Origin: Haladaptatus sp. DJG-WS-42
GTDB lineage: Archaea > Halobacteriota > Halobacteria > Halobacteriales > Halococcaceae
Reading direction: 5' to 3'
DNA: 64,000 nt
Assembly (NCBI RefSeq): GCF_037198285.1
Contig: NZ_CP147243.1
Span: 2,100,422 to 2,164,421 of the forward strand
In this document: positions 1 through 64,000 of the stretch, one piece after another
How positions within the stretch are numbered: position 1 is the first letter of the stretch
How the letters are laid out: each line of letters opens with the position of its first letter
The notes under the pieces: model-generated
The model's input: the letters and a program-made list of their open reading frames with translations, nothing else
The model's database searches: none
Told to the model about the DNA's origin: nothing
Program-made: the position numbers and the translations under genes

Positions 1-19
1 AGAATTGTGAACGTCCGTC

Positions 20-1507
20 TCAGGCGTCGAGGCGTTCCCGTAACAGCTTGTTGACGGTTCCGGGGTCTGCACTCCCGCCGGTTTTCTGCATCACTTGCCC
101 GACGAGGAAGTTAAGCGCGCTCCCCTCGCCGCTGTGGTAATCGGAAACGGCGTCTTCGTTCTCCTCGATGGCCGCCTCGACCGCCTGCTCGACCTCGCCC
201 GTATCGGCCTTCCCGAGGCCCGCTTGCTCGACAATCGTGTCGGGGTCTTGGCCCTCGTCGAGCATCGTGCGCATGACGGTTTCCTGGGCGTGTTTCACGG
301 TAATCTCTTCGTCGTCTACGAGTTCGATGAGGCGCATGAACTCGTCTAAGCGGTCTGCGACGTCCGTGATCTCCATGTCGCGGTAGTTGAGTTCGCCAAG
401 CAAGCTGTCCGCGACCCACGTCGCCGCGAGGTCGGGGTCGAACTCCGTGGCCACGCGCTCGTAGAAGTCGGCCACCTGCTTGGTGGACGTGAGCTTCGAG
501 GCGGCTTCAGCCGACAGGTCGTACGCTTCTTGGAACCGCTCGCGGCGAGCGTGGGGCAGCTCTGGAATGTCGAGTTCCGCTTTCCAGTGGGCGACCTGCA
601 GCGGCGGGAGGTCTGCCTCGCCGAAGTAGCGATAGTCTTTCTCCTCTTCTTTCGAGCGCATCGAGACGGTGATGCCCCGTGATTCGTCCCAGTGTCGGGT
701 CTCCTGTTCGACCTCGCGCCCGCGCATGACGGCGTTTTTCTGGCGGGTAACTTCGTAGGCGAGCGCTTTCTCTGCGCCCTTGTGACTGGAGATGTTCTTC
801 ACTTCGGTGCGGTTTGCGGCGGCGAGGTTTTCGTCGCTAATCGAGCCGTCCGCTTCGACCTTGTCCGCGCCGATGAGCGAGATGTTGGCGTCGATGCGCA
901 GCGAGCCGTCGCGCGTGGAATCGAACACGCCGAGGTAGTCGAGCACTTCCTCTAACTTCTTCAAGAAGGCGCGCACCTCACCCGGCGAGCGGAAGTCGGG
1001 CTTCGTCACGATTTCCATGAGCGGCGTCCCCGCGCGGTTGTAGTTCACGAGGACGTAATCCGCGGTGTCGATGGAGCCGCCGACGTGTTGGAGGCTGCCG
1101 GGGTCTTCTTCAAGGTGGGCGCGTTCGATGCCGATGACGCGCGAGTCGCCTTTGACGTTCACTTCGAGTTCGCCGTCCTGGCAGATCGGTGCGTCGTACT
1201 GCGTAATCTGGAAGTCTTTGGGCAGGTCGGGGTAGAAGTAGTTTTTCCGGTGGAAGGTGGTCTCTTCGGGGATGGTTGCTTTCAGTGCCTTGCCGATCTT
1301 GACGGCGGCTTCGACGGCCCCTTCGTTGAGGACGGGCAGCGCCCCGGGGAGCCCAAGACAGACGGGACACGTGCGGGAATTTGGCTCCGCGTCGGCCGCG
1401 TCAGTCGAACACCCACAGAAAATCTTCGTGGCAGTCTCTAGCTGGACGTGGACCTCTAACCCAATCACGACGGCAAGGTCCTGCGTCTCGGCAGCTTGTG
1501 CGGTCAT
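20..1507 (-). CDS. gatB: Asp-tRNA(Asn)/Glu-tRNA(Gln) amidotransferase subunit B
   Basis: Subunit B of the GatCAB amidotransferase, which makes amidated tRNA from misacylated Asp-tRNA(Asn) or Glu-tRNA(Gln). In archaea GatDE usually handles Gln, so the Asn route is the likely job here (family knowledge). The 495 residues match the family length. The N-terminus has VIGLEVHVQL (about 14-23) and a four-Cys zinc knuckle (C31, C33, C47, C50), followed by the NYFYPDLPK and AGTPLMEIVTKPDF motifs. The tail resembles a YqeY domain. ATG start at 1507. gatA and gatC are not in the window, so the gene is unlinked here. It stands divergent from the next operon. Confidence 0.97.
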   Translation of the reverse strand: MTAQAAETQDLAVVIGLEVHVQLETATKIFCGCSTDAADAEPNSRTCPVCLGLPGALPVLNEGAVEAAVKIGKALKATIPEETTFHRKNYFYPDLPKDFQITQYDAPICQDGELEVNVKGDSRVIGIERAHLEEDPGSLQHVGGSIDTADYVLVNYNRAGTPLMEIVTKPDFRSPGEVRAFLKKLEEVLDYLGVFDSTRDGSLRIDANISLIGADKVEADGSISDENLAAANRTEVKNISSHKGAEKALAYEVTRQKNAVMRGREVEQETRHWDESRGITVSMRSKEEEKDYRYFGEADLPPLQVAHWKAELDIPELPHARRERFQEAYDLSAEAASKLTSTKQVADFYERVATEFDPDLAATWVADSLLGELNYRDMEITDVADRLDEFMRLIELVDDEEITVKHAQETVMRTMLDEGQDPDTIVEQAGLGKADTGEVEQAVEAAIEENEDAVSDYHSGEGSALNFLVGQVMQKTGGSADPGTVNKLLRERLDA

Positions 1508-1588
1508 TAGCCGCGATTTGATGGCAGGCGGCTAAAGACTAACGGGAACGGGCTGCCACCGGGTTTGGAATTTCATCCAATTTTTGTT

Positions 1589-1620
1589 GAGATATTGTGT
1601 GATATTATCAACATTATCTC
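1589..1620. promoter_or_regulatory. Nested palindrome, candidate operator
   Basis: The arms GAGATATTGT (1589-1598) and ACATTATCTC (1611-1620) pair at 9 of 10 positions. Inside lies a perfect small palindrome, TGATATTATCA (1600-1610). The element is AT-rich, unlike its surroundings, and ends 16 bp before a TATA box, where archaeal repressors or activators often bind. That it is an operator is inference. Confidence 0.6.
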
Positions 1621-1636
1621 GGGTAGCTGAACATTC

Positions 1637-1643
1637 TTATATA
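1637..1643 (+). promoter_or_regulatory. TATA box of the DUF3100 operon
   Basis: TTATATA, centred about 46 bp before the ATG at 1686. This predicts a transcript start near 1667 and a short leader of about 20 nt. Confidence 0.6.
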
Positions 1644-1685
1644 CTAGTGTGATAACCTCACAACTCACACGAGAAAAACTACCAC

Positions 1686-2537
1686 ATGTCATCTGATTCA
1701 TCACGGTGGGAACCAATCCGCACCGCTGGGCGCTGGTCTGAACACCTTCGGACTCATGGAACCGTTTTCGCAATCGTCGTCATCGCCGAACTCATCGGAA
1801 CACAGGTCTTCCCTCTCGGGCCGGGACAGGTCGTGTTACTCCCGATGCTGTTCGCCGTCATTCTCGGGATTTCGCTCAGCTATAGCGTGCTCGGGAAAGT
1901 TGTCGAACCGCTTCGCAACGTCGTTTCAAAAGAGGTGAGCACGATTGCTTCGCCGCTACTCATCATCGCACTCATGCCGCTTGGTGTGAAATACGGCTCG
2001 CTCGTCGCGCCGTCTTTCTACAGTCTCGTCGAAGCAGGCCCAGCGTTCGTTCTCCAAGAGTTTGGCAACCTCGCCACGATTTTCCTCGCCCTCCCGCTTG
2101 CGCTCGCACTCGGCCTCAAACGCGAAGCCATTGGCGGTGCAGTGAGCATCGCGCGCGAACCGACGCTCGGCGTCATCACCGACAAGTACGGCATCGACTC
2201 GCCGGAAGGCCGCGGCGTCCTTGGCACCTACATGACCGGGACCGTCCTCGGAACCGTTTTCTTCGGCATCCTCGGCGGGTTCGCCCCCGCGACTGGCCTG
2301 CACCCACTCTCACTATCGATGGCCTGTGGGATGGGGTCTGCGAGCATGATGACGGCGTGTTCGTCGTCGCTCGCAAACGTCGTCACGACCGTCCCGCAAG
2401 AAGAAATTCTCGCCTTCGCAAGCACGAGCAACCTGCTGACCGGCATCACGGGCCTCTACATGGTGCTGTTCGTCGGCCTGCCGCTCATCACCAGACTCTA
2501 CGCGAAACTCGCTCCGATGTTCGGAGGTGAGAACTGA
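1686..2537 (+). CDS. DUF3100-family membrane protein, probable transporter component
   Basis: A 283-residue multi-pass membrane protein with about eight hydrophobic segments. Its Gly/Ser-rich stretch LSMACGMGSASMMTACSSS (about 212-230) and overall pattern resemble DUF3100 proteins, which in bacteria sit beside amidohydrolase genes. The substrate is unknown. Its stop codon overlaps the start of the next membrane gene by one base (TGATG), and an M20 amidohydrolase follows directly. An uptake system for an amide- or peptide-like substrate that is then cleaved in the cytoplasm is therefore a reasonable inference. ATG start with a TATA box and dyad upstream. Confidence 0.75.
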   Translation: MSSDSSRWEPIRTAGRWSEHLRTHGTVFAIVVIAELIGTQVFPLGPGQVVLLPMLFAVILGISLSYSVLGKVVEPLRNVVSKEVSTIASPLLIIALMPLGVKYGSLVAPSFYSLVEAGPAFVLQEFGNLATIFLALPLALALGLKREAIGGAVSIAREPTLGVITDKYGIDSPEGRGVLGTYMTGTVLGTVFFGILGGFAPATGLHPLSLSMACGMGSASMMTACSSSLANVVTTVPQEEILAFASTSNLLTGITGLYMVLFVGLPLITRLYAKLAPMFGGEN

Positions 2538-2995
2538 TGGAAACCCCAGAGTTCACCGCAGAATCGCTGAAAATGTTGCTCGTCATTGGCTTCCTCACGC
2601 TCACCGCGAACACCATCGCCACGGACACGGGAGCGCTCGCGGCACTGCCCGGAATGGCTATAATCATCGCCATCGGCCTCGCCGCGCTGTTGCTCGGGCG
2701 ACTCCTTCCGCTTGACCTCCCGGCGTTCGCCTACGCCATGATTATCTCGTTCCTGCTGGCGATTCCGTTCTCGCCGGTGCAGGGCGTGTTCCTCGAATAC
2801 GTCGAGCGCATTGGCTTCCTCGCCACGACGACGCCGATTCTCGCCTACGCCGGCCTCTCGATTGGCCTGCAAACCGGGCGCATGAAGGAAGTGAGTTGGA
2901 AGCTCGTCATCGTCGCCGTGTTCGTCTTCTTCGGGACGTTCTTCGGGTCCGCGATGATTGCAGAGGTCATCCTGAAGGCACAGGGGATCATCTGA
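2537..2995 (+). CDS. Small multi-pass membrane protein, partner of the DUF3100 protein
   Basis: A 152-residue, almost entirely hydrophobic protein with about five membrane segments. I do not recognise a named family with certainty. It starts inside the stop codon of the DUF3100 gene and ends two bases before the amidohydrolase GTG start, so the three genes are almost surely co-translated. Its repeated GL/AG-rich helices and the tight coupling suggest the second half of a two-part permease (inference). Confidence 0.7.
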   Translation: METPEFTAESLKMLLVIGFLTLTANTIATDTGALAALPGMAIIIAIGLAALLLGRLLPLDLPAFAYAMIISFLLAIPFSPVQGVFLEYVERIGFLATTTPILAYAGLSIGLQTGRMKEVSWKLVIVAVFVFFGTFFGSAMIAEVILKAQGII

Positions 2996-2996
2996 C

Positions 2997-4319
2997 GTGA
3001 CCGACGCCCTCAAACAACGCGTCTGTGATGCCATCGACGACCACCGCGAGGAGATTATTGCCCTCGCCAAGTCGATTCAATCGGAGCCGGAACTCGGCTT
3101 CAAAGAGGTCGAAACCACGAAAAAAGTTGCCGCGGTGTTCGAGTCGCTGGACCTCGATGTGGAGACGGAAATTGCGATTACCGGTACTCGCGCCCGCGCT
3201 GGTTCTGGTGCGTTCACCGCAGCGGTGTTTGGCGAACTCGACGCACTCGTCAATCCCGAACATCCGCTTGCAGACGGAGAAACCGGCGCGTGTCACGCCT
3301 GCGGCCACCACGCGCAAGTGGCGAATCTGGTCGGGACGGCATTCGGCCTCGTCGCAAGCGACGTCGTAGACGAGTTAGCCGGCGAAGTCGAGTTCATTGG
3401 CGTCCCCGCAGAGGAGTACCTTGACCTTGGCTATCGCCGCGAACTGGTTGAGTCCGGCGAAATCGAGTTCTTCGGCGGGAAACAGGAACTCATCCGTCGG
3501 GGCTATCTCGACGACATCGACATGGCGATGATGATGCACGCAGGCAGCGACGAACCCGAGCGCGTCATCACGAGCAACTTCTCGACAAACGGCTTTGTGG
3601 GTAAATTCGTCACCTACACCGGGAAAGAGGCGCACGCGGGGGCCGCCCCCGAAGAGGGAATCAACGCGCTCAACGCCGCGATGATTGGCATGAACGCCGT
3701 CCACGCCCAGCGCGAGGTGTTCAAAGACGACGACGCCGTGCGCGTCCACCCGATTATCACGAACGGTGGCGACGGCGTGAACGTCGTCCCGAGCGACGTA
3801 CGCATGGAATCCTACGTCCGAGCGAAGACGGTCGAGGCGGTCACGGAAGCCAACGAGACGGTCAACCGGGCGCTCACCTCGGGGGCGCTCGCGGTTGGTG
3901 GCGACATCGAAATCAACGACTTCCCCGGCTACATGCCGCTTCGAACCGACCAGACCATTGTTTCCGCGTACGACGAAAACGCCCGCAAACTGGTGGGCGA
4001 AGACGTAATCACGCCGGGTCGTCCGCACATCACTGGCTCTACGGACATGGGCGATGTGACCCAGATTCTTCCGGGTATCCACCCGTGGACGGGCGGCTTC
4101 GAAGGGAGCGTCCACTCCCGCGAGTTCGGGGTTGTAGACGAGGAGATGGCGTACATTCTCCCAGCGAAAATCACCGCGTGCACGCTCGTTGACCTGTTGA
4201 CCGACGAATCTGCGATGGAAACGCTCCGGGCTGCAAAGGCTGAAAAACTCTCATCCGACGAGTATCTCTCCATGGTCCGGTCGATTCGAGCGGACGTTGT
4301 CGAATCGTACCGCGACTAA
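2997..4319 (+). CDS. M20-family amidohydrolase, AbgB-like
   Basis: A 440-residue zinc-dependent amidohydrolase of the aminoacylase/carboxypeptidase group. Visible metal and catalytic motifs are HACGHH (100-105), VPAEEY, MMMHAG, KEAHAGAAPEEGINALNA (dimerisation or lid domain) and GSTDMGDV near the C-terminus. The last form is closer to AbgB (p-aminobenzoyl-glutamate hydrolase subunit B) than to plain aminoacylases. The substrate is not shown by sequence. A GTG start (GTGACCGAC) lies one base after the stop of the preceding membrane gene. It is the third gene of the DUF3100 operon and probably cleaves what the membrane pair imports (inference). Confidence 0.88.
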   Translation: MTDALKQRVCDAIDDHREEIIALAKSIQSEPELGFKEVETTKKVAAVFESLDLDVETEIAITGTRARAGSGAFTAAVFGELDALVNPEHPLADGETGACHACGHHAQVANLVGTAFGLVASDVVDELAGEVEFIGVPAEEYLDLGYRRELVESGEIEFFGGKQELIRRGYLDDIDMAMMMHAGSDEPERVITSNFSTNGFVGKFVTYTGKEAHAGAAPEEGINALNAAMIGMNAVHAQREVFKDDDAVRVHPIITNGGDGVNVVPSDVRMESYVRAKTVEAVTEANETVNRALTSGALAVGGDIEINDFPGYMPLRTDQTIVSAYDENARKLVGEDVITPGRPHITGSTDMGDVTQILPGIHPWTGGFEGSVHSREFGVVDEEMAYILPAKITACTLVDLLTDESAMETLRAAKAEKLSSDEYLSMVRSIRADVVESYRD

Positions 4320-4427
4320 CTGCGTTCTTGCTTTTCACTGGTCACGTAGCCGAACCGTCGGAAAACCTGTCATGTTATCTCACAATGTCTGACGTATGTT
4401 TATGGGACTGAAGAGTCGTTACAATGT

Positions 4428-4697
4428 ATGACTCGCGGCAACCGCGTCGAGGAACTCGAAACGCGCGTAAAAGAACTTCAAGCCTCAGTTTCTGGCCTGA
4501 CTGACGAACTCATCGAGACGAAAGAGCGCGTCAAGGCGCTTGAAGAAGAGGTCCAACCGGAAGACCTCCTCGACCGGAAACTCACCCGGAAAACCGACGC
4601 GGAAGAATCCTCCGAAGCCACTAAAGGGCAGGAGAGCGAGGATGCAGACAGCACTGACGAGGAATCGACGCAGACGGACGACATTATCGTCGCATAA
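4428..4697 (+). CDS. Small acidic coiled-coil protein upstream of smc
   Basis: An 89-residue protein. Residues 5-45 form a heptad-like coiled coil (VEELETRVKELQASVSGLTD), and the rest is an acidic, Ser/Thr/Glu-rich low-complexity tail. It resembles small haloarchaeal coiled-coil proteins placed just before smc (DUF7518-like, from memory). A TATA-like GTTTATGGG lies about 28 bp before the ATG, so the transcript is probably leaderless. smc starts 74 bp downstream. The function is unknown; a role as an SMC accessory or folding partner is only suggested by context. Confidence 0.75.
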   Translation: MTRGNRVEELETRVKELQASVSGLTDELIETKERVKALEEEVQPEDLLDRKLTRKTDAEESSEATKGQESEDADSTDEESTQTDDIIVA

Positions 4698-4771
4698 GAC
4701 AGACGACACCACCGTCACCTCAGATTCCTGGCCGCGTCGCGCGCCAGCTATGCGCGACATCTCGCTGACCT

Positions 4772-7700
4772 ATGCATATCAAAGAAATCGTCCTTGACAA
4801 CTTCAAAAGCTTCGGGCGCAAAACGCGCATTCCGTTCTACGAGGACTTCACCACGGTCTCTGGCCCGAACGGGTCGGGGAAGTCGAACATCATCGACAGC
4901 GTGCTGTTCGCCCTCGGGCTTGCTCGAACGCGCGGCATTCGCGCGGAAAAACTGACTGACCTTATCTACAATCCCGGCAACGACGGCGACGCCCGCGGTG
5001 ACGAAACCCGCGAAGCCAGCGTCGAAGTCGTCCTCGATAATTCTGAGCGGACGCTCACGCGTCAACAGGTCGTGAGCGCCGCTGGCACCGAGAACATCGG
5101 GGAGGTAGACGATATCTCGATTCGCCGCCGGGTAAAGGAAACGCCCGAGAACTACTATTCGTACTACTATCTAAACGGCCGTTCGGTGAACCTTTCTGAT
5201 ATTCAGGGCCTGCTCGCACAGGCGGGCATCACGCCTGAAGGCTACAACGTCGTGATGCAGGGCGACGTGACTGGCATCATCCAGATGACGCCCTATGAAC
5301 GACGGGGAATTATCGACGAAATCGCCGGTGTCGCCGAGTTCGACGCGAAAAAAGACGCTGCCTTCGAGGAACTCGAAGTCGTCAAAGATCGCATCGCCGA
5401 AGCCGAACTCCGCATCGAGGAGAAACAAGCCCGCCTCGACCAACTCAAAGACGAACGCGAGACGGCGCTCGAATACAAGGGCTACCGCGAAGAGAAACAG
5501 GAGTACGAAGGCTACCTGAAAGCCGCGGAACTCGAAGACAAACGTGCCGACTTAGCGAAAACTGAAAAACAAATCGAGCGCCACGAAACCAAACTCGAAT
5601 CGCTCCAGTCTGACTTAGACGAAAAGCAAGGTCGCGTGCTTCGCTTAGAGGAGGAACTCGAAACCCTCAACGCCGAAATCGAGACGAAAGGCGAAGACGA
5701 GCAACTGCGCATCAAGCGCGAAATCGAGGAGGTAAAAGGTGAAATTGCCCGCCTCGAAGACGCTATCTCGGCCGCAGAAGAGCGGATTCAAGACGCAGAA
5801 CAGCGCCGCCGCGAGGCGTTCATCCAAATCGACCGCAAACAGGAGACGGTCGATGACGTCGAAAGCGAAATCCGTGAGACGAAAGTCGCAAAGGCCTCCG
5901 TCGTCGCGGAGATTCAACAGCACGAAGCCGACCTGGCAGACCTACAGGCAGAAATCGACGCGGTGGACACCGAGTACGACGAGGTGAAAACCGAACTGAC
6001 CGAAAGGCGCGAGGCGCTTGAGGAGGCGAAAGCCGCGAAAAACGCCACCCAACGCGAGCAAGACCGACTGCTCGACGAAGCGCGTCGTCGGTCGAACGAG
6101 CAGTCTGAAAAGCAGGCGGAAATCGAGACTGTCCGCGAGGAGATTCCGGCGCTCAAAGCCACCGTCCGCGACCTCGAGGACGAACTCGACAAGGCGAAGA
6201 AAAATCGCGCGAACATCTCGCAGGTCGTAGACGACCTCAAACAGCAAAAACGCGAGTTGCAGGACGAGTTAGACGAGGTCGAACAGCAACTTCGCGCCCG
6301 CCAACAGGAGTACGCGGAACTCAACGCACACGCCGACGAGTCAGGCGATTCGTCCTACGGGCGTGCGGTCACGACCATCCTGAACGGCAATCTTGACGGG
6401 GTTCACGGCACGGTTGGCCAACTCGGTGGCGTCTCAAACCAGTACGCGACGGCGTGTGAAACCGCGGCCGGTGGCCGTCTCGCGCACGTCGTCGTCGATG
6501 ACGACGGCATCGGCCAGCAGTGTATCGAGTACCTGAAACGCCGGAATGCGGGCCGCGCGACGTTCCTGCCAATCACCAAGATGCACAAACGGCGCTTGCC
6601 GAGCGTACCGAACCACGACGGTGTCGTGGACTTCGCTTACAACCTCGTTGACTTCGACAAACAGTATGCGGGCATCTTCTCGTACGTTCTCGGCGACACG
6701 CTCGTCGTCGATTCTATTGAGACTGCCCGCGACCTGATGGGCGATTTCCGTCTCGTCACGCTCTCTGGCGAACTCGTCGAAAAGAGCGGGGCGATGACCG
6801 GTGGCTCGTCCAGCGGCTCTCGCTACTCGTTCTCGAAGTCCGGCAAGGGCCAACTCGAACGCGTCGCCGAGAAAATCGCCTCGCTCGAAGACGAACGTCG
6901 CGCGTTGAACGAAGAGATTCGCGGCGTCGAAGAGCGCCTTGACGACGCCCGCGACCGCAAGACGGACGCGACAGACCAAGTCCGTGACATCGAAGCCGAC
7001 CGAGAGCGCGTCCAAGGCGAACTCGATAGCACCGACGAGCGCATCGAAGCGCTCGAAGCGCGCATCGAGGAAATCGCGGACGAGCGCGAGGACGTAAACG
7101 AGGAGATGCAGGCGCTCGAAGCCGACCTCACGGCCCACGACGAGCGCATCGCGGAGATTGAGTCGGCCATCGCGGAGTTGGAGTCAGAACTCGCAGACTC
7201 GAAGATTCCACAACTCACGAACGAGATGGACGAGATTCGCGCGAGCATCGAGGAGTACGAGGCCCAACAGGACAAGTTCGATGCGCGGCTCAACGAACTC
7301 GGTTTGGAGAAACAGTACGCAGAGGAGTCAATCGAAGACCTCCACAGCGAAATCGAGTCCGCCCAGAACAAGAAGGCAGACCAGCAAGAACGCATCGCAG
7401 ACCTCGAAGGCAAAATCGAAGACCAGCAAGTCGTTCTCGAAGACAAAGAAAGTCAGGTCGAAGATTTAGAGGACGAGTTGGCAGACCTCAAAGCAGAGCG
7501 CGAGGAGCTGAAAAGCGACCTCAAGTCGGCCAAGCAGACGCGCGATGCAGCCCGCGAGAAAGTGTCGGGGGTCGAATCCAAACTCGACAGCGCGAAGAGC
7601 GCCGCAGACCGCCTCGAATGGGAGGTTGACGAACTCGCTGCACAGGTCGGCGAGTACGACCCAGACGAGATTCCAGACCACGACGAGGTCAAACGAACCA

Positions 7701-8344
7701 TCGGCCGCTTAGAGCGGAAGATGGAGGCCTTAGAGCCAGTCAACATGCTCGCCATCGACGAGTACGACGAGGTTAAAGACGGCTTAGACGACCTCACCGA
7801 CAAGAAGGGCACGCTCGTAGACGAGCGAGAGGCCATCAACGACCGCATCGAGTCCTACGAGTCGCTGAAAAAAGAGACGTTCATGGACGCCTTTTCCGAC
7901 ATTAACGACAACTTCGAGGACATCTTTGCGAGCCTCTCGCGCGGGTCTGGCACGTTGCACTTAGAGAACGAGGCCGACCCGTTCGACGGCGGCCTGACGA
8001 TGAAAGCCCAACCGGGCGACAAGCCAATCCAGCGCCTCGACGCGATGTCCGGCGGGGAAAAGTCGTTGACAGCGCTCGCGTTCATCTTCGCGCTCCAGCG
8101 CTACAACCCCGCGCCGTTCTACGCGCTGGACGAGGTTGACGCCTTCTTAGACGCCGTGAACGCCGACCTCGTCGGCGAGATGGTTGACGAACTCGCGGGC
8201 GATGCCCAGTTCGTCGTCGTCTCACACCGCTCTGCCATGCTCGAACGCTCAGAGCGGGCCATTGGGGTGACGATGCACGACGACAACGTGAGCGTCGTGA
8301 CTGGCATTGATTTGAGCAGCCAGGAGGTGCCCGCCGATGACTGA
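4772..8344 (+). CDS. smc: Chromosome segregation ATPase SMC
   Basis: The 1190-residue SMC protein that forms the DNA-entrapping ring for chromosome compaction. Walker A GPNGSGKS is at 31-38. Two long acidic coiled-coil arms flank a hinge at about 515-660 (VHGTVGQLGGVSNQYATAC and onward). The ABC signature MSGGEKS lies near 1092 and Walker B FYALDEVDA near 1115. The length is normal. The scpA ATG overlaps its end by 8 bases (ATGACTGA), so the two are translationally coupled. No scpB is visible nearby. Confidence 0.98.
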   Translation: MHIKEIVLDNFKSFGRKTRIPFYEDFTTVSGPNGSGKSNIIDSVLFALGLARTRGIRAEKLTDLIYNPGNDGDARGDETREASVEVVLDNSERTLTRQQVVSAAGTENIGEVDDISIRRRVKETPENYYSYYYLNGRSVNLSDIQGLLAQAGITPEGYNVVMQGDVTGIIQMTPYERRGIIDEIAGVAEFDAKKDAAFEELEVVKDRIAEAELRIEEKQARLDQLKDERETALEYKGYREEKQEYEGYLKAAELEDKRADLAKTEKQIERHETKLESLQSDLDEKQGRVLRLEEELETLNAEIETKGEDEQLRIKREIEEVKGEIARLEDAISAAEERIQDAEQRRREAFIQIDRKQETVDDVESEIRETKVAKASVVAEIQQHEADLADLQAEIDAVDTEYDEVKTELTERREALEEAKAAKNATQREQDRLLDEARRRSNEQSEKQAEIETVREEIPALKATVRDLEDELDKAKKNRANISQVVDDLKQQKRELQDELDEVEQQLRARQQEYAELNAHADESGDSSYGRAVTTILNGNLDGVHGTVGQLGGVSNQYATACETAAGGRLAHVVVDDDGIGQQCIEYLKRRNAGRATFLPITKMHKRRLPSVPNHDGVVDFAYNLVDFDKQYAGIFSYVLGDTLVVDSIETARDLMGDFRLVTLSGELVEKSGAMTGGSSSGSRYSFSKSGKGQLERVAEKIASLEDERRALNEEIRGVEERLDDARDRKTDATDQVRDIEADRERVQGELDSTDERIEALEARIEEIADEREDVNEEMQALEADLTAHDERIAEIESAIAELESELADSKIPQLTNEMDEIRASIEEYEAQQDKFDARLNELGLEKQYAEESIEDLHSEIESAQNKKADQQERIADLEGKIEDQQVVLEDKESQVEDLEDELADLKAEREELKSDLKSAKQTRDAAREKVSGVESKLDSAKSAADRLEWEVDELAAQVGEYDPDEIPDHDEVKRTIGRLERKMEALEPVNMLAIDEYDEVKDGLDDLTDKKGTLVDEREAINDRIESYESLKKETFMDAFSDINDNFEDIFASLSRGSGTLHLENEADPFDGGLTMKAQPGDKPIQRLDAMSGGEKSLTALAFIFALQRYNPAPFYALDEVDAFLDAVNADLVGEMVDELAGDAQFVVVSHRSAMLERSERAIGVTMHDDNVSVVTGIDLSSQEVPADD

Positions 8345-9167
8345 AGCAGAACCAAAGCCAATCATCGAAGAAGACGCTCACGAAGAGCCGGTCGAACTGC
8401 TCGTGCAGTTGGCCGAGGAGGGCGAAATCGAGCCGTGGGACATCGACATCGTCGAGGTCACGGACAAGTTCCTCGCCGCGCTTGACGAAGCCGACTTGCG
8501 CACCTCGGGGCGCGCGCTGTTCTACGCGAGCGTGCTGTTGCGGATGAAATCCGACGCGCTGCTCGAACCGGACGACCCGGAACCAGAAGAGGAGTGGGTC
8601 GAGCCGTGGGAAGCGCCACCGGGACAGGAACCCGAGTTCGACGGGCCAGACCCTATCGCCGGACTCGAAGCCGAGATGGAGCGTCGCCTCGACCGGAAAT
8701 CGGTTCGCGGCACGCCCCAGACGCTCGACCAACTCGTCCGCGAACTGCGCGAGGCAGAGCGCGGGACGTGGTGGAAAGAGAGCCGCCAGTACGACACCTC
8801 GAACTCACCAAAGGGCTTCCGTCGTGGCACACAGACGCTCGACTACCGCTCGGCCGACGACTTCCGGATGGACGACGAGCCGACCGAAGAGGAGGTCACC
8901 GGCACGGCGCACACCGAACACATCGAAGCGGTCATCGACGACGTGTGGCTGATGCTAAAAGAGCAGTACGAACACGGGCGAACTGAAGTTCTATTCGAAG
9001 AGGTGGCCTCGGCCGGCGGTTCGCGTGTCACGACGTTCCTCGCGCTCTTGTTCATGGCACATCGCGGGCGCATCCGCCTCGACCAAGAGGACATTTTCGG
9101 TGACCTCTGGATTCAGAATCCGTCGGCTGTTGCGACGGCGAGCGACGCGGTTGCAGAGACGGACTGA
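8337..9167 (+). CDS. scpA: Segregation and condensation protein A (kleisin)
   Basis: A 276-residue kleisin that bridges SMC head domains. The N-terminal stretch has the ScpA pattern VELLVQLAEEGEIEPWDIDI (about 18-37) followed by VTDKFLAAL. The middle is highly acidic and Pro-rich. The C-terminal winged helix ends in FLALLFMAHRGRIRLDQED. The gene overlaps the end of smc by 8 bp. A T6 run follows at 9178-9183. It closes the SMC operon. Confidence 0.95.
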   Translation: MTEAEPKPIIEEDAHEEPVELLVQLAEEGEIEPWDIDIVEVTDKFLAALDEADLRTSGRALFYASVLLRMKSDALLEPDDPEPEEEWVEPWEAPPGQEPEFDGPDPIAGLEAEMERRLDRKSVRGTPQTLDQLVRELREAERGTWWKESRQYDTSNSPKGFRRGTQTLDYRSADDFRMDDEPTEEEVTGTAHTEHIEAVIDDVWLMLKEQYEHGRTEVLFEEVASAGGSRVTTFLALLFMAHRGRIRLDQEDIFGDLWIQNPSAVATASDAVAETD

Positions 9168-9177
9168 GTTAGCGTCC

Positions 9178-9183
9178 TTTTTT
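9178..9183 (+). terminator. Oligo-T terminator after scpA
   Basis: A run of six T residues 11 bases after the scpA stop, in otherwise GC-rich DNA. Intrinsic termination in archaea needs mainly such U-runs. Confidence 0.5.
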
Positions 9184-9247
9184 GGGTGTTCTCAGTGCCC
9201 AGCAGCGACACAATTATAACGGAAAACCATGTATGGTATTGTGTAGC

Positions 9248-9358
9248 ATGACTCCCACAAAACTCCAAGAACGACTCAGAGAAACGGACGGGCGAGTAGA
9301 TAGAGACGAATTCATTCGGGCGCTTACCTACGTCCGTGACACCGGCCGCAAACACTGA
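9248..9358 (+). CDS. Possible 36-residue microprotein
   Basis: A short frame encoding MTPTKLQERLRETDG and ending RDTGRKH. It has a TATA-like ATTATAA at 9212-9218 and a small palindrome (ACCAT-GT-ATGGT, 9226-9237) between that box and the ATG. The peptide is charged and helical-looking, with ordinary haloarchaeal codons. No family is recognised. It could be real or a chance frame in a 224-bp intergenic stretch. Confidence 0.4.
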   Translation: MTPTKLQERLRETDGRVDRDEFIRALTYVRDTGRKH

Positions 9359-9391
9359 AACATGTGATCTAAACCGCGGACAGGTGGTCGA

Positions 9392-10246
9392 TTAGAGGTA
9401 GTCGCCGACGAGTAGTTCGACGCGGTCGCGCGTTGCGTCTGGGATAGCTTCTGCTGGCGTGTTAATCGTCCCTTCGAGCGCCGTGTGCGCGCCACACTCG
9501 AAGTCCTCGGGGAGCGTGCGGATGGCTTCTTCGACCGTGCGCTTGATGGCTTCCTGATTCTTTTCTGCGTTCTCTAAGACTTCAGCGAGGGTGACCTCGT
9601 GGTCTTTTTTCCACACGTCGTAGTCGGTGACGCCCGCGACGGTGGCGTAGGCGATTTCGGCTTCACGGGCGAGTTTGGCTTCGGGAATCGAGGTCATTCC
9701 GACCACGTCCCAGCCCTGTGCGCGGTAGAACTCGGATTCTGCACGTGTCGAGTACTGTGGCCCTTCGATGCAGACGTAGGTGCCGCCTTCTTGGACGTTG
9801 GCGTTGGTGACTTCCTTTGCTGCCGCAGAGAGGTGGCTCACGAGTTCGGGGCTGTACGGTTCGGTGATGGGTTGGTGGACGACGATGCCGTCGCCAAAGA
9901 AGGTGGATTTTCGGTGTTTCGTCCGGTCGAAAATCTGGTTCGGGATGACGAGCGTGCCCGGGTGCAGGCTCGATTTCAGGCTCCCGACCGCGTTGCTCGC
10001 GAGGATGTACTTCACGCCGAGTTTCTTGAAGGCGTAGATGTTCGCGCGGTAGGGTAGGTGGGTCGGTGAGCGACCGTGTTTCGAGCCGTGGCGCGGGAGG
10101 AACGCGACCTCGCGGCCGGTGTCGCCGAACTCGCCGATGGTGACGGGTGCGCTTGGTTCGCCGTATGGCGTCTCGACAACCTCTTCGCGGGTGTTTTCGA
10201 GCGGGAGGGCTTCGTAGATTCCACTGCCGCCGATAAAGCCAATCAT
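9392..10246 (-). CDS. mtnP: S-methyl-5'-thioadenosine phosphorylase
   Basis: A 284-residue purine nucleoside phosphorylase-family enzyme that splits methylthioadenosine with phosphate into adenine and methylthioribose-1-phosphate. Visible motifs are GGSGIYE near the start, PRHGSKHGRSPTHLPYRANI (phosphate and purine site), YVCIEGPQYSTRAES and VGMTSIPEAKLAREAEI. ATG start; a weak TATA-like TTCTTAGG lies about 28 bp upstream. It lies 42 bp downstream of a phosphoribosyltransferase gene on the same strand, so released adenine could be salvaged by its neighbour (inference). It might also accept inosine or adenosine. Confidence 0.93.
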   Translation of the reverse strand: MIGFIGGSGIYEALPLENTREEVVETPYGEPSAPVTIGEFGDTGREVAFLPRHGSKHGRSPTHLPYRANIYAFKKLGVKYILASNAVGSLKSSLHPGTLVIPNQIFDRTKHRKSTFFGDGIVVHQPITEPYSPELVSHLSAAAKEVTNANVQEGGTYVCIEGPQYSTRAESEFYRAQGWDVVGMTSIPEAKLAREAEIAYATVAGVTDYDVWKKDHEVTLAEVLENAEKNQEAIKRTVEEAIRTLPEDFECGAHTALEGTINTPAEAIPDATRDRVELLVGDYL

Positions 10247-10288
10247 GGGCGACAGTTCTCGACCCCGCCACCTAAGAATTCCGAGACG

Positions 10289-10984
10289 CTACGCTGTGAG
10301 CGTCCACTCGCCCTGCCCGACCGATTCGATGACCCCGCGGCGGTTCATCTCGCCTAAGACTTCGTTTAGGCGATTTGGCTGGGCGATTTCCATCTCGATA
10401 CGGTCTACCTGATGGTAGTGTTTGAGGAGGTGGCGGATGTCCGCTTGGGTAAAGCTGTCCTGCTCAGCTTTCTCCATGACACCGCTCGTGAGGTCAATCA
10501 TGTCCTCGATGAAGTTCCACGGGTAGACAACCCACGCCCACTCTTCGAGTTTTTCGCCGACGAAATCCGGTTCGAACTCGCTCGTCCCGAGCAGTTGGAG
10601 GGTCGCGGTGCGAACCTCGCCGGGATTTCGGTCGCGGACGTACTCGTCTGCGCGCTTGATGGAGCCGCCCGTGTCCGCGATGTCGTCGATGATGAGCACG
10701 TCTTTGCCCTCGACTGAACCTTCCGGCATGGGATAGCGCACTTCGGGGCTGCCCGACTTCTGGGCGGTGCCGACGTAGTGTTCCATCTTGAGGCTCGTGA
10801 GGTCGTCGAGTCCGAGGAAGTCACAGATACAGCGCCCGGCGAACCAGCCGCCGCGGGCGAGTGCGACGACGACGTCCGGCTCGAAGTTCGCGGCTTTGAC
10901 CTCGCCCGACACCTCTCTACAGAGGCCATAGATGTATTCCCAATTCGTGATGGTGCACTTGAACTCGTCCGGCAGGTCGCCCAT
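10289..10984 (-). CDS. Purine phosphoribosyltransferase with C-terminal winged helix
   Basis: A 231-residue type I phosphoribosyltransferase. The PRPP loop is VLIIDDIADTGGS (about 97-109), preceded by VVVALARGGWFAGR. The C-terminal 70 residues (SFTQADIRHLLKHYHQVDRI and onward) look like a winged-helix domain, a layout known from haloarchaeal HGPRTase-like proteins. The base it uses cannot be read from sequence; xanthine/guanine, hypoxanthine or adenine are all possible. The gene precedes mtnP by 42 bp, probably in one transcript. The winged helix may make it a regulator as well as an enzyme (inference). Confidence 0.85.
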   Translation of the reverse strand: MGDLPDEFKCTITNWEYIYGLCREVSGEVKAANFEPDVVVALARGGWFAGRCICDFLGLDDLTSLKMEHYVGTAQKSGSPEVRYPMPEGSVEGKDVLIIDDIADTGGSIKRADEYVRDRNPGEVRTATLQLLGTSEFEPDFVGEKLEEWAWVVYPWNFIEDMIDLTSGVMEKAEQDSFTQADIRHLLKHYHQVDRIEMEIAQPNRLNEVLGEMNRRGVIESVGQGEWTLTA

Positions 10985-11078
10985 ACTAGATGTTCACCAC
11001 CGCCTCGGAGGTGGCGCGGACAATTAAGTGGTATGAAAGGCGCTCAGCGGGGTGCGTGCCAGCGGGAAAAAACGGAGA

Positions 11079-11243
11079 CTAGACGATAGATCGGCCGCCG
11101 CGAGCGTGGCAGTTCGGGCATTCGACCTTCGCCATGTGTTGTTCAGGTGATTCGAACTCGGTGTCACATTCGAGACACCGATACGCGTAGACTTTCTCCT
11201 CGCCTCCGGAAACGAGGCCTTTTATCTTGTCTGTGAGGCTCAT
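11079..11243 (-). CDS. Two-CxxC zinc-ribbon microprotein
   Basis: A 54-residue protein starting MSLTDKIKGLVSGGEEKVYA. It carries CLEC and CPNC motifs about 21 residues apart, forming a FmdB-like zinc ribbon with a short tail. I chose the ATG at 11243; upstream in-frame extensions look non-coding. The function is unknown. It is one of four tiny zinc proteins in the window. Confidence 0.8.
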   Translation of the reverse strand: MSLTDKIKGLVSGGEEKVYAYRCLECDTEFESPEQHMAKVECPNCHARGGRSIV

Positions 11244-11352
11244 ACGGCAGTCCTCGACATAATTGCGAGCTAACGTACAATAAAGAAAATGGCCGTTCTT
11301 TTGGACAGTCCCCGTCGGAGACTTGATAGGCGGGGCCGTCAACGGGTGAGCT

Positions 11353-12252
11353 ATGGAGACACGCCGCGCGCTACAGGTGGACGCCTTTACAGACGAACCG
11401 CTCACGGGTAACGCAGCCGGGGTCGTCCCAAACGCAGACGGACTCTCTGAGACACAGATGCAGGCGATTGCCCGCGAGCTCAACCAAAGCGAGACGGCGT
11501 TCGTCCTCTCTACCGGGAGTGCAGACCGGCGGGTACGCTATTTCACGCCGAAGCAGGAAGTTGACCTCTGTGGGCACGCCACGATTGCGATGCACGCTTG
11601 CCTCGCGGAAACCGGCGACCTCGACGTGGGCGCACACACGCTCGAAACGAACGTCGGCGTCCTCGACATCGAACTTGAAGCCGACGGCACCGTCTGGATG
11701 ACCCAAAACCAGCCTGCGATTCGTGAGGTGGACGTAGACCCTGTCGAGGTGGCAGACGCCCTCGACATCGACCCGGCGGCGCTCACGGACATTGAAGACG
11801 AGCTTCCACTCGCGCGGGCGACGACGGGGTTGCCGTTCCTCATCGTTCCGATGACCTTCTTAGAACAACTCGGGCAGGCAGCCCCGGACATGGCCAAAAT
11901 CGAGGCACTCAGCGAGGAGGTGGACGCGGCGGGCATCTACGCCTTCACGTTCGACGCACTCTCCGCGCAGGCGACGCTCCACGGCCGGATGTTCGCCCCG
12001 CGTTTGGGATTGTTAGAAGACCCCGTCACCGGCACGGCGAGCGGGGCGACGGGCGCGTATCTCCGTCATTTCGGCGCGTTCGATACGATGCCCGACGAAA
12101 TGCTGTTCGAACAGGGCCACTTCGTCTCGCGGCCGGGTGAGGTGCGCGTTCGCGTTGGCGACCAGATTCAGGTTGGCGGGCGTGCCGTGACGGCGTTCGA
12201 CGGGTCGGTCGTGATTCCCACCTTCGATGACGACGACATTCTCGAAGCCTGA
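11353..12252 (+). CDS. PhzF-family isomerase/epimerase
   Basis: A 299-residue protein of the diaminopimelate epimerase-like PhzF/YddE fold. Motifs are QVDAFTDEPLTGNAAGVV (8-25), the conserved catalytic-type Glu in QSETAFV (E47), LCGHATIAMH and EDPVTGTASGATGAYL. Family members include the phenazine enzyme PhzF and many of unknown substrate. No phenazine genes are nearby, so the reaction is open. ATG start; monocistronic, divergent from the zinc-ribbon gene. Confidence 0.9.
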   Translation: METRRALQVDAFTDEPLTGNAAGVVPNADGLSETQMQAIARELNQSETAFVLSTGSADRRVRYFTPKQEVDLCGHATIAMHACLAETGDLDVGAHTLETNVGVLDIELEADGTVWMTQNQPAIREVDVDPVEVADALDIDPAALTDIEDELPLARATTGLPFLIVPMTFLEQLGQAAPDMAKIEALSEEVDAAGIYAFTFDALSAQATLHGRMFAPRLGLLEDPVTGTASGATGAYLRHFGAFDTMPDEMLFEQGHFVSRPGEVRVRVGDQIQVGGRAVTAFDGSVVIPTFDDDDILEA

Positions 12253-12356
12253 GATTCTGTCAGGTTACCGCAGTTTCGGAGGGAGATGCCGTCTGCGAAT
12301 CTTGCCCAAACCCACAGTTCATGCTACGTTATCTCATCCATAAGAGCCGGAACCTT

Positions 12357-12362
12357 CTTTAT
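12357..12362 (+). promoter_or_regulatory. TATA box of ppsA
   Basis: TTTATC in the context CTTCTTTATCGC, centred about 24 bp before the ATG at 12383. This is consistent with a leaderless ppsA transcript. Confidence 0.5.
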
Positions 12363-12382
12363 CGCACTTAGTCAGCATATGG

Positions 12383-14665
12383 ATGAAGATAATGCCTGTA
12401 CTCTGGCTGGACGAAATCAGGGCTGATGACCTCGAATCCGTGGGTGGCAAGGGCGCGTCCCTTGGTGAGCTTACGAATGCGGGGCTTCCCGTACCCCCGG
12501 GATTTGTCGTAACGGCGGGTACGTACCGAACATTTATCGAAGACACTGGCATCGACGAGGAGCTGTTCGAAGCAGTTGACGTCGATGCCGATGATTCGAA
12601 AGCACTCGCGGAAGCCGCAGAGCACGCGAACGACCTCATTCTCGAAACCGAGATGCCCGACGACCTCCGTGAGGAGATTCTCGACGCATACCGGAATCTC
12701 GGAGAAGGAGATTCGTTCGTCGCGGTGCGCTCGTCTGCGACCGCAGAAGACCTGCCCGACGCGAGTTTCGCGGGCCAACAGGAGACCTTCCTCAACATCC
12801 GGGAAGACGAACTCCTCGACAAGGTTCGCGAGTGCTGGGCCTCGCTGTTCACCCAGCGGGCAATTTACTACCGCCAACAGCAGGGCTTCGAGCACGACGT
12901 GGTGAACATCGCGGTCGTCGTCCAGCAGATGGTCGATTCTGAGAAAAGTGGCGTCCTCTTTACGAGCCACCCCTCGACTGGCGACCCGCGTGTCATCATC
13001 GAAGCCGCGTGGGGGCTTGGCGAAGCGGTCGTCTCCGGGTCTGTCTCTCCTGACAACTACGTCGTAGACCGCACGTCCGGTGAGGTCGAGGAAGTGACCA
13101 TCGCTGACAAGAAACTCAAGTGCATCAAAGACCCAGAGACGGGCCACACCATCGAGACGGAAGTCGAAGACGAACTCCGGAACAAGCGGGTCTTAAACGA
13201 GGACGAAATCAAACGCCTCGTCGAACTCGGTGAAATCGTCGAAGCCCACTACGACACGCCACAGGACGTTGAATGGGCCATCATTGACGGCGAGGCGTTC
13301 ATGCTCCAGTCGCGGCCCATCACGACCATCTCGAAAGAGGCCGCGAAAGCCAGCACCGACGGCAACGGCACGGCCTCACAGACACACAAAGACAGCGTCA
13401 TTTTGAACGGGCTCGGAGCGAGCCCCGGAATCGCCAGCGGCAAGGTGCGTATCGTCCGCAAACTCGACCAACTCGACAAGGTTGGCGAAGGCGACATCAT
13501 CGTCGCCGAGATGACGACGCCCGACATGGTGCCCGCGATGAAGCGCGCGGCGGGTATCATCACGGACGAAGGTGGCATGACGAGCCACGCCGCCATCGTC
13601 TCGCGCGAACTCGGCGTTCCTGCCGTCGTCGGCACGGGAAGCGCCTCCCGGGAACTTTCTGACGACCAAGTCGTCACCATCGACGGCGACAAAGGCACCA
13701 TCCGCGAGGGTGGGGCCACAGACAAGGTACAAGAGCGCGACCCAATCGAGGAAGCCCGTCCGAAAACGCCAGTCAAGCCGATGACCGCGACCGAAGTGAA
13801 GGTCAACGTCTCCATTCCCGAAGCCGCCCCGCGCGCTGCCGCGACGGGCGCAGACGGGGTTGGCCTGCTCCGGCTCGAACACATGATTCTCTCGACCGGC
13901 AAGACGCCAGCGCGCTACATCGAAGACCACGGTGAAGATGCCTACGTCGAGGAAATCGTCGAGGGTGTCCGCGGGGTCGCAGACGAGTTCTACCCGCGCC
14001 CGGTTCGCGTCCGCACGCTCGACGCGCCAACGGACGAGTTCCGACAGTTGCAGGGCGGTGAAGACGAGCCAAACGAGCACAACCCGATGCTCGGCTATCG
14101 CGGCATCCGCCGCAGCTTAGACCGCCCCGAAGTGTTCGAACACGAACTCACCGCCTTCCGCCAGCTCTACGAGATGGGCTACGACAACGTCGAAATCATG
14201 TTCCCGCTCGTCAACGACGCAGAGGACGTCGTGAAGGCGAAAACCCTCATGGAGAGCGCGGGTATCGACCCACGCAAGCGCACCTGGGGTGTCATGATTG
14301 AGACGCCAGCCAGCGCGTTGTGTATCGAGGAACTCGCCCAAGCGGGTATCAAGTTCGCCTCGTTCGGGACGAACGACCTGACCCAGTACACGCTCGCGGT
14401 TGACCGCAACAATGAGCGCGTTGCAGACCGCTTCGACGAACTCCACCCGGCCGTCCTCAAACTCATCGGCGAGACCATCAAGACGTGTCGCGAGTACGGC
14501 GTGAAGACGAGCATTTGTGGGCAGGCCGGTTCGAAGCCGCAGATGGTTCGGTTCCTCGTCAACAAAGGTGTCAGCTCCATCAGCGCGAACATCGACGCGG
14601 TTCGCGACGTCCAACACGAGGTAAAGCGCGTCGAACAACAGCTCCTGCTCGATTCGGTTCGATAA
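12383..14665 (+). CDS. ppsA: Phosphoenolpyruvate synthase
   Basis: A 760-residue pyruvate, water dikinase making PEP from pyruvate and ATP for gluconeogenesis. The order is N-terminal ATP-grasp domain (GGKGASLGEL, about 14-23), a phosphohistidine swivel domain GGMTSHAAIVSRELG with H402, and a C-terminal TIM barrel with MLGYRGIRRS, FGTNDLTQYTLAVDRN and catalytic Cys in SICGQAG. The start could be M1 (12383) or the Met at 12392; the TATA at about 12360 favours either as leaderless. A T6 run (14678-14683) follows the stop. Pyruvate kinase at 19290 catalyses the opposing step. Confidence 0.97.
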   Translation: MKIMPVLWLDEIRADDLESVGGKGASLGELTNAGLPVPPGFVVTAGTYRTFIEDTGIDEELFEAVDVDADDSKALAEAAEHANDLILETEMPDDLREEILDAYRNLGEGDSFVAVRSSATAEDLPDASFAGQQETFLNIREDELLDKVRECWASLFTQRAIYYRQQQGFEHDVVNIAVVVQQMVDSEKSGVLFTSHPSTGDPRVIIEAAWGLGEAVVSGSVSPDNYVVDRTSGEVEEVTIADKKLKCIKDPETGHTIETEVEDELRNKRVLNEDEIKRLVELGEIVEAHYDTPQDVEWAIIDGEAFMLQSRPITTISKEAAKASTDGNGTASQTHKDSVILNGLGASPGIASGKVRIVRKLDQLDKVGEGDIIVAEMTTPDMVPAMKRAAGIITDEGGMTSHAAIVSRELGVPAVVGTGSASRELSDDQVVTIDGDKGTIREGGATDKVQERDPIEEARPKTPVKPMTATEVKVNVSIPEAAPRAAATGADGVGLLRLEHMILSTGKTPARYIEDHGEDAYVEEIVEGVRGVADEFYPRPVRVRTLDAPTDEFRQLQGGEDEPNEHNPMLGYRGIRRSLDRPEVFEHELTAFRQLYEMGYDNVEIMFPLVNDAEDVVKAKTLMESAGIDPRKRTWGVMIETPASALCIEELAQAGIKFASFGTNDLTQYTLAVDRNNERVADRFDELHPAVLKLIGETIKTCREYGVKTSICGQAGSKPQMVRFLVNKGVSSISANIDAVRDVQHEVKRVEQQLLLDSVR

Positions 14666-14677
14666 GCGAACGGAGTC

Positions 14678-14683
14678 TTTTTT
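14678..14683 (+). terminator. Oligo-T terminator after ppsA
   Basis: Six T residues 13 bases after the ppsA stop and 26 bases before the next ATG. Confidence 0.45.
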
Positions 14684-14708
14684 CACACCCCGTCACAGAC
14701 CTGAGCGC

Positions 14709-15452
14709 ATGCAACGGACAGCGACAACGCTCGCACTCGTCGCCCTCGTCGTGCTCGCGGGGTGTTCACTCCCGTTTGGAGGGAGTGGGACAGACGGCGC
14801 GACGACCGCACCCGGCGTGACCGCGGACGGTATCACCAACGAAACGGCGCTGCTCTCGGCGCACGTAGACGCCTTGGGCGAGCAGAGCTACGAATCTGAT
14901 GTCGTCATCAACGGCACCATCATCCGCGAGGAGCAATCAATCGAGTTCTCCCGCCACCAGCAGGTGCTCGTCTCTGAAGGCTACTCGTCGTATCAGTATC
15001 GCGTGACCGAAACCGCCGGGTCGTCTACGGCGCAGTTCGACGTGTGGGCAAACGAGAGCGCCCAGTTCATCCGCGTCCAGAGCGGGGGCAATACGCAGTA
15101 CCAGCGCAGTCAGCCACAACCGCCTGCGAGCCTCGCAAGCGCGTCGTTCATCGACACCTTCGTTGACGACAGCTACACGGTCGAGAGCACGGAGGAAGAA
15201 GACGGGCACACGTACACGACGCTCACCACGAATACCGCACCGGACAACGTGACGAGCCTCATTCAGGGCGCTTCAGACGTGTCTCATTTCGAGGGGACCA
15301 TCATCATCACCGAAGACGGGCGCGTCCACGCCATGTCCATCACGATGGACTACATGCTGAACGGGTCTGAAGAGACCTTGGAAGTCGAGTACCAACTCAT
15401 CCAGAATGGCGCGCAAGTCGAGAAGCCGTCGTGGGTTTCTGCACGCGAATAG
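14709..15452 (+). CDS. Secreted lipoprotein of unknown function
   Basis: A 247-residue protein with a Sec-type lipoprotein signal: a short basic start, a hydrophobic run TLALVALVVLAGC, and a lipobox LAGC with the Cys at about residue 19. A Gly/Ser/Thr linker follows, then a β-rich, Asn/Ser-rich outer domain. It resembles a haloarchaeal lipoprotein family seen in many copies per genome (DUF7537-like, from memory). It is likely anchored outside the membrane. No enzyme motif is visible. ATG start. Confidence 0.8.
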   Translation: MQRTATTLALVALVVLAGCSLPFGGSGTDGATTAPGVTADGITNETALLSAHVDALGEQSYESDVVINGTIIREEQSIEFSRHQQVLVSEGYSSYQYRVTETAGSSTAQFDVWANESAQFIRVQSGGNTQYQRSQPQPPASLASASFIDTFVDDSYTVESTEEEDGHTYTTLTTNTAPDNVTSLIQGASDVSHFEGTIIITEDGRVHAMSITMDYMLNGSEETLEVEYQLIQNGAQVEKPSWVSARE

Positions 15453-15559
15453 CGGGCGAACTCTCCAAATTTCTGACTTTTCCATATATGGCAGACAGTA
15501 CCACGATTCACGCCGCCATTCCCTCAAGACTTAGGGTTCCTGGGTTCTGACCAACGACT

Positions 15560-16117
15560 GTGTCGCCCGTCGCACTCGTAGGACCGACCCTCTTCGTCGC
15601 TGGTTTCTTCCATGCGTTAGAGCAAGCCGTCCAGACCGCGACCGGACCGCTTGGCCTCTTCATCATCGCCCTGTACTCGTTTCTCATTGCGATTGTCCTC
15701 CCCTTGCCGAGCGAAGTCGTCCTCGGCGCGCCGCTCGAACTTGGCCTGCCCCACTCGGTCGAACTCGCACTCATTATCTTTGTCAGCGGGCTTGGCAAGG
15801 CCGCAGGGAGCGTGTTCGCGTTCCACATCGGCCATCAAGCAAAGCAAGCTGGGCCAATCGTTCGCGCGCTCGAACGTTCCGGGATAAACATCGTCGCGTG
15901 GTCTGAACGACGTATCGTCGCACTCGCCAAACGCTTCGGGTTCGTCGGCCTCGCCCTCGCGCTGTCCGTCCCCGGCTTCCCGGACACGCTCTCGATTTAC
16001 GCTTTCACCGTCTTAGAAGAAGACTACGTGAAGTTCGCCGCGGCCACGTTCGCCGGGAGCGTCGGACGGCTGTTGCTCACCCTCGGTGTCGTTGGCGCAT
16101 TTTCGTCAGTGATGTAA
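15560..16117 (+). CDS. VTT/DedA-like small membrane protein
   Basis: A 185-residue membrane protein with about four to five helices. The pattern FLIAIVLPLPSEVVLGAPLE (about 41-60) and GLGKAAGSVFAFHIGH match SNARE-associated/VTT (YqaA-type) proteins; relatives of the fold scramble or flip lipids. GTG start at 15560; a longer frame is not supported. The Arg/Pro pair in LALSVPGFPDTLS corresponds to the re-entrant motif of the family. The cargo is unknown. Confidence 0.8.
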   Translation: MSPVALVGPTLFVAGFFHALEQAVQTATGPLGLFIIALYSFLIAIVLPLPSEVVLGAPLELGLPHSVELALIIFVSGLGKAAGSVFAFHIGHQAKQAGPIVRALERSGINIVAWSERRIVALAKRFGFVGLALALSVPGFPDTLSIYAFTVLEEDYVKFAAATFAGSVGRLLLTLGVVGAFSSVM

Positions 16118-16160
16118 CAGAACGATACGCTTAGGCTCTGAGCCATCGAATTTTACTAGT

Positions 16161-16850
16161 ATGGCAGCCAGTCGTCGCAGATTCTCTGGCCAACTGCTCA
16201 CCGGTGGGGTTATCGTCATCATTGGGCTGCTGTTGCTCATCCAGACAACGGGCCTGTACGACACTGGGCGGCTTTGGGAGTTCGTCCCGTCGCTGTTCGT
16301 GCTCATCGGGGTGTGGGCCATCGTCCGCAGCCGAGGGCGCAACCTCGTCGGCCCGGTGCTCCTCATCGTCGTCGCCGGAACCATCCAACTGCTCGTCCTC
16401 GACGTACTCTCCGATGCGTTTGTCGGCCAGTGGTGGCCGCTTGGCATCATCCTCGTCGGGGCGGCAATCATCCTCAATCGAGCGCGTCGTCGTGACGTGC
16501 CCGCGGAACTCGTAGACCGCCTCGATACGATTGTCGCCTTCGGTGGGATAGAGCGCCGACTCGCCTCGAAAGCCTTCCGTGGCGGCGAGGTGATAGCGAT
16601 TTTCGGCGGGGCGGACATCGACCTCCGCGACGCAACCATTGCCCCGCCCGCGACCCTCAACGTCATCGTGCTGTTCGGGGCCGCAGAGTTTAGAGTGCCT
16701 GCGGAGTGGGACGTTCGTCTGGAAGTGTTGCCACTTCTCGGCGGCGTCGAGGACTCGCGGATGCGTCATCCAATGGACGAAGACCGCGACGCTCCAGACC
16801 TCGTCATCACGGGCTTTGCGGCGTTTGGTGGCGTCGAAATCACGGACTGA
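16161..16850 (+). CDS. LiaF-like membrane protein
   Basis: A 229-residue protein. The first 110 residues hold four closely spaced membrane helices (GGVIVIIGLLLLIQTTGL onward). The C-terminal soluble part (FGGIERRLASKAFRGGEVIA and the FGGAD/LFGAAE/FGGVEI repeats) is the short β-repeat of LiaF/DUF1707-type 'cell wall-active antibiotic response' proteins. In bacteria LiaF damps an envelope-stress kinase. No kinase is encoded nearby, so an envelope role is only inference. ATG start. Confidence 0.75.
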   Translation: MAASRRRFSGQLLTGGVIVIIGLLLLIQTTGLYDTGRLWEFVPSLFVLIGVWAIVRSRGRNLVGPVLLIVVAGTIQLLVLDVLSDAFVGQWWPLGIILVGAAIILNRARRRDVPAELVDRLDTIVAFGGIERRLASKAFRGGEVIAIFGGADIDLRDATIAPPATLNVIVLFGAAEFRVPAEWDVRLEVLPLLGGVEDSRMRHPMDEDRDAPDLVITGFAAFGGVEITD

Positions 16851-17112
16851 GCGGCGAAACTTTTTATCCGATTGTGGACTACGAGTGGCTGTGACGCAGC
16901 CGGCTCCGCCCCAGTTTTCGATGCGCATGTAGCCAGCGCTCCGGTTGGAGCCGTCGTCGGGAGGAACTCACGCACAGCGCCTTCATACGGTGGTTGCGTG
17001 GCGGAAACCCGATTTTCCAGTCTTGTATCGCAGAGCAACCAGCATTCAATCAACTAATGACACACGACCGAAATCGGCGGGTTTTACACCGCCACGAGAG
17101 TGAGCACAGAGT
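16851..17112. other. Intergenic stretch, no gene seen
   Basis: 262 bases between the LiaF-like gene and metG. Two short open frames here have no family signature. No tRNA-like T-loop, no clear hairpin and no strong TATA box was found. Confidence 0.5.
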
Positions 17113-19179
17113 ATGAGTCACGATTCGTTCCCGACGGACAATCCCGCGGTGGTGACGTGTGGGTTGCCCTACGCAAACGGCGACCTGCACATCGGCCACC
17201 TGCGAACCTACGTGGGCGGCGACATCTATTCGCGCGGCCTGCGCAAACTCGGCCAGCAGACGGCGTTCGTCTCCGGCTCCGACATGCACGGGACGCCCGT
17301 CGCCGTAAACGCGTGGAAAGAGGGCGTCACACCCGAGGAGTTCGCGCTTCGCTTCCACGAGAAGTACGAAGCGACGTTCCCGAAATTCAACATCGCGTTC
17401 GACAACTACGGCCACACCCACGACGAGACCAACACCGAACTCACCCAAGAAATCGTCCGCACACTGGACGAAGAGGGCTACATCTACGAACAGGAAATTA
17501 TGGTCGCGTGGGACCCAGAAGAAGACCAACCGCTCCCCGACCGCTACGTCACGGGGACGTGTCCCTACTGTGGGGAAACCGCTCGCGGCGACGAGTGTGA
17601 CGAGGGTTGTGGTCGTCACTTAGAACCGGGTGAAATCGAGAATCCGACGAGCATCATCACTGGCAACCCAGCAGAGTACCGCTCCCGGCCACACAAATTC
17701 TTCAACCTGAACGAACTGCAGGGCTACTTACAGGAGTTCATCGACCGCCTCGAAGGGACGGACAACGCCCGCAACCAGCCGCGCGAGTGGATTGAGGGCG
17801 AACTCCAAGACTGGTGTATCACCCGCGACATGGACTGGGGAATCGACTATCCCGGCGAGGGCGCAGAAGACCTCGTTCTCTATGTATGGGTGGACGCGCC
17901 TATCGAGTACATCGCTTCGACGAAGCAATACAGCGAACGCGTCGGTGTGGACGAGTACGACTGGGAGCAGACGTGGAAAGACTCCGGAGAGATTGTCCAC
18001 GTCATCGGCCGCGACATCATCCAGCACCACACCATCTTCTGGCCTGCGATGCTCCACGGTGCGGGCTACAACGAACCGCGCGCCGTCATGGCGAGTGGCT
18101 TCGTGAACCTCGACGGCAAGGGCTTTTCGACGTCTCGAGGCCGTGCGGTCTGGGCCGACGAGTACCTTGACGAAGGCTTCCACCCCGACCTGCTTCGCTT
18201 CTACATCGCCACCGGGAGTCGCTTCCAGCAGGACATCAACTTCTCGTGGGAGCGCTTCCAAGAGCGCGTCAATTCTGAACTTGTGGGCACGGTTGGCAAC
18301 TTCCTCTACCGCTCGCTCCTGTTCGCCCACCGCAACTACGAGGGGACGCCCGAAGCGTCGCTCTCCGATGAGGTGCGCGAGCGCATCGAGCAGGCCATCG
18401 AGGAATTTGGCGACGGCCTCAACGACTACTCCATCCGGCAAGCGACGAGCGCGGGCGTGCGTCTCGCCCAGTTCGGCAACGAGTACATCCAGCGCAACGA
18501 ACCGTGGAAGCTCACCGACGACGACCCAGAGCAGGCTGCACAGGTCATCTACGACTGCGTCCAGCTTTCGAAGGCGCTCGCCGTCATCCTCGCCCCCGCA
18601 CTTCCGGAGAAGGCAGACACCCTCTGGAGCCAACTCGGCGAAGACGGCTCGGTGCACGACGTGGGCATCGACGCCGCCCTTGACGCACCACAGGCCGACT
18701 TCGACGCCCCGAGCGAGCTGTTCGAGAAGATCCCGGACGAACAGGTCGAGGAACTGAACGAGAAGTTAGAACAGGCCATCGCCGCCGCGACGGCGGATGA
18801 AGCAGACGACACAGGCGAAGACGACGATTCAGCAATGACCGAACTCGAACCCATCGCAGACGACCGCATCAGCTTCGACGATTTCCTCGCGCTCGACCTC
18901 CGCGTCGGGGAGATTGAGACCGCAGAGCCAATCGACGGCTCGGATAAACTCGTCCGCCTCGAAGTTGACATCGGCGTCGATGTTCGCCAAATCGTCGCGG
19001 GTATCAAGCAACTCCACGACGTGGCCGACCTCATCGGTGAGAAGGTCATCATCGTCGCAAACTTAGAAAAGGCAGAACTGTTCGGCGTCGAGTCGAATGG
19101 CATGCTGCTCGCCGCGGGCGACCAAGCCGACCTGCTCACGACGCTCGGTGATGCGGAACCGGGCACGAAGGTCGCGTAA
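17113..19179 (+). CDS. metG: Methionyl-tRNA synthetase with C-terminal tRNA-binding domain
   Basis: A 688-residue class I synthetase that charges tRNA-Met. The HIGH motif is HIGH at 26-29 (PYANGDLHIGHLRTY). A zinc knuckle CPYCGETARGDECDEGC sits near 156-172, and the KMSKS loop appears as GKGFSTSRG, the usual archaeal variant. An acidic linker leads into a Trbp111/EMAP-type OB fold (about 585-688, FDDFLALDLRVGEIETAEP) that binds tRNA and dimerises. In some archaea this domain is a separate protein; here it is fused. ATG start. Confidence 0.97.
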   Translation: MSHDSFPTDNPAVVTCGLPYANGDLHIGHLRTYVGGDIYSRGLRKLGQQTAFVSGSDMHGTPVAVNAWKEGVTPEEFALRFHEKYEATFPKFNIAFDNYGHTHDETNTELTQEIVRTLDEEGYIYEQEIMVAWDPEEDQPLPDRYVTGTCPYCGETARGDECDEGCGRHLEPGEIENPTSIITGNPAEYRSRPHKFFNLNELQGYLQEFIDRLEGTDNARNQPREWIEGELQDWCITRDMDWGIDYPGEGAEDLVLYVWVDAPIEYIASTKQYSERVGVDEYDWEQTWKDSGEIVHVIGRDIIQHHTIFWPAMLHGAGYNEPRAVMASGFVNLDGKGFSTSRGRAVWADEYLDEGFHPDLLRFYIATGSRFQQDINFSWERFQERVNSELVGTVGNFLYRSLLFAHRNYEGTPEASLSDEVRERIEQAIEEFGDGLNDYSIRQATSAGVRLAQFGNEYIQRNEPWKLTDDDPEQAAQVIYDCVQLSKALAVILAPALPEKADTLWSQLGEDGSVHDVGIDAALDAPQADFDAPSELFEKIPDEQVEELNEKLEQAIAAATADEADDTGEDDDSAMTELEPIADDRISFDDFLALDLRVGEIETAEPIDGSDKLVRLEVDIGVDVRQIVAGIKQLHDVADLIGEKVIIVANLEKAELFGVESNGMLLAAGDQADLLTTLGDAEPGTKVA

Positions 19180-19289
19180 GGACCGGGTCTGCCCTCCGCT
19201 CGATTGGCCGCATCCCCACCGCCGACACCTGATTGTGGTAGCGGACTCTCACACAGCCTTTTTGCCGCGCTGTCTCTTCGTTTCGAGTA

Positions 19290-21044
19290 ATGCGAAATGC
19301 GAAAATCGTCTGTACGCTCGGTCCTGCGTCTTCTACGTCTGGTGTCATCCGCGATCTCGCGGACGCGGGGATGTCCGTCGCGCGGTTGAACACAAGCCAC
19401 GGCTCCACCGCGGAGCGAAAAGACCTCGTGAAAACCGTCCAGCAGGTGGACGAAGCGACCACCGAACCACTTTCTGTCCTCCTTGACCTCGCCGGGCCGG
19501 AAGTCCGCACCGCACCCCTCGAAGACTCCATCTTCCTCGAAACCGGTTCGACCATCGAGTTCTACGAAGGCGACAACGCCACTCCCGAGCGCGTTGGCCT
19601 CTCGGTGAGTATCGACGGCGTCTCCGAGGGTGACCGCGTGCTCCTCGATGATGGCCGCATCGAAACCGTGGTCGAAGCCCTCGCAGACGACACCGTCACC
19701 GCGCGTGTCGAGAGCGGCGGCGAACTCAAAGGCCGCAAAGGCGTGAACATCCCCGGCGTGGATTTGGGATTAGACGCGCTCACCGAAGACGACCGCCGCG
19801 AACTCGATTTAGCGGTCGAAGCAGGCGTGGACTTCGTCGCCGCGAGTTTCGTCGGGAGCGCAGACGATATCTACGCCGTGCGCGAGGCGTTAGAGAAGCG
19901 CGGCGCGACCATCCCCGTCATCGCCAAAATCGAACGTGCGGACGCGGTCGATAACCTCGAAGAAATCGTCGAAGCCGCTTACGGCATCATGGTCGCCCGT
20001 GGCGACTTGGGCGTCGAATGCCCGATGGAGGACGTGCCAATCATCCAAAAGCGCATCATCCGCACCTGTCGGGACGCGGGCGTGCCAGTCATCACGGCCA
20101 CCGAAATGCTCGATTCGATGATTCACTCACGCCGGCCAACCCGCGCCGAGGCCTCCGACGTGGCGAACGCTGTGTTGGACGGCACCGACGCGGTGATGCT
20201 TTCGGCTGAGACGGCTGTTGGCGACCACCCTGTGCGCGTGGTCGAAACGATGAATCGCATCGTCCGCGAGGCAGAATCGAGCGACGATTACGTCGAAGGG
20301 CGCGAACAGCGCATCCCGAAAGCCGGCGAATCGCGTGCCGAGGCACTGTCTCGCTCGGCGCGCTACCTCGCCCGCGACGTCGGGGCGAGCGCGGTGGTCG
20401 TCGCCTCCGAATCCGGTTACACGGCGCTCAAAACCGCAAAGTTTCGCCCGGAAGTGCCAATCGTGGCCGCGACGCCGAACGACGTGGTGCGCCGCCAGTT
20501 GACGCTCTCTGCGGGTGTCAACCCGCAGTACGTCGATTTGGGCGCGAGCGAAGGCGTTGGCACCATCATTGACCGCGCGGCACAGGCCGCCCTCGACGCG
20601 GGCGTTGCCCAAAGCGGCGACACCGTTGTCGTGGTTTCGGGGATGATGAGCGAACTCGAAGGTCGCTCGACGAACATGCTCAAGGTGCACGTCGCCGCAG
20701 AACCGATTGCGACGGGCCGCAGCGTGCACATGGGCCGCGCGGTCGGGCCAACGGCGACACTTTCTGACGGCGACCTCTCGGGCGTGAAAGACGGCTCGAT
20801 TCTCGTCCTCGATGAGAACTTCGACGCCGAGTTCGACGGCGACCTCTCGGTGATTGCGGGAATTGTGGCTCGCCAGCCCGGGCTGACGGGGTATCCGGCG
20901 CTCGTCGCTCGCGAACTCGACGTGCCGATGGTGAGCGACGCGGAGTTGACGGTGCCAGAAGGAACGACTGTCACCCTCGACGCAGAGCGCGGCGTCGTCT
21001 ACGAAGGCAACGTCTTACGCGGGCCGCGACGGGAGCCCTTTTGA
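19290..21044 (+). CDS. pyk: Pyruvate kinase with extra C-terminal PEP-utiliser domain
   Basis: A 584-residue glycolytic kinase converting PEP and ADP to pyruvate and ATP. Motifs are KIVCTLGPAS at the start, VIAKIERADAVDNL (catalytic Lys), MVARGDLGVE and ITATEMLDSMIHSRRPTRAE. Residues about 485-575 add a PEP-utiliser 'swivel' domain (AVGPTATLSDGDLSGVKDGS). The motif that carries the phospho-His in PpsA reads LTGYPALVAREL here, with Tyr in place of His, so this domain is probably structural or allosteric. ATG start, 110 bp after metG. Confidence 0.97.
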   Translation: MRNAKIVCTLGPASSTSGVIRDLADAGMSVARLNTSHGSTAERKDLVKTVQQVDEATTEPLSVLLDLAGPEVRTAPLEDSIFLETGSTIEFYEGDNATPERVGLSVSIDGVSEGDRVLLDDGRIETVVEALADDTVTARVESGGELKGRKGVNIPGVDLGLDALTEDDRRELDLAVEAGVDFVAASFVGSADDIYAVREALEKRGATIPVIAKIERADAVDNLEEIVEAAYGIMVARGDLGVECPMEDVPIIQKRIIRTCRDAGVPVITATEMLDSMIHSRRPTRAEASDVANAVLDGTDAVMLSAETAVGDHPVRVVETMNRIVREAESSDDYVEGREQRIPKAGESRAEALSRSARYLARDVGASAVVVASESGYTALKTAKFRPEVPIVAATPNDVVRRQLTLSAGVNPQYVDLGASEGVGTIIDRAAQAALDAGVAQSGDTVVVVSGMMSELEGRSTNMLKVHVAAEPIATGRSVHMGRAVGPTATLSDGDLSGVKDGSILVLDENFDAEFDGDLSVIAGIVARQPGLTGYPALVARELDVPMVSDAELTVPEGTTVTLDAERGVVYEGNVLRGPRREPF

Positions 21045-21067
21045 GGTGGGAGCGACTAGATGCACTC

Positions 21068-21235
21068 ATGTCTGATGGCGACTGGAAATACGAACTCGAA
21101 GATCTCGAAGACCCCGACGCCGAGGCGGACGCAGATTCGGGACTCACCCCTGGTTCGCCGAAGCCAGAGCACATCGCGTTCGTCGTCCTCGGGGCGTTGC
21201 TCGCCCTTTTCGCCCTCTCACGGCTCATCCTGTAG
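21068..21235 (+). CDS. Tail-anchored small membrane protein
   Basis: A 55-residue protein: an acidic N-terminal half (MSDGDWKYELEDLEDPDAEA) and one C-terminal membrane helix (IAFVVLGALLALFALSRLIL). I use the ATG at 21068 rather than the in-frame TTG at 21041 that overlaps the pyk end. It resembles DUF7312-type haloarchaeal proteins (from memory). It lies between pyk and the NfeD-like gene, 37 bp before the latter, and may belong to that membrane module. Confidence 0.75.
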   Translation: MSDGDWKYELEDLEDPDAEADADSGLTPGSPKPEHIAFVVLGALLALFALSRLIL

Positions 21236-21272
21236 GCCAAACGTTAATCCACGCCCCGTCCCAACGTGAGGT

Positions 21273-21836
21273 ATGGTAGAACTGCTCGACCAGTCCCTCT
21301 CCCTCTTGCTCGTTATCGCGGGCACGATTCTCGTCGTTGCAGAAGCGCTGGCTCCGGGTGCCCATTTCATCGTTCTCGGCGTCGCCCTGCTCGTCTCCGG
21401 CCTCATCGGTCTTGTTCTCGCCTCGTTTATCGGCCCCGCACTGATGCCCTTCGTCCTCGCCGCCCTCGTCCTCGGGGTTGGCGGGGCCGCCCTCTGGGCG
21501 TACCGCAACCTCGACATCTACGGTGGCAAGGGGTCGGGTCAGACGAGCGATTCTTCCTCGCTCAAGGGCCAGACCGGCCGCGTCACCGAGGAAGTGACTC
21601 AAACTGGCGGCGAGGTGAAACTCGACGCCGGTGGGTTCAACCCCCACTACTCCGCCCGCTCGGTACACGGCGTGATTCCCGAAGGAACCGAAGTGGTGGT
21701 CGTAGACCCCGGTGGCGGTAACGTCATCACCGTCGAATCGCTCGAACTCGCAGAAGACGACATCGACCGCGAATTGGCTCGGGGGCGCAAAGAAACAGAG
21801 CGCGTCGAGAGGGAATCGGAATCAGACGTGGTCTGA
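21273..21836 (+). CDS. NfeD-like membrane protein
   Basis: A 187-residue protein with three to four N-terminal helices (to about residue 80) and a C-terminal OB-fold domain beginning LKGQTGRVTEEV and ending in GGGNVITVESLEL. This is the NfeD layout; NfeD proteins are encoded next to SPFH/stomatin partners and act with them in membrane domains. An SPFH gene lies 560 bp downstream, but a foreign-looking lipoprotein gene separates the two. ATG start. Confidence 0.88.
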   Translation: MVELLDQSLSLLLVIAGTILVVAEALAPGAHFIVLGVALLVSGLIGLVLASFIGPALMPFVLAALVLGVGGAALWAYRNLDIYGGKGSGQTSDSSSLKGQTGRVTEEVTQTGGEVKLDAGGFNPHYSARSVHGVIPEGTEVVVVDPGGGNVITVESLELAEDDIDRELARGRKETERVERESESDVV

Positions 21837-21909
21837 CGCGCCGGTAATTTCCTCCTTCTCGGTTGCAGAAAACATATGTGATGTGATACCTAAACATCTC
21901 TAATCAGAC

Positions 21910-22305
21910 ATGAACCGCCGTACACTTCTGGGGGCGACTGGAGGCCTTCTTTCTGTTAGTGCAGGCTGTCTCTCTCGCTTTGACACATCCAAGAATACGG
22001 AAGACCCCTATTCCTCGTTCCGAGTTACGAATAGAACTACTAACCCTGTCGCTGTAACTGTCACAATTACCCTCAAAGGAGAGGGGACATCAGTTTTTGA
22101 TGAACGCCTTTCTCTTGACCCGAATGAAACAAAAGCATTCGACGAAATTCTTGAAGGCGAAACTACGTATGAATATTCTGCGGTTACCGAATCTGGAATA
22201 CGTGCTATGGATTCGTTTGACACCTGTGGGCGGGGTGACGACGGGTGTTGGCTAAATATAGCAATTTTCGAAAGTCACATCGATATCAGTTTGCAGGCTT
22301 ACTAG
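21910..22305 (+). CDS. Tat-exported lipoprotein, AT-richer, unknown function
   Basis: A 131-residue protein starting MNRRTLLGATGGLLSVSAGC: twin Arg followed by a lipobox SAGC, the haloarchaeal Tat lipoprotein signal. The mature part is a short β-rich domain with two Cys near the end (DTCGRGDDGCW). Codon use is visibly more A/T-ended than in all neighbours, which suggests recent gain. It interrupts the usual nfeD-SPFH pairing. No family recognised. Confidence 0.75.
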   Translation: MNRRTLLGATGGLLSVSAGCLSRFDTSKNTEDPYSSFRVTNRTTNPVAVTVTITLKGEGTSVFDERLSLDPNETKAFDEILEGETTYEYSAVTESGIRAMDSFDTCGRGDDGCWLNIAIFESHIDISLQAY

Positions 22306-22395
22306 ACTCAATAGGGCCCTCAATCTCCAAAATACGCCAGTCGGGGGCCAGTTTCGGAGGAACCCTTTTCAGCCTACCCTTCTAGAGTTTCACAT

Positions 22396-23586
22396 ATGCT
22401 CCCTGTAACTCCCCTGCAAATACTGGGGCCAGGCCTCGGGCTCACGATTGGGGCGATTGTGGCACTGTTGCTCGCCATCATCATCGTTTACCAGATGGTC
22501 GAAATCGTCAACGCGTACGAAAAACGCGCGCTGACGGTGTTCGGTGAGTACCGCCGCCTGCTCGAACCCGGCATTTCGTTCGTTCCGCCGTTCGTCTCGC
22601 GAACCTACGGCTTCGATATGCGTACCCAGACGCTCGACGTCCCGCGCCAAGAGGCCATCACGCGCGACAACTCGCCCGTGACCGCGGACGCCGTCGTCTA
22701 CATCAAGGTGATGGACGCGAAGAAGGCGTTCCTCGAAGTCGAAGACTACAAAACTGCGGTTTCGAATCTCGCCCAGACCACCCTCCGCGCCGTGCTCGGT
22801 GACATGGAACTCGACGAGACGCTGAACAAGCGCGGAGAAATCAACGCGCGCATCCGCCGCGAACTCGACGAACCCACCGACGAGTGGGGGATTCGCGTCG
22901 AATCCGTCGAGGTCCGCGAGGTCAACCCGAGTGCCGACGTCCAGCAGGCGATGGAGCAACAGACCTCCGCCGAACGCCGTCGCCGTGCCATGATTCTCGA
23001 AGCACAAGGTGAGCGCCGCAGTGCCATCGAGCGCGCAGAGGGTGACAAGCAGTCGAACATCATCCGCGCCCAAGGTGCAAAACAGAGTCAGATCTTAGAA
23101 GCGCAGGGTGACGCCATCTCCACCGTCCTGCGCGCGAAAGCCGCAGAGTCGATGGGCGAGCGCGCGGTCATCGATAAAGGCTTAGAGACGCTCGAAGCCA
23201 TTGGCCAGAGCGAATCGACCACGTTCGTCCTGCCACAGGAACTCACCTCGCTGTTCTCGCGCTACGGCAAGCATCTCACTGGCAGCGATGTGCAGATGAA
23301 CGCAGACCAACTCACCAGTCTCGAATTCGACGACGAAACCCGCGAGATGCTCGGCTTAGATGATATCGAGAAGATTCTCGGTGAAATCGACCAAGAAGCC
23401 GAAGTAGACATCGAAGCGATGGAGGAAGCCGCACAGGCCGTCAAATCCGGCTCTTCGGATATGTCGAGCATCGACGAAGCCATCGAGGAGATGGATTCGA
23501 AACTCAGCGAAGACTTAGACAAGGACAAGACGAAACTCAAAGCAGACGAAGCCACGGAAGCGGAACCAGAAGCAGAACGCGAGTAA
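22396..23586 (+). CDS. SPFH/band-7 (stomatin-like) membrane scaffold protein
   Basis: A 396-residue protein. One N-terminal helix (about 12-35) precedes an SPFH domain (ALTVFGEYRRLLEPGISFVP to about 190), a long charged coiled coil rich in Ala/Glu/Arg (QQTSAERRRRAMILEAQGER), and a very acidic tail. Stomatin-type proteins oligomerise on the membrane and organise domains or regulate proteases and channels. The NfeD-like gene upstream is the expected partner. ATG start at 22396. Confidence 0.92.
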   Translation: MLPVTPLQILGPGLGLTIGAIVALLLAIIIVYQMVEIVNAYEKRALTVFGEYRRLLEPGISFVPPFVSRTYGFDMRTQTLDVPRQEAITRDNSPVTADAVVYIKVMDAKKAFLEVEDYKTAVSNLAQTTLRAVLGDMELDETLNKRGEINARIRRELDEPTDEWGIRVESVEVREVNPSADVQQAMEQQTSAERRRRAMILEAQGERRSAIERAEGDKQSNIIRAQGAKQSQILEAQGDAISTVLRAKAAESMGERAVIDKGLETLEAIGQSESTTFVLPQELTSLFSRYGKHLTGSDVQMNADQLTSLEFDDETREMLGLDDIEKILGEIDQEAEVDIEAMEEAAQAVKSGSSDMSSIDEAIEEMDSKLSEDLDKDKTKLKADEATEAEPEAERE

Positions 23587-23606
23587 ATCTCACACAAGCG
23601 AAGGCG

Positions 23607-23613
23607 TTTTATC
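23607..23613 (+). promoter_or_regulatory. TATA box of the 23638 regulator
   Basis: TTTTATC, centred 28 bp before the ATG at 23638; consistent with a leaderless transcript. Confidence 0.5.
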
Positions 23614-23637
23614 GCAGAGCGCCTAAATCCACCGCAT

Positions 23638-24252
23638 ATGTCTGGTGGCCAGAACGTAGACGAAAGCAAGCGGGCGACCCTAAAGCGGTTCGCCGCATTG
23701 GGCGCGGCAAGTCCGCTTGCCCGCCTCGTCGATTCTGGCCGAGAAACGGGCGATAGTGATGCTCGTGAGGCCATCGCTGGCTACCTCGCAGCCACCCCGG
23801 GCGCACACTTTTCGAAGATTCGTGACGACCTCAAACTCGGGACTGGCGAGACCCAACACCACCTGCGTCGGCTCATCGAGGCTGGCGCTGTCGAGAGTCG
23901 GCGTGATGGCGATTACAAGCGTTTTTTCGCCGCAGGTCAGTTCACCGAGTTCGAGCAAATCGCCCTTGGCTACCTCCGCCGTGAAACCCCACGCGGGATG
24001 TTGATTGCACTCCTGCGCGACCCCGAAATCACGGCGAGCGCGCTCGCTGAGAATTTGGACGTGTCTCGGCCAACGGTGAGCAAGTACGCCGCTGAACTCG
24101 AACGGGCAGGCGTGCTCTCGCGTGTTGATGGCTATTCGTTATTAAAACCAGAAACCCTGCTTACACTGCTCGTCCGCTACGCAAACTCATTCGATGAAGA
24201 CGCCGCGGCGTTCGCCGCAGACGCCGCGTCGCTCATTCGCTACGACCCTTAG
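23638..24252 (+). CDS. Transcriptional regulator with two winged-helix domains
   Basis: A 204-residue DNA-binding protein. The first wing helix is GAHFSKIRDDLKLGTGETQHHLRRL (about 51-75, a 'tetra-peptide' archaeal HTH pattern), and a second HTH is ITASALAENLDVSRPTVSKY (about 130-149). A tail of about 40 residues may dimerise. It resembles haloarchaeal MarR/ArsR-like regulators placed near membrane genes. The target is unknown. Its end overlaps the convergent 24249 gene by 4 bp. Confidence 0.82.
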   Translation: MSGGQNVDESKRATLKRFAALGAASPLARLVDSGRETGDSDAREAIAGYLAATPGAHFSKIRDDLKLGTGETQHHLRRLIEAGAVESRRDGDYKRFFAAGQFTEFEQIALGYLRRETPRGMLIALLRDPEITASALAENLDVSRPTVSKYAAELERAGVLSRVDGYSLLKPETLLTLLVRYANSFDEDAAAFAADAASLIRYDP

Positions 24253-24485
24253 ACGGTGACTTTCCACGTCGTCGATGAGGAGTACCCCCACTTTTCGACG
24301 TGAATGTCGAACTCGCCGTTTTCGATGGCCGTCATGTTCGTCCCGACTTCTTTTGCAGACAGGCCGAGGTCCTTGCCGATGAGCCGCGATTTGAAGTAGG
24401 TCTTCGTCTCGCCGCGTTCGCGCAGGTACTGGAGAATGCGCCGTTGTTTATCGGAGAGATTGACTGCTGTCGCGCTCGTGCTCAT
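24249..24485 (-). CDS. Small winged-helix-like protein (DUF7123-type)
   Basis: A 78-residue protein (MSTSATAVNLSDKQRRILQY at its start) with an HTH-like core YFKSRLIGKDLGLSAKEVG and a β-wing ending TTWKV. It matches a small haloarchaeal family remembered as DUF7123. The ATG at 24485 is supported by a weak TATA-like GCTAAAG about 28 bp upstream; longer in-frame starts look non-coding. Probably DNA-binding; targets unknown. Convergent with the 23638 regulator. Confidence 0.78.
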   Translation of the reverse strand: MSTSATAVNLSDKQRRILQYLRERGETKTYFKSRLIGKDLGLSAKEVGTNMTAIENGEFDIHVEKWGYSSSTTWKVTV

Positions 24486-24706
24486 ACACCATTCTATGCG
24501 TACGGGTACTTTAGCCGGTTTGGTACGCCCAGTTAACACGCCGCAGTCGTGCGGTTTTCGAACCGATTCTCCACTCTGTGCCCTCCCCTGTTGGCCCCGT
24601 TGGTACAGCCGGTTAACGTCCATGTCTGCGTGAGACTCGCCAGCGTGTACGTTTTCGCCGACGAGCGGCGGTACTTCTTTATCAGTTGCCTTCATTACCT
24701 CACGAC

Positions 24707-24711
24707 GGAGG
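24707..24711 (+). promoter_or_regulatory. Shine-Dalgarno site fixing a TTG start
   Basis: GGAGG seven bases before TTG at 24719. Ribosome-binding sites are uncommon in this mostly leaderless genome. This one decides the start of the TRAM gene. Confidence 0.65.
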
Positions 24712-24718
24712 TTTACCC

Positions 24719-25144
24719 TTGGAGATTTCTGATAAGCTCTTGTGTCTGTTCAGCGCGGACGTGACGGTCACCGACGACACGTACGTCGTCGAGATTCCAC
24801 GTCGTGAAATTGAAACTGGTTCTATCGAAGCCGGTGAAACCTATCGAGTTGCACTCATCTCCCGCCAAGAGGCGGAAGAACCGTCGAGCAGCGACGCTAG
24901 CGAACCAGCACCATCGTCCGGGTCTACGGTCTCATCTGAGCCCCAGCCACCCGTCGAAATCGGTGAAATCCGCTACGTCGAAATCGAAGATATCGGCAAG
25001 CAAGGTGACGGTATCGCCCGCGTCGAACGCGGCTACGTCATCATTGTTCCGGGCGCCGAAGTTGGCGAACGCGTCAAAATCGAAGTGTCGGAAGTCAAGT
25101 CGAACTTCGCCGTGGGCGAAATCATCGACGACGACATCCTCTAG
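24719..25144 (+). CDS. TRAM-domain RNA-binding protein
   Basis: A 141-residue protein read from a TTG start (first residues MEISDKLLCLFSADV), chosen for the GGAGG seven bases upstream. The N-terminal 45 residues form a conserved haloarchaeal segment, then a Ser/Pro-rich linker, then a C-terminal TRAM domain (about 80-141: IEDIGKQGDGIARVERGYVI and PGAEVGERVKIEV). TRAM domains bind RNA; small archaeal TRAM proteins have been described as RNA chaperones of the cold-shock type. A longer frame from TTG 24686 is less likely. Confidence 0.85.
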   Translation: MEISDKLLCLFSADVTVTDDTYVVEIPRREIETGSIEAGETYRVALISRQEAEEPSSSDASEPAPSSGSTVSSEPQPPVEIGEIRYVEIEDIGKQGDGIARVERGYVIIVPGAEVGERVKIEVSEVKSNFAVGEIIDDDIL

Positions 25145-25159
25145 CAACGTTTTCCTGCG

Positions 25160-25178
25160 GGGGTCGCTACGCGACCCC
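25160..25178. repeat. Hairpin 1 downstream of the TRAM gene
   Basis: GGGGTCGC (25160-25167) and GCGACCCC (25171-25178) form a perfect 8-bp stem with a TAC loop, 15 bases after the TRAM stop. No T-run follows, so a REP-like repeat is as likely as a terminator. Confidence 0.6.
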
Positions 25179-25204
25179 GCTGGCAAAAACTTGCATGAAA
25201 AAGG

Positions 25205-25228
25205 CCGAGAGCGAAGTCTCGCTCTCGG
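25205..25228. repeat. Hairpin 2, perfect 10-bp inverted repeat
   Basis: CCGAGAGCGA (25205-25214) and TCGCTCTCGG (25219-25228) with a four-base loop. It lies 26 bases after hairpin 1, separated by an A-rich spacer. The pair resembles palindromic intergenic debris common in haloarchaea. Confidence 0.6.
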
Positions 25229-25344
25229 GTGCTAAACTGGGAGCGAACGCGCCGCACCGCCACCACACCGGGCTGCAACCGCAAAGACGCGCTGCACGTT
25301 CTGATTTTTGCGCCGATTCTCTCTACCGGTGGTATCCTAACAAT

Positions 25345-25551
25345 TCACCGCGTAATCACAATGAAACCGAGCGCAAGCAAGAGAAGTGCGACGATACCAA
25401 AGAGCGCTACTAACCCCCCAAGGCCACCGATTCCGAGTGCAAGTACTCCGCCTATAATGGCCAGCACACCCGCGAGGACGAGCGCGACTCGAAATCGCAG
25501 ATACGTCCCGAGCAATCGCATATTCCAGAGGGCGTGAAGTGGGCCGCGCAT
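25345..25551 (-). CDS. Small Gly/Leu-rich membrane protein
   Basis: A 68-residue protein with two hydrophobic helices (VALVLAGVLAIIGGVLALGI and VALFGIVALLLLALGFIVIT) joined by a Gly turn. I do not recognise a function. The first ATG (25551) has an AT-rich element about 30 bp upstream; a later Met at 25521 (MRLLGTYLRF) is an alternative. Flanked by the palindromic region and a divergent MFS gene. Confidence 0.6.
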   Translation of the reverse strand: MRGPLHALWNMRLLGTYLRFRVALVLAGVLAIIGGVLALGIGGLGGLVALFGIVALLLLALGFIVITR

Positions 25552-25664
25552 GAGCGAACATCTCGGGTGATGGTGAAATTCTTTGTCCGCGGACCAGGAT
25601 GGTGGCGCTTCGGCAAAGGTGCCGCAACCCCTGAGACTTTATCGCCGCCGAAACTGGTTTCACT

Positions 25665-26849
25665 ATGACTACTGCGGGAGCATCCTCGAAGCGCCCATGG
25701 CTGGCACTTGTGGGCTGTTTCATCGTCTCAATCGGGTTCAACGCCTACCTCTTTGCTCCCGCGAGCATCATGCCGTCGTTCGTCGCGGCGTTCGGCATCG
25801 ACAAACCGACCGCCGGACTTTCAATCAGCGCCGTCTTCCTCGCGTGGGGGCTGTTCCAGATTCCGAGTGGCTTCTTGATGGATCGCTACGACAACCGGCT
25901 ACTCGTGTGGGCCGGGGTGTTCCTCTTTCTCGCCGTCTCTGTGGCGAGCCTGTTTGCACCGACGTACCCAGCGTTCCTCGCAACGCGGTTCGTTGGCGGT
26001 ATCACAGCGGTGTTCCTCTGGACGGCGAACGCAAACATCGTCAGCCAGTCGTTTCCACCAGCGAGACGCGCGCTCGGGACGAGTCTGTTCGTTGCGAGCG
26101 CGCCCGCCGGAGTCACGCTTGCGCAAGCCGCTGGGCCAACGCTTGAGCCGCTTCTCGGGTGGCGAGGGGTTGTGGCCGTGTACGCTGTCGTGACCCTCTG
26201 TGGCCTGCCGTTGTTCGTCTGGGCACTCGACGAGCCGGTTCGGAACAAATCTGCCCTCACGGTGTCGAAATTTGTTGCCGCGCTGGGTAATCGGCGGGTG
26301 TTGGCCATTGCGTTCAGTAGCTTCTGTGCGTACTCGCTGTTCGTGTTCCTGAACTCGTGGATGCCGACCTATGCAACCGAAGTGGTTGGGGTCAATATCG
26401 CGACCGCGGGTGCACTCGCCGCGCTGGTTCCCGCGATGGGGCTGGTTGCCCGGCCCGGAGGCGGATGGCTTTCAGACCGCATCGGTGGCCAACGGCGACC
26501 GGTGATCTTCGCGGCGTTCTTGTTGGTGATGCCAGCCCTCGCCATCGCCGCGTTGACCTCGTCTGTGGTCGGATTCGTGGTTGCGCTGGTGCTCGCCGGG
26601 ATTGGCTCCCAACTCGGGACGGGCGTCTTCTACGTCTTCGTAGAGGAAGCGTCGCCCAACGAATCCGGCGGGACGAGCCTCTCGGTGTTGATGACCATCT
26701 CCATCGCGGGGTCGCTCGTCGCACCAGTCGCCGCTGGCTGGCTCATCGACGTCGTCTCGTGGACGACGACGTTCGCAATCGGCGGTTTGGTAGCAGTCTG
26801 TGGAATCGCTGCCGTTGCTCGCCTCCCTGCTGCGACAAACGCCCACTGA
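25665..26849 (+). CDS. MFS transporter
   Basis: A 394-residue major facilitator with 12 predicted helices. After helix 2 comes the MFS signature-like GFLMDRYDNRLLVWAG, and the second half repeats it as GGWLSDRIGGQRRPV. The pattern is that of NarK/cyanate/oxalate-type anion or drug permeases, but the substrate cannot be read. ATG start at 25665 and no evident partner gene; the next gene is convergent with a 35-bp gap. Confidence 0.88.
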   Translation: MTTAGASSKRPWLALVGCFIVSIGFNAYLFAPASIMPSFVAAFGIDKPTAGLSISAVFLAWGLFQIPSGFLMDRYDNRLLVWAGVFLFLAVSVASLFAPTYPAFLATRFVGGITAVFLWTANANIVSQSFPPARRALGTSLFVASAPAGVTLAQAAGPTLEPLLGWRGVVAVYAVVTLCGLPLFVWALDEPVRNKSALTVSKFVAALGNRRVLAIAFSSFCAYSLFVFLNSWMPTYATEVVGVNIATAGALAALVPAMGLVARPGGGWLSDRIGGQRRPVIFAAFLLVMPALAIAALTSSVVGFVVALVLAGIGSQLGTGVFYVFVEEASPNESGGTSLSVLMTISIAGSLVAPVAAGWLIDVVSWTTTFAIGGLVAVCGIAAVARLPAATNAH

Positions 26850-26884
26850 AGCCGCCGAAAAACAAGCTCGAGATTGCCGTTTCG

Positions 26885-27529
26885 CTACTCTTCGACCGGC
26901 GTCCCATCGACGCGCTTTGCCCCTTCTGAGTCGTGAACCACGACTTCGCCGTCGGCGGGAGCCGCGAACGTGTAGTTGTCGCGTACACCGATTGCCTCCT
27001 CCAACTCCCGAACCGCGCGCTCCTTGAGTGCCGCTGCCAGTTCTTCTGCTTCCTCTCTGGAAATGTCGCGGCCCAACCCTTCGCACTCGTGGGCGCGAAC
27101 CATGCCTTCTTGGTCGACGGCTTCGCCCATTGGCTGGCTGGTGCCGCCAAGTGCCACGCTGAAGGGGTAGGTCTGGCAGATGAGCGGGCGGTCGTCGTGA
27201 ATCGAGCACGCGCCCACGCCGTCTTCTTCGACGTAGAACGAGCAGTCGCCACAGCCGGTGGTCTGGATGGCCCACTCGAAGGTTTCGCCCGCCCCGTCGG
27301 AGAGGCCGTAGGGCATCGGGCGGGCAACGTCGCGCCAGTCGTACTCGTGGGTCTGTTGGATGGCTCTGACTTCGTCGGGGAAGACGGTGGCCGTGTGTGG
27401 GTCTTCGTCGTCGGCCTTACAGCACGCGCCACACCGGGTACACTCGAAGCCGATCGACTCGATGGCGTCGGCTAACTCGGAAACAGCGAGCGAGCGAGCC
27501 GTTTCGAGTTCGGCTTCGAGGCTTTGCAT
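26885..27529 (-). CDS. YkgJ-family cysteine-cluster protein
   Basis: A 214-residue protein with the eight-cysteine YkgJ/UPF0153 pattern: FECTRCGACCKADDEDP (about 28-44), then CGDCSFYVEEDGVGACSIHD and RPLICQTYPF. The cysteines probably bind an Fe-S or zinc centre. Members occur in all domains without a firm function. The C-terminal 70 residues are acidic and less conserved in appearance. ATG start at 27529. Confidence 0.85.
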   Translation of the reverse strand: MQSLEAELETARSLAVSELADAIESIGFECTRCGACCKADDEDPHTATVFPDEVRAIQQTHEYDWRDVARPMPYGLSDGAGETFEWAIQTTGCGDCSFYVEEDGVGACSIHDDRPLICQTYPFSVALGGTSQPMGEAVDQEGMVRAHECEGLGRDISREEAEELAAALKERAVRELEEAIGVRDNYTFAAPADGEVVVHDSEGAKRVDGTPVEE

Positions 27530-27565
27530 ACGCGTGCTACCGGCCGCGTGCTGAAAAGCGCGTCG

Positions 27566-28348
27566 TCAGCGTGGACTGGCGCGCTCGCCGTCCCAACGCA
27601 CCTTGTGCTCGACGGCGAGTTTTTCTAAGTGTGCAGCGACGGTTCCCTCCGCAAGGCTCCTGACCGCCGAGATGTCTTTCTCGTAGGCGTCGTCGGTGAT
27701 TGTCTCGAGCGTCGTTGTGCCCGCTCTGACAGCCGCGAGCACACGTTGTTCGCGTTCGAGCCGGTGGCGAATCAGCCGCTCGCAGGTTTCACGCACATTC
27801 TCGATGACTTCGCCGTGGCCGGGGTAGAGCCGCGGTGGGTTACGCGCGACGAGGCGGCGCAGTGAGGTGAGGTACGCACGAACGTCGCCTTCGCCCGCGG
27901 CGACGACGACGCTTCCTTCTTTGACCACGAGGTCGCCCGAGAAGATGCCGTGTGTGCTTTCGAGGGCGACGTGGTCGCGCGCGTGGCCCGGCGTGTCGAG
28001 GATGATGATTTGCTCGCCGCTTTCGGCGGTGAGCGTCGTTCCTTCGATGAAGGTACGGTCGGGCGCAACCCCAGTCGCTTGCTCAAAGAGTTCTTCACGG
28101 CCCCGGTGCGCCCAGACGGCCGCACCCGTTTTCTCGGCGTAGCTAGCGACCCCGCCAACGTGGTCAGGATGGGTGTGGGTCACCAAGATGTGCGCAACCC
28201 CTCGCTGAGCGACTTCTCTGTCAAGCGCGTCGGTTCGGGCAGCGGGGTCTACGAGAATCGCGCCGCTCGTCCCGATGAGGAAGGCGTTGGTCGTCCCTTC
28301 CGGCGCGTAGGTGGCGACGCTCACAGGGAGGTTACAGACGGGTTCCAT
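27566..28348 (-). CDS. Metallo-β-lactamase-fold hydrolase
   Basis: A 260-residue MBL-fold protein of the LACTB2/glyoxalase II-like group. The metal-binding motif is VTHTHPDHVGGV (HxHxDH), followed by DTPGHARDHVAL, FSGDLV and YPGHGEVI. The C-terminal 60 residues (VRAGTTTLETITDDAY onward) form the winged-helix-like tail seen in LACTB2 proteins, which can act as RNases or thioesterases. The substrate is unknown. ATG start; a small regulator gene lies 37 bp upstream on the same strand. Confidence 0.9.
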   Translation of the reverse strand: MEPVCNLPVSVATYAPEGTTNAFLIGTSGAILVDPAARTDALDREVAQRGVAHILVTHTHPDHVGGVASYAEKTGAAVWAHRGREELFEQATGVAPDRTFIEGTTLTAESGEQIIILDTPGHARDHVALESTHGIFSGDLVVKEGSVVVAAGEGDVRAYLTSLRRLVARNPPRLYPGHGEVIENVRETCERLIRHRLEREQRVLAAVRAGTTTLETITDDAYEKDISAVRSLAEGTVAAHLEKLAVEHKVRWDGERASPR

Positions 28349-28385
28349 ACCGCAAAAACGTGGGTGGGTGACGAAAAGACTGGGT

Positions 28386-28667
28386 TCAGTTTTTCAGCGT
28401 GTAAACCTGCTTGCGCGCGTCGTGGAACGAGTAGCGCGAGTTCACGAGGTCAACTTCCTCGAGACGATTGAGGGCGTAGCGAACCGTGCGGTCTGGCAGC
28501 AGCGATTCGTCCGCGAGCTGACCCTGTGAGAGCGGCGATTCGCCTTCGAGGACTTTTGCGACGAGTTTTGCGCTTGGGGGGAGCTCCCGCAGGCGTTCGC
28601 GGAAGTCAGGATCTGCGAGTGGTGATTCTTCGGCCGTGCGAGTACGTTCCTTGGTGGTCGTGCTCAT
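28386..28667 (-). CDS. Small winged-helix transcriptional regulator
   Basis: A 93-residue MarR-like helix-turn-helix protein. The recognition region is LSQGQLADESLLPDRTVRYA (about 47-66), followed by a wing NSRYSFHDARKQVYTL. This type is common in haloarchaea as single-domain regulators. The AT-rich upstream region (28700-28770), with a TGCA-TAAG-TGCA repeat, may be its promoter and operator. It precedes the MBL gene on the same strand. Confidence 0.82.
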   Translation of the reverse strand: MSTTTKERTRTAEESPLADPDFRERLRELPPSAKLVAKVLEGESPLSQGQLADESLLPDRTVRYALNRLEEVDLVNSRYSFHDARKQVYTLKN

Positions 28668-28800
28668 ACCACTGGCTCAGAGAAGGTCTGTGGTAAATCT
28701 TGTCTCTATACACATCCAAATAATAGGGATGCATAAGTGCATATAATCATCCTTTAAACATAGAAGGTTGACCAGTTTCGTTCGTTGTCACGTTGGGCCA

Positions 28801-28965
28801 CTATGCGCGGTGGAAATTGTCTACTTGTGGATTGTCACCGTGGCGGTGATAGCGGCCAAGCGGTGCGTTACAGCCCGGACAATGGATCATGACGAGGCGC
28901 GGTCGTTCGTGGCGAATGAGCTGCTCGGTCGCATAGTCGTTGCCACACTGCGAACACATCGGCAT
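28801..28965 (-). CDS. Two-CxxC zinc microprotein
   Basis: A 54-residue protein starting MPMCSQCGNDYATEQLIRHE, with CSQC and CPGC pairs spaced for one zinc ion and a basic, His-rich tail. The start at 28965 is chosen because the first CxxC lies right after it; a Met at 28995 is possible. Function unknown. Confidence 0.72.
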   Translation of the reverse strand: MPMCSQCGNDYATEQLIRHERPRLVMIHCPGCNAPLGRYHRHGDNPQVDNFHRA

Positions 28966-29040
28966 CGTACTATGTACTTTGGTAGCAATGCACATAATAA
29001 TGCCGCTCTTACCCGCTTTGGTCAGACAGTTCCAGTATCG

Positions 29041-29047
29041 TTTTATC
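29041..29047 (+). promoter_or_regulatory. TATA box of the methyltransferase gene
   Basis: TTTTATC, centred about 29 bp before the GTG at 29073. It supports a leaderless transcript and the choice of that start. Confidence 0.55.
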
Positions 29048-29072
29048 CCCCCAACAGAGTAGTGAAGGTAGC

Positions 29073-29777
29073 GTGAAAGGGCAGGAGTGGTACCAGGCGG
29101 ACGAGGTGGCCGAAGAGTACGACACAAAGCGTTTCTCTCGCGGTGGCCGACTCATCGACCGCCGGGAAAAACAGGCGTTGCTCGATGCAATTGGCGACCT
29201 CGAAGGCAAAGCCGTCCTCGAAATCGCCTGCGGTACCGGTCGGTTCACCGTGATGCTCGCAGAGCGTGGCGCCAACATCATCGGTCTCGACATCTCGAAG
29301 GCGATGCTCCAACAGGGTCGCCACAAGGCACAGGCCGCGGGCGTTGCAGACCACATCGAGTTCATGCGCGGCGACGCCGCCCGCCTCCCGTTCCCCGACA
29401 ACCATTTCGACATCGTGTTTGCGATGCGCTTTTTCCACCTCGCAGACACGCCCGCTTCGTTCCTCTCTGAGATGCGTCGCGTCTCAAAGGAAATCGTCTT
29501 TTTCGACACGTTCAACGCGCCGAGCGCGCGTTCGGTGTACAACTGGCTGCTCCCGATGGGGTCGCGCCTCTACACCGAAGACGAGGTTTCCGCGCTGTTT
29601 CGTGAAACCGACCTCTCGCTCGAACACGTCGAGCACGATTTCCTCTTGCCGTATGGCTTTTATCGGAGCATTCCAAACGGCATCGCCTCAACGGCGCGCC
29701 GCATCGACACCTCGCTTGGCGACACCCCGCTTGGCGACCTCGCCTCCGTGTCCTACTGGAAGGCTAAGATAAACTGA
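29073..29777 (+). CDS. Class I SAM-dependent methyltransferase
   Basis: A 234-residue methyltransferase of the UbiE/Methyltransf_11 type. The SAM-binding motif I is VLEIACGTGRFTVMLAERG (about 49-67) with the acidic strand-end GLDIS, then GDAARLPFPDNHFDIVFAM as motifs II and III. The substrate is unknown; small hydrophobic molecules or quinone precursors are typical. GTG start at 29073 supported by a TATA box. A family 2 glycosyltransferase gene follows after about 58 bp. Confidence 0.88.
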   Translation: MKGQEWYQADEVAEEYDTKRFSRGGRLIDRREKQALLDAIGDLEGKAVLEIACGTGRFTVMLAERGANIIGLDISKAMLQQGRHKAQAAGVADHIEFMRGDAARLPFPDNHFDIVFAMRFFHLADTPASFLSEMRRVSKEIVFFDTFNAPSARSVYNWLLPMGSRLYTEDEVSALFRETDLSLEHVEHDFLLPYGFYRSIPNGIASTARRIDTSLGDTPLGDLASVSYWKAKIN

Positions 29778-29835
29778 CAGTTCTGCGACTGCGAACACCG
29801 GGTATTTTTACTTGTCCGTGGTGCTATCGAGTACT

Positions 29836-30738
29836 ATGAAGCTCTCGGTGGTCATCCCGACGCTCAACGACCGAGAGCGCCTCGTTCGCAGTCTCGATGC
29901 GCTGGGCGAACACGCCCCAGCCGTCGAATGTATCGTCGTAAACGGTCCTTCGACCGACGGCACGACGGGCATGATTCGCGACCGAGACGATGTCGCGACG
30001 CTCGTTGAACTCGCAGACCGAAATCTGAACGTCGCCCGTAACGCCGGAGCCACACGAGCGACCGGCGATGCCATTGCCTTTCTCTCCTCGAATCGCGCCA
30101 TCGAACCCGGTTGGTACGAAGCCGTTCTCGAAGGCCTCGAAACCGCAGACGCCGTCACCGGCCCGACACACCGTGAGTTGCACACGGGCCTCGCCTCCGA
30201 AGCCGTCGAATCGCGGTCGATTGCGGGCCGCGAAGTCACCTATATTAACGGGTCGAACGCGGCGTTCCACCGCGACGTGCTCACCGACTTAGACGGCTTC
30301 GACGAATACCTCCAAACAGGTGGTGCGCGCGACCTCTCACACCGACTCGCGGCAAACGGCTACACTGTGGGCTGGGCGGGCAAGATGTGCGTTCGACGCG
30401 GCCTCGAAGCAGACGGCGGCCGCCACGAACGCGACTGGGGCTGGAAGTATCGCGCGCTTTCGTACAGACTCGTCAAAAACTACGGTGTTCGCCCGACGGT
30501 CGCTCGCCGGATGTTCAGCCATGGCGTGTCGGATGCGGTGGGGACGCTTCGAGACGTTGCCCGTGGCGAGGCCACGCCGTCGAGTTGGGTTGGGAACGGT
30601 CGCGACGTACTCCGCGGCATGGGCCGGGGTGCCACAGACGCAGTGTTCGCCCGGCGAAAAGACAACCACGACCGGCGCAACCCGAACGGCATCTCTGCGC
30701 GCGCAGACCGCGCGGTCGAAGTGTACACCTGGCGTTAA
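29836..30738 (+). CDS. Family 2 glycosyltransferase
   Basis: A 300-residue GT-A-fold enzyme starting MKLSVVIPTLNDRERLVRSL. The nucleotide-sugar site shows IVVNGPSTDGT, and the acceptor and metal region LNVARNAGATRATGDAIAFL; the usual DxD appears degenerate (SSNRAI). A later block DGFDEYLQTGGARDLSHRL matches GT2 acceptor motifs. The ATG at 29836 is preferred to the TTG at 29812. Its product may join cell-surface glycans, but no glycan cluster is adjacent. It ends sharing TTAA with the convergent gene. Confidence 0.85.
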   Translation: MKLSVVIPTLNDRERLVRSLDALGEHAPAVECIVVNGPSTDGTTGMIRDRDDVATLVELADRNLNVARNAGATRATGDAIAFLSSNRAIEPGWYEAVLEGLETADAVTGPTHRELHTGLASEAVESRSIAGREVTYINGSNAAFHRDVLTDLDGFDEYLQTGGARDLSHRLAANGYTVGWAGKMCVRRGLEADGGRHERDWGWKYRALSYRLVKNYGVRPTVARRMFSHGVSDAVGTLRDVARGEATPSSWVGNGRDVLRGMGRGATDAVFARRKDNHDRRNPNGISARADRAVEVYTWR

Positions 30739-31547
30739 GGCGCGAGCGCATCGATGACGCGCGAGGGATTTTTTGAGAACACGCGAGCCATCGCGTCTTC
30801 CGGCACGTCGAGCGTGAGTATCTCCATCACCGAGACGTTTGGATGGGTATCCGGCGCGCCGCTGCCAAACAGCACGCGGTCTGGATGCTCGCGGATGGCG
30901 CGTTCGAGTTGGCCGCGGTACCGGACGAAACTCGTATCGAGATAGAGCGACTCGTAGTCGTCCAACAGCGAGATGGCCTCATCCATCAGGCCGCGGTTGA
31001 GCGGATGGCCGCCAAAGTGTGCGAGAATCACGGGCACGTCCCAGTCGAGGAATGCCTCCGCGACGGCCGATGGTGGGAAACTCTCGCCCCCGCGTACGAG
31101 CAGCGGGAGCGACACGTCCGCGAGCTGTTCGACGACTTCGGTGTCGGGGATGCCGTCCGCGCTCGGGTCGAGCATGAAGCCATTGAAGCGGTCGTCGTAG
31201 GCGTAGCGTTCGACGTCCTCTGGCGAGGTGTGGTGGTCTTTACGCCGAGCGGTGAGATTACGCACTCGCGCGCCGAGTCGCGCATCCGCGTCGAGTGCGC
31301 CGTTGATGCGGGCGAACGCGACGAACGGGCGTTCGACGCTCATTCGGGCGACGGCATTGTTCGCCCGGAGGTAGTTGCCTTCGACCGAGCCGGGGTAGAC
31401 GACGGCTTTTACGACACCTGCTTGATGAATTTCGCGCTCTAAGTTCTCCGGCCCGATGGCGCGTCCGCGTTCTGTGACACCTTCTTCTGCCGTGCTGAGA
31501 CGGGTGTGTACGTCCACAACGCGGAATCCGTGTTCCAGCTCCAGCAT
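30735..31547 (-). CDS. Amidohydrolase_2-fold protein with lost metal ligands
   Basis: A 270-residue TIM-barrel protein of the Amidohydrolase_2/TatD-like type. The first strand reads VVDVHTRL (H14, R16) where active enzymes have HxH. Strand 5 has LLVRGGES instead of a His, and strand 8 FGSGAP instead of FGSDxP; only AHFGGH is kept. The zinc site is therefore probably broken, and a non-catalytic or altered role is likely. I chose ATG 31547 because a CCATATC element lies 28 bp upstream; ATG 31559 is the alternative. Convergent with the glycosyltransferase gene. Confidence 0.8.
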   Translation of the reverse strand: MLELEHGFRVVDVHTRLSTAEEGVTERGRAIGPENLEREIHQAGVVKAVVYPGSVEGNYLRANNAVARMSVERPFVAFARINGALDADARLGARVRNLTARRKDHHTSPEDVERYAYDDRFNGFMLDPSADGIPDTEVVEQLADVSLPLLVRGGESFPPSAVAEAFLDWDVPVILAHFGGHPLNRGLMDEAISLLDDYESLYLDTSFVRYRGQLERAIREHPDRVLFGSGAPDTHPNVSVMEILTLDVPEDAMARVFSKNPSRVIDALAP

Positions 31548-31722
31548 TTTACAAGGCATGGGTGGGGCAGGATATGGTCGTACCGATTCATGTCTGATGA
31601 AATACGTGTTTGTGAGGGTGAACACGGCCGCGTTGCACCTCGATTTTCGACACAGCTTACGATGCCTATCACAACTTTGAACGACCCTCTCGCGGGAGTG
31701 CGCCGAGCTACACCGTCGCTTG

Positions 31723-31741
31723 CGTGCGATTTTTTCGCACG
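31723..31741. promoter_or_regulatory. Palindrome upstream of the thermosome TATA box
   Basis: CGTGCGA (31723-31729) and TCGCACG (31735-31741), a perfect 7-bp inverted repeat around five T. An overlapping repeat (TTTTTCGC 31731-31738 with GCGAGAAA 31742-31749) abuts the TATA box. Candidate heat-shock operator. Confidence 0.55.
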
Positions 31742-31750
31742 GCGAGAAAT

Positions 31751-31759
31751 CTTTATATA
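31751..31759 (+). promoter_or_regulatory. TATA box of the thermosome gene
   Basis: CTTTATATA, a near-consensus box centred about 39 bp before ATG 31794; predicts a leader of roughly 12 nt. Confidence 0.65.
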
Positions 31760-31793
31760 GAATTGTAAACATTCCTATACCGAGGTTTCACGT

Positions 31794-33371
31794 ATGTCAC
31801 AAGCATTCTACGCCGGGGGTCAGCCCCTTTTCATTCTGAGTGAGGGAACGCGACGAACCCGCGGGCGCGACGCCCAGGGGTCGAACATTGCAGCAGGGAA
31901 AGCCGTAAGCGGCGCGGTTCGCACAACACTCGGACCGCGTGGGATGGACAAGATGCTCGTCTCGTCGTCCGGTGACGTGGTTATCACGAACGACGGCGCG
32001 ACCATCCTCAACAAGATGGACATCGAGCACCCAGCCGCCCAGATGATCGTCGAAGTCTCCCAGACCCAAGAGGACGAAGTCGGCGACGGCACGACCACCG
32101 CGGCCGTCCTCGCGGGCGAACTGCTCGCAAAAGCAGAAGACCTGCTCGAAGACGACGTCCACGCGACCACCATCGTCGAAGGCTACCACGAGGCCGCCCG
32201 CCTCGCCCACGAAGCCATCGAGGCGCAGGTACTTTCAGACGAACTCGACGACGAACTGCTCAGAAAGGTCGCAGAGTCCTCGATGACGGGCAAGGGAACC
32301 GGTGACGTGGCGGCTGACGTGCTCGCAAAAACGGTTGTGAAGGCAATCCGCCACGTCCAAGGCGAGAAGAAAGTCGAGCGCGACGACGTGCGCATCCACA
32401 CACAGGTCGGCTCCTCGTCGTCTGCGACCGAACTCGTAGAGGGCGTCATCCTCGACGAGGAACCCGTCCATGAGAACATGCCCCGGACGGTCGAAAACGC
32501 GACCATCGCGGTTCTCGACATGGAACTCGACGTGCGAAAGAGCAGCGTCGATGCCGAGTACAACATCACCTCCATCGAGCAGCTAAACGCCGCACTCGAA
32601 GCAGAAGAGGGCGAGCTTCGCGGCTACGCCGCCGCGCTCAAAGACGCTGGCGTTGACGTGGTGTTCGCCACTGACGACATCGACGACCGCGTCGGCTCGT
32701 TCCTCGCCAAAGCCGACATCCTCGCCTACAAAAACGTCAGCAAGAAGGACGCGACGGCAATCGCCCGGGCGACCGGTGCGACCCGCATCGGCACGCTCGA
32801 AGACGTCTCCAACGACGACTTCGGCCACGCAGACCGCATCCACGTCCGCCGATTTGGCGACGAAGAACTCACCTTCCTCGAAGGTGGCGCGGCCGCAGAG
32901 GCCGTGACCGTCTTCGTCCGCGGCGGCACCGAACACGTCTGCGACGAACTCGAACGCGCCCTTCAGGACGCCCTTGACGTGGTCACGGCCGCCCTCGACA
33001 AGGGCGGCGTCGTGCCCGGTGCGGGCGCGACCGAAATCGCTATCGCCGACTACATCCGCGCGAAATCCGCGAGTATCGAAGGACGCAAACAGCTCGCCGT
33101 CAACGCCTTCGCAAACGCGGTGGACATGCTCCCGCGCACTCTCGCAGAGAACACCGGGATGGACCCCATCGACGCGCTCGTTGACCTCCGCTCGCGGTTC
33201 GAGGCGGAGGGTCGCGCGGGTGTCATCGCGGAAGGCCAGACCGGCGTCATCGGCGACCCGCTCGAATTCGGTATCATGGACCCGGCCGCTGTCAAGCACG
33301 GGGCGGTCGAATCCGCGACCGAAGCCGCGACCATGATCGTCCGCATCGACGACGTCATCGCCGCAAAATAA
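31794..33371 (+). CDS. Group II chaperonin (thermosome) subunit, short-tailed
   Basis: A 525-residue subunit of the double-ring ATP-driven folding chamber. Motifs are [37 protein letters not shown] (catalytic Asp) and [11 protein letters not shown]. The usual C-terminal GGM repeats of haloarchaeal CCT1/CCT2 are missing; the chain stops at DDVIAAK. This points to a CCT3-like, probably accessory subunit (comparison from memory). A strong TATA box and two palindromes upstream fit heat-shock control. ATG start; monocistronic. Confidence 0.95.
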
Positions 33372-33373
33372 GG

Positions 33374-33991
33374 TCATCCACCCACTTCGACGCGTGGCAA
33401 CGACCAGTCGAAGCGAAGGGCCAGTAACCGCAACAGCACGACCGTCACGGCACACGCCGTGGCAGAAAGCTGTTCGCCCACTCCATTTACCGTCGCTATC
33501 CAGAATACGACCCCGCCAGCGATGGCGCACGTCGCGTAGAAGTCCTCTTTGAGCACGCCCGGCACGCGCTGGAGCAATACGTCAGAAATGAGACCGCCAC
33601 CAACGCCCGTGAGCGTGGCGAGTAACACGATACCGAACCCAGAGACGCCCGCGTCTGCGCCGACGAGCGCGCCCGTGGCGGCGAACGCGGCGAGACCAAT
33701 CGCGTCGGGGACGAGAATCGCTGAGTGTTGCACCCAGTTTTTCCGACTCCGCGAGAGGAGGAGCGCGACCACGACGCCCACAAACGCAATCGTCACGTCG
33801 TCGGTCGATTGAAGCGCGTTCGGAATCGCCCCGACGAGCACGTCGCGGGTCATCCCGCCGCCGAGGGCGGTGAGGATGCCGAGAACCGCGACCCCGAGCA
33901 CGTCTAAGCGTTCTTCGATGGCTTTGAGCGAGCCGGTGACGGCGAACGCGAGCAGGCCGACGACGTTCATGACGGCGAAGGCGTCGAGCAT
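33374..33991 (-). CDS. TRIC/YicG-type cation channel family protein
   Basis: A 205-residue membrane protein with seven helices and the twofold TRIC (UPF0126) signature: GGGMTRDVLVG (about 45-55) and GGGLISDVLLQ (about 130-140). Trimeric intracellular cation channel relatives conduct K+ or other monovalent cations. The ATG at 33991 overlaps the stop of the upstream SAM hydrolase gene by one base (TAATG), so it is co-translated with it as the last gene of a three-gene operon. The real cargo is unknown. Confidence 0.87.
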   Translation of the reverse strand: MLDAFAVMNVVGLLAFAVTGSLKAIEERLDVLGVAVLGILTALGGGMTRDVLVGAIPNALQSTDDVTIAFVGVVVALLLSRSRKNWVQHSAILVPDAIGLAAFAATGALVGADAGVSGFGIVLLATLTGVGGGLISDVLLQRVPGVLKEDFYATCAIAGGVVFWIATVNGVGEQLSATACAVTVVLLRLLALRFDWSLPRVEVGG

Positions 33992-34740
33992 TACCACGAG
34001 AGCCTGACGCGGTCACCGGGCTCGAGCGAAAAGGCCTCGTCGCCGCGGCCGCGGTTCACCGCGAGTTCGACGTTTTCATGGCTCCCGACGGTGACGACCT
34101 TCGCGCCGATGCCGACGGCGGCGAACGTGTGCCCAACGGGGACGCGCAGGTCGCCCACGCGCACCATATCTACGCTGTCGAGAATACGCCCCGGAATGTT
34201 CGTAATCACGTTGCCAAAGTCATCGACGACGAGCACCTCTCCTTCGGCGCTGTCGGCTTCGAGGACGGGGTCTGGGAAGCGTTCGATTGCGTAGTCGTCG
34301 GTTGGCGTCACGCCATCGAGGGCCGCAAGTGTGTCTGCGCCTGCGTCGTGAATGGTCGCTGCCCACGGCGCGAACACGTCGCGGCCGTGGAAGGTGGCGC
34401 TTGCCGGGTTTTCGACCGCGAGTTCGAACACGTCGATATCGGCTGCGAGTCGGCGGGCTGCGGGGAGCGCCACGCCGTTGTCGGGCGCAACAAAAACGTG
34501 TTCACCCGCGCGGATGGCGAGTGCGTTGCGGTCGGTGCCGACGCCGGGGTCTACCACCACGAGGTGGACGGCGGGCGGGAAATGGGGGAGTACCTCGCGG
34601 AGCCAAAACGCTGCCGCGCGCACGTCTTGGCGGGGCAAGTCGTGGCTCACATCGACGAGTCGCGCGTCTGAGTGCTGGAGGATGACGCCCTTCATCGCCG
34701 CCGGATACGGGGAGCCGAAATCAGAGGCGAGCGTAATCAT
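33991..34740 (-). CDS. SAM hydroxide adenosyltransferase (SAM hydrolase, DUF62)
   Basis: A 249-residue protein of the fluorinase/chlorinase fold whose archaeal members hydrolyse S-adenosylmethionine to adenosine and methionine. Visible are ITLASDFGSPYPAAMKGVI at the start, VVDPGVGTDRNALAIR, FVAPDNGV, FHGRDVFAPWAA and FGNVITNI. These match hydrolases rather than halogenases; no halide-specific insertion is evident. Its ATG overlaps the nadM stop (ATGA), and its end overlaps the TRIC start. The context ties SAM and NAD turnover together. Confidence 0.92.
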   Translation of the reverse strand: MITLASDFGSPYPAAMKGVILQHSDARLVDVSHDLPRQDVRAAAFWLREVLPHFPPAVHLVVVDPGVGTDRNALAIRAGEHVFVAPDNGVALPAARRLAADIDVFELAVENPASATFHGRDVFAPWAATIHDAGADTLAALDGVTPTDDYAIERFPDPVLEADSAEGEVLVVDDFGNVITNIPGRILDSVDMVRVGDLRVPVGHTFAAVGIGAKVVTVGSHENVELAVNRGRGDEAFSLEPGDRVRLSW

Positions 34741-35255
34741 CCGTCGTTCGCGTCCGTGTCGCTTACGTGTTGGATACGCTCGATGCCGTCGATTTCGTCG
34801 ATGACTTCCGCGACTGCGTCGGGGACGAGTTCCTTCCAGTTTTCTCCCTCTATCATGCGGGCGCGAACTTCCGTCCCTTCGAACACCGCGCGGTTGAACA
34901 TCGGTGACTGGCGCACCTCGACGCCCGCTTCTTCGAACAGGCGAAACACGAGTGGGTTGTTCGAGTAGGCAACGTCGAACGTCGGACTCATGCTCTGGAC
35001 GTGGCTCACCCAGACGGAGTTGCGGTCTAAGTCCTCGATAGGGACCGCGTAGGTGACGAGGTCTAAGTCGGTGAGCGCCTTCGTAATCATCATGATGCGT
35101 TCGCCTGCGGTGAACGGGTCGTTGGTCGAGTGACTGTCACCCGCGCTCCCGATGCCGAGGACGAGTTCGTCTACGTCTTCTGCGATGCGTTCTACCATCG
35201 CATAATGCCCGTTGTGGAACGGCTGGAAGCGGCCGATGAAAAACCCGCGAGTCAT
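34737..35255 (-). CDS. nadM: Nicotinamide-nucleotide adenylyltransferase
   Basis: A 172-residue archaeal NMN adenylyltransferase that joins NMN and ATP to give NAD. It has the class I nucleotidyltransferase motif GRFQPFHNGH (8-17), GIGSAGDSHSTNDPFTAGER, and a C-terminal ISTxR-like segment adapted as VRARMIEG. First gene of a minus-strand operon (nadM, SAM hydrolase, TRIC). A TATA box (ATTTTATAAAG on the minus strand) lies 25 bp upstream, so the transcript is probably leaderless. ATG start. Confidence 0.95.
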   Translation of the reverse strand: MTRGFFIGRFQPFHNGHYAMVERIAEDVDELVLGIGSAGDSHSTNDPFTAGERIMMITKALTDLDLVTYAVPIEDLDRNSVWVSHVQSMSPTFDVAYSNNPLVFRLFEEAGVEVRQSPMFNRAVFEGTEVRARMIEGENWKELVPDAVAEVIDEIDGIERIQHVSDTDANDG

Positions 35256-35275
35256 ACCGGCAGTTACAGGCGCGC

Positions 35276-35285
35276 TTTATAAAAT
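35276..35285 (-). promoter_or_regulatory. TATA box of the nadM operon
   Basis: ATTTTATAAA read on the minus strand, centred about 25 bp before the nadM ATG; predicts a leaderless mRNA. Confidence 0.6.
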
Positions 35286-35380
35286 CCGTCGGGTCGGGGG
35301 AACCCGGTGGCAAGTTTCTCCGGGACCTCGTGCTGTCCGGGGGTTTCGGTCGTGTTTGCCCGGGACAATCGGGGAGAAAG

Positions 35381-35386
35381 TATATC
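35381..35386 (+). promoter_or_regulatory. TATA box of lonB
   Basis: TATATC in the context AAAGTATATCAGAG, about 46 bp before ATG 35430; predicts a leader of about 20 nt. Confidence 0.5.
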
Positions 35387-35429
35387 AGAGGATAGCCCCT
35401 GAATCTCAGGTAGCGGAAACCGTAGTTCT

Positions 35430-37460
35430 ATGAGTAACGACATGGATACTGACAACGTCTCGTCGGAAGCCGAAGAAGAGGTTTCTCCGGACACCGAACG
35501 GGACGAATCCAGAGATGAACTCGGCAGCGATGTCGAGGTCGGGGCCGAGTCGGCGGTTGTCGAAGCGGACGAAGACAGCCTGCTTGGTGGCCTGCAAATC
35601 ACGTCCACAGAGGACATTGAAATCCCCGACAGGTTGGTCGATCAGGTCATCGGCCAGGACCACGCCCGAGACGTCATCATGAAAGCCGCAAAACAGCGGC
35701 GTCACGTCATGATGATTGGCTCGCCGGGTACGGGCAAATCGATGCTCGCAAAGGCGATGAGTGAACTCCTGCCAAAAGAGGAGATGCAGGACGTCCTCGT
35801 CTACCACAATCCGGACGATGGCAACGAGCCAAAGGTTCGGACCGTCCCCGCGGGCAAGGGTGAACAGATTATTGAAGCACACAAGGAGGAAGCCAGAAAG
35901 CGCAACCAGATGCGCTCGTTCCTCATGTGGATTATCATCGCTATCGTGATTGGCTACTCGCTGCTTGTCGCCCAGCAGATTCTGCTTGGCATCCTCGCAG
36001 CGGGTGTTGTCTATCTCGCATTCCGGTACGGAAGCCGGTCGAGTGACGCGATGATTCCGAACCTGCTGGTCAACAACGGCGACACGAAGAAAGCGCCGTT
36101 CGAGGACGCGACGGGTGCCCACGCGGGTGCACTGCTCGGTGACGTGCGCCACGACCCGTTCCAGTCCGGTGGGATGGAGACGCCAAGCCACGACCGCGTC
36201 GAGGCTGGCGCCATCCACAAGTCGAACAAAGGCGTGTTGTTCATCGACGAAATCAACACCCTCGACATTCGCTCCCAGCAGCACCTCATGACGGCGATTC
36301 AGGAGGGCAAGTTCGCCATCACGGGCCAGTCCGAGCGCTCCTCGGGTGCGATGGTCCAGACCGAACCGGTCCCAACGGACTTCGTCATGGTCGCCGCCGG
36401 GAACTTAGACGCGATGGAGAACATGCACCCTGCACTCCGTTCCCGCATCAAAGGGTACGGGTACGAGGTGTACATGGACGACTCCATCCGCGACTCCCCT
36501 GAGATGCGCCGCCGGTACGCCCGGTTCGTCGCACAGGAAGTCGCCAAAGACGGTCGCCTCCCACACTTCACGGAAGATGCTATCAGTGAGGTCATCCTCG
36601 AAGCCCGCCGCCGTGCGGGTCGGAAGGGCCACCTGACGCTGCGCTTCCGTGACCTCGGTGGCCTCGTTCGCGTCGCGGGTGACATCGCCCGCGCCGAGGA
36701 CGCACAGGCAACCACGCGCGACCACGTCCTGCAGGCAAAACAGCGCTCTCGCTCCATCGAGCAGCAGCTGGCAGACCAGTACATCGAGCGCCGCAAGGAC
36801 TACGACCTCACCGTCAACGAGGGCGCAGTCACCGGCCGCGTCAACGGGCTTGCGGTCATGGGCGAGGACTCCGGTATCGTCCTTCCCGTGATGGCAGAAG
36901 TGACGCCATCGCAAGGCCCCGGTCGGGTCATTGCGACTGGTCAACTGCAAGACATCGCAGAGGAAGCCGTCCAGAACGTGAGCGCTATCATCAAGAAGTT
37001 CTCTGACGAGGACATCTCGGAGAAGGACATCCACATCCAGTTCGTCCAGACCGGACAGGGCGGGGTCGACGGTGACTCTGCTTCTATCACGGTGGCGACG
37101 GCAGTCATCTCCGCGTTAGAAGACATCCCCGTCGAGCAGAACCTCGCGATGACTGGGTCGCTCTCGGTCCGTGGCGACGTGCTCCCCGTCGGTGGGGTGA
37201 CCCACAAAATCGAGGCCGCCGCGAAGGCAGGCCTCGAAAAGGTCATCATTCCGGCTGCAAACGAGCAGGACGTCATGATCGAAGACGAGTACAAAGAGCA
37301 AATCGAAATCATCCCGGTCAGCCACATCAGCGAAGTGCTCGAAGTCGCACTCGCGGGCGAACCGGAGAAAGATTCGCTCGTCGACCGCTTGAAGAGCATC
37401 ACCGGACAGGCGCTCGACAAGTCGGGTCGGCCAGGCCCCGGTAGCCCAAGCCCGAACTAA
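35430..37460 (+). CDS. lonB: Archaeal membrane-bound ATP-dependent protease Lon
   Basis: A 676-residue LonB protease that degrades membrane and misfolded proteins; in Haloferax it is essential and controls carotenoid synthesis (family knowledge). An acidic N-terminal 60 residues lead to Walker A GSPGTGKS (about 97-104), two inserted membrane helices (about 165-198), Walker B GVLFIDEINTL, and the Ser-Lys dyad S550 (DGDSAS) and K593 (GVTHKIEAA). The length is normal. A CPBP protease gene starts 4 bases after the stop. A second start at ATG 35442 is possible. Confidence 0.97.
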   Translation: MSNDMDTDNVSSEAEEEVSPDTERDESRDELGSDVEVGAESAVVEADEDSLLGGLQITSTEDIEIPDRLVDQVIGQDHARDVIMKAAKQRRHVMMIGSPGTGKSMLAKAMSELLPKEEMQDVLVYHNPDDGNEPKVRTVPAGKGEQIIEAHKEEARKRNQMRSFLMWIIIAIVIGYSLLVAQQILLGILAAGVVYLAFRYGSRSSDAMIPNLLVNNGDTKKAPFEDATGAHAGALLGDVRHDPFQSGGMETPSHDRVEAGAIHKSNKGVLFIDEINTLDIRSQQHLMTAIQEGKFAITGQSERSSGAMVQTEPVPTDFVMVAAGNLDAMENMHPALRSRIKGYGYEVYMDDSIRDSPEMRRRYARFVAQEVAKDGRLPHFTEDAISEVILEARRRAGRKGHLTLRFRDLGGLVRVAGDIARAEDAQATTRDHVLQAKQRSRSIEQQLADQYIERRKDYDLTVNEGAVTGRVNGLAVMGEDSGIVLPVMAEVTPSQGPGRVIATGQLQDIAEEAVQNVSAIIKKFSDEDISEKDIHIQFVQTGQGGVDGDSASITVATAVISALEDIPVEQNLAMTGSLSVRGDVLPVGGVTHKIEAAAKAGLEKVIIPAANEQDVMIEDEYKEQIEIIPVSHISEVLEVALAGEPEKDSLVDRLKSITGQALDKSGRPGPGSPSPN

Positions 37461-37464
37461 GGCC

Positions 37465-38154
37465 GTGGCCAGGTGGGCGGCGTTTTCGGGACTCGTCGCC
37501 CTCATTTTACTCCTCTTATTATCGCTCTCCTACGCCTCGCGTTCGGTCGTGAGCGAGGAGGACGAACCCGCACCCTCGCACAACCTCTCAACGGGGTTGC
37601 TGCTCGTGAACGTCGCCTTCTCACAGGGCATCCTCGGCGTGTTTTTACTCCTCGCAGCGTGGATTTCCCAAATTCCGTGGGCCGCCCTCGGCGTCCACCT
37701 TCCTGACGCCGCGACCATCGGTCTCGGTCTCGTGCTCGGAACCGTCCTGTTCGGGGGCAACCAGCTCGGCGCGTGGACGATGCGCCGATTCGGCTTCGAC
37801 CACGAAAACGACCTGCGCGCGCTGCTCGCACCGACCACGACGCGCGGGTGGCTGTTACTCTTACTTGGTGTGTTGCCCATCATCGCAGGTTTCGAAGAAC
37901 TCCTCTTTCGCGGGGCGCTCGTCGGCGCGTTGAGCGCGGGCTACGCTGTCTCGCCGTGGGTGCTCGCCGTGTTCTCGTCATTCGCCTTCGCACTCGGCCA
38001 CGGCGCACAGGGGCTTGCGGGCGTCGTCGTCACCGGCTTGGTCGGGTTCGTCCTCGCCGCCGCGTTCATCGCTACTGGAAGTCTCGTAGTCGTCGTGGTG
38101 GCCCACTACGTCGTGAATGCGCTCGAATTCGTGGTGCACGAAGGTATTTTGTGA
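37465..38154 (+). CDS. CPBP-family intramembrane metalloprotease
   Basis: A 229-residue membrane protein with about seven helices and the CPBP/Abi (CaaX-processing-like) motifs EELLFRG (EExxxR, about 137-143), FAFALGH and a final HEGIL region. Bacterial relatives cleave prenylated or membrane proteins; the archaeal substrates are unknown. GTG start at 37465, four bases after the lonB stop, so it is almost certainly co-transcribed with that membrane protease. Convergent with the VOC gene one base downstream. Confidence 0.87.
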   Translation: MARWAAFSGLVALILLLLLSLSYASRSVVSEEDEPAPSHNLSTGLLLVNVAFSQGILGVFLLLAAWISQIPWAALGVHLPDAATIGLGLVLGTVLFGGNQLGAWTMRRFGFDHENDLRALLAPTTTRGWLLLLLGVLPIIAGFEELLFRGALVGALSAGYAVSPWVLAVFSSFAFALGHGAQGLAGVVVTGLVGFVLAAAFIATGSLVVVVVAHYVVNALEFVVHEGIL

Positions 38155-38155
38155 A

Positions 38156-39007
38156 TTAGGATTCGACGCGAACGCGTAGTTCGATGCCATCGGGACCGTG
38201 GACTCGAAGCCCGGAATCGATATCGGCCACGTCGTAGCCTGCCTCGGTCAACCGGGAGGACAGTGCGGCGAGCCCATCTTCAGCAGGCACAACGAGTTCG
38301 AACCAGTCGAGACCGCGGCCCGTCGCCGGGTCGGTGCGCTGATTCCACGTGTTCGCGCCGATGTGGTGGTGATACCCGCCAGCGGAGACGAATAGCGATG
38401 AGTCGCCGTAGGGTGATGGCAGACTTACAGGCTCGTCCATCCCGACGACCTCCGTGTAGAACGTCCGCGTTTGCGGAATCGAGGACACTTCGAGGTGGAT
38501 GTGTCCGACGTCTGTGCCAGCGGGTAACTTGCTTTCCGGGTCGCCCGATTCGCGAAGGGGTGCGAGAGAGAGCGGGAGGGTGTCCATCCGGAGGGTCCCC
38601 GCTTCGTCGCGCTCCCACTCCTCGCGGGGACGGTCTACGTAGAGTTCAATACCGTTTCCGTCCGGGTCTCTGAGATAGAGCGCCTCGCTCACGAGGTGGT
38701 CTGATGCGCCCGAGAGCTGCCAATTTTGCTCTACGCGCACGAGCGCATCTGCGAGCGCCTCGCGCGTTGGCACGCGGAAGGCGGTGTGGAACAGGCCGGT
38801 CTCCGTGCGTCTTCGTTCCGGCAGGTCAGGGTCTGCGGTGAGCTCGAGTAGTGGCGTTTCACTCGCGCCGAGCGTGGCTGTCGTGTCTGTCGTTTCGAGC
38901 ACGTCAAAACCGATGGTGTCGCGGTAGAATGAGACGAGTCGGTCAAGGTCGCTGACGCGTAGGGAAACGCGGCCAATGTGGGTGTCGGGGGCGATAGAAT
39001 CAGTCAT
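38156..39007 (-). CDS. VOC-family dioxygenase/glyoxalase-like protein
   Basis: A 283-residue protein with two vicinal-oxygen-chelate repeats (about 10-130 and 170-280), as in CatE-type extradiol dioxygenases. Metal-ligand positions are visible as HIGRVSLRV, GLFHTAFRV and GIELYVDRP in repeat 1, and VGHIHLEVS, GYHHHIGANTW and GIELRV in repeat 2. No aromatic degradation genes are nearby, so the substrate is open. ATG start; the possible end of an upstream frame overlaps it by 8 bp. Confidence 0.85.
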   Translation of the reverse strand: MTDSIAPDTHIGRVSLRVSDLDRLVSFYRDTIGFDVLETTDTTATLGASETPLLELTADPDLPERRRTETGLFHTAFRVPTREALADALVRVEQNWQLSGASDHLVSEALYLRDPDGNGIELYVDRPREEWERDEAGTLRMDTLPLSLAPLRESGDPESKLPAGTDVGHIHLEVSSIPQTRTFYTEVVGMDEPVSLPSPYGDSSLFVSAGGYHHHIGANTWNQRTDPATGRGLDWFELVVPAEDGLAALSSRLTEAGYDVADIDSGLRVHGPDGIELRVRVES

Positions 39008-39105
39008 CGAAGCTCACGGTGATTGTGTCTGATTGGGGATGTATTCGGATAGTCCCATCGCTCGCTGCAACAGTGTCGCATCGATTTGTCGGCGCGACGT
39101 GGCCG

Positions 39106-39390
39106 TCACCGCACTTGCATCGACTTGACGGCGTTTCGAATCTCGCCCGCCTTGTTGTGGGCGTGAAACAGATGCGGGCCGATAATCGACGTTCGATAGC
39201 GGAGCTTTGACTTCCGTCGTCCGTCACGGCTCGACGCTGGCGACAATGTGGCGAGATGGAGCCCGATGTTCGTTGTGTAATCGTAGTTTTTCCCGTCGCG
39301 GGTTCGTCGTAGGTGAGCCACACGTGCACTGATTCGCGCGGCGGCTTCGTCCGGTTCGACGCTCAAAAATATCGTCTCGTAGTTCACCAT
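39106..39390 (-). CDS. Small basic protein, unknown, perhaps frameshifted
   Basis: A 94-residue protein starting MVNYETIFLSVEPDEAAARI. It is rich in Arg, Lys and His, unlike the acidic proteins around it. Its ATG lies 9 bases after the stop of the MGMT-like gene, so it probably follows that gene in one transcript. After its stop, the next frame over continues as a plausible C-terminus ending TITVSFDD and overlapping the VOC start. This may mean a frameshift near 39110. No family recognised. Confidence 0.55.
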   Translation of the reverse strand: MVNYETIFLSVEPDEAAARISARVAHLRRTRDGKNYDYTTNIGLHLATLSPASSRDGRRKSKLRYRTSIIGPHLFHAHNKAGEIRNAVKSMQVR

Positions 39391-39399
39391 CCGCGTCCG

Positions 39400-39861
39400 T
39401 TACAGTCCTTCGAGCGACCGAAGTTTCTGCTCGATTTCTGGCGGGGCGGCGCTCGGCGCGTCGCGCACGCGGTGGTCTGGAATCAAAATCGGCGTCGGAT
39501 TTTCGTCTAAGGCAGTCCGCACGAGCGTCATATCGTCGTCATCCTGTGGGTTCAACTCGGGCGTGAGGCGTGCCACCTTTTCGACGGTGTACTGTTCGCC
39601 GTACGGGATTTGTCGGACTGTTTCGAGCACTCTGCGGTGGGCGGTGGGCACGGTGAGCGCGATGTCAACCGTGGCGAACGACTCGTTTACGCCCTCCAGA
39701 TAGGCGATAATGCGGTCGAGAATCGGATGGTCCGTTGAAGTTGTAGAATCGACCGTGTCGGGAAAAGAGACGGAGATGACCCGGTCGCCTGCGACCCCAA
39801 TCTGAACGTATCGGTCGAGATAGTCGGATTCTCGTGCGTAAATACCGGCAGACTCGTCCAT
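39400..39861 (-). CDS. MGMT/ATL-like protein without the catalytic cysteine
   Basis: A 153-residue protein of the O6-alkylguanine-DNA alkyltransferase fold. The winged-helix half reads VLETVRQIPYGEQYTVEKVA, and the active-site segment reads ILIPDHRVRD where alkyltransferases have PCHRV. The acceptor Cys is replaced by Asp (residue 129, codon GAC at 39475-39477). It should therefore bind alkylated DNA without repairing it directly, like alkyltransferase-like (ATL) proteins, which have Trp or Ala there. The start at ATG 39861 fits homologues remembered as beginning MDE; an upstream GTG at 39900 is 25 bp from a TATA box and cannot be excluded. Confidence 0.8.
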   Translation of the reverse strand: MDESAGIYARESDYLDRYVQIGVAGDRVISVSFPDTVDSTTSTDHPILDRIIAYLEGVNESFATVDIALTVPTAHRRVLETVRQIPYGEQYTVEKVARLTPELNPQDDDDMTLVRTALDENPTPILIPDHRVRDAPSAAPPEIEQKLRSLEGL

Positions 39862-39922
39862 AGGGGACAGAGGGCCGTCATGACCTTGAACATTCGGCAC
39901 CGCCGTCCTGTCGGCGCAAGCC

Positions 39923-39929
39923 TTATGTA
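39923..39929 (+). promoter_or_regulatory. TATA box of the trpCBA operon
   Basis: TTATGTA, centred about 29 bp before the trpC ATG. Read backwards (TACATAA) it is also well placed for the divergent MGMT-like gene. Confidence 0.5.
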
Positions 39930-39936
39930 CAAATCA

Positions 39937-39950
39937 GTTCATCATTGAAC
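39937..39950. promoter_or_regulatory. Palindrome at the trpC transcription start
   Basis: GTTCA-TCAT-TGAAC, perfect 5-bp arms between the TATA box and the ATG. A repressor bound here would block initiation; the role is inferred. Confidence 0.45.
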
Positions 39951-39954
39951 AACA

Positions 39955-40707
39955 ATGGTAGTTCAAGACGAGGTTGCCCCCGAAGTGGCCGCCATTCTCG
40001 CCTCCGCCCGAGAGCGAGATGGGGCCACCGAACGGGTATCCGTCGAACCACGGTCGCTCGAATCGGCGTTTTCTACAGCCGAGGACGCCGGTCGTGTCCC
40101 ACTCATCACGGAGGTGAAACCGACGAGTCCGACGACCGATGGCGTGCGCGCAGACGACCCCGCACAGCTCGCCCGCGAGATGGTCGCTGGCGGGGCGGCC
40201 GCCATCTCGGTGCTCACCGAACCCGACCACTTCGGCGGGTCGCTCGAAAATCTCCGTGCCGTCCGTGAGGCGGTGGACGTGCCGGTGCTCCGTAAGGACT
40301 TCATCCTCCGCGAGGAGCAACTTGACGCCGTCGAATCGGACGTTATCTTGCTCATCGTCCGATTCGTCGATGACTTGGAAACCTTGCTCACTGCCGCCCG
40401 CGACCGTGGCTTTCAGGTGCTCGTTGAGGTCCACACCGCAGCGGAACTGGACGAAGCCCTCGACGCGGGTGCGACCATCATCGGCATCAACAACCGCGAC
40501 CTGACCTCGCTCAGCGTCGACCTCGGCACGTTCGAGAGTTTGGCTCCAAAGGTTCCAGACGACGTGTTGCTCATCGCAGAGAGCGGGGTTTCGACGCCAG
40601 ACGACGTGTCGCGGATGCGCGCCGCCGGGGCGGATGGTCTGCTCATCGGAACCGCAATCATGGACGGCGACGTGACGGAAAATACGCGACTTCTCTCACA
40701 GCTATGA
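39955..40707 (+). CDS. trpC: Indole-3-glycerol-phosphate synthase
   Basis: A 250-residue TIM-barrel enzyme closing the indole ring in tryptophan synthesis. Conserved pieces are [13 protein letters not shown] (catalytic Lys), [20 protein letters not shown] and [15 protein letters not shown] start at 39955. Its stop overlaps the trpB ATG by 4 bases (ATGA). First gene of trpCBA; trpD, trpF, trpE and trpG are not here, matching the split trp arrangement known in haloarchaea. Confidence 0.97.
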
Positions 40708-41933
40708 GCGACTCACCTGCGAAATTCGGCGACTACGGCGGCCAGTACGTCCCGGAAGTGCTGATGCCCGCCATCGAGGAACTGACCGACGCGTACGAAC
40801 GCTACGTGCTCGAAAACGAAGACGGTTTCATGGACGACTTTCGCGCTCGCCTGCGTGACTTCGGGGGTCGGCCCACGCCGCTCCAGCACGCAGAACAGCT
40901 GAGCGAGCGCTACGACACCGAGGTGTACCTCAAGCGCGAAGACCTCGTCCACGGTGGCGCACACAAGCTGAACAACGCGCTCGGGCAGGTGTTGCTCGCC
41001 AAGTACATGGGCAAAGCGCGTATCGTCGCCGAAACTGGCGCAGGCCAACACGGAACGGCGACGGCGATGGCCGCGGCCCACCTCGGCATGGACTGTGAGG
41101 TGTACATGGGCCGTCGGGACATCACCCGACAGCGCCCGAACGTGTTCCGCATGCGCATCAACGGCTCGAAAGTGAACCCCGTAGACGTGGGTCGGGGCAC
41201 GCTTAAAGAGGCCATCAACGAGACGATGCGCGACTGGGCGACCAACGTCGAAGACACCCACTACGTCATCGGCTCCGTGGTCGGCCCGCATCCCTTCCCG
41301 CGAATGGTGCGCGACTTCCAGTCGGTCATCAGCGAGGAAGCCCGCGCACAGATTCGAGAGAAAACCGGTGGCCTGCCCGACAGCGTCGTCGCCTGTGCAG
41401 GCGGCGGGTCGAACACCATGGGCGCGTTCCACAACTTCGTCCCCGACGAAGACGTGGCGCTGTACGCCGTCGAAGCCGGAGGCTCCAGCCTCGACGTAGA
41501 CGAAGAGAAGGGCGTTGCGCCAAACTCCGCCTCGCTTTCGACGGGGTCGGTCGGCGTGCTCCACGGCGCGCGCACCCGTCTGCTCCAGTCGCGAGACGGC
41601 CAGATTCTCGAATCGCACAGCATCAGTTCGGGCCTCGACTACGCCGGTGTTGGGCCGGAACTCGCCTATCTCGTCGATACGGGCCGCGTGACGCCGGTGA
41701 CGGTGCCAGACGACGCCGCACTCGAAGCGTTCCACCGCTTCTCACAGGAAGAGGGCATCATTCCGGCGCTCGAAACGGCGCACGCGATTGCCTACCTCGA
41801 AACGGCCGACGACCTCGGTGAGTCGGTCATCGTGAACATCTCTGGGCGGGGCGACAAGGACTTAGAGTCCGTGCTGGAGGAGACGGCAAAGCGTGACCTT
41901 GTGAACGCGCCGGAGATGGGGGTGTTCGAATGA
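40704..41933 (+). CDS. trpB: Tryptophan synthase beta chain
   Basis: A 409-residue PLP enzyme that condenses indole and serine. The PLP lysine sits in [29 protein letters not shown] forms the substrate loop, and [10 protein letters not shown] binds the PLP phosphate. The length and motifs are of the canonical TrpB1 type that pairs with TrpA. Overlaps trpC and trpA by 4 bases each, so the three chains should be made in equal amounts. Confidence 0.98.
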
Positions 41934-42742
41934 ACGCCATCAGTGACGCCTTCCGTGAAGGCCCCGCGCTGATTCCGTACATCACGGCTGGCGACCCGGA
42001 CGCAGAAAGCACTAAAGAACAGGTTCGCGCCCTCGCTCGGGGTGGGGCGGACATCATCGAACTCGGCCTCCCGTTCTCGGAACCGATTGCGGACGGGCCG
42101 ACGATACAGAACGCCATCCAGCGGTCGCTCGACGCGGGCATGACTCCCCGAAAATACCTCGATTTGGTGGCCGACCTCGATGTGGACGTGCCGCTCGTCT
42201 GCATGACCTACTACAACCTCATCTACCAGTACGGCAACGAACCCGTGCGGGCGTTCGTCGAAGCCGCGGCGGACGCCGGGATTTCGGGACTCATCGTCCC
42301 CGACCTCCCGGTCGAGGAGTCTGACGACCTCAGGGCGGCCTGCGACGAGTTCGGCCTTGACCTCATCTTCATCGTCGCGCCGACGACGAAAGGTGAGCGC
42401 CTAGACCGCGTGATGGAGCAGGTTTCGGGGTTCGTCTACGTCCAAGCCCGTCTCGGGACGACCGGGGCGCAGGCCGACGTGAGCACCCAGACCCACGACA
42501 GCCTCGGTCGGTTGGCGAACTACGACGTGCCGAAAGCCGTTGGCTTCGGCGTGAGCGAGGGCCACCACGCCCGCGAAATCGTCGCGGCGGGAGCGGACGG
42601 CGTCGTCGCCGGGAGTGTCTTCGTTGACCTGATTGCTTCCGGCGAGGATGTGGCGTCGAATTTAGAACAGAAAGCGAGAGAACTGGCAGAAGGCGCACGG
42701 ACAGGATTCACACAACGTGTGCCGCGACCGGAACGCACATAA
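41930..42742 (+). CDS. trpA: Tryptophan synthase alpha chain
   Basis: A 270-residue TIM-barrel subunit that releases indole from indole-3-glycerol phosphate. Motifs are [28 protein letters not shown] (catalytic Glu), [13 protein letters not shown] and [15 protein letters not shown] start overlapping the trpB stop. The next gene, ADH synthase, follows after 28 bp, so the transcript may run on into the shikimate genes. Confidence 0.97.
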
Positions 42743-42770
42743 CTAACGCTTGCCACACACTAACATACTA

Positions 42771-43565
42771 ATGAATATCGGAAAAGCAGCTCGGCTCGAA
42801 CGCATCGGTACACGGGGTCGATACGTCATCGTCCCGATGGACCACGGCATTACACTTGGGGCGGTACAAGGCCTCAAAGACATCGAAGCGACGATTGAAT
42901 CGGTAACACGCGGTGGCGCAGATTGCGTGCTCACCCAGAAGGGGATTGCACCTCGCGTCCACGGAAACAAAAACGGCAAAGGCTACATCGTTCATCTCAA
43001 CGCTTCTACGACAATTGGACCGGATTCTAACGACAAACGCATGACGGGCACCGTAGAGGACGCCATTCGTGCGGGTGCAGACGCCGTGAGCGTCCACGTC
43101 AACGTCGGCTCCGACCACGAGCCAAAGCAGATGGAAGACTTAGCCCGCGTCACCTCCGAGGCAGACCGCCTCGGCATCCCCGTCCTTGCGATGACCTACG
43201 CCCGCGGCCCTGGCATCGACGAACACGACGCAGAAGCCCTCGGTCATGCCGCCCGCTTCGGTGAAGAACTCGGTGCGGACATCATCAAAACCGCGTACTC
43301 TGGCGACCCAGAGAGCTTCCGACACGTCACCGAATCGACCCGCCTCCCAGTCGTCATCGCTGGTGGCTCACGCGGCACAGACTTAGAGACCATCCAGATG
43401 GTTCGCGGCGCGATGGACGCCGGGGCAGCAGGTGTCTCGATGGGCCGGTCTATCTTCCAGCACGAGAACCCAGAAGCAATCGCCCGCGCGGTCACCGACG
43501 TCGTCCACAACGACGCCCCCGCAGACAAAGCGCTCGAACGCGCTGGCCTCGCCGTCAAAGCCTGA
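42771..43565 (+). CDS. 2-amino-3,7-dideoxy-D-threo-hept-6-ulosonate synthase
   Basis: A 264-residue class I aldolase-type enzyme making ADH, the first step of the archaeal DHQ route that bypasses DAHP. Visible are VPMDHGITLGAVQGLKD, CVLTQKGIA, VHVNVGSDHE, and the Schiff-base Lys in IIKTAYSGDPESF. Start ATG 42771 (MNIGKAARLERIG) is preferred to an upstream TTG at 42750. The DHQ synthase II gene lies 117 bp downstream, so context fixes the function over a fructose-bisphosphate aldolase assignment. Confidence 0.93.
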   Translation: MNIGKAARLERIGTRGRYVIVPMDHGITLGAVQGLKDIEATIESVTRGGADCVLTQKGIAPRVHGNKNGKGYIVHLNASTTIGPDSNDKRMTGTVEDAIRAGADAVSVHVNVGSDHEPKQMEDLARVTSEADRLGIPVLAMTYARGPGIDEHDAEALGHAARFGEELGADIIKTAYSGDPESFRHVTESTRLPVVIAGGSRGTDLETIQMVRGAMDAGAAGVSMGRSIFQHENPEAIARAVTDVVHNDAPADKALERAGLAVKA

Positions 43566-43682
43566 GCACGCGACGCTGCTTTTACTGAAATCCCCCGCCG
43601 GAGCGACTGCACTGTAACCGACTGGCGCGACGCGAGTGCCACTTCCGCCACGTTCAAGAATCCCCGCCGCGAGCGTCAGAGT

Positions 43683-44855
43683 ATGACACGCTCCGTATGG
43701 CTCAAAGCCGACGACACCGTCGGCGACTGGGAGGCGCGACGAAAACGAATCACTGCTGGGCTCGAAGCCGGTGTTGACTGGGTACTCGTCGATAGCGAGG
43801 ACGTTTCGAAAGTACGCGAACTCGGTCAGGTGAACGTCGCGGCGTTCGCAAACGGTGATGTCCACGTCATGGACGCAGAACCCGACGCGGTCGAAGACCT
43901 CCCCGACGTGACCATCGTCGGGAAAGAAGGCGAAGGCGACGGGACGGTTGACCTCCCCGCTGATTTCTCCGGCTCTGCTGACCTCTCTACCCTCCGCCGG
44001 AGCGACGAGCGCGCCCACGGTGCGTACGTCCGCATTCTCGACAAAGAGTACGAAGCGTTCGCGGAAGCCGCCGCCCACGACGCAGACTACACCATTGTCA
44101 TCGGCGAAGACTGGACCATCATCCCGCTCGAAAACCTTATCGCCCGCATCGGCGAGGAGACCGAACTCATCGCGGGCGTCCAGACCGCCCAAGAGGCGAA
44201 AACCGCCTTCGAGACCCTCGAACTCGGCGCGGATGCGGTGTTGCTCGACACCGACGACCCGGACGAGATTCGCCGCACGGTCGATGTGCGCGACGAATCA
44301 GAGCGCGAATCGCTCGACTTGCAGTGGGCGACCGTCACCGCAATCGAACAGACCGGCTCTGCAGACCGCGTCTGTGTCGATACGGGGTCACTGTTCGAAC
44401 ACGACGAAGGAATGCTCGTTGGCAGTATGAGCCGTGGGCTGTTTTTCGTCCACGCAGAGACTGCAGAGTCGCCGTACGTTGCCTCCCGGCCGTTCCGCGT
44501 GAACGCCGGTGCGGTCCACGCCTACGTTCGGACGCCAGACGGCGGCACGAAGTACCTCGCCGAACTCAAAAGCGGCGACGAGGTGCAGGTCGTCGATACG
44601 GCAGGTCACACCCGTGAGGCCATCGTCGGGCGGGCGAAAATCGAGAAGCGTCCGATGTTCCGGGTCGAAGCCGAAACGCAAACCGGCGACCGCATCGAAA
44701 CCCTCCTCCAGAATGCAGAGACCATCAAGGTCGCCACCTCTGAGGGCCGCAAGGCGGTCACCGACCTCGCGGTTGGCGATGAGGTGAAAATCTACTACGA
44801 AGACACGGCTCGCCACTTCGGGGAAGCCGTCGAAGAAAGCATCATCGAGAAGTAA
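43683..44855 (+). CDS. 3-dehydroquinate synthase II (archaeal type)
   Basis: A 390-residue enzyme that converts ADH to 3-dehydroquinate with NAD. It is unrelated to bacterial AroB. The protein starts TRSVWLKADDTVGDWEARRK, and has VDTGSLFEHDEGMLVGSMSRGLFFVHAET and the conserved FRVNAGAVHAYV block, with the terminal DUF/OB-like part. ATG start; the previous gene supplies its substrate. The convergent DUF7575-like gene begins immediately after its stop. Confidence 0.95.
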   Translation: MTRSVWLKADDTVGDWEARRKRITAGLEAGVDWVLVDSEDVSKVRELGQVNVAAFANGDVHVMDAEPDAVEDLPDVTIVGKEGEGDGTVDLPADFSGSADLSTLRRSDERAHGAYVRILDKEYEAFAEAAAHDADYTIVIGEDWTIIPLENLIARIGEETELIAGVQTAQEAKTAFETLELGADAVLLDTDDPDEIRRTVDVRDESERESLDLQWATVTAIEQTGSADRVCVDTGSLFEHDEGMLVGSMSRGLFFVHAETAESPYVASRPFRVNAGAVHAYVRTPDGGTKYLAELKSGDEVQVVDTAGHTREAIVGRAKIEKRPMFRVEAETQTGDRIETLLQNAETIKVATSEGRKAVTDLAVGDEVKIYYEDTARHFGEAVEESIIEK

Positions 44856-45275
44856 TCAGTTCACGTCGTCGCTCAACGTGGGCGGCAGTTCCGTCGTACA
44901 CCAGTGACAGAAGTTGAGTTCGGGGTCAACGTCTCGACCACACGCCGGACACCGCGTCCCCTCGACGACGGCTTTGACGGCCTGATTTTTCGTCGCTGCG
45001 AGGCGATAGGCGTCTATCATGCTGAGCGCCGTGATGAACAGTACCGTAAACGCGGCCTCGAGCGACAGCTGTTCGCTCGCGCGGCTGAGCGCAGCAATCG
45101 AGAGGTCCGCCGTCTGGACGGCCTGTTCTGGAATGACGAACGACGCCGTTGCAATCATCAACCCGAACCAGAGCAGTGCTCTCAGCCATTCACGGATGTA
45201 GACGTGACCAAGGCCGGGATAGACGAACGCCAACAGCGCCGCAAGCCACGGGCGCTTACGCGAGGTTTGCCCCAT
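44856..45275 (-). CDS. Membrane protein with C-terminal zinc ribbon
   Basis: A 139-residue protein: two to three membrane helices (ALLAFVYPGLGHVYIREWLR is the first, a TM2-like motif), then CPACGRDVDPELNFCHWC as a zinc ribbon near the end. It resembles DUF7575-type haloarchaeal proteins (from memory). ATG 45275 is chosen because GGAGG lies four bases upstream; a GTG at 45299 is possible. Co-directional with aroD, 53 bp downstream of it. Function unknown. Confidence 0.75.
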   Translation of the reverse strand: MGQTSRKRPWLAALLAFVYPGLGHVYIREWLRALLWFGLMIATASFVIPEQAVQTADLSIAALSRASEQLSLEAAFTVLFITALSMIDAYRLAATKNQAVKAVVEGTRCPACGRDVDPELNFCHWCTTELPPTLSDDVN

Positions 45276-45328
45276 TACTTCCTCCGTCTCGGTTGTCACC
45301 GTTTGTTAAACTTCCGAAGGTCACTGTC

Positions 45329-46009
45329 TTAGTCAGTACTGTCGAGTTTGTTGATGAGTGTGCGCATCGTTTCGAGGTCGTACTGCCCGGGTGCAGTCGC
45401 GTCTTCCGACCGAAGTGGCGCGTAGCCAATCCGCGACCCGTAGAGCGGTGCGACCACCCGAGAATGTCTGCCCACCTCGCCCATCGCCATCGTCGCCACG
45501 GCGTGGCCGTTCGCGTCGAACGTCCGGGTGGCGAACAGCACGTCGAGGACGTCGTCGAGCGAGGTTGCCGTACACGCGAGTTTCGCTACGTCGCCGTGGT
45601 CGCTCGCGGTTTTGAGCAAGTGACGAAGCTCGGCAATGGGTGGCGTTGTCTCGAAATCGTGCATCGAGACGATCGCGGTCGTGTCTGCCTCACGGGCGGC
45701 CGCAACGACGCGCTCGCCGTCTCCGTCTTCGATGGCCTTGAGTTCGATGTCAACCGCGCAGACGGCGTCGTGTTCGGCTGCTTCACAGAGGGCGTCGAGT
45801 CGGGCTGCGTCGTCTTTGGCCTCGCCGCCTTCCCAGTAGACGCGATTGGTCACGATGAGTGGCAACTCGCCGTCATAGTCGCGGAGCGCAGAGAGGGGGT
45901 CTGTGGCGAGATCCATCCGATATTCGACGGCGTCGGCCACGGAGCGGGCGTCGGGTTCGTCGCTGAGCGTCGCCGTACTCGCGGCGAGGACGAACTCGTC
46001 GAAATTCAT
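45329..46009 (-). CDS. aroD: 3-dehydroquinate dehydratase, type I
   Basis: A 226-residue class I dehydratase forming 3-dehydroshikimate through a Schiff base. The catalytic His lies in AIVSMHDFETTPP and the Schiff-base Lys in VAKLACTATSLDD. The N-terminal strand reads EFVLAASTATL and AVDIELKAI follows. ATG start at 46009. It continues the pathway from DHQ synthase II, which lies on the opposite strand 0.5 kb away, so the pathway genes are adjacent but not in one operon. Confidence 0.95.
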   Translation of the reverse strand: MNFDEFVLAASTATLSDEPDARSVADAVEYRMDLATDPLSALRDYDGELPLIVTNRVYWEGGEAKDDAARLDALCEAAEHDAVCAVDIELKAIEDGDGERVVAAAREADTTAIVSMHDFETTPPIAELRHLLKTASDHGDVAKLACTATSLDDVLDVLFATRTFDANGHAVATMAMGEVGRHSRVVAPLYGSRIGYAPLRSEDATAPGQYDLETMRTLINKLDSTD

Positions 46010-46280
46010 AGCTGAGTGTACGCGTTCAGATGGAAAAACGTACCCCTATCTTTTTCGTGGTGAGAATGCCGTCCGTTAGGACAGGCCTGAAGCCGCCAAT
46101 TCCTCCACAGTCTACCGCTGGGTGCAGGCTGAATACCCCACGACTGCGAATCATTAATTTGTGGACCTCGAGCAAGCCGATGTGGCGTCGCCAAGAACAT
46201 GCCACCGCCTCCACCAACGTTCCGTCATCGTAATCGAGCGACTGCACGCGGAGACGCTCTAAAATTGATGGATGGAGAGA
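46010..46280. other. Intergenic stretch, low-complexity to degenerate, no gene assigned
   Basis: 271 bases with lower GC than the flanks. Short open frames on both strands have no family signature and poor codon use. It could be the remnant of a mobile element, since the next intergenic gap holds an IS200/IS605-like end, but I cannot show it. Confidence 0.4.
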
Positions 46281-46721
46281 TTATTCGCTGGGCAGCTCGG
46301 TAACGCCGAGCTGTTGCATCAACCCGAGTGTGTCGATCATCGGCCATGCTTCCGCGATCTTTCCACCCGCAATACGGAAGAAAACCGTTCCATCCCAAGT
46401 TGCCGTCTCCCCCGTAGCGGGGATGCCCATGTATTCACCCTCGTGTGTGGCGGTATAGGTGATTCGCGCGGCCACCAAATCGTCCGCTGCGACCATCGAG
46501 GCGATGGTCGCCGTCATGTCAGGGAACGCCTCGTTCACTCCCCGAACGTACTGATCGATGGCGTCGTGGCCAGTCAGATCCTCGGCGCCAGGAGCGCTGT
46601 GAATAACGACATCGCTCGCGTAAATCTCCCAGAGGACGTCATGATCGTTTCCGTTGATGAACTCCTCGTAGAGTCTCCGAACGAGTGTCTGGTTTGCCTC
46701 CACCGCTGTTGTCGCTGCCAT
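46281..46721 (-). CDS. SnoaL-like ester cyclase / NTF2-fold protein
   Basis: A 146-residue protein starting MAATTAVEANQTLVRRLYEE. The pattern NGNDHDVLWEIYASDVVIHS, GHDAIDQYVRGVNEAFPDM and WDGTVFFRIAGGKIAEAWPM is that of SnoaL-type polyketide cyclases, widespread small enzymes or binders with a cone-shaped pocket. ATG 46721 is fixed by GGAGGAG six bases upstream, an unusual bacterial-style site. The base composition is lower than the neighbours and the gene lies between two odd intergenic stretches, which suggests acquisition from bacteria. Confidence 0.85.
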   Translation of the reverse strand: MAATTAVEANQTLVRRLYEEFINGNDHDVLWEIYASDVVIHSAPGAEDLTGHDAIDQYVRGVNEAFPDMTATIASMVAADDLVAARITYTATHEGEYMGIPATGETATWDGTVFFRIAGGKIAEAWPMIDTLGLMQQLGVTELPSE

Positions 46722-46868
46722 GGTTTTCTCCTCCAATCAGGCGTTCGCCTCTACCGGTCGCGCTTCCTGCTTGTCAACACCGCGAACGCCAGTATTATTT
46801 CGACCCGAACAATGTTAAATGTCACCACATGTCATGCAGGTCCGACGCGAAAGTGACGACGATTGACT

Positions 46869-46910
46869 AGGCTTCCTCATGCAGGAGAAGCCTCGCCGTT
46901 TACGGGGAGG
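46869..46910. mobile_element. Possible right end of an IS200/IS605-family element (remnant)
   Basis: Two abutting hairpins: AGGCTTC/GAAGCCT (46869-46893) and CCTCGCCGT/ACGGGGAGG (46891-46910, one mismatch, TT loop), followed by ATGTCAC at the methylase stop codon. Subterminal hairpins of this look mark IS1341-type ends in haloarchaea (from memory). No transposase frame remains. Confidence 0.45.
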
Positions 46911-46916
46911 ACGATG

Positions 46917-47954
46917 TCACTCAGTGTGGCTCTCGTGGCGGACGAGATAGCCGTCTTCGCGGGGTTCGATCTCGTCGATGTCGTAGAGCAAGATGTTGCG
47001 CTCTTGTTTGGTGACCACGGAGAAGTCGTAATGGGCAGCGTCGTAGTCGAGCGATTCGCCCGTCGCAGCTCGTGCGGTGGCAAAGTCGCGGTGTGAGTCG
47101 AGCCGGTTTTCAATTCGTTCGCGGGCGAGTTCGGGCGCGTTCTCGACGCGGTCGTCGAATTGCTCGATAAGGGTGTCGTCGAGTTCGTAGCCTACCGAGC
47201 TTCGCCCCGCGACCATCGCCGCGAGGGTGGTCGTTCCGGTTCCCCAGAACGGGTCGAGGACGGTGTCGCCGTACACCGAATACATGTGAATGAGGCGAAG
47301 CGGGATTTCGAGTGGGTAGGCCGCAGACCGCTCTCGATTCGCCCCATCCAGCGACTGCCCGGTTCCTTGGATGTCCGTCCAGAGGTCTGAGAACCACTCG
47401 TTTCGTTCTTCCCAGAAGAAGGCGCTCTCGTAGCGTTCTGCACAGCCGGGGTCGAACTCGCGGGTGCCGCCGTTTCGAAACACGAGGATGTACTCGTGTT
47501 CGAGCGTCGCGTAGGCGTTCGACGGAAGCATCCCCGACCCCATGAACTTCGTCAGCCGATTTGAGGGTTTTCGCCAGAGGATGTCGGGGAGGACCGAAAA
47601 GCCGCGCTCGCGCATTTCATCGATGACGGCGACGTGGTTCGGAAAGAGCTGAAACTCGCCGCCAATCGAGCGGGTGGCGTCGCCAATATTGATGCAGGCG
47701 ATGCCACCGGGGCGGAGGACGCGCTTGAGTTCGTCCCAGACCGGGGCGAGAGCGTCGTGCATAGCGTCGAAGGCGTCGTCACCCTCGCCCGAGTCGAGGT
47801 GGGATTCGACCGTCGAATCGAGCGACGAAAACAGGCCGTCCCACATCGCTATCATCGGATAGGGCGGAGAGGTGACGACGAGGTCGACTACACCCTCGTC
47901 TACGTGTGCCATCTCGCGGGCGTCCGACGCGTAGATGGCGTGGTCGGTCTGCAT
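46917..47954 (-). CDS. Orphan DNA (cytosine-N4 type) methyltransferase, probably CTAG-specific
   Basis: A 345-residue amino-methyltransferase of beta order: catalytic TSPPY at 28-32 comes first, and the SAM-binding FxGxG motif (DPFWGTGTTT, about residue 228) comes last. No restriction gene is nearby. Its layout matches the conserved haloarchaeal orphan methylase related to Haloferax HVO_0794, which modifies CTAG (family knowledge; the specificity here is inferred). ATG start at 47954. A possible IS end abuts its 3' end; whether the C-terminus was altered cannot be told. Confidence 0.87.
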   Translation of the reverse strand: MQTDHAIYASDAREMAHVDEGVVDLVVTSPPYPMIAMWDGLFSSLDSTVESHLDSGEGDDAFDAMHDALAPVWDELKRVLRPGGIACINIGDATRSIGGEFQLFPNHVAVIDEMRERGFSVLPDILWRKPSNRLTKFMGSGMLPSNAYATLEHEYILVFRNGGTREFDPGCAERYESAFFWEERNEWFSDLWTDIQGTGQSLDGANRERSAAYPLEIPLRLIHMYSVYGDTVLDPFWGTGTTTLAAMVAGRSSVGYELDDTLIEQFDDRVENAPELARERIENRLDSHRDFATARAATGESLDYDAAHYDFSVVTKQERNILLYDIDEIEPREDGYLVRHESHTE

Positions 47955-48040
47955 GGACGTGCAGTCGGGACCCGGGGGTACGTGTCTTGCGGTCTCTCGA
48001 CTCGGCGGTGATGAAAAATCCGAAAAAACGACTGGCGAAC

Positions 48041-49015
48041 TTACGCCATCGGTACGTCCTGCTCGGCTTCGAGCAGTTCGTGGTAGCGGTTGCGGATGGT
48101 GACTTCGCTGATGTCTGCGACTTCGCTCACGGCGGCTTGCGTTGTCTTCTCGTTGGTGAGCAGTGCAGCGGCGTAGACGGCGGCAGCGGCGAGGCCGACC
48201 GGCGATTTGCCGCTGTGGACGCCCTGTTCTTTCGCGTTGCGAAGGAGCTGGCGGGCGCGGTGTTCTGCTTCCTCAGAAAGGTCGAGCGAGGAGGCAAAGC
48301 GCGGGACGTAGCTCTCTGGGTCAGCGGGACGCACTTCGAGGCCGAGTTCGCGCACGACGTAGCGGTAGGTGCGCGCGATTTCGCTCTTTTCAACGCGGGA
48401 GACCTCTGCAATCTCGTCGAGACTGCGGGGCATGCTCGCTTGGCGGGCGGCGGCGTAGACGGCGGAGGTGGCGACGCCCTCGATGGAGCGGCCGGGAAGC
48501 AGGTCTTCGGTGAGTGCGCGGCGGTAGATGACCGAGGCGGTCTCACGAACGTTGTTCGGGAGGCCGAGTGCGGAGGCCATGCGGTCGATTTCGCCGAGCG
48601 CCTGTTTCAGGTTGCGTTCCTTGCTGTCGCGGGTGCGGAAGCGTTCGTTCCACTTGCGAAGCCGCTGCATCTTCGCGCGCTGGCGGCTGCCCAGCGACTT
48701 GCCGTATGCGTCCTTGTCGCGCCAGTCGATGTTCGTTGACAGTCCCTTGTCGTGCATGGTGTTGGTCGTCGGTGCGCCAACACGCGATTTTTTATCCTTC
48801 TCGCGGGCGTCGAATGCACGCCATTCCGGGCCGCGGTCGATTTCGTCTTCGTCGACGACGAGGCCACAGTCCTGACAGACCGTTTCGCCGTGGGTAGAGT
48901 CGGCGACGACCTTGCCGGAGCCACATTCTGGGCAGTCGAGTTTACTGCCCGATTCCTGTTCTTTCTCGCTCTCTTCTTGGTTTGCTCGGGTTCGTGTTCG
49001 AGTGTGTTCTCTCAT
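48041..49015 (-). CDS. tfb: Transcription initiation factor TFB
   Basis: A 324-residue archaeal TFIIB that bridges TBP-bound promoters and RNA polymerase. An Arg/Glu-rich leader precedes the zinc ribbon (C28, C31, C47, C50), then the B-reader region GPEWRAFDAREKDKKSRVGA, and two cyclin repeats (about 120-215 and 225-315). A C-terminal HTH ends in EVTIRNRYHELLE. Haloarchaea carry several TFBs; which paralogue this is cannot be told. ATG start, with a TTATATAA box about 85 bp upstream. Confidence 0.97.
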   Translation of the reverse strand: MREHTRTRTRANQEESEKEQESGSKLDCPECGSGKVVADSTHGETVCQDCGLVVDEDEIDRGPEWRAFDAREKDKKSRVGAPTTNTMHDKGLSTNIDWRDKDAYGKSLGSRQRAKMQRLRKWNERFRTRDSKERNLKQALGEIDRMASALGLPNNVRETASVIYRRALTEDLLPGRSIEGVATSAVYAAARQASMPRSLDEIAEVSRVEKSEIARTYRYVVRELGLEVRPADPESYVPRFASSLDLSEEAEHRARQLLRNAKEQGVHSGKSPVGLAAAAVYAAALLTNEKTTQAAVSEVADISEVTIRNRYHELLEAEQDVPMA

Positions 49016-49099
49016 GGGTGTGCGCTGGCGGGGGCTGTCCGGGAAGCGTATCTGAAGAAATCCCGGATGGCTGTCCGTGGCCCGGGCTTCGGACGAAAC

Positions 49100-49107
49100 T
49101 TATATAA
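49100..49107. promoter_or_regulatory. TATA box between tfb and the NTPase gene
   Basis: TTATATAA, palindromic and so readable both ways, about 85 bp from the tfb start. It may serve tfb (minus strand), giving a leader near 60 nt. Confidence 0.5.
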
Positions 49108-49181
49108 CCGTTTTGGTTCTCTGCCCCGAACCCGGACGAAACCAGAAAATATGGCCGTTTCAGCCCAAACTAGCACAAGTG

Positions 49182-49188
49182 TTATATA
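49182..49188 (+). promoter_or_regulatory. TATA box of the NTPase gene
   Basis: TTATATA in GTGTTATATATTGTC, about 64 bp before ATG 49249. A second strong box in the same 233-bp gap. Confidence 0.5.
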
Positions 49189-49248
49189 TTGTCATGGTCG
49201 GCCGGACGGATATCAACGGCCAAGTGCCCGGCCCACCACCGCCCTGCT

Positions 49249-49758
49249 ATGCGAGTGGGCGTCGGCAGTCAGAATCCAGTCAAAGTTCGGGCGACAGAAC
49301 GCGCCGTGGGCGACGTACTCTCTACGACCGTCGAGGCCGTCGCCGTCGAGTCAGGCGTGGGCGAACAGCCCTATGGCCTCGACGAAACCATCACAGGGGC
49401 CGAAAATCGGGCGCGTGCCGTGCTCGACACCGGCGATTACGAGCTCGGCGTCGGCATCGAGGGTGGGGTTGCACCCATCGAGGGCGACCTGTACCTCGTC
49501 ATGTGGGCGGCCGTTACCGACGGCGAAATCGTGGGAAAAGGCGCAGGCCCGAGCCTCGTGTTGCCAGACGCTATCGCCACACGCATTGAGGAAGGCGAAG
49601 AACTCGGGCCGGTCATGGACGACGTACTCGACATGACCAACGTCGCGAAAAAACAGGGCGCTGCGGGCGCGCTGACGGCGGGCGTCGTTGACCGTGAGGA
49701 CGCACTGACCCACGCCGTGGCCGGGGCACTCGGCCCCTTCGTTTCGTCGCTCTACTAG
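49249..49758 (+). CDS. Inosine/xanthosine triphosphatase (DUF84/YjjX family)
   Basis: A 169-residue house-cleaning NTPase that removes non-canonical purine nucleotides. The start VGVGSQNPVKVRATERAVGD, then LDETITGAENRARAVLD, GIEGGVAPIEG and the terminal ALTHAVAGALGPF are the family pattern. ATG at 49249; the frame upstream of it is not coding-like. Convergent with the AglD-like gene; the two genes share one CTAG as both stop codons. Confidence 0.92.
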   Translation: MRVGVGSQNPVKVRATERAVGDVLSTTVEAVAVESGVGEQPYGLDETITGAENRARAVLDTGDYELGVGIEGGVAPIEGDLYLVMWAAVTDGEIVGKGAGPSLVLPDAIATRIEEGEELGPVMDDVLDMTNVAKKQGAAGALTAGVVDREDALTHAVAGALGPFVSSLY

Positions 49759-51575
49759 TTATCGACGGCCTCGACCTCTGGCACGTCACGACTCTCTTTG
49801 ACCGCGGTCGTAAGCGAGACGTTGAGCAGCAACATTGAGGCGACGCCGCCGATGACCGTCACGATGTTTTTCACGGCGTGGTCAACGATTGCCGCGCCGA
49901 GGGCGAGTTCCCACGAGACGGGGAGGAGTGCGACCACCAGTAGCGAAAACGCCCCTTCGTAGAGGCCAACGCCGCCGGGTGAGAGCGGGAGGACTTTCGC
50001 CAAGTTCCCAACGCTCACCGCGAAGAAGCCAACGGCGAGCAGCGTCGTGAACGGCAAGTCAACACCGAAGGCGGCGAACACGAGGACGGCGGTGAGCACG
50101 TCGAGCGTCCAAATGAGGAGGCTACTCGCGCCCACGCGGGCGAACGCTCGCTTGTCGTTCGCGACGACCTGCACGTCACCGGCGAATCGCTCTAAGACGC
50201 CCGCCACGTAGTCCGCATACGAGTCGTTGCTGATGCGAGTGATGAACGACCGAATGTAGTTGCGGTCGGTGCGCGCGGAGGCGACGATGAGCGCCGTCAC
50301 GGAGATGGCCGCAGCGCCGACAAATCCGGCGAGGTAGAGGGCGTATCGCCCACTCTGACCGCGCTCGCCGCTGATTTGTGCGATGGCTTGGGTGAAGCCG
50401 TCGACGCTCGTAAAGCCGGTGAGTGCGAGCAGGATGAACACCGACCCGGCGAGCACTGTGATGGTGAGCAAGTCGAACACCCGTTCGACGGCGAGTGACG
50501 CAAAGCCGGAGGGATACGGCACTTTCCGCCGGGTCTTAACGACGTAGGCGCGCACCCCGTCACCGAGCCGGGCGGGGAACACGAGGTTCCCGGTTTGGCT
50601 GATGAAGATTGCGCCGGTCAGAAAGCCGGTCTTCTCGCGGAAGCCCAGTTTGTCAAGGATGTCCTTATAACGCGCTCCGCGAAGCGGCCACGAGACGAGG
50701 TAGACAACCGCGGCGATGCCGATGAGGACGGGGTCTGCGCCCTGCATCTCGGTGATGACCTGACTGAAGTCGAGGTACTGGGTCATCAACACGAGCGCAA
50801 CGAGGGTGAGCACTGTCCCCGCCGCGAGCGTCGTGGTGCGGTTGATTCTTGGATTCACTGAGAACTCGTACCAGACGCGCAGAATCTGACTGCCCATCCC
50901 GAACACGTCGCGGACGAGGTCGACCTTCGTGTCCTCCATCGGCGTCCAATCGACGGCGAACTCGTTGATGCGGTAACCCTCCTTCTGGGCGCGTACGAGA
51001 ACTTCCGTGTCCCAGAACCAGTGGTTGTCCTCCACGTCGTCCATAATCGAGAACAGCGCCTCGCGGTCGAACGCTTTGAACCCACACTGGTGGTCGAGCA
51101 GGTCAGAGGGCAGGAACAACCGCGTGAGGGTGTTGAATCCCTTGCTCGGAATCCCGCGCTTTGCAGGACGGTCGATTTCATTGCCCGGCATCCACCGCGA
51201 CCCGGTTGCGATGTCGTACTCGCCGGAGCGAACGCTCTCGACGAGTTCTTCTAGATGCCGCATATCCGTCGCCAGGTCCGTGTCGAAGTAGACTAACGTA
51301 CTGCCGTGGGACGCCTCGAACGCGCGTTCGAGCGCGCCACCACGGCCGAGTCGTTCGTCTGAGTGGAAGTGTCGAACCGCAGGGTAGGCCGCTTCCATCT
51401 CGTCTGCGAGTTCCGGGGTGCGGTCGTCACACCCGTCTTCTGCGACGATGACTTCGAACGAGCCGGGGGGAAGAAATGATGCGAGCGTGTCGAGCGTGGT
51501 TTTCACCGTGTGCTCGATGGTTTTCTCCTCGTTGTAGGCGGGGAGAACAACGCTCACTTCAACGTCTTGGCTCAT
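49755..51575 (-). CDS. AglD-like glycosyltransferase fused to a flippase-type membrane domain
   Basis: A 606-residue protein. The N-terminal half is a GT2 dolichol-phosphate glycosyltransferase (VSVVLPAYNEEKTIEHTV at the start, DxD as D98-T-D100, later LLDHQCGFKAFDREA). The C-terminal half has eight or more helices of the lysylphosphatidylglycerol-synthase/UPF0104 type. Haloferax AglD has this layout and helps add the final mannose to the S-layer N-glycan (family knowledge). Which sugar is used here is open. ATG 51575 preferred to GTG 51593. Other agl genes are not in the window. Confidence 0.88.
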   Translation of the reverse strand: MSQDVEVSVVLPAYNEEKTIEHTVKTTLDTLASFLPPGSFEVIVAEDGCDDRTPELADEMEAAYPAVRHFHSDERLGRGGALERAFEASHGSTLVYFDTDLATDMRHLEELVESVRSGEYDIATGSRWMPGNEIDRPAKRGIPSKGFNTLTRLFLPSDLLDHQCGFKAFDREALFSIMDDVEDNHWFWDTEVLVRAQKEGYRINEFAVDWTPMEDTKVDLVRDVFGMGSQILRVWYEFSVNPRINRTTTLAAGTVLTLVALVLMTQYLDFSQVITEMQGADPVLIGIAAVVYLVSWPLRGARYKDILDKLGFREKTGFLTGAIFISQTGNLVFPARLGDGVRAYVVKTRRKVPYPSGFASLAVERVFDLLTITVLAGSVFILLALTGFTSVDGFTQAIAQISGERGQSGRYALYLAGFVGAAAISVTALIVASARTDRNYIRSFITRISNDSYADYVAGVLERFAGDVQVVANDKRAFARVGASSLLIWTLDVLTAVLVFAAFGVDLPFTTLLAVGFFAVSVGNLAKVLPLSPGGVGLYEGAFSLLVVALLPVSWELALGAAIVDHAVKNIVTVIGGVASMLLLNVSLTTAVKESRDVPEVEAVDN

Positions 51576-51649
51576 TATTCGAAATTCAGCCACCGACTCC
51601 TAAAGCACTTCTGGCCTGCTCTCAGCGCCCAAACCAATCGAGATGCAGA

Positions 51650-53377
51650 TTAGTTCGGATGGTTGGGTAGAAGCGTGTCGATGAACGGACCAACGTCCGC
51701 TCCCACCTGCGATTGCAACTCCTCCGGCGACGTGTATGGTCGGTTCACGATGACGTCTCCCGCCCGCCCACGGCCGAGTCCGGGAATCGCCATCAGCTCG
51801 TCCATCGACGCCTCGTTCACGTCGAGCGGGTGGCAGACGCCCGAAATCGAGCGATAGCCGTGGTCGGTCACCGCGATGTCCACCGACTGGCCGAGTTCGC
51901 GCTCGCCCGGCACCGCGACGAGCAGTGGATACGTCCCGAGTTGGCGGCCAAACGTCTTGCCGTCTTTGTGGTATTCTAAGTGGACGTCCGGGAGGATGGT
52001 CCCCGGCGGCGCAACCCGTTTGAGCATCGGGTTGTCAATCTCCTCGCGCACCTGCTTTTTGTACTTCTTGAACAGCTTCTTGTGGTCTCTGGCGATGGAC
52101 GCACCCGTATCTGACATCTCAGTTCCAGCAAAAGCCATGACTTGGCGGATGTTCACCCGGCGGACCATCAGCCCCTCGTCGTAGACGCGCTGGAGGAAGT
52201 CCAAATTGTGCTGGTAGGTTTCTTTGGTCTCCCCCTTGAGGCCGTGGAGCAGGTTGATGCCGGGGAGCAGTTTTGGCAACCGAGCAGACGCTTCCTCACC
52301 GTGGGTTGGGGCCACAGACGGGTCGTCGCCGGGTCGCCAGCCCGCTTCTTCGTTGACGATTTTGACCGCCTCAAAGCACTGTTCGGCGGAGACGTTCAGG
52401 TTGTTTGCTTCTTGGACCACGGGGTCTGCGCTTTCGAGACCGAACGCCGCGGTGTCGCCGGGCGTGTTGTGCTTTGCGATGATGCGGATGCCCTCTCTCG
52501 ACAGCTCCGGCCACTTCACGACCGTAATCGGGTTCATGTTGTCGAGGTGGAGCGTCCCGAGGTCGGGGGCGACCTCACGGATGCCGCCGTAGAGGTCGCG
52601 CAAGGCGTCCGGATTCGGCTTCTCGCCGTCGCCACCGAAGGCAAGGATGTCGGCCTGCCGCCCGATGCGGAAGTGGCGCGCGCCGCGGTTGTAGAGTTCC
52701 TCAACTTCGCGTACGACCGACTCAGCCGAGCGGAACGCTGGATTCCCGTATAGGGGTTCTGTACAGAACGAACACCGGTAGGCACAGCCGCGAGAAGTCT
52801 CCATCTCACAGATGAGGTACTCGGGGTAGTTTGGATGGTTCTCGATGACGAACGCGCCGTCTGCGGCCCACCGGTCGATTTCCTCGTTCGAGCGCATCCG
52901 ATCGCCAAAGCCTTCGAGACCGCTTTCGACGAGGTCGTGGGCCGCCGCCTCGATGTCGCCTTTGGCGACGAAGTCGTAATCGAGGTCTTTGCGCTCCATG
53001 TCGCTGCCACCCTCGTTCTGTTCGCCGACGCCAAAGCGGATGGGGCCGCCCATGAGCGTCGTGCCCGCCGCCGTCCACGCGAGCCGTTTCACTTCGTCAG
53101 GCTCGGCCGGCGTGCCGCCAACGTACTTGCCGGGGACGGTCATCCCGCCCACGTAGATGAGGAGGTCTGCTTCCTCCACGTCCTGCCAGTTCATCATGTC
53201 GTCGCGGAGGGCGTCGATGGTGTGGTAGGTGATTTGAGATTCGGGGACGCCAGCGTCTACGAGCGCGCCCGCCGTGTACCGAGGATACGTCGAAATGTAC
53301 GGCGGCACGCCGAAGTGCGCCGGTTCGTCGACGTAGCCGTCAACGATGGTAACCTGCAGGTCGGCGGGGTCAGTCAT
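51650..53377 (-). CDS. Radical SAM protein with C-terminal helix-hairpin-helix
   Basis: A 575-residue radical SAM protein. A B12-binding-like N-terminal domain (about 1-150) precedes the 4Fe-4S motif CAYRCSFC (CxxxCxxC, about 196-203) and its TIM barrel (FRIGRQADILAFGG, IKHNTPGDTA-type strands). The last 60 residues form a helix-hairpin-helix (MDELMAIPGLGRGRAGDVIV), a DNA- or RNA-binding motif. Similar fused proteins occur across archaea without an assigned reaction. ATG 53377 (MTDPADLQVTIVDGY) is used; the frame upstream looks non-coding. Confidence 0.88.
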   Translation of the reverse strand: MTDPADLQVTIVDGYVDEPAHFGVPPYISTYPRYTAGALVDAGVPESQITYHTIDALRDDMMNWQDVEEADLLIYVGGMTVPGKYVGGTPAEPDEVKRLAWTAAGTTLMGGPIRFGVGEQNEGGSDMERKDLDYDFVAKGDIEAAAHDLVESGLEGFGDRMRSNEEIDRWAADGAFVIENHPNYPEYLICEMETSRGCAYRCSFCTEPLYGNPAFRSAESVVREVEELYNRGARHFRIGRQADILAFGGDGEKPNPDALRDLYGGIREVAPDLGTLHLDNMNPITVVKWPELSREGIRIIAKHNTPGDTAAFGLESADPVVQEANNLNVSAEQCFEAVKIVNEEAGWRPGDDPSVAPTHGEEASARLPKLLPGINLLHGLKGETKETYQHNLDFLQRVYDEGLMVRRVNIRQVMAFAGTEMSDTGASIARDHKKLFKKYKKQVREEIDNPMLKRVAPPGTILPDVHLEYHKDGKTFGRQLGTYPLLVAVPGERELGQSVDIAVTDHGYRSISGVCHPLDVNEASMDELMAIPGLGRGRAGDVIVNRPYTSPEELQSQVGADVGPFIDTLLPNHPN

Positions 53378-53456
53378 TGGGCCTCCTAGCCAGCGGAGCG
53401 GTAAAACGGATGCGAAAGCCCGCGCGCTTATACTCGTGGATACACTATCGTCCCCC

Positions 53457-53615
53457 ATGCCAAAGACCGTCGAAGTAGCCTGTACCAACGACGCCTGCGA
53501 ACTCGACATGTTCGAGCTTCACTACACCTACGATATGCCAGCCAGCACCACTGTCGCGGACTTCGTATGTCCGTACTGCCAACAGGGCGATTCGCTGGAG
53601 GAAATCACCGTATGA
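53457..53615 (+). CDS. Zinc microprotein coupled to Hsp20 (DUF7559-type)
   Basis: A 52-residue protein starting MPKTVEVACTNDACELDMFE, with a CTNDAC pair and a CPYC pair. It resembles a small haloarchaeal family remembered as DUF7559. Its stop overlaps the Hsp20 ATG by 4 bases (ATGA), so the two are translated together; a link to stress response is inferred. Confidence 0.8.
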   Translation: MPKTVEVACTNDACELDMFELHYTYDMPASTTVADFVCPYCQQGDSLEEITV

Positions 53616-54076
53616 TAAAGGAGCTTGGCAAATCTCTCGGTAACGTCATCGTCGAGAACGTCGGCCGCGCCTCCTCGCGCGTCCAGGAGCGAAAGCCCCT
53701 GCCCGTAGACCTCCTCGAAAGCGACGAGGCCTACCTCGCCGTTTTCGACGCCCCCGGTGCGACCCAGAGCGACATCCAGGTCCGCTTTGCAGAAAACGCC
53801 ATCCACGTCCGCGTCGACCGTTTCCGCGATTTCCACGACGGCTACGAGATGCGCTTTCCCGGCCGCGGGCTCTCGCTTGACGGCAGCGTCACGCTCCCAC
53901 CGGAAGCCAAAGTGAACACCGACGAAGCGACCGCAACGCTCACGAAAAGCGGCACGCTCGAAGTACGCGTTCCGAAAGAAGGCGAGTCGAACGTCGAAAT
54001 CGAGACGGAAGCAGAGCGTATCGAACCCGACACCGAGCCGCTCGAACCTGACGACGCCGACGCTGACGAAGCGTAA
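53612..54076 (+). CDS. Hsp20/α-crystallin small heat-shock protein
   Basis: A 154-residue ATP-independent chaperone. The α-crystallin core spans about 35-125 (VDLLESDEAYLAVFDAPGA to SGTLEVRVPKE, with the LxVxVPK-like end strand), followed by a long acidic tail. The C-terminal I-x-I anchor is replaced by an acidic stretch, so its oligomers may differ. ATG overlaps the upstream zinc microprotein stop. Its end abuts the convergent oxidoreductase gene. Confidence 0.92.
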   Translation: MIKELGKSLGNVIVENVGRASSRVQERKPLPVDLLESDEAYLAVFDAPGATQSDIQVRFAENAIHVRVDRFRDFHDGYEMRFPGRGLSLDGSVTLPPEAKVNTDEATATLTKSGTLEVRVPKEGESNVEIETEAERIEPDTEPLEPDDADADEA

Positions 54077-55189
54077 TCAGCTCAACCCTTCGACGATTTC
54101 GAACTCTTCGTCGCCGCGGAACCGGCGCGGGTCGAACGCTTGGATTCCTTCCCCACCGAGCACCTGCGTTGCGAGTCGCTCGCCGATTGCAGGGGCGCGC
54201 ATGAAGCCGTGGCCTTGGAAACCACAGGCGACGTACAGCCCGTCTCGAAGTTCGCCGACGAGCGGGTCAAAGTCCGCTGTTGCCCCGCACATCCCGGCCC
54301 ACGCCCGGGAGACGGCTGGTTCGAACGCAACGCGCCGCTCGACACGCGCACGATTCGTCTCGACAAATTCCTCGTCGGCGTCTTTCGGGTAGTCATCTGG
54401 GTCTCGCTCGAACAGTTCCGTCCCGTCACCGACCAGCAAGCCGCCCTGCCGCGGTCGGAAATAGAACCCCTCCGTCGCGTCGTAGGTCATCGGAATCTCC
54501 TCGCTCACAGGCGTCTGGTCGGTGGTAAACGCCTGCACGCGGTAGGGCTTCATCGGAATCGGGATGCCAATCTCCGCGAGTACCTGCTTCGTCTGGACGC
54601 CGGTTGCGAGCACCACGGCGTCGAACTCGTGGGTTTCAGTGGGCGTGCGTAGCTTCCCTGATTCGGCAAGTCGAACCGGCATGTTCTCCTCGATGCTGAC
54701 CCCGACCTCCCGCGCTGCTGCTCCCATTGCTCGGACGTACGTTGCCGGTTCGGTGTAGCCCGCATCGTCACACCGCGCGGCGACGCCGATTCCTGCAGTT
54801 TCAAGCGCGGGAAATTCTGCTCGGAGGGCTTCGGGAGAAACCAATGAAACGTCCGCACCGACCGCCTTCATCTGCGTGACCTGTTCGCGCACGCCTTCAC
54901 AGCGTTCCGTGTCACCTTCGTGGGCGAACCAAACGTAGGGACAACTGGTGAATTCGAAGTCGTCGCGGCTCTCAGAGAGGGCGCGAAATCGTGCGAGTGA
55001 GCGGCGACCGTTCGCGGCGTCTACGGCGTGCGGGAACGCCGAGTAGCACACGCCCGCAGCGCGGCCGCTCGACCCGCTCGCAAGTTCGTCGCGTTCGAAC
55101 AGCGTTACGTCCGCGCCGTCGCAGGCGAGGTCGTGGGCGGCGGTCACGCCAACGGCTCCGCCACCGACGACGGCGACGTGCAATCTCAT
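54077..55189 (-). CDS. FAD-dependent oxidoreductase (D-amino acid/glycine oxidase-like)
   Basis: A 370-residue DAO-family flavoenzyme. The N-terminal Rossmann motif is VVGGGAVGVTAAHDLA (about 6-21) with the acidic end DVTLFERDELASGSSGR. The C-terminal CGFQGHGFMRAPAIGE is the usual flavin-binding end. Family members oxidise glycine, sarcosine or D-amino acids; which applies here cannot be read. ATG start; the LLM-like gene lies 31 bp upstream on the same strand, probably co-transcribed. Confidence 0.87.
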   Translation of the reverse strand: MRLHVAVVGGGAVGVTAAHDLACDGADVTLFERDELASGSSGRAAGVCYSAFPHAVDAANGRRSLARFRALSESRDDFEFTSCPYVWFAHEGDTERCEGVREQVTQMKAVGADVSLVSPEALRAEFPALETAGIGVAARCDDAGYTEPATYVRAMGAAAREVGVSIEENMPVRLAESGKLRTPTETHEFDAVVLATGVQTKQVLAEIGIPIPMKPYRVQAFTTDQTPVSEEIPMTYDATEGFYFRPRQGGLLVGDGTELFERDPDDYPKDADEEFVETNRARVERRVAFEPAVSRAWAGMCGATADFDPLVGELRDGLYVACGFQGHGFMRAPAIGERLATQVLGGEGIQAFDPRRFRGDEEFEIVEGLS

Positions 55190-55220
55190 AGCGGAAAAAC
55201 GAGTGAGGGGGACTTAGTTC

Positions 55221-56003
55221 TCAGCGGAGAAACTCGTCGATGCCCCGGGCGGGGTAGCCAACGACGGTATCGACGCCGACCTCGCGGAGCGATTCGATTT
55301 GCTCGCGGACGCGTCGAGGCGTCCCGACGAGCGCGTAGTCTTTGCTCGCCGCGAGGAGCACCTTTCGCGCGCGTCCCGTAGCCGACGAATCGGTGGGCGC
55401 GCCCTCAGGGAGTGCTCGCGCGACGGGGCGTCTGCGAGACGCATATGCGCCGACCGCATCGAGAATCGCGTCCTCGTCGTCGGTGAGCACGGTCGGGGCG
55501 TACACGGCGAGTTCGCCACCGTAGCCCGCAGACCGGAGGGCGCGCGTATCGCGGCGCGTCGTCCGGTTGAGCAGGTCGAACTGCGTCCCGCCGGTGGCGA
55601 GCGCGATGCGTTCGATGCCCTCGGTACCGACCCATGAATCGGGTGCGGCGGACAGCGCGGCAGAGAGCCGAGGCGCGATGGGGCGCTTGCGTTCGGCTTC
55701 CGTGAGATACGCCGAGTGCCCGGCGACGAGCACCTGTTTGATACCCTCGGGTAGCTCATCGTAGCGCGAATCGTCGCCGAGGGGGTCGAAGCCGTCTGCG
55801 CGAACGGGCGTCGTCAACCTGACCTCCTTGGTCTCTGTGAGGGCGGCCAACACCGCTGCGTCGGGGAGGTGTTCGCTCCCTTCGTAGTCGATTGTGATGA
55901 CGTCAACCGATAGGGTGTCGGCCCGCCGCACGTCACACTCTGCGGGCTTGAGCGCGACTGCGTCCAGCCCGGTCTCAGAGAGACGCGTCTCGCCAGTTAG
56001 CAT
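55221..56003 (-). CDS. LLM-like (luciferase-type) protein, unknown
   Basis: A 260-residue protein whose tail LLAASKDYALVGTPRRVREQ and LREVGVDTVVGYPARGIDEF resembles the end of F420-dependent luciferase-like monooxygenases, and whose middle keeps GGTQFDLLNRTTRRDTRAL. The N-terminal half looks divergent and no complete cofactor site is evident. This fits a haloarchaeal family remembered as DUF7388. ATG start with a TATA-like GTGTATTTT 26 bp upstream; leaderless. Precedes the DAO-type oxidase. Confidence 0.7.
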   Translation of the reverse strand: MLTGETRLSETGLDAVALKPAECDVRRADTLSVDVITIDYEGSEHLPDAAVLAALTETKEVRLTTPVRADGFDPLGDDSRYDELPEGIKQVLVAGHSAYLTEAERKRPIAPRLSAALSAAPDSWVGTEGIERIALATGGTQFDLLNRTTRRDTRALRSAGYGGELAVYAPTVLTDDEDAILDAVGAYASRRRPVARALPEGAPTDSSATGRARKVLLAASKDYALVGTPRRVREQIESLREVGVDTVVGYPARGIDEFLR

Positions 56004-56203
56004 TGAACCCCTCTCATGGAAAATACACTATCGCCAGTCCGGAACTCGATCCATCGTCTGTGCGACCATACTCATTCTATCGCCGTTCTCGGCAAAAGGC
56101 TATCGCTCGTGGCGAAATTGCCTGCGCTGGTGACGTGAGAGTCACGAAACACTGAGAAAAAGAGACGTGGCTCGCCGTCGTTCTCTCAGGTAGGGGTAGA
56201 CGT

Positions 56204-57013
56204 ATGGACACAGTTACCTCAGCAGATGGAACCACGATTGCATACGAAAAAACGGGCCACGGACCACCACTCGTCCTCGTCCACGGAACGACCGCCGACC
56301 ACACGCGGTGGGAGCCGATTCGCCCGGCCCTCGAAGAACAGTTCACGGTCTATGCGATGGACCGTCGTGGTCGCGGCGAGAGCGACGACGCTCCGGACTA
56401 CTCGCTCGAACGCGAGTTCGACGACGTGGTCGCCGTCATCGATTCGATAGCCGAACCGGTGGTGTTGCTCGGCCACTCCTACGGCGCGCTTTGTTCGCTC
56501 GAAGCGGCGTTGCGTACTGATAACGTTCGAAAACTCATCCTGTACGAACCGCCGTTCTTGGTCGAAGAGGGAGAACTCACACCGGCGGCGATGCTCGCTG
56601 AACTCCACGCACTCGTAGAAAACGGTGAGAACGAACAGGCGCTCATCCGGTTCTTTACCGACGTCGCCGGAATGTCACTCGACGAAGTGGACGTGCTTCG
56701 CGCCGCACCAAACTGGTCAGCGCGAGTGAGTGCGGCCCACACCGTGGTCAGAGAAGAGGCCGCACCGGGGGAGTACGTGTTCGATGCCGACCGGCTGGCA
56801 ACCTTGGCGACGCCAACGCTCTTGCTGACTGGAACTGAGAGCGCACCGTTCCTCAAGGACGCGACAGCCGCACTCGCGGGGGTGCTCCCGAACTGCCGCG
56901 TCGTTACGTTCGAGGGCCACGGCCACGTTGCGATAAACTCGGCTTCCGAACGCTTCACAACGGAGGTATTCACCTTCGCCAGCGAGTCTGAGTCGCTTTC
57001 ACAAGCTCCGTAA
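56204..57013 (+). CDS. α/β-hydrolase
   Basis: A 269-residue hydrolase-fold protein. The oxyanion region is LVLVHGTTADHTRWEPI, the nucleophile elbow GHSYGALC (Ser about 87-90), and the catalytic His lies in FEGHGHVAINS. The acid is probably in LLTGTESAPF. The length fits small esterase or epoxide-hydrolase-like enzymes; substrate unknown. ATG start. The 200 bp before it hold a GTGAC-N6-GTCAC repeat (56130-56145). Confidence 0.87.
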   Translation: MDTVTSADGTTIAYEKTGHGPPLVLVHGTTADHTRWEPIRPALEEQFTVYAMDRRGRGESDDAPDYSLEREFDDVVAVIDSIAEPVVLLGHSYGALCSLEAALRTDNVRKLILYEPPFLVEEGELTPAAMLAELHALVENGENEQALIRFFTDVAGMSLDEVDVLRAAPNWSARVSAAHTVVREEAAPGEYVFDADRLATLATPTLLLTGTESAPFLKDATAALAGVLPNCRVVTFEGHGHVAINSASERFTTEVFTFASESESLSQAP

Positions 57014-57041
57014 ACATTCAGGATGGAAGGTCGGCATCTAA

Positions 57042-57097
57042 CAGACGCAGACTTACTCTTTCGCGCCTGGGCGCTCAAGTGGGTAAGTCTGCGTCTG
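57042..57097. repeat. Perfect 15-bp inverted repeat between convergent genes
   Basis: CAGACGCAGACTTAC (57042-57056) and its exact reverse complement (57083-57097) around a 26-base loop. The right arm lies inside the NUDIX coding end. It could act as a two-way terminator for the convergent hydrolase and NUDIX genes. Confidence 0.7.
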
Positions 57098-57686
57098 GAT
57101 CAACCACCCGATCAACTTCCGGCGGCATCTCCCAGTCGGTTGCGACTTGGAGGAAGTTCACGAGAATCCGGCCGGTCGCACCCCAGACGGTGTAGCCATC
57201 GACGTGGAAAAAGTGCAGACGGATGTCGCCGTAGTGGGGGTGCATTCGGCGCTCTGATTCGTAGTTGTCGAGATTCGTGAGGTCTGCGAGTTTGAGGACG
57301 ACGATTTCTGCGACCTCGCGTTCGTCGGGGGTGTATGTTGTGTCCGGGACGGTGGCGACGAACGGGCGGACGGCATAGCTCGTAATCGTCCGAATATCGT
57401 CGAGCCTGCCCACGATGTCGGCGGTCGCGGGGTCTAAGCCAATCTCTTCGTTGGCCTCTCGCAGCGCAGTTGCCGCGAGGTCATCGTCTGCGGGTTCGTG
57501 CCCGCCGCCGGGAAACGACATCTGGCCGGGGTGCTCACCGAGGTGGTCTGCGCGCTTCGTAAACAGCAGCCACGGTTCGCCGTCACGGGTGAGGATGGGG
57601 ACGAGCACACCCGCCTCTCGCTCCTCGTCCGTGACCGCTGTGGGCGAGTAGCGAGCCACCCGGTCGAGATTCATAGTCAAAGTCAT
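57075..57686 (-). CDS. NUDIX hydrolase (CoA pyrophosphatase-like)
   Basis: A 203-residue NUDIX protein. The NUDIX box is intact: GGGHEPADDDLAATALREAN followed by EEIG, and FPGG before it, as in CoA diphosphatases of the YeaB/NudL group. It probably cleaves CoA or a similar nucleotide (inference). ATG 57686, with an in-frame ATG at 57674 (MNLDRVARY) as an alternative. It is the last gene of a minus-strand operon after an unknown acidic protein and GT81. The tail overlaps the inverted repeat. Confidence 0.87.
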   Translation of the reverse strand: MTLTMNLDRVARYSPTAVTDEEREAGVLVPILTRDGEPWLLFTKRADHLGEHPGQMSFPGGGHEPADDDLAATALREANEEIGLDPATADIVGRLDDIRTITSYAVRPFVATVPDTTYTPDEREVAEIVVLKLADLTNLDNYESERRMHPHYGDIRLHFFHVDGYTVWGATGRILVNFLQVATDWEMPPEVDRVVDPDADLPT

Positions 57687-57699
57687 GCGATGGAGCGGC

Positions 57700-58161
57700 T
57701 TAATTCGCCCGGGCTGAATCGAGCAGGTCGCGTTCGTCGTCTAACTCGACCGGCCCCCACGCTTCTAAGTCGTAGCTCACGTCGAGCAGGTGGTGGATGC
57801 GCTCGTCATCGTCGTCGTTCACCGCGGCCGCCGCGTCCTTGCGAAATTGGGCTTCGAGCGGCGTGATAATTGCCTCGCGGTCTACCTCGCGCTTTTCGAC
57901 CGAGAGGATGTGCGGGAGGTCTTCGCCGCCGTCAGGCAGTTCGGGAAACGCGACGGGGCCGGGCGTGAGATAGCTCGTGCCCTCGCGCTCGAATTCAACC
58001 AGAAAGTAGCGTTCGATGGCAGCATCTATCTCCTCGACTGGAACCTCGCCTTCGTCGCCGTTTCTGTAGGCGAGTTCCGAGAGTGCGGTGGTGAGTTCCT
58101 CGCGTGTGAGCGCAGCAAAGAGCGAAACCACTCCCGCGAGTTCGTCGTGAGTCAAGTCCAT
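57700..58161 (-). CDS. Acidic conserved haloarchaeal protein, unknown
   Basis: A 153-residue protein starting MDLTHDELAGVVSLFAALTR, strongly acidic, with two helical parts and a central segment FLVEFEREGTSYLTPGPVAFPE resembling a wing or β-hairpin. The first part looks like a short helix-turn-helix. No named family is certain (DUF7109 from memory). It sits between the GT81 and NUDIX genes in an evident operon, with gaps of 26 and 13 bp. Confidence 0.72.
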   Translation of the reverse strand: MDLTHDELAGVVSLFAALTREELTTALSELAYRNGDEGEVPVEEIDAAIERYFLVEFEREGTSYLTPGPVAFPELPDGGEDLPHILSVEKREVDREAIITPLEAQFRKDAAAAVNDDDDERIHHLLDVSYDLEAWGPVELDDERDLLDSARAN

Positions 58162-58187
58162 TGCCTGCTCCTTTCTGCCAGTCGTGC

Positions 58188-59288
58188 TTAATCTTCATCC
58201 CTCGCCTGTGCGAGGTCTGCCTGTGCTGCGTCCCACACCTCGTCTGGCGAGAGCGAACTCTCGTCCCACGATGGGAGGCGCGTGTCCTCTGAGAGCGGTT
58301 CGATGGCAGCTGCATACACCGAAACCTGCTCGCGTTCTGCCTCGCGGTCGTAGTCGAGCCCGTTGAACGCCGCGTCTGCGCCGTACTGGCGGATGAACTC
58401 GTAGGCGACCTCTTCGTACCGACTTGGCAGACTCTCGTAGTCAGGCGTCACGTCGTGGTCTGCGAGCACTTGCAAGAGCGCCTGCCCGACACCGTGGCTC
58501 ATCTCCGAGAGGCCGGTCGGCCCCGACACCGCGCGGTGGTCGTGTTCGTGTTTGCCCAAATCGACCTGGGCAGCGCCGGTGAAGCCAACCGCGCCGAAGG
58601 CGTCGCCGAGCGTCGAGAGTTCGAGCCCCCACTGGCGCTGTGGCCGGAGGTGGCGAGCGAGCTTCGAGGTGACCGCGAACTCCCCGGCGAGCGGGTAGCG
58701 AAACGCCGCCAGAAAGTCGAGCACCGGTGCGTCGTGTTCTGCTACGAGCGCCTGGATGAGCGGCGCGACGAACAGCCGGGCCAGCCGCCCGTAGAGCTGG
58801 TTGTTCTCGACGCGAGCGTAGTAGCCCTTCGTAAACTCGAACTCGCCTGCGAGCGGCGAGAGCAGCCGTGGAACGTGCGCCCGTGAGTAGGTTTTCGCAT
58901 CCGCATCATGAACCACGACAAACTCCTCGCTCGCGGCGAGGCCAAGCGCGAGCCACACGTCTCTGCCCTTACCCATCGCACCCGAGACACCAGCATCTGA
59001 GAGGAGAGTTCTGAGGGTCGGGCCGTTACACCAGAGAAGGTCCACGTCGAGGTCGAAGGTGTCGAACCAGTCTCGAAAGTCCTCGACGTGATCTGCACTC
59101 GCCCGAAGCGGGACGACCACGCGGGCCGGGGAAACGGTTTCGAGCGTCGAAAGGACGCGCTCTGCGGCGAGTCCGGCGTACTCGCGTTCGGTCATTGGCA
59201 CGACGACGGCGGCCCGGTCGGTCGGTGCGTCGGGGACGTGCCCGGTGAGGTCGTGGAGCGTCGTGACGCGCTCTTGGACGTACTCCAT
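58188..59288 (-). CDS. Glucosyl-3-phosphoglycerate synthase-like glycosyltransferase (GT81)
   Basis: A 366-residue retaining GT-A enzyme starting MEYVQERVTTLHDLTG. The DxD motif is HDADAKTYS (about 125-133), and the acceptor loop with GYYARVENNQLYGRLARLF and LAGEFAVT is typical of GpgS/MpgS-like GT81 proteins. These make glucosyl- or mannosyl-glycerate, compatible solutes of halophiles, so an osmolyte role is likely (inference). ATG 59288 preferred to a TTG at 59315. Follows an MFS gene by 40 bp. Confidence 0.85.
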   Translation of the reverse strand: MEYVQERVTTLHDLTGHVPDAPTDRAAVVVPMTEREYAGLAAERVLSTLETVSPARVVVPLRASADHVEDFRDWFDTFDLDVDLLWCNGPTLRTLLSDAGVSGAMGKGRDVWLALGLAASEEFVVVHDADAKTYSRAHVPRLLSPLAGEFEFTKGYYARVENNQLYGRLARLFVAPLIQALVAEHDAPVLDFLAAFRYPLAGEFAVTSKLARHLRPQRQWGLELSTLGDAFGAVGFTGAAQVDLGKHEHDHRAVSGPTGLSEMSHGVGQALLQVLADHDVTPDYESLPSRYEEVAYEFIRQYGADAAFNGLDYDREAEREQVSVYAAAIEPLSEDTRLPSWDESSLSPDEVWDAAQADLAQARDED

Positions 59289-59328
59289 TGCTGGCTGATA
59301 GGTTCCGAGATGCAAAAAGCGGCGCTAT

Positions 59329-60507
59329 TCAGGCATCGGCTCCGCCGCGTCGAGGGATGTAGCCTGCCCGGTTGAGCACGAAGAGGACGACCATGAAGCC
59401 GACGAGACAGAGGGCGAAAAACTGGTACACCCGCGAATAGCTGTACCCGATATCGGTGAGGCCACCGACCACGTACGACCCCGTCGCCTGCATTGGCATC
59501 ATCGTCCCGCTGAACACGGCGTACGCACTCCCCTTGTGGTTGTCCGGGAGCGAGGTGAGCATGTAGGTGTCCACCGTCGGAAACAGGCTGTGGACGACGA
59601 AGCCGAGGACGGTACTCACGGCGATGAGCGGGATAAGGCCGGAGGTGAGCGTGAGCGCCACGAGACTCACGGAGAACGCGCCGATGATGGCGAGCAGGAG
59701 TCGGACGGTGTCGAAGCGGTCTGCGAACCGGCCGCCGACAAAGAAGGCGGGGACGCCCGCGGCGAACACGACCGACAGCATGGTTCTCGACGTTCCGGGG
59801 GCGAGGCCTTTTGCGGTCAGATACGAAGGATACCAGTTGAACAGCCCGTTCCAGACGAACGAGGTCGCACCGATGAAGGCGATGCCAGCGAGGATAATCG
59901 GCCACTGGTGGCGAACCGCGGCGAGGAGGTCTCGGTCTGACGCGCCGCTGTTCGGGATATCTGTCTGGCGGGCGACGAGGTAGAGAACGCCCGTCGTGAG
60001 TAGCGCGACGACGGCGACGAGTTGGAACACCGCCCGCCACGTATCGAGGAACAAGACGGCGGTGACGAGCAACGGCGCGAGAACTGCCGCGAGCTGGCTC
60101 GACATGCCGTGAATCCCGATTGCCCGGCCCAAACGCTGGGGGTACAACTCACTCACGAGCGGATTCGCCGCCATGAAGTACGCACCACTGGCAAGCCCCA
60201 TCGAAAAGGAGCCGACCATCAGCATCTGGACAGATGTGGCGAGCGAGGTGAACAGCGAGGCGACGGTCAAGATGAGTCCCGTGAGGAGGATGACCCGGTG
60301 ACGGCGAACCCGCGTGAGGAGGTAGCCCGTCGGAATCCGGGGGACGGCACTGCCCATCCACGCGAGGGTTGCCACCAGCCCCATCGTCGTCCGCGTCGTG
60401 TTGAAATCGACGATGAGCGGCTCTAAGAGGGGTGCAAACAGCACTCTCCCCAAGTTGACGAGAAACACCATCGCACACAGCGACCCGAAGAGCTGGCGGC
60501 GTGACAC
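59329..60507 (-). CDS. MFS transporter
   Basis: A 392-residue major facilitator with 12 predicted helices. The conserved loop is GYLLTRVRRHRVILLTG after helix 2 and GGRFADRFDTVRLL in the second half; an SMGLASGAYFMAANPL stretch lines helix 4-5. The substrate is unknown. First gene of a probable operon with GT81, an unknown protein and NUDIX, so it might export or import the osmolyte or a precursor (inference). ATG start at 60507. Confidence 0.86.
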   Translation of the reverse strand: MSRRQLFGSLCAMVFLVNLGRVLFAPLLEPLIVDFNTTRTTMGLVATLAWMGSAVPRIPTGYLLTRVRRHRVILLTGLILTVASLFTSLATSVQMLMVGSFSMGLASGAYFMAANPLVSELYPQRLGRAIGIHGMSSQLAAVLAPLLVTAVLFLDTWRAVFQLVAVVALLTTGVLYLVARQTDIPNSGASDRDLLAAVRHQWPIILAGIAFIGATSFVWNGLFNWYPSYLTAKGLAPGTSRTMLSVVFAAGVPAFFVGGRFADRFDTVRLLLAIIGAFSVSLVALTLTSGLIPLIAVSTVLGFVVHSLFPTVDTYMLTSLPDNHKGSAYAVFSGTMMPMQATGSYVVGGLTDIGYSYSRVYQFFALCLVGFMVVLFVLNRAGYIPRRGGADA

Positions 60508-60588
60508 ACCCGGATTTTCGTGAGCGCACCCTCAAAGGTTGCGAACTGACCCTGGTATTTTTCCCCGATGGCTTCGTAGGCCGGTGGT

Positions 60589-60759
60589 ATGGAATCCACC
60601 CGCAAGGGCCTTCGGTCGGGCGCAATCACCAAAGATACCTACGAGCGACTCACCTGCGCGGCGTGCAATAAGGCACTCAAAACGCGCAATGACCCGGACG
60701 AAATCGGGTCGATTCGGGTGTGTCCGGACTGCGGAACCGAGTGGCGCGAACTGCGCTAA
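60589..60759 (+). CDS. HVO_0758-like zinc-finger microprotein
   Basis: A 56-residue protein starting MESTRKGLRSGAITKDTYER with CAAC and CPDC pairs and ending EWRELR. It closely matches the pattern of Haloferax HVO_0758, a small zinc-finger protein with known solution structure (from memory). An ATG 7 bases after a TGG-rich stretch; the transcript start is unclear. Its stop directly abuts the end of the convergent aldo/keto reductase gene. Confidence 0.85.
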   Translation: MESTRKGLRSGAITKDTYERLTCAACNKALKTRNDPDEIGSIRVCPDCGTEWRELR

Positions 60760-61848
60760 TCACTCGAAAATCGCGTCGAACGCACGGGCGCCCATCGCGT
60801 CTCCCTCACCGGCTTTCAGGTTTTCTTCGACGTGGGCGGGCGACGACATCCCGACAAGCGAACACGTCACGCCCGGCCCGCTCCTCGCAAAGTTGAGCGA
60901 CCGCTGTGCCGTCGTCTCGCCGGGCAGTTGGGCGGCCACCGCCTCGGGGAGGTCTGTCGCCAGTTTTCCTTGCAACAGACTCGCGCTCGTGAACACGTTG
61001 AGTCCGGCTTCGCGCGCGAACCAGAGCGCGCTCTGGGGGCCGTCCGGGCCGTCGTGACTTTCGACAGTGAATGCATCCGCCATCCGGACGTTGAACGGCA
61101 ACTGAATCGCGCGAAAGTGCGTCGCGGTGTTGCCCGCGGCACGGGCGGCTTTCCGCGCCCGCGAGACGACTTCGACAATCGAGAGGTAGTGGTCGTGGGA
61201 TTTCGGCACCCGAAAGGCGTCCCACGTCGCCACGCCGTAGTGGTTGATGTCGCCGTTGGCCGCGCGTTCTTCGAGTCGGGTGAACGCGGCTTCGAGTTGG
61301 TCGTACACGTCTTCGGGTGAACGCACGTCGAGTTGCGTCTCCGGGTTGTGGACGTAGTAGAGGTCGATGGTATCGAGGTCGAGATTCGAGAGCGAGCGGT
61401 CGAGTTGGTCGTCAATGTACGCTGGAGAAATACAGTGGCTGCCATGAGCCAACTCGTCGCTGGCGACGATGCCCGAATCGACGTACTCAGATTTGACGTA
61501 CGCACCCGGATTCTCGGGCCGGTCGCCGTCGAAGGGAACGAACCCGCCTTTGGTCGAAATTAAGATTTCGTCGCGCTCAACGTCAGCGTCCGCGAGCGCC
61601 TTCCCGACCACACGCTCACTGCGCTGGTTTCGGTAGTTGATAGCGGTGTCAACGACGTTACAGCCAGATTCGAGCGCGGTGACGATGGCGTCGTGATAGG
61701 CGTCGTCCACCGTGTCGGTGGCGTCGCCAAGGTAGGTGCCAACGCCGATACTCGTGACCGTCTGGTCGCCAAACCGTCGAAAGTACGCGCGGCCGTACCG
61801 CTCGAAGTAGCGGTTGCGGTAGCGCCACGTCCCGTCCTGTGTGGCCAT
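60760..61848 (-). CDS. Aldo/keto reductase
   Basis: A 362-residue NAD(P)H-dependent reductase of the AKR TIM-barrel fold. The catalytic set is visible: D and Y in VVDTAINYRNQRSERVVGKAL, K in LISTKGGFVP, and H in YYVHNPETQLD. The length is long for the family because of insertions after the Tyr region. The substrate, probably a sugar or aldehyde, is unknown. ATG start; no operon partner. Confidence 0.92.
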   Translation of the reverse strand: MATQDGTWRYRNRYFERYGRAYFRRFGDQTVTSIGVGTYLGDATDTVDDAYHDAIVTALESGCNVVDTAINYRNQRSERVVGKALADADVERDEILISTKGGFVPFDGDRPENPGAYVKSEYVDSGIVASDELAHGSHCISPAYIDDQLDRSLSNLDLDTIDLYYVHNPETQLDVRSPEDVYDQLEAAFTRLEERAANGDINHYGVATWDAFRVPKSHDHYLSIVEVVSRARKAARAAGNTATHFRAIQLPFNVRMADAFTVESHDGPDGPQSALWFAREAGLNVFTSASLLQGKLATDLPEAVAAQLPGETTAQRSLNFARSGPGVTCSLVGMSSPAHVEENLKAGEGDAMGARAFDAIFE

Positions 61849-61884
61849 ACAGCGCCTTACGGCGCGAGCAATAAAAGCGGGAAG

Positions 61885-63060
61885 TTAGAGTTCGCCCGCC
61901 ATCCCGTCGAACAGACGGTCTACGAGTTCGGAGCGATTGAGGCCTTTTCGCGGCCCGATTCCTTCCATGTGCTCGACTGAGAGTTGGCCGCCGCCCATCC
62001 GCGCGTGGCCGCCCGCACTCGACATCGGGATGTTGTCGACGACTTCCTGGAGGGTTTTTCCCATGTGGACGCGGTCGTCACGCGAGCGGCCCGAGAGGTG
62101 AATCGTTCCGTTTCGAGAGCCGAGGACGACAACCGCAGTCACGCCTTCGAGGCGGACGAGTTCGTCTGCGGCTTGGGGAATGGCATCGACGATTTCAACG
62201 TCGCCCACGTCGCTCACGGCGAACGGCGGGTTCACGTCGCACTTCGTAATCGCGCGGGCTTTGATTTTGAGCACCTCACCTTCGACTTGTGGGTTTGCGA
62301 TGCGGTCGAGTGCGTCTTCATCAACGCCCGCAAAGAGATAGCTACACGCCTGAAACTCTGCCGCAGAACAGCCCTTCGTCAGGTGCTTCGTGTCTGCTTG
62401 AATGCCGTAGAGCAAGCCCGTCGCAAGCTCATGGGGAAGCGGTTTTTCGACCGTTTCGTCCTCTTTGTGTGGTTCGTAGCCCTGTTGGTCGAGATACTCT
62501 GCAAGAATTGTCGAACACGCGCCGTAGTCGGTTCGACAGTCGGTGAATTGTGTGCCTGTGCCGGTGCCGGGGTGGTGGTCGATGACCGCGAACGGCGTGA
62601 TTCCAGACGCTCCATTGAACCCGCGAGACACGTTGTGGTCTACAAGTACGACGTTCTTTGAGGTGAGTTCGCTCGCGTTGTCGATGTTCTGGAGTTCGAG
62701 GTCGAGCACCGTCTCGAACGCCCGATTTTCTTGGTGGCGAATCTTCCCCGGATACTGCAGCGTCGCTTTCGTATCAACACTGTCTGCGAGAAAGGCAACG
62801 GCGGCCGCACAGGCCATCGCGTCCGGGTCGGGGTTCGGATGCATCAACACCGACACCTCGTCGTACTTCTGCAGTTGTTTCACAAAGCGCGCCCCTTTGG
62901 GCCGTCGAAGTCGAGGCGTGCCGTTTCTGAACGCGACCACGAGAATAAGAAGGACGACCAGTGCGACTACGACGAGTACGAGCGGATTTTGCTCGATAAA
63001 GGCCGAAGCAGTATCGGTCAACTGACCGAAATCTCCTCCTACGACGGCCTGTTTCGACAT
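61885..63060 (-). CDS. Membrane-anchored DHH/DHHA1 phosphoesterase
   Basis: A 391-residue protein with one helix at 26-44, then a DHH domain (HPNPDPDA 74-81, VVLVDHN, AVIDHHPG, GLLYGIQADTKHLT) and a DHHA1 domain with SAGGHARMGGGQL. This active site hydrolyses nanoRNA or cyclic dinucleotides. The single anchor and lack of a PAS/GGDEF part differ from bacterial GdpP, but a c-di-AMP phosphodiesterase or nanoRNase role is plausible (inference). ATG 63060 is supported by a TATA-like ACATACTTA about 30 bp upstream; a palindrome overlaps it. Confidence 0.88.
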   Translation of the reverse strand: MSKQAVVGGDFGQLTDTASAFIEQNPLVLVVVALVVLLILVVAFRNGTPRLRRPKGARFVKQLQKYDEVSVLMHPNPDPDAMACAAAVAFLADSVDTKATLQYPGKIRHQENRAFETVLDLELQNIDNASELTSKNVVLVDHNVSRGFNGASGITPFAVIDHHPGTGTGTQFTDCRTDYGACSTILAEYLDQQGYEPHKEDETVEKPLPHELATGLLYGIQADTKHLTKGCSAAEFQACSYLFAGVDEDALDRIANPQVEGEVLKIKARAITKCDVNPPFAVSDVGDVEIVDAIPQAADELVRLEGVTAVVVLGSRNGTIHLSGRSRDDRVHMGKTLQEVVDNIPMSSAGGHARMGGGQLSVEHMEGIGPRKGLNRSELVDRLFDGMAGEL

Positions 63061-63082
63061 ATCAATCCGCTCTACGCCGACT

Positions 63083-63097
63083 GGTAAGTATGTTACC
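63083..63097. promoter_or_regulatory. Palindrome across the DHH promoter
   Basis: GGTAA-GTATG-TTACC, perfect 5-bp arms, lying on the TATA-like region of the DHH gene (minus strand). A protein bound here would compete with TBP. Confidence 0.5.
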
Positions 63098-63111
63098 CTC
63101 AATCACGAAAC

Positions 63112-63129
63112 TCAACTGAATTTAGTTGA
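63112..63129. terminator. Hairpin after the epimerase gene
   Basis: TCAACT-GAATTT-AGTTGA, perfect 6-bp arms just past the epimerase stop (minus strand). Could end the epimerase transcript or act as a second operator of the DHH gene. Confidence 0.4.
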
Positions 63130-63133
63130 CATA

Positions 63134-64000
63134 TTACGCTCCTGCTTTGCGGTGAGCATCGATAGCCGCGCGGTAGCCCTCGCGGTAGGTTGGATACGTT
63201 AGCTCGTAGCCAAGCGAGCGCAGGTGCTCGTTCGAACACCGCTTGCTCGTCAGAAGCCGGCGTTTGGCGGCCGCAGAGAGTGTCTCATCTGCGAGGCGCT
63301 CGGCTTTCGTCTGCTTTGGCGGCTCAGCCACATCACACGCGGTGGCGAGCCAGTCGGCAAACTCCCACTTCGAGGCGGGTTCATCGTCTGCGACCAGTAC
63401 AACCTCACCGCGTGCACAGTCCGTTTCGAGGAAATAGCGGAGCGCCCCGGCCGCATCGTCTCGGTGCACCATGTTGAGATACCCCTCCGTCACCGGCCCC
63501 GTAAGGTAGCGGTCAAGCCGGTATCTGTCCGGCCCATATAGCCCAGCAAAGCGTGCGACGGTGCCGTCGATGCCGACTGTGTCAGCCGCAGAAAGCGCCA
63601 CGTCCTCGGCCGCTGCGAGGACGCGTGTCTTCTCGGTGGTTGGGTCAATCGCTGTCTGCTCGTCCACCCACGCGCCGTCGTGGTCGCCGTACACGCCCGT
63701 ACTGGAGGTGTAGATGAGGCGGTCGGGAGCGGTTTCCCGGTCGGCAAAGTGGTTGAGCGCGCCTTCGAGTCCGTCCACGAAAATCCGGCGTGCTGCCTCT
63801 GGACCACGTCCCCCGGAACTCGCCGCGAACACGAGTGCATCGACGTCCGGAACTGCCGCGAGTGAGTCCGGGTCGGTTAGGTCTGCTTGCACCGCCTCGA
63901 ATCCGGCGGCTTCGATGGCAGACAGTCCCGACTCAGACCGGCGGACACCGACGACTTCGTGGTCAGTCGAAAGCTGGCGGCCGAGTTCCAGCCCGACGTA
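63134..64000 (-). CDS. SDR-family NAD(P)-dependent epimerase, truncated by the window end
   Basis: At least 288 residues of an extended short-chain dehydrogenase. The frame continues to the last base of the window, where it reads YVGLELGRQLSTDHEVVGVR, so the start and part of the Rossmann motif lie outside. Inside are ADLTDP, IYTSSTGVYGDHDGAWVDE (catalytic Ser; the YxxxK motif is not clear) and a NMVHRDDAAGAL segment. It resembles YeeZ-like SDRs of unknown substrate. Co-directional with the DHH gene but separated by palindromes. Confidence 0.88.
   Translation of the reverse strand, partial: YVGLELGRQLSTDHEVVGVRRSESGLSAIEAAGFEAVQADLTDPDSLAAVPDVDALVFAASSGGRGPEAARRIFVDGLEGALNHFADRETAPDRLIYTSSTGVYGDHDGAWVDEQTAIDPTTEKTRVLAAAEDVALSAADTVGIDGTVARFAGLYGPDRYRLDRYLTGPVTEGYLNMVHRDDAAGALRYFLETDCARGEVVLVADDEPASKWEFADWLATACDVAEPPKQTKAERLADETLSAAAKRRLLTSKRCSNEHLRSLGYELTYPTYREGYRAAIDAHRKAGA

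Follow-up and report, generated by a model that had tools for sequence, protein, structure and literature searches.

In Escherichia coli, AbgT and AbgA/AbgB are responsible for the uptake and cleavage of p-aminobenzoyl-glutamate. The systems of the LrgA/LrgB type consist of two membrane proteins, one large and one small, which are encoded by adjacent genes and are known to be fused in plants. HmrA and the Xaa-Arg dipeptidase are M20D enzymes with solved structures; we know of no DUF3100 partner reported for either of them. LysO is an exporter of L-lysine and thialysine with two re-entrant loops, for which an elevator mechanism has been proposed (PMC8498466).

We have studied an operon of the salt-loving haloarchaeon Haladaptatus sp. 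DJG-WS-42 which can be compared with each of these systems. It is found in a stretch of 64,000 nt (the window) and it contains the genes of two membrane proteins, A and B, and of a hydrolase, C (Table 1). It is like the AbgT system in that a putative membrane carrier is genetically coupled to an M20D amidohydrolase, with an amide-type substrate proposed. However A and B are unrelated to AbgT by Pfam, C lies outside the AbgA and AbgB clades, and the operon holds one M20 gene, not two. A and B also resemble LrgA/LrgB, since here too a larger membrane protein is paired with a smaller one and their genes are adjacent; they differ by having no Pfam match with them and by the gene order, from large to small. 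LysO consists of a single chain with some 300 amino acids, whereas A and B are two proteins. Finally, C matches HmrA and the Xaa-Arg dipeptidase over its full length, with conserved metal ligands, but its clade has an insert after PAEE (residues 141–162 approximately) which is absent from AbgB, AbgA and HmrA.

Operon layout and the hydrolase C

Table 1. Features of the operon, with positions in the window
Feature	Position	Strand	Remarks
A, DUF3100 multi-pass membrane protein, 283 aa	1686–2537	+	Pfam PF11299; larger part of the proposed transporter
B, unnamed multi-pass membrane protein, 152 aa	2537–2995	+	Smaller part of the proposed transporter
C, M20D-family metallo-amidohydrolase, 440 aa	2997–4319	+	GTG start; TIGR01891 match
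Putative archaeal operon promoter, TATA-box-like, A/T-rich ttcttatatactag	1633–1646	+	Read by eye from the sequence

The coordinates agree with the original prediction of a three-gene operon with a TGATG overlap and one-base spacing. The TGA stop codon of A (2535–2537) shares one base with the ATG of B, and a single base (2996) separates the stop of B from the start of C. Position 1589, where that prediction began, is 5' of gene A; the stretch ttcttatatactag is about 40–50 bases 5' of the start of A. Upstream there is a divergent gene, whose product of 495 aa we take to be GatB-like, and the gene 3' of the operon presumably codes for an SMC-like product. A small coiled-coil-type protein, DUF7518, is found between the operon and smc, in positions 4428–4697 of the window. 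The whole genome has 2.78 Mb in one contig, with a single DUF3100 gene. DUF3100 is present in the laboratory species Haloferax volcanii as well.

C matches the Pfam families Peptidase_M20 (E 1.7e-10) and M20_dimer (E 3.4e-8), as well as the TIGR01891 amidohydrolase model, with 181.4 bits for a cut-off of 153.75. Its best matches in the PDB, both of full length, are HmrA (E 1.6e-30) and the Xaa-Arg dipeptidase (E 2.9e-28). The motifs HACGHH and GSTDMGDV are found in residues 100–105 and 346–353. Residues H100, C102, H104, E139, E140, H181 and H373 are conserved across 58 members of its clade; five of them (C102, H104, E140, H181 and H373), which we take to be the metal ligands from the M20D structures, are in place and near-invariant in these sequences.

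C had been described as AbgB-like. The description is valid for its broad membership in M20D, but the identity of C with E. coli AbgB is 28% and they belong to different clades. In a FastTree tree of 116 M20 proteins C is found in a 59-row clade (support 99) with mostly DUF3100-adjacent members, whereas E. coli AbgB clusters with haloarchaeal paralogues which are not beside DUF3100 (support 100). Judged from this tree, C is not AbgB and has a clade of its own. A second set of DUF3100 partners lies near E. coli AbgA; it contains M20 proteins of enteric, alphaproteobacterial, bacillar and Peptoniphilus type. A third set is formed by ArgE/DapE-like M20 proteins at haloarchaeal loci. The tree clearly separates these partner lineages; its deep placements are uncertain, given the long branches. 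The absence of AbgT, which had also been noted, is found throughout the genome, where the best AbgT match is below threshold (23.5 bits, cut-off 27).

The membrane pair and its M20 partners

A matches Pfam DUF3100 (PF11299) in positions 1–234 of the 235 of the model, with E 3.4e-89 and 298.7 bits (cut-off 27). No Pfam or NCBIfam family is found over threshold for B. With the DUF3100 alignment we fetched from species-level genomes the 80 loci most similar to the query DUF3100; the set also took in nine haloarchaeal loci, the one in the window included, and plasmid loci. Genes were called by a profile search over all ORFs. In 101 of the 102 DUF3100 loci B is immediately 3' of A on the same strand; in the remaining one, from Variovorax, A and B are a single ORF. 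Fusions of A and B are additionally found in Klebsiella, Agrobacterium, a Comamonadaceae bacterium, Arthrobacter and Psychrobacter. An internal duplication between A and B was also considered and was rejected: their profiles have no similarity.

Some loci have further peculiarities. In E. coli, Salmonella and Klebsiella the pair or its fused form is plasmid-borne (L011, L012, L161). The three-gene operon of E. coli is found in plasmids in 8 of 5426 complete genomes, and in none of the chromosomes. A gene of about 428 aa with no Pfam match (E 1e-5) recurs directly upstream of A in L043, L051, L056, L058 and L059 (in positions 5474–6757 of the latter); the hosts are Desulfobacteraceae, Spirochaetaceae and Cetobacterium.

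The predicted linkage of the pair with M20 genes is borne out by these loci. B is next to A or fused with it throughout, and of the 80 best database loci 62 have an M20 gene directly beside the pair and on its strand, while 4.2 are expected if the block is placed at random in these loci. This adjacency spans haloarchaea, Bacillota, Fusobacteriota, Spirochaetota and Pseudomonadota. The M20 gene is upstream in 29 loci and downstream in 33, which indicates that the arrangement arose more than once. Among the other 18 loci, six have a same-strand M20 gene within 4 kb and four have one adjoining the block on the opposite strand. In the last eight, the sequence of L049 and L090 extends only a little beyond the block on one side, and in L034 there is an M20 gene 1.9 kb away on the opposite strand. 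At least three divergent M20 lineages fill the M20 slot, and a Sulfitobacter locus has (once) an aspartoacylase-family gene in it. The amide-type metabolite of the original prediction is strengthened by these lineages, since different amidohydrolases occupy one slot.

C is also found without the pair. Close orthologues (at least 67% identity) are present in 16 of 194 haloarchaeal genomes, and 10 of these 16 lack DUF3100. In three Haloferax-type genomes (L145, L146 and L147; genus g23, whose M20 proteins cluster in the tree with those of Haloferax) C is placed in the same gatB–smc site and A and B are absent, with no detectable remnants of either gene. Thus the presence of A and B is not strictly required for C. 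The orthologue of C in one genome is immediately preceded by a sodium:dicarboxylate symporter gene, which was read as two ORFs.

Structural comparison and metabolic context

Both A and B are purely membrane-embedded, with no soluble domain. The AlphaFold2 model of A (mean pLDDT 90) is helical, with broken helices in residues 147–168 and 207–232 approximately; the predicted model of B also has a pLDDT of 90. A Foldseek search of the separate parts against solved structures gave no fold match, the best E value of A being 0.42, with NhaA, and that of B 1.4; their sequence profiles gave only noise against the PDB. AbgT (PF03806) has no Pfam match in A or B at E 1, and LrgA/LrgB are not found in them among 24736 Pfam families. 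As haloarchaeal comparators we looked for LrgB and DUF819, and no members were found there.

B has a weak similarity with LysO (PF03956) over about 50 residues, one helix pair in positions 28–80 approximately of the Pfam model. It is found in 28 of 71 B homologues at E values up to 0.1 (best E 1.5e-5); the best among the homologues listed has 22.9 bits, below the cut-off of 23.8, and B of the window has no match with PF03956. A comparison of the profiles of B and LysO lands on the same stretch (P 0.001). For A there is no convincing match with LysO. This weak likeness supports a carrier role of the pair, yet it also feeds the alternative of export. As neither half matches a solved fold, the term transporter is based on the membrane topology, on the context and on the weak LysO similarity.

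The genes that accompany A and B are found repeatedly: hydroxyisobutyrate-dehydrogenase-like in 12 loci, aldehyde dehydrogenase in 11 and SHMT-like in 5. Other neighbours are a D-threonine-aldolase/D-serine-dehydratase-like enzyme with Rid and a nitrilase-family enzyme, L-serine ammonia-lyase, L-threonine 3-dehydrogenase with glycine C-acetyltransferase, D-amino acid dehydrogenase with alanine racemase, and threonine/serine dehydratase with Rid. The recurrent neighbours are enzymes of Ser/Thr-type and D-amino-acid breakdown. Pantothenate was also considered as a substrate, as pantoate would fit the hydroxyisobutyrate-dehydrogenase and aldehyde-dehydrogenase neighbours; it was dropped because the SHMT, D-threonine-aldolase, serine-lyase and threonine-dehydrogenase neighbours were left unexplained. 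A literature search on this substrate gave nothing useful.

At some haloarchaeal loci DUF1611 and MR_MLE enzymes are beside DUF3100; we take them to be of the DgcN and DgcA family types respectively. The DUF1611 genes are in L157 (7301–9450), L155 (7404–8489) and L033 (4536–6892), and MR_MLE genes are found in two of these three loci. The DgcN-DgcA route converts D-Glu into L-Glu (PMC10845958; PMC12363236). The haloarchaeal loci with these genes and DUF3100 may possibly represent a D-amino-acid route with its own transporter.

Proposed function and alternatives

The presence of the same grouping in distant bacteria suggests an unrecognised transporter for modified amino acids. We somewhat favour the interpretation that A and B are a two-part secondary carrier which imports a modified amino acid, and that C cuts its amide inside the cell. 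A and B would be two parts of one secondary-active carrier, split in this species and fused in some bacteria. The substrate would be an amide-linked amino acid, either an N-acyl-amino acid or a dipeptide-like conjugate; in some lineages the pair may import a D- or beta-hydroxy amino acid. C, a presumed cytosolic zinc amidohydrolase, would cleave the amide bond and release the amino acid, which other enzymes would then degrade. The two-part permease that had been predicted gains strength from the natural fusions of A and B; transport, its inward direction and the class of the substrate are all three what we infer.

Several findings count against this interpretation, among them the Haloferax-type genomes with C alone and the kinship of B: LysO, which B weakly resembles, is an exporter, and it is the only distant kinship of B that we could detect. 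The pair might accordingly be a LysO-like exporter of the amino acid freed by C, or of a toxic analogue, with the substrate of C entering by another way. With lysine dipeptides, mutants of LysO have a reduced fitness (PMC8498466), a setting which resembles the release of amino acids by M20 enzymes. Export would also agree with the Haloferax-type genomes, which retain C alone, and with loci that hold an amino-acid importer too: in Agrobacterium 1D1609 an amino-acid ABC importer is directly upstream of A and B, so that import by the pair would be partly redundant there. However the LysO similarity is short and under the Pfam cut-off, and exporting would waste a nutrient next to genes for Ser/Thr and D-amino-acid breakdown. 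We consider export unlikely.

It is rather improbable that the pair takes up a D- or beta-hydroxy amino acid in its free form and that the M20 enzyme acts at a later stage, by removing an acyl group acquired within the cell in the manner of the DgcN-DgcA route; the molecule taken up and the one cleaved would then be different. The haloarchaeal loci in which A and B are accompanied by DUF1611 (DgcN-like), MR_MLE (DgcA-like) and an ArgE/DapE-type M20 would fit this scheme, as would the D-amino-acid genes at further loci, but most loci, the window included, have neither acetyltransferase nor racemase next to A, B and M20. That A and B are a membrane enzyme, a sensor or an assembly factor of amino-acid metabolism, and no transporter, is very doubtful: it would agree with the lack of a transporter fold match in the PDB and of any described function or publication for DUF3100 in the open literature searched, but not with two proteins embedded wholly in the membrane, with weak LysO and 2HCT matches and with a fused size of about 430–460 aa, typical of secondary carriers.

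Returning to the import of a modified amino acid, we tentatively suggest, as a possibility, that DUF3100 and B form an undescribed transporter family of Archaea and Bacteria, with a distant kinship to LysO. It would be found in split and fused forms, serve for modified (N-acyl, D-/beta-hydroxy) amino acids and work with interchangeable amidohydrolases. A widespread pair, in which B has no family name, would thus gain a concrete and testable function in the cleavage of amides and the breakdown of amino acids, in Archaea as well as in Bacteria. Structural work on what may be a new carrier fold could use both the split and the fused proteins.

Follow-up and report, generated by a model that had tools for sequence, protein, structure and literature searches.

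The best-described relatives of the protein reported here are the archaeal MGMT/OGT enzymes of PF01035, such as SsOGT and M. jannaschii MGMT, and the ATLs, MGMT-family proteins that include S. pombe Atl1, E. coli ATL and TTHA1564. AGTs are described as using a glutamate to activate the acceptor cysteine, and ATLs, in the account given by the same source, do without the N-terminal domain, keep the helix-turn-helix, the tyrosine and the Arg finger, and in most cases carry tryptophan at the cysteine site (PMC10779285). A third point of reference is the SsOGT variant H5, which reportedly no longer binds DNA as a result of five substitutions in its helix-turn-helix (PMC7216122, PMC4605297), and which, although DNA-binding-null, is reported to be still labelled by benzyl-guanine substrates (PMC7216122). 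The human numbering of the Arg finger (128) and of the acceptor cysteine (145) follows PMC4605297.

We examined a gene of Haladaptatus sp. DJG-WS-42 within a stretch of 64,000 nucleotides, referred to as the window. A preliminary description of the window had read PDHRV for the PCHRV motif of an MGMT-fold protein, with a GAC codon at the acceptor position. This was borne out on the minus strand (Table 1): the 153-aa protein, P0001, has the acceptor-site motif ILIPDHRVRD, and the acceptor cysteine that MGMT carries in PCHR is absent, its place being taken by Asp129. A literature search on haloarchaeal MGMT and ATL, mostly of sources outside subscription journals, found no paper on this PDHRV family among the titles and abstracts listed.

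The gene and its haloarchaeal relatives

We placed the start of the gene at an ATG. An alternative GTG start at 39900, giving 166 aa, was rejected, as the similarity to same-genus relatives extends through residues 1-153 and is lost 5' of the ATG. PF01035 matched P0001 with 35.5 bits against a curated cut-off of 27, and matched all 61 aligned family members with E-values up to 0.01; some members of the family fall under the cut-off (25.5-26.2 bits in genomes G012, G004, G034 and G091). P0001 missed the cut-off of 46.4 of the NCBIfam ogt profile (TIGR00589), scoring 23.9 bits. An Rfam search of positions 37000-44000 gave no match, and a scan of genome contigs found a single relative.

Table 1. 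Positions in the window of the gene, of its key codons and of neighbouring genes.
Feature	Position	Strand	Basis or remark
LonB-type protease (presumed name), conserved neighbour	35430..37460	plus	in the fetched piece of 14 of 21 haloarchaeal loci
Rce1-like (CPBP) membrane protein, conserved neighbour	37465..38154	plus	
94-aa ORF (orf94)	39106..39390	minus	no Pfam match
Cys-less MGMT-family CDS	39400..39861	minus	153 aa plus stop, ATG start at 39861; PF01035
N-terminal domain, about residues 1-72	39646..39861	minus	profile alignment to full-length S. solfataricus OGT chains
Val93, base-flipping Tyr position (taken to be human Tyr114)	39583..39585	minus	alignment with Cys MGMTs
Acidic stretch, residues 101-110, with insertion between both HTH helices	39532..39561	minus	alignment, spacing
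Thr112, Arg-finger position (human Arg128, SsOGT Arg102)	39526..39528	minus	alignment
Arg115, at conserved Gly of recognition helix (presumably human 131)	39517..39519	minus	alignment
Asn121, Asn hinge	39499..39501	minus	invariant, 89/89
Asp129, codon GAC (plus strand gtc)	39475..39477	minus	acceptor-Cys position, human Cys145
His130 of PxHR motif	39472..39474	minus	invariant, 89/89
Glu144, at conserved Lys (taken to be human Lys165)	39430..39432	minus	alignment with Cys MGMTs
Glu151, site of Cys-activating Glu in AGTs (presumably human Glu172)	39409..39411	minus	invariant, 89/89
trpC-trpB-trpA (presumed names)	39955..42742	plus	divergent from the family gene

Relatives of the gene were found in 390 of the 391 haloarchaeal genomes searched. 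Of these, 387 gave a single match, while G065, G316 and G369 gave two each; the sole genome in which none was found, G339, is 88% complete. The double matches differ in kind. The gene of G316 lies in two overlapping matches (C1:2691330-2691772), as if frameshifted, that of G369 carries an insertion mid-gene (C1:1023609-1024121), and the second match in G065 (C2:1752682-1752849) is partial and far from the first.

The residue at the cysteine site is Asp in 373 of the 390 relatives, and Ser (7), Thr (5), Cys (3), Ala (1) or Gly (1) in the other 17. The preliminary description had left it to an alignment of homologues to say whether Asp is fixed in haloarchaea or whether they all carry Cys; Asp is close to fixed, and Cys is confined to the three relatives just counted. 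A DNA pattern for LxxNPxPxxxPDHR occurred in one copy each in 358 of the 391 genomes (we confirmed its position inside the gene by eye for four, G000, G122, G146 and G325), and a backward-read control pattern occurred in none of the 391, so PDHRV is not the product of chance or sequencing error. The 33 genomes without the pattern comprise 15 with Asp and a nearby change, 17 with another residue and G339.

For further comparisons we assembled a set of 89 family members, leaving out a split gene (L058); the set is rich in non-Asp members because all 17 exceptions were included. The aligned 61 rows (alignment A1) omit L062, which has an insertion. Start codons of relatives were set by a scripted rule, and fetched loci L144-L173 were used in no analysis. 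On a quick tree, from which L005 and L062 were omitted and in which the trait residue was masked as X, the states D, S, T, C, A and G at the cysteine site require at least 11 changes, and a two-state label of Asp or other requires at least 8.

The gene is under purifying selection. Against two same-genus genomes its dN/dS was 0.062 and 0.077. It had the smallest value in both comparisons, which covered 5 and 6 genes (the others being CPBP, VOC, TrpC and TrpA, plus orf94 for one of the genomes), with TrpA close behind at 0.075 and 0.079.

Residues lost, gained and kept

We compared 20 out-of-class archaeal Cys MGMTs (the outgroup) and 29 haloarchaeal Cys paralogues with the family itself, divided into four deep-branching members and a crown of 85, of which 29 rows were used for some sites. 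P0001 keeps the N-terminal domain: the family profile aligns from position 24-25 to full-length S. solfataricus OGT chains, over residues 25-152 in the case of 6ga0, and most other chains align only from about residue 75. Structure prediction from two sequences was poor (pLDDT 60.5, pTM 0.38), and this low-confidence model shows strands and a helix in the N-terminal domain. A Foldseek search with the same poor model placed MGMT-family chains at ranks 1-21, none at E ≤0.001 and with TM about 0.3, and we drew no evidence from it.

Several positions that are constant in the outgroup have changed in the family. Tyr at position 93 is present in all 20 outgroup proteins, all 29 Cys paralogues and all four deep members, and in 4 of the 89 family members overall, with Val in 21 of 29 crown rows. 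The Arg finger at position 112 is found in 20/20 of the outgroup and 17/85 of the crown, and is lost in the four deep members. Position 115 is Gly throughout the outgroup (20/20) and Arg in 69/85 of the crown and 4/4 of the deep members. At position 129 the outgroup has Cys (20/20), the deep four have Cys (2) or Ser (2), and 72 of the 85 crown members, a set that includes the exceptions, have Asp. The loop Gly at position 136, whose human number is uncertain owing to a gap, is likewise constant in the outgroup (20/20), and 24 of 29 crown rows have Pro there. Lys at position 144 is retained by 20/20 outgroup proteins, 29/29 Cys paralogues and 4/4 deep members, and is replaced in the crown, mainly by Glu (15/29) or Ala (5/29).

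In the crown the helix-turn-helix is also longer, by an insertion of about five residues. Gly88 and Asn121 stand 32 or 33 positions apart in 71 of the 84 crown rows that could be parsed (one of the 85 could not), 26-28 in 17 of 20 outgroup proteins and 27-31 in the deep four; 12 of the 29 paralogues gave an implausible spacing of 41. Six residues, T70, G88, L118, N121, H130 and E151, are invariant both in the 61 aligned members and in the set of 89. Read from the outgroup through the deep haloarchaeal branches to the crown, the changed sites look like a stepwise disarming.

One crown member, L086 in genome G328, reads PCHRV, is nested among Asp-bearing relatives and has Val at the base-flipping Tyr position. 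It is apparently a natural return to Cys.

Descent, gene order and the second MGMT

We built an unrooted tree of 82 rows, consisting of 33 of the 89 family members, 29 of the 31 Cys-pattern loci and 20 outgroup proteins that we selected among the top-scoring out-of-class matches. Two clades were each supported at 100/100, one made up of the 33 family members and the other of the 29 haloarchaeal Cys paralogues. The PDHRV family falls on the side of the 20 out-of-class archaeal Cys MGMTs, in a tree whose bootstrap was not fully settled and which does not fix the family's place among those 20.

Gene order was compared in 21 haloarchaeal loci picked for diversity, all four deep ones included. The order TrmX-TBP-MGMT-LonB occurs in the out-of-class Cys loci L176, L179 and L193 and again in the deep haloarchaeal loci L079-L081, the deep locus L078 has TrmX-TBP-MGMT, and 6 of the 20 outgroup loci have TBP near the MGMT gene. 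Outside the deep branches, the gene lies mostly between LonB/CPBP and trpCBA in the lineages examined; in the window a glyoxalase-family (VOC) gene is also found on the LonB/CPBP side. TrpC is divergent and at most about 310 bases away in 13 of the 21 loci, it is 2.2 kb off in L003, and neither TrpC nor LonB is in the fetched pieces of L073, L074 and L077. The tree and the gene order together are most simply explained if the PDHRV gene is an ordinary archaeal MGMT of the TBP-LonB locus, vertically inherited and still in place, and no new arrival.

Some details of the neighbourhood are worth recording. In the deep loci L078-L081 the family gene lies 3' of the TATA-binding-protein gene, and in L078, L080 and L081 the two reading frames share 1-4 bases, which suggests one transcript. 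The CPBP gene of H. volcanii, HVO_0784, is reported to be co-transcribed with lonB and non-essential (PMC9263693). Directly 3' of the gene in the window lies orf94, which has a relative of 71% identity in G355 (dN/dS 0.195) and no match in the other 20 haloarchaeal loci, same-genus G124 included.

The preliminary description had also proposed looking for a second, Cys-bearing MGMT in the same genome, and there is one (L001, at C1:2255442), a protein of 128 aa with the motif PCHRI and 33% identity to P0001 over 79 residues. The PCHR pattern was found in 135 of the 391 haloarchaeal genomes; in G021, G285 and G328 the match lies inside the family gene itself, and the pattern missed second copies elsewhere, for example in G036, G039 and G115. 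We read 29 distinct Cys-bearing loci as second copies, excluding L114 (the family gene itself) and L141 (a duplicate of L001). When PF01035 was run at E 0.001 on 116 haloarchaeal genomes, 39 had two matches, 76 had one and one, G052, had none, yet the family gene of G052 was found by relative search. The PDHRV family is near-universal in haloarchaea and the Cys-bearing kind is patchy, with which the reported absence of a homologue of the yeast MGT1 methyltransferase from H. salinarum NRC-1 is consistent (PMC2816208). Where an MGMT has been annotated solely from this gene, the genome may lack an alkyltransferase altogether: 77 of the 116 are without a second PF01035 match, although one of these, G021, has Cys in the family gene itself.

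Among the 29 haloarchaeal Cys MGMTs (L115-L143), the Arg-finger position is Val, Ile or Gln in 26 and Arg in three. The three with Arg belong to the window's own genus.

Possible roles and comparison with known systems

The loss of the cysteine and of the DNA-gripping parts, set against near-universal retention, suggests that the protein now has a different job. At somewhat better than even confidence, we propose that it is an archaeal MGMT that was decommissioned in haloarchaea and kept as a pseudoenzyme, a module that would bind a protein or small ligand. The sequence shows what has changed. The Arg and Tyr for base flipping are gone, as are the acceptor Cys and a conserved active-site Lys; an Arg now stands at the helix Gly, and the helix-turn-helix carries an acidic insertion. 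In the active-site region Asn, His and Glu remain, and the family signature is retained. Alkylated bases in DNA would no longer be bound or flipped, Asp129 would probably hydrogen-bond or ion-pair with the invariant His130 and so steady the old pocket, and the MGMT fold would act as the binding scaffold in some function common to haloarchaea. The repeated state changes at the cysteine site, arguing as they do against an essential nucleophile, support this proposal. Counting against it are the kept His and Glu, which could mean chemistry; the roughly 96% conservation of Asp, which implies a real preference and a specific role; the 17 of 85 crown members that keep the Arg finger; and the finding that only 23 of the 85 resemble SsOGT-H5 at all four of the sites scored below.

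The preliminary description had suggested that the protein may flag damage like an ATL, or may do something new. A damage flagger would bind O6-alkylguanine DNA without repairing it and recruit UvrABC, and it belongs to the MGMT family with the acceptor cysteine replaced, as P0001 does; a lesion sensor could be useful in the 77 genomes with no second PF01035 match, and the crown members with an Arg finger would suit the role. Several features speak against it, and we consider it unlikely. The sequence gave the flagging role no support: the N-terminal domain, which known ATLs are described as lacking (PMC10779285), is present, an acidic insertion interrupts the helix-turn-helix, and P0001 has Val for Tyr, Thr for the Arg finger and Glu for Lys, the first two changes being general in the family (Tyr missing in 85 of 89 members, Arg in 68 of 85 crown members). 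The N-terminal domain, Val93 and Thr112 rule out membership of the ATLs proper. We dropped loss of the Arg finger as stand-alone proof, as 26 of the 29 haloarchaeal Cys paralogues are without it too.

The recognition helix bears on the same point, being acidic and resembling that of the DNA-binding-null mutant. We took the 6ga0 chain, and the tag 8aes derived from it, as H5 on the basis of their changes against wild-type chains. P0001 is unlike wild-type SsOGT at all five H5 sites and equals 6ga0 at two (Thr and Glu); at the other three it has Arg where 6ga0 has Lys, Thr at the Arg finger and Asp at the fifth. A PDB search with P0001 ranked 8aes first (E 0.006) and 6ga0 third (E 0.045), both weak matches. 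Scored across the 85 crown members, the Arg finger is missing from 68, position 115 is Lys or Arg in 71, Thr116 occurs in 41 and Glu120 in 40, and the 23 mentioned above combine all four. A basic residue at 120 is present in 14 of 20 outgroup proteins and absent from 84 of 85 crown members. Over the 20 residues that precede the Asn hinge, the charge has a median of -5 in the crown (n=85), lies between -3 and -7 in the four deep members and has a median of -2 in the 29 haloarchaeal Cys paralogues. Acidity is a general trait of haloarchaeal proteins, a point against the pseudoenzyme proposal. Because of the H5-like helix sites, the lost basic residue and the acidic helix, ATL-type lesion binding appears unlikely for the PDHRV family.

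A sequence-specific DNA-binding role for the helix-turn-helix, with the protein regulating the divergent trpCBA genes, would fit the closeness of TrpC in 13 of the 21 loci, and the trp genes of Halobacterium salinarum are reported to respond to aromatic amino-acid supply (PMC4162585). Since the trp neighbour is not universal, being absent from the fetched piece in 7 of the 21 loci, with the four deep ones adjoining TBP, we treat this as a minor rival; the acidic recognition helix with an insertion ahead of it also tells against it, and we regard it as very improbable.

To an Asp-nucleophile enzyme we assign a slim chance. Here Asp129 would form an alkyl ester, His130 and Glu151 would activate water, and dealkylation would proceed with turnover, possibly on free O6-alkylguanine or nucleotides. 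The haloalkane dehalogenases, with their Asp-His-acid arrangement, offer an analogy. His and Glu are invariant in the 89 members and Asp predominates among the 390 relatives, and H5, reported as DNA-binding-null, still accepts label from benzyl-guanine substrates (PMC7216122). If it were so, Asp-His-Glu dealkylation of O6-alkylguanine compounds would mean that a suicide repair protein had been turned into a catalyst in haloarchaea. The 17 relatives with Ser, Thr, Ala, Gly or Cys and the at least 11 state changes on the quick tree stand against it, tolerance of Thr, Ala or Gly making an essential nucleophile not likely, as do the losses of the active-site Lys and the loop Gly, both invariant in the outgroup. 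A decaying relic without function is scarcely credible: hallmark catalytic and DNA-binding residues are lost and the gene is split in G316, but dN/dS, the distribution across 390 of 391 genomes and the invariant residues contradict a pseudogene.

The protein looks like a repair enzyme that lost its weapons one by one, Cys-bearing forms surviving in the deep branches, and that was then retained class-wide under selection. Like archaeal MGMT/OGT, the PDHRV family has the two-domain layout and the conserved Asn hinge, His and Glu, and it shares with some archaea the locus beside TBP and LonB; it differs in being without Cys, Tyr, the conserved Lys and mostly the Arg finger, and in its acidic helix-turn-helix insertion. 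With the ATLs P0001 shares membership of the MGMT family without an acceptor cysteine, and it is unlike them in having the N-terminal domain, in lacking Tyr and the Arg finger and in carrying Asp at the cysteine site. The Cys MGMT of its own genome belongs to the same superfamily, whereas the haloarchaeal Cys MGMTs form a separate clade with PCHR, keep Tyr and Lys and are patchy in their spread. SsOGT-H5 resembles P0001 in that the Arg finger is gone, a basic residue replaces Gly and Thr and Glu are held in common, and is unlike it in being man-made and in retaining the reactive cysteine.
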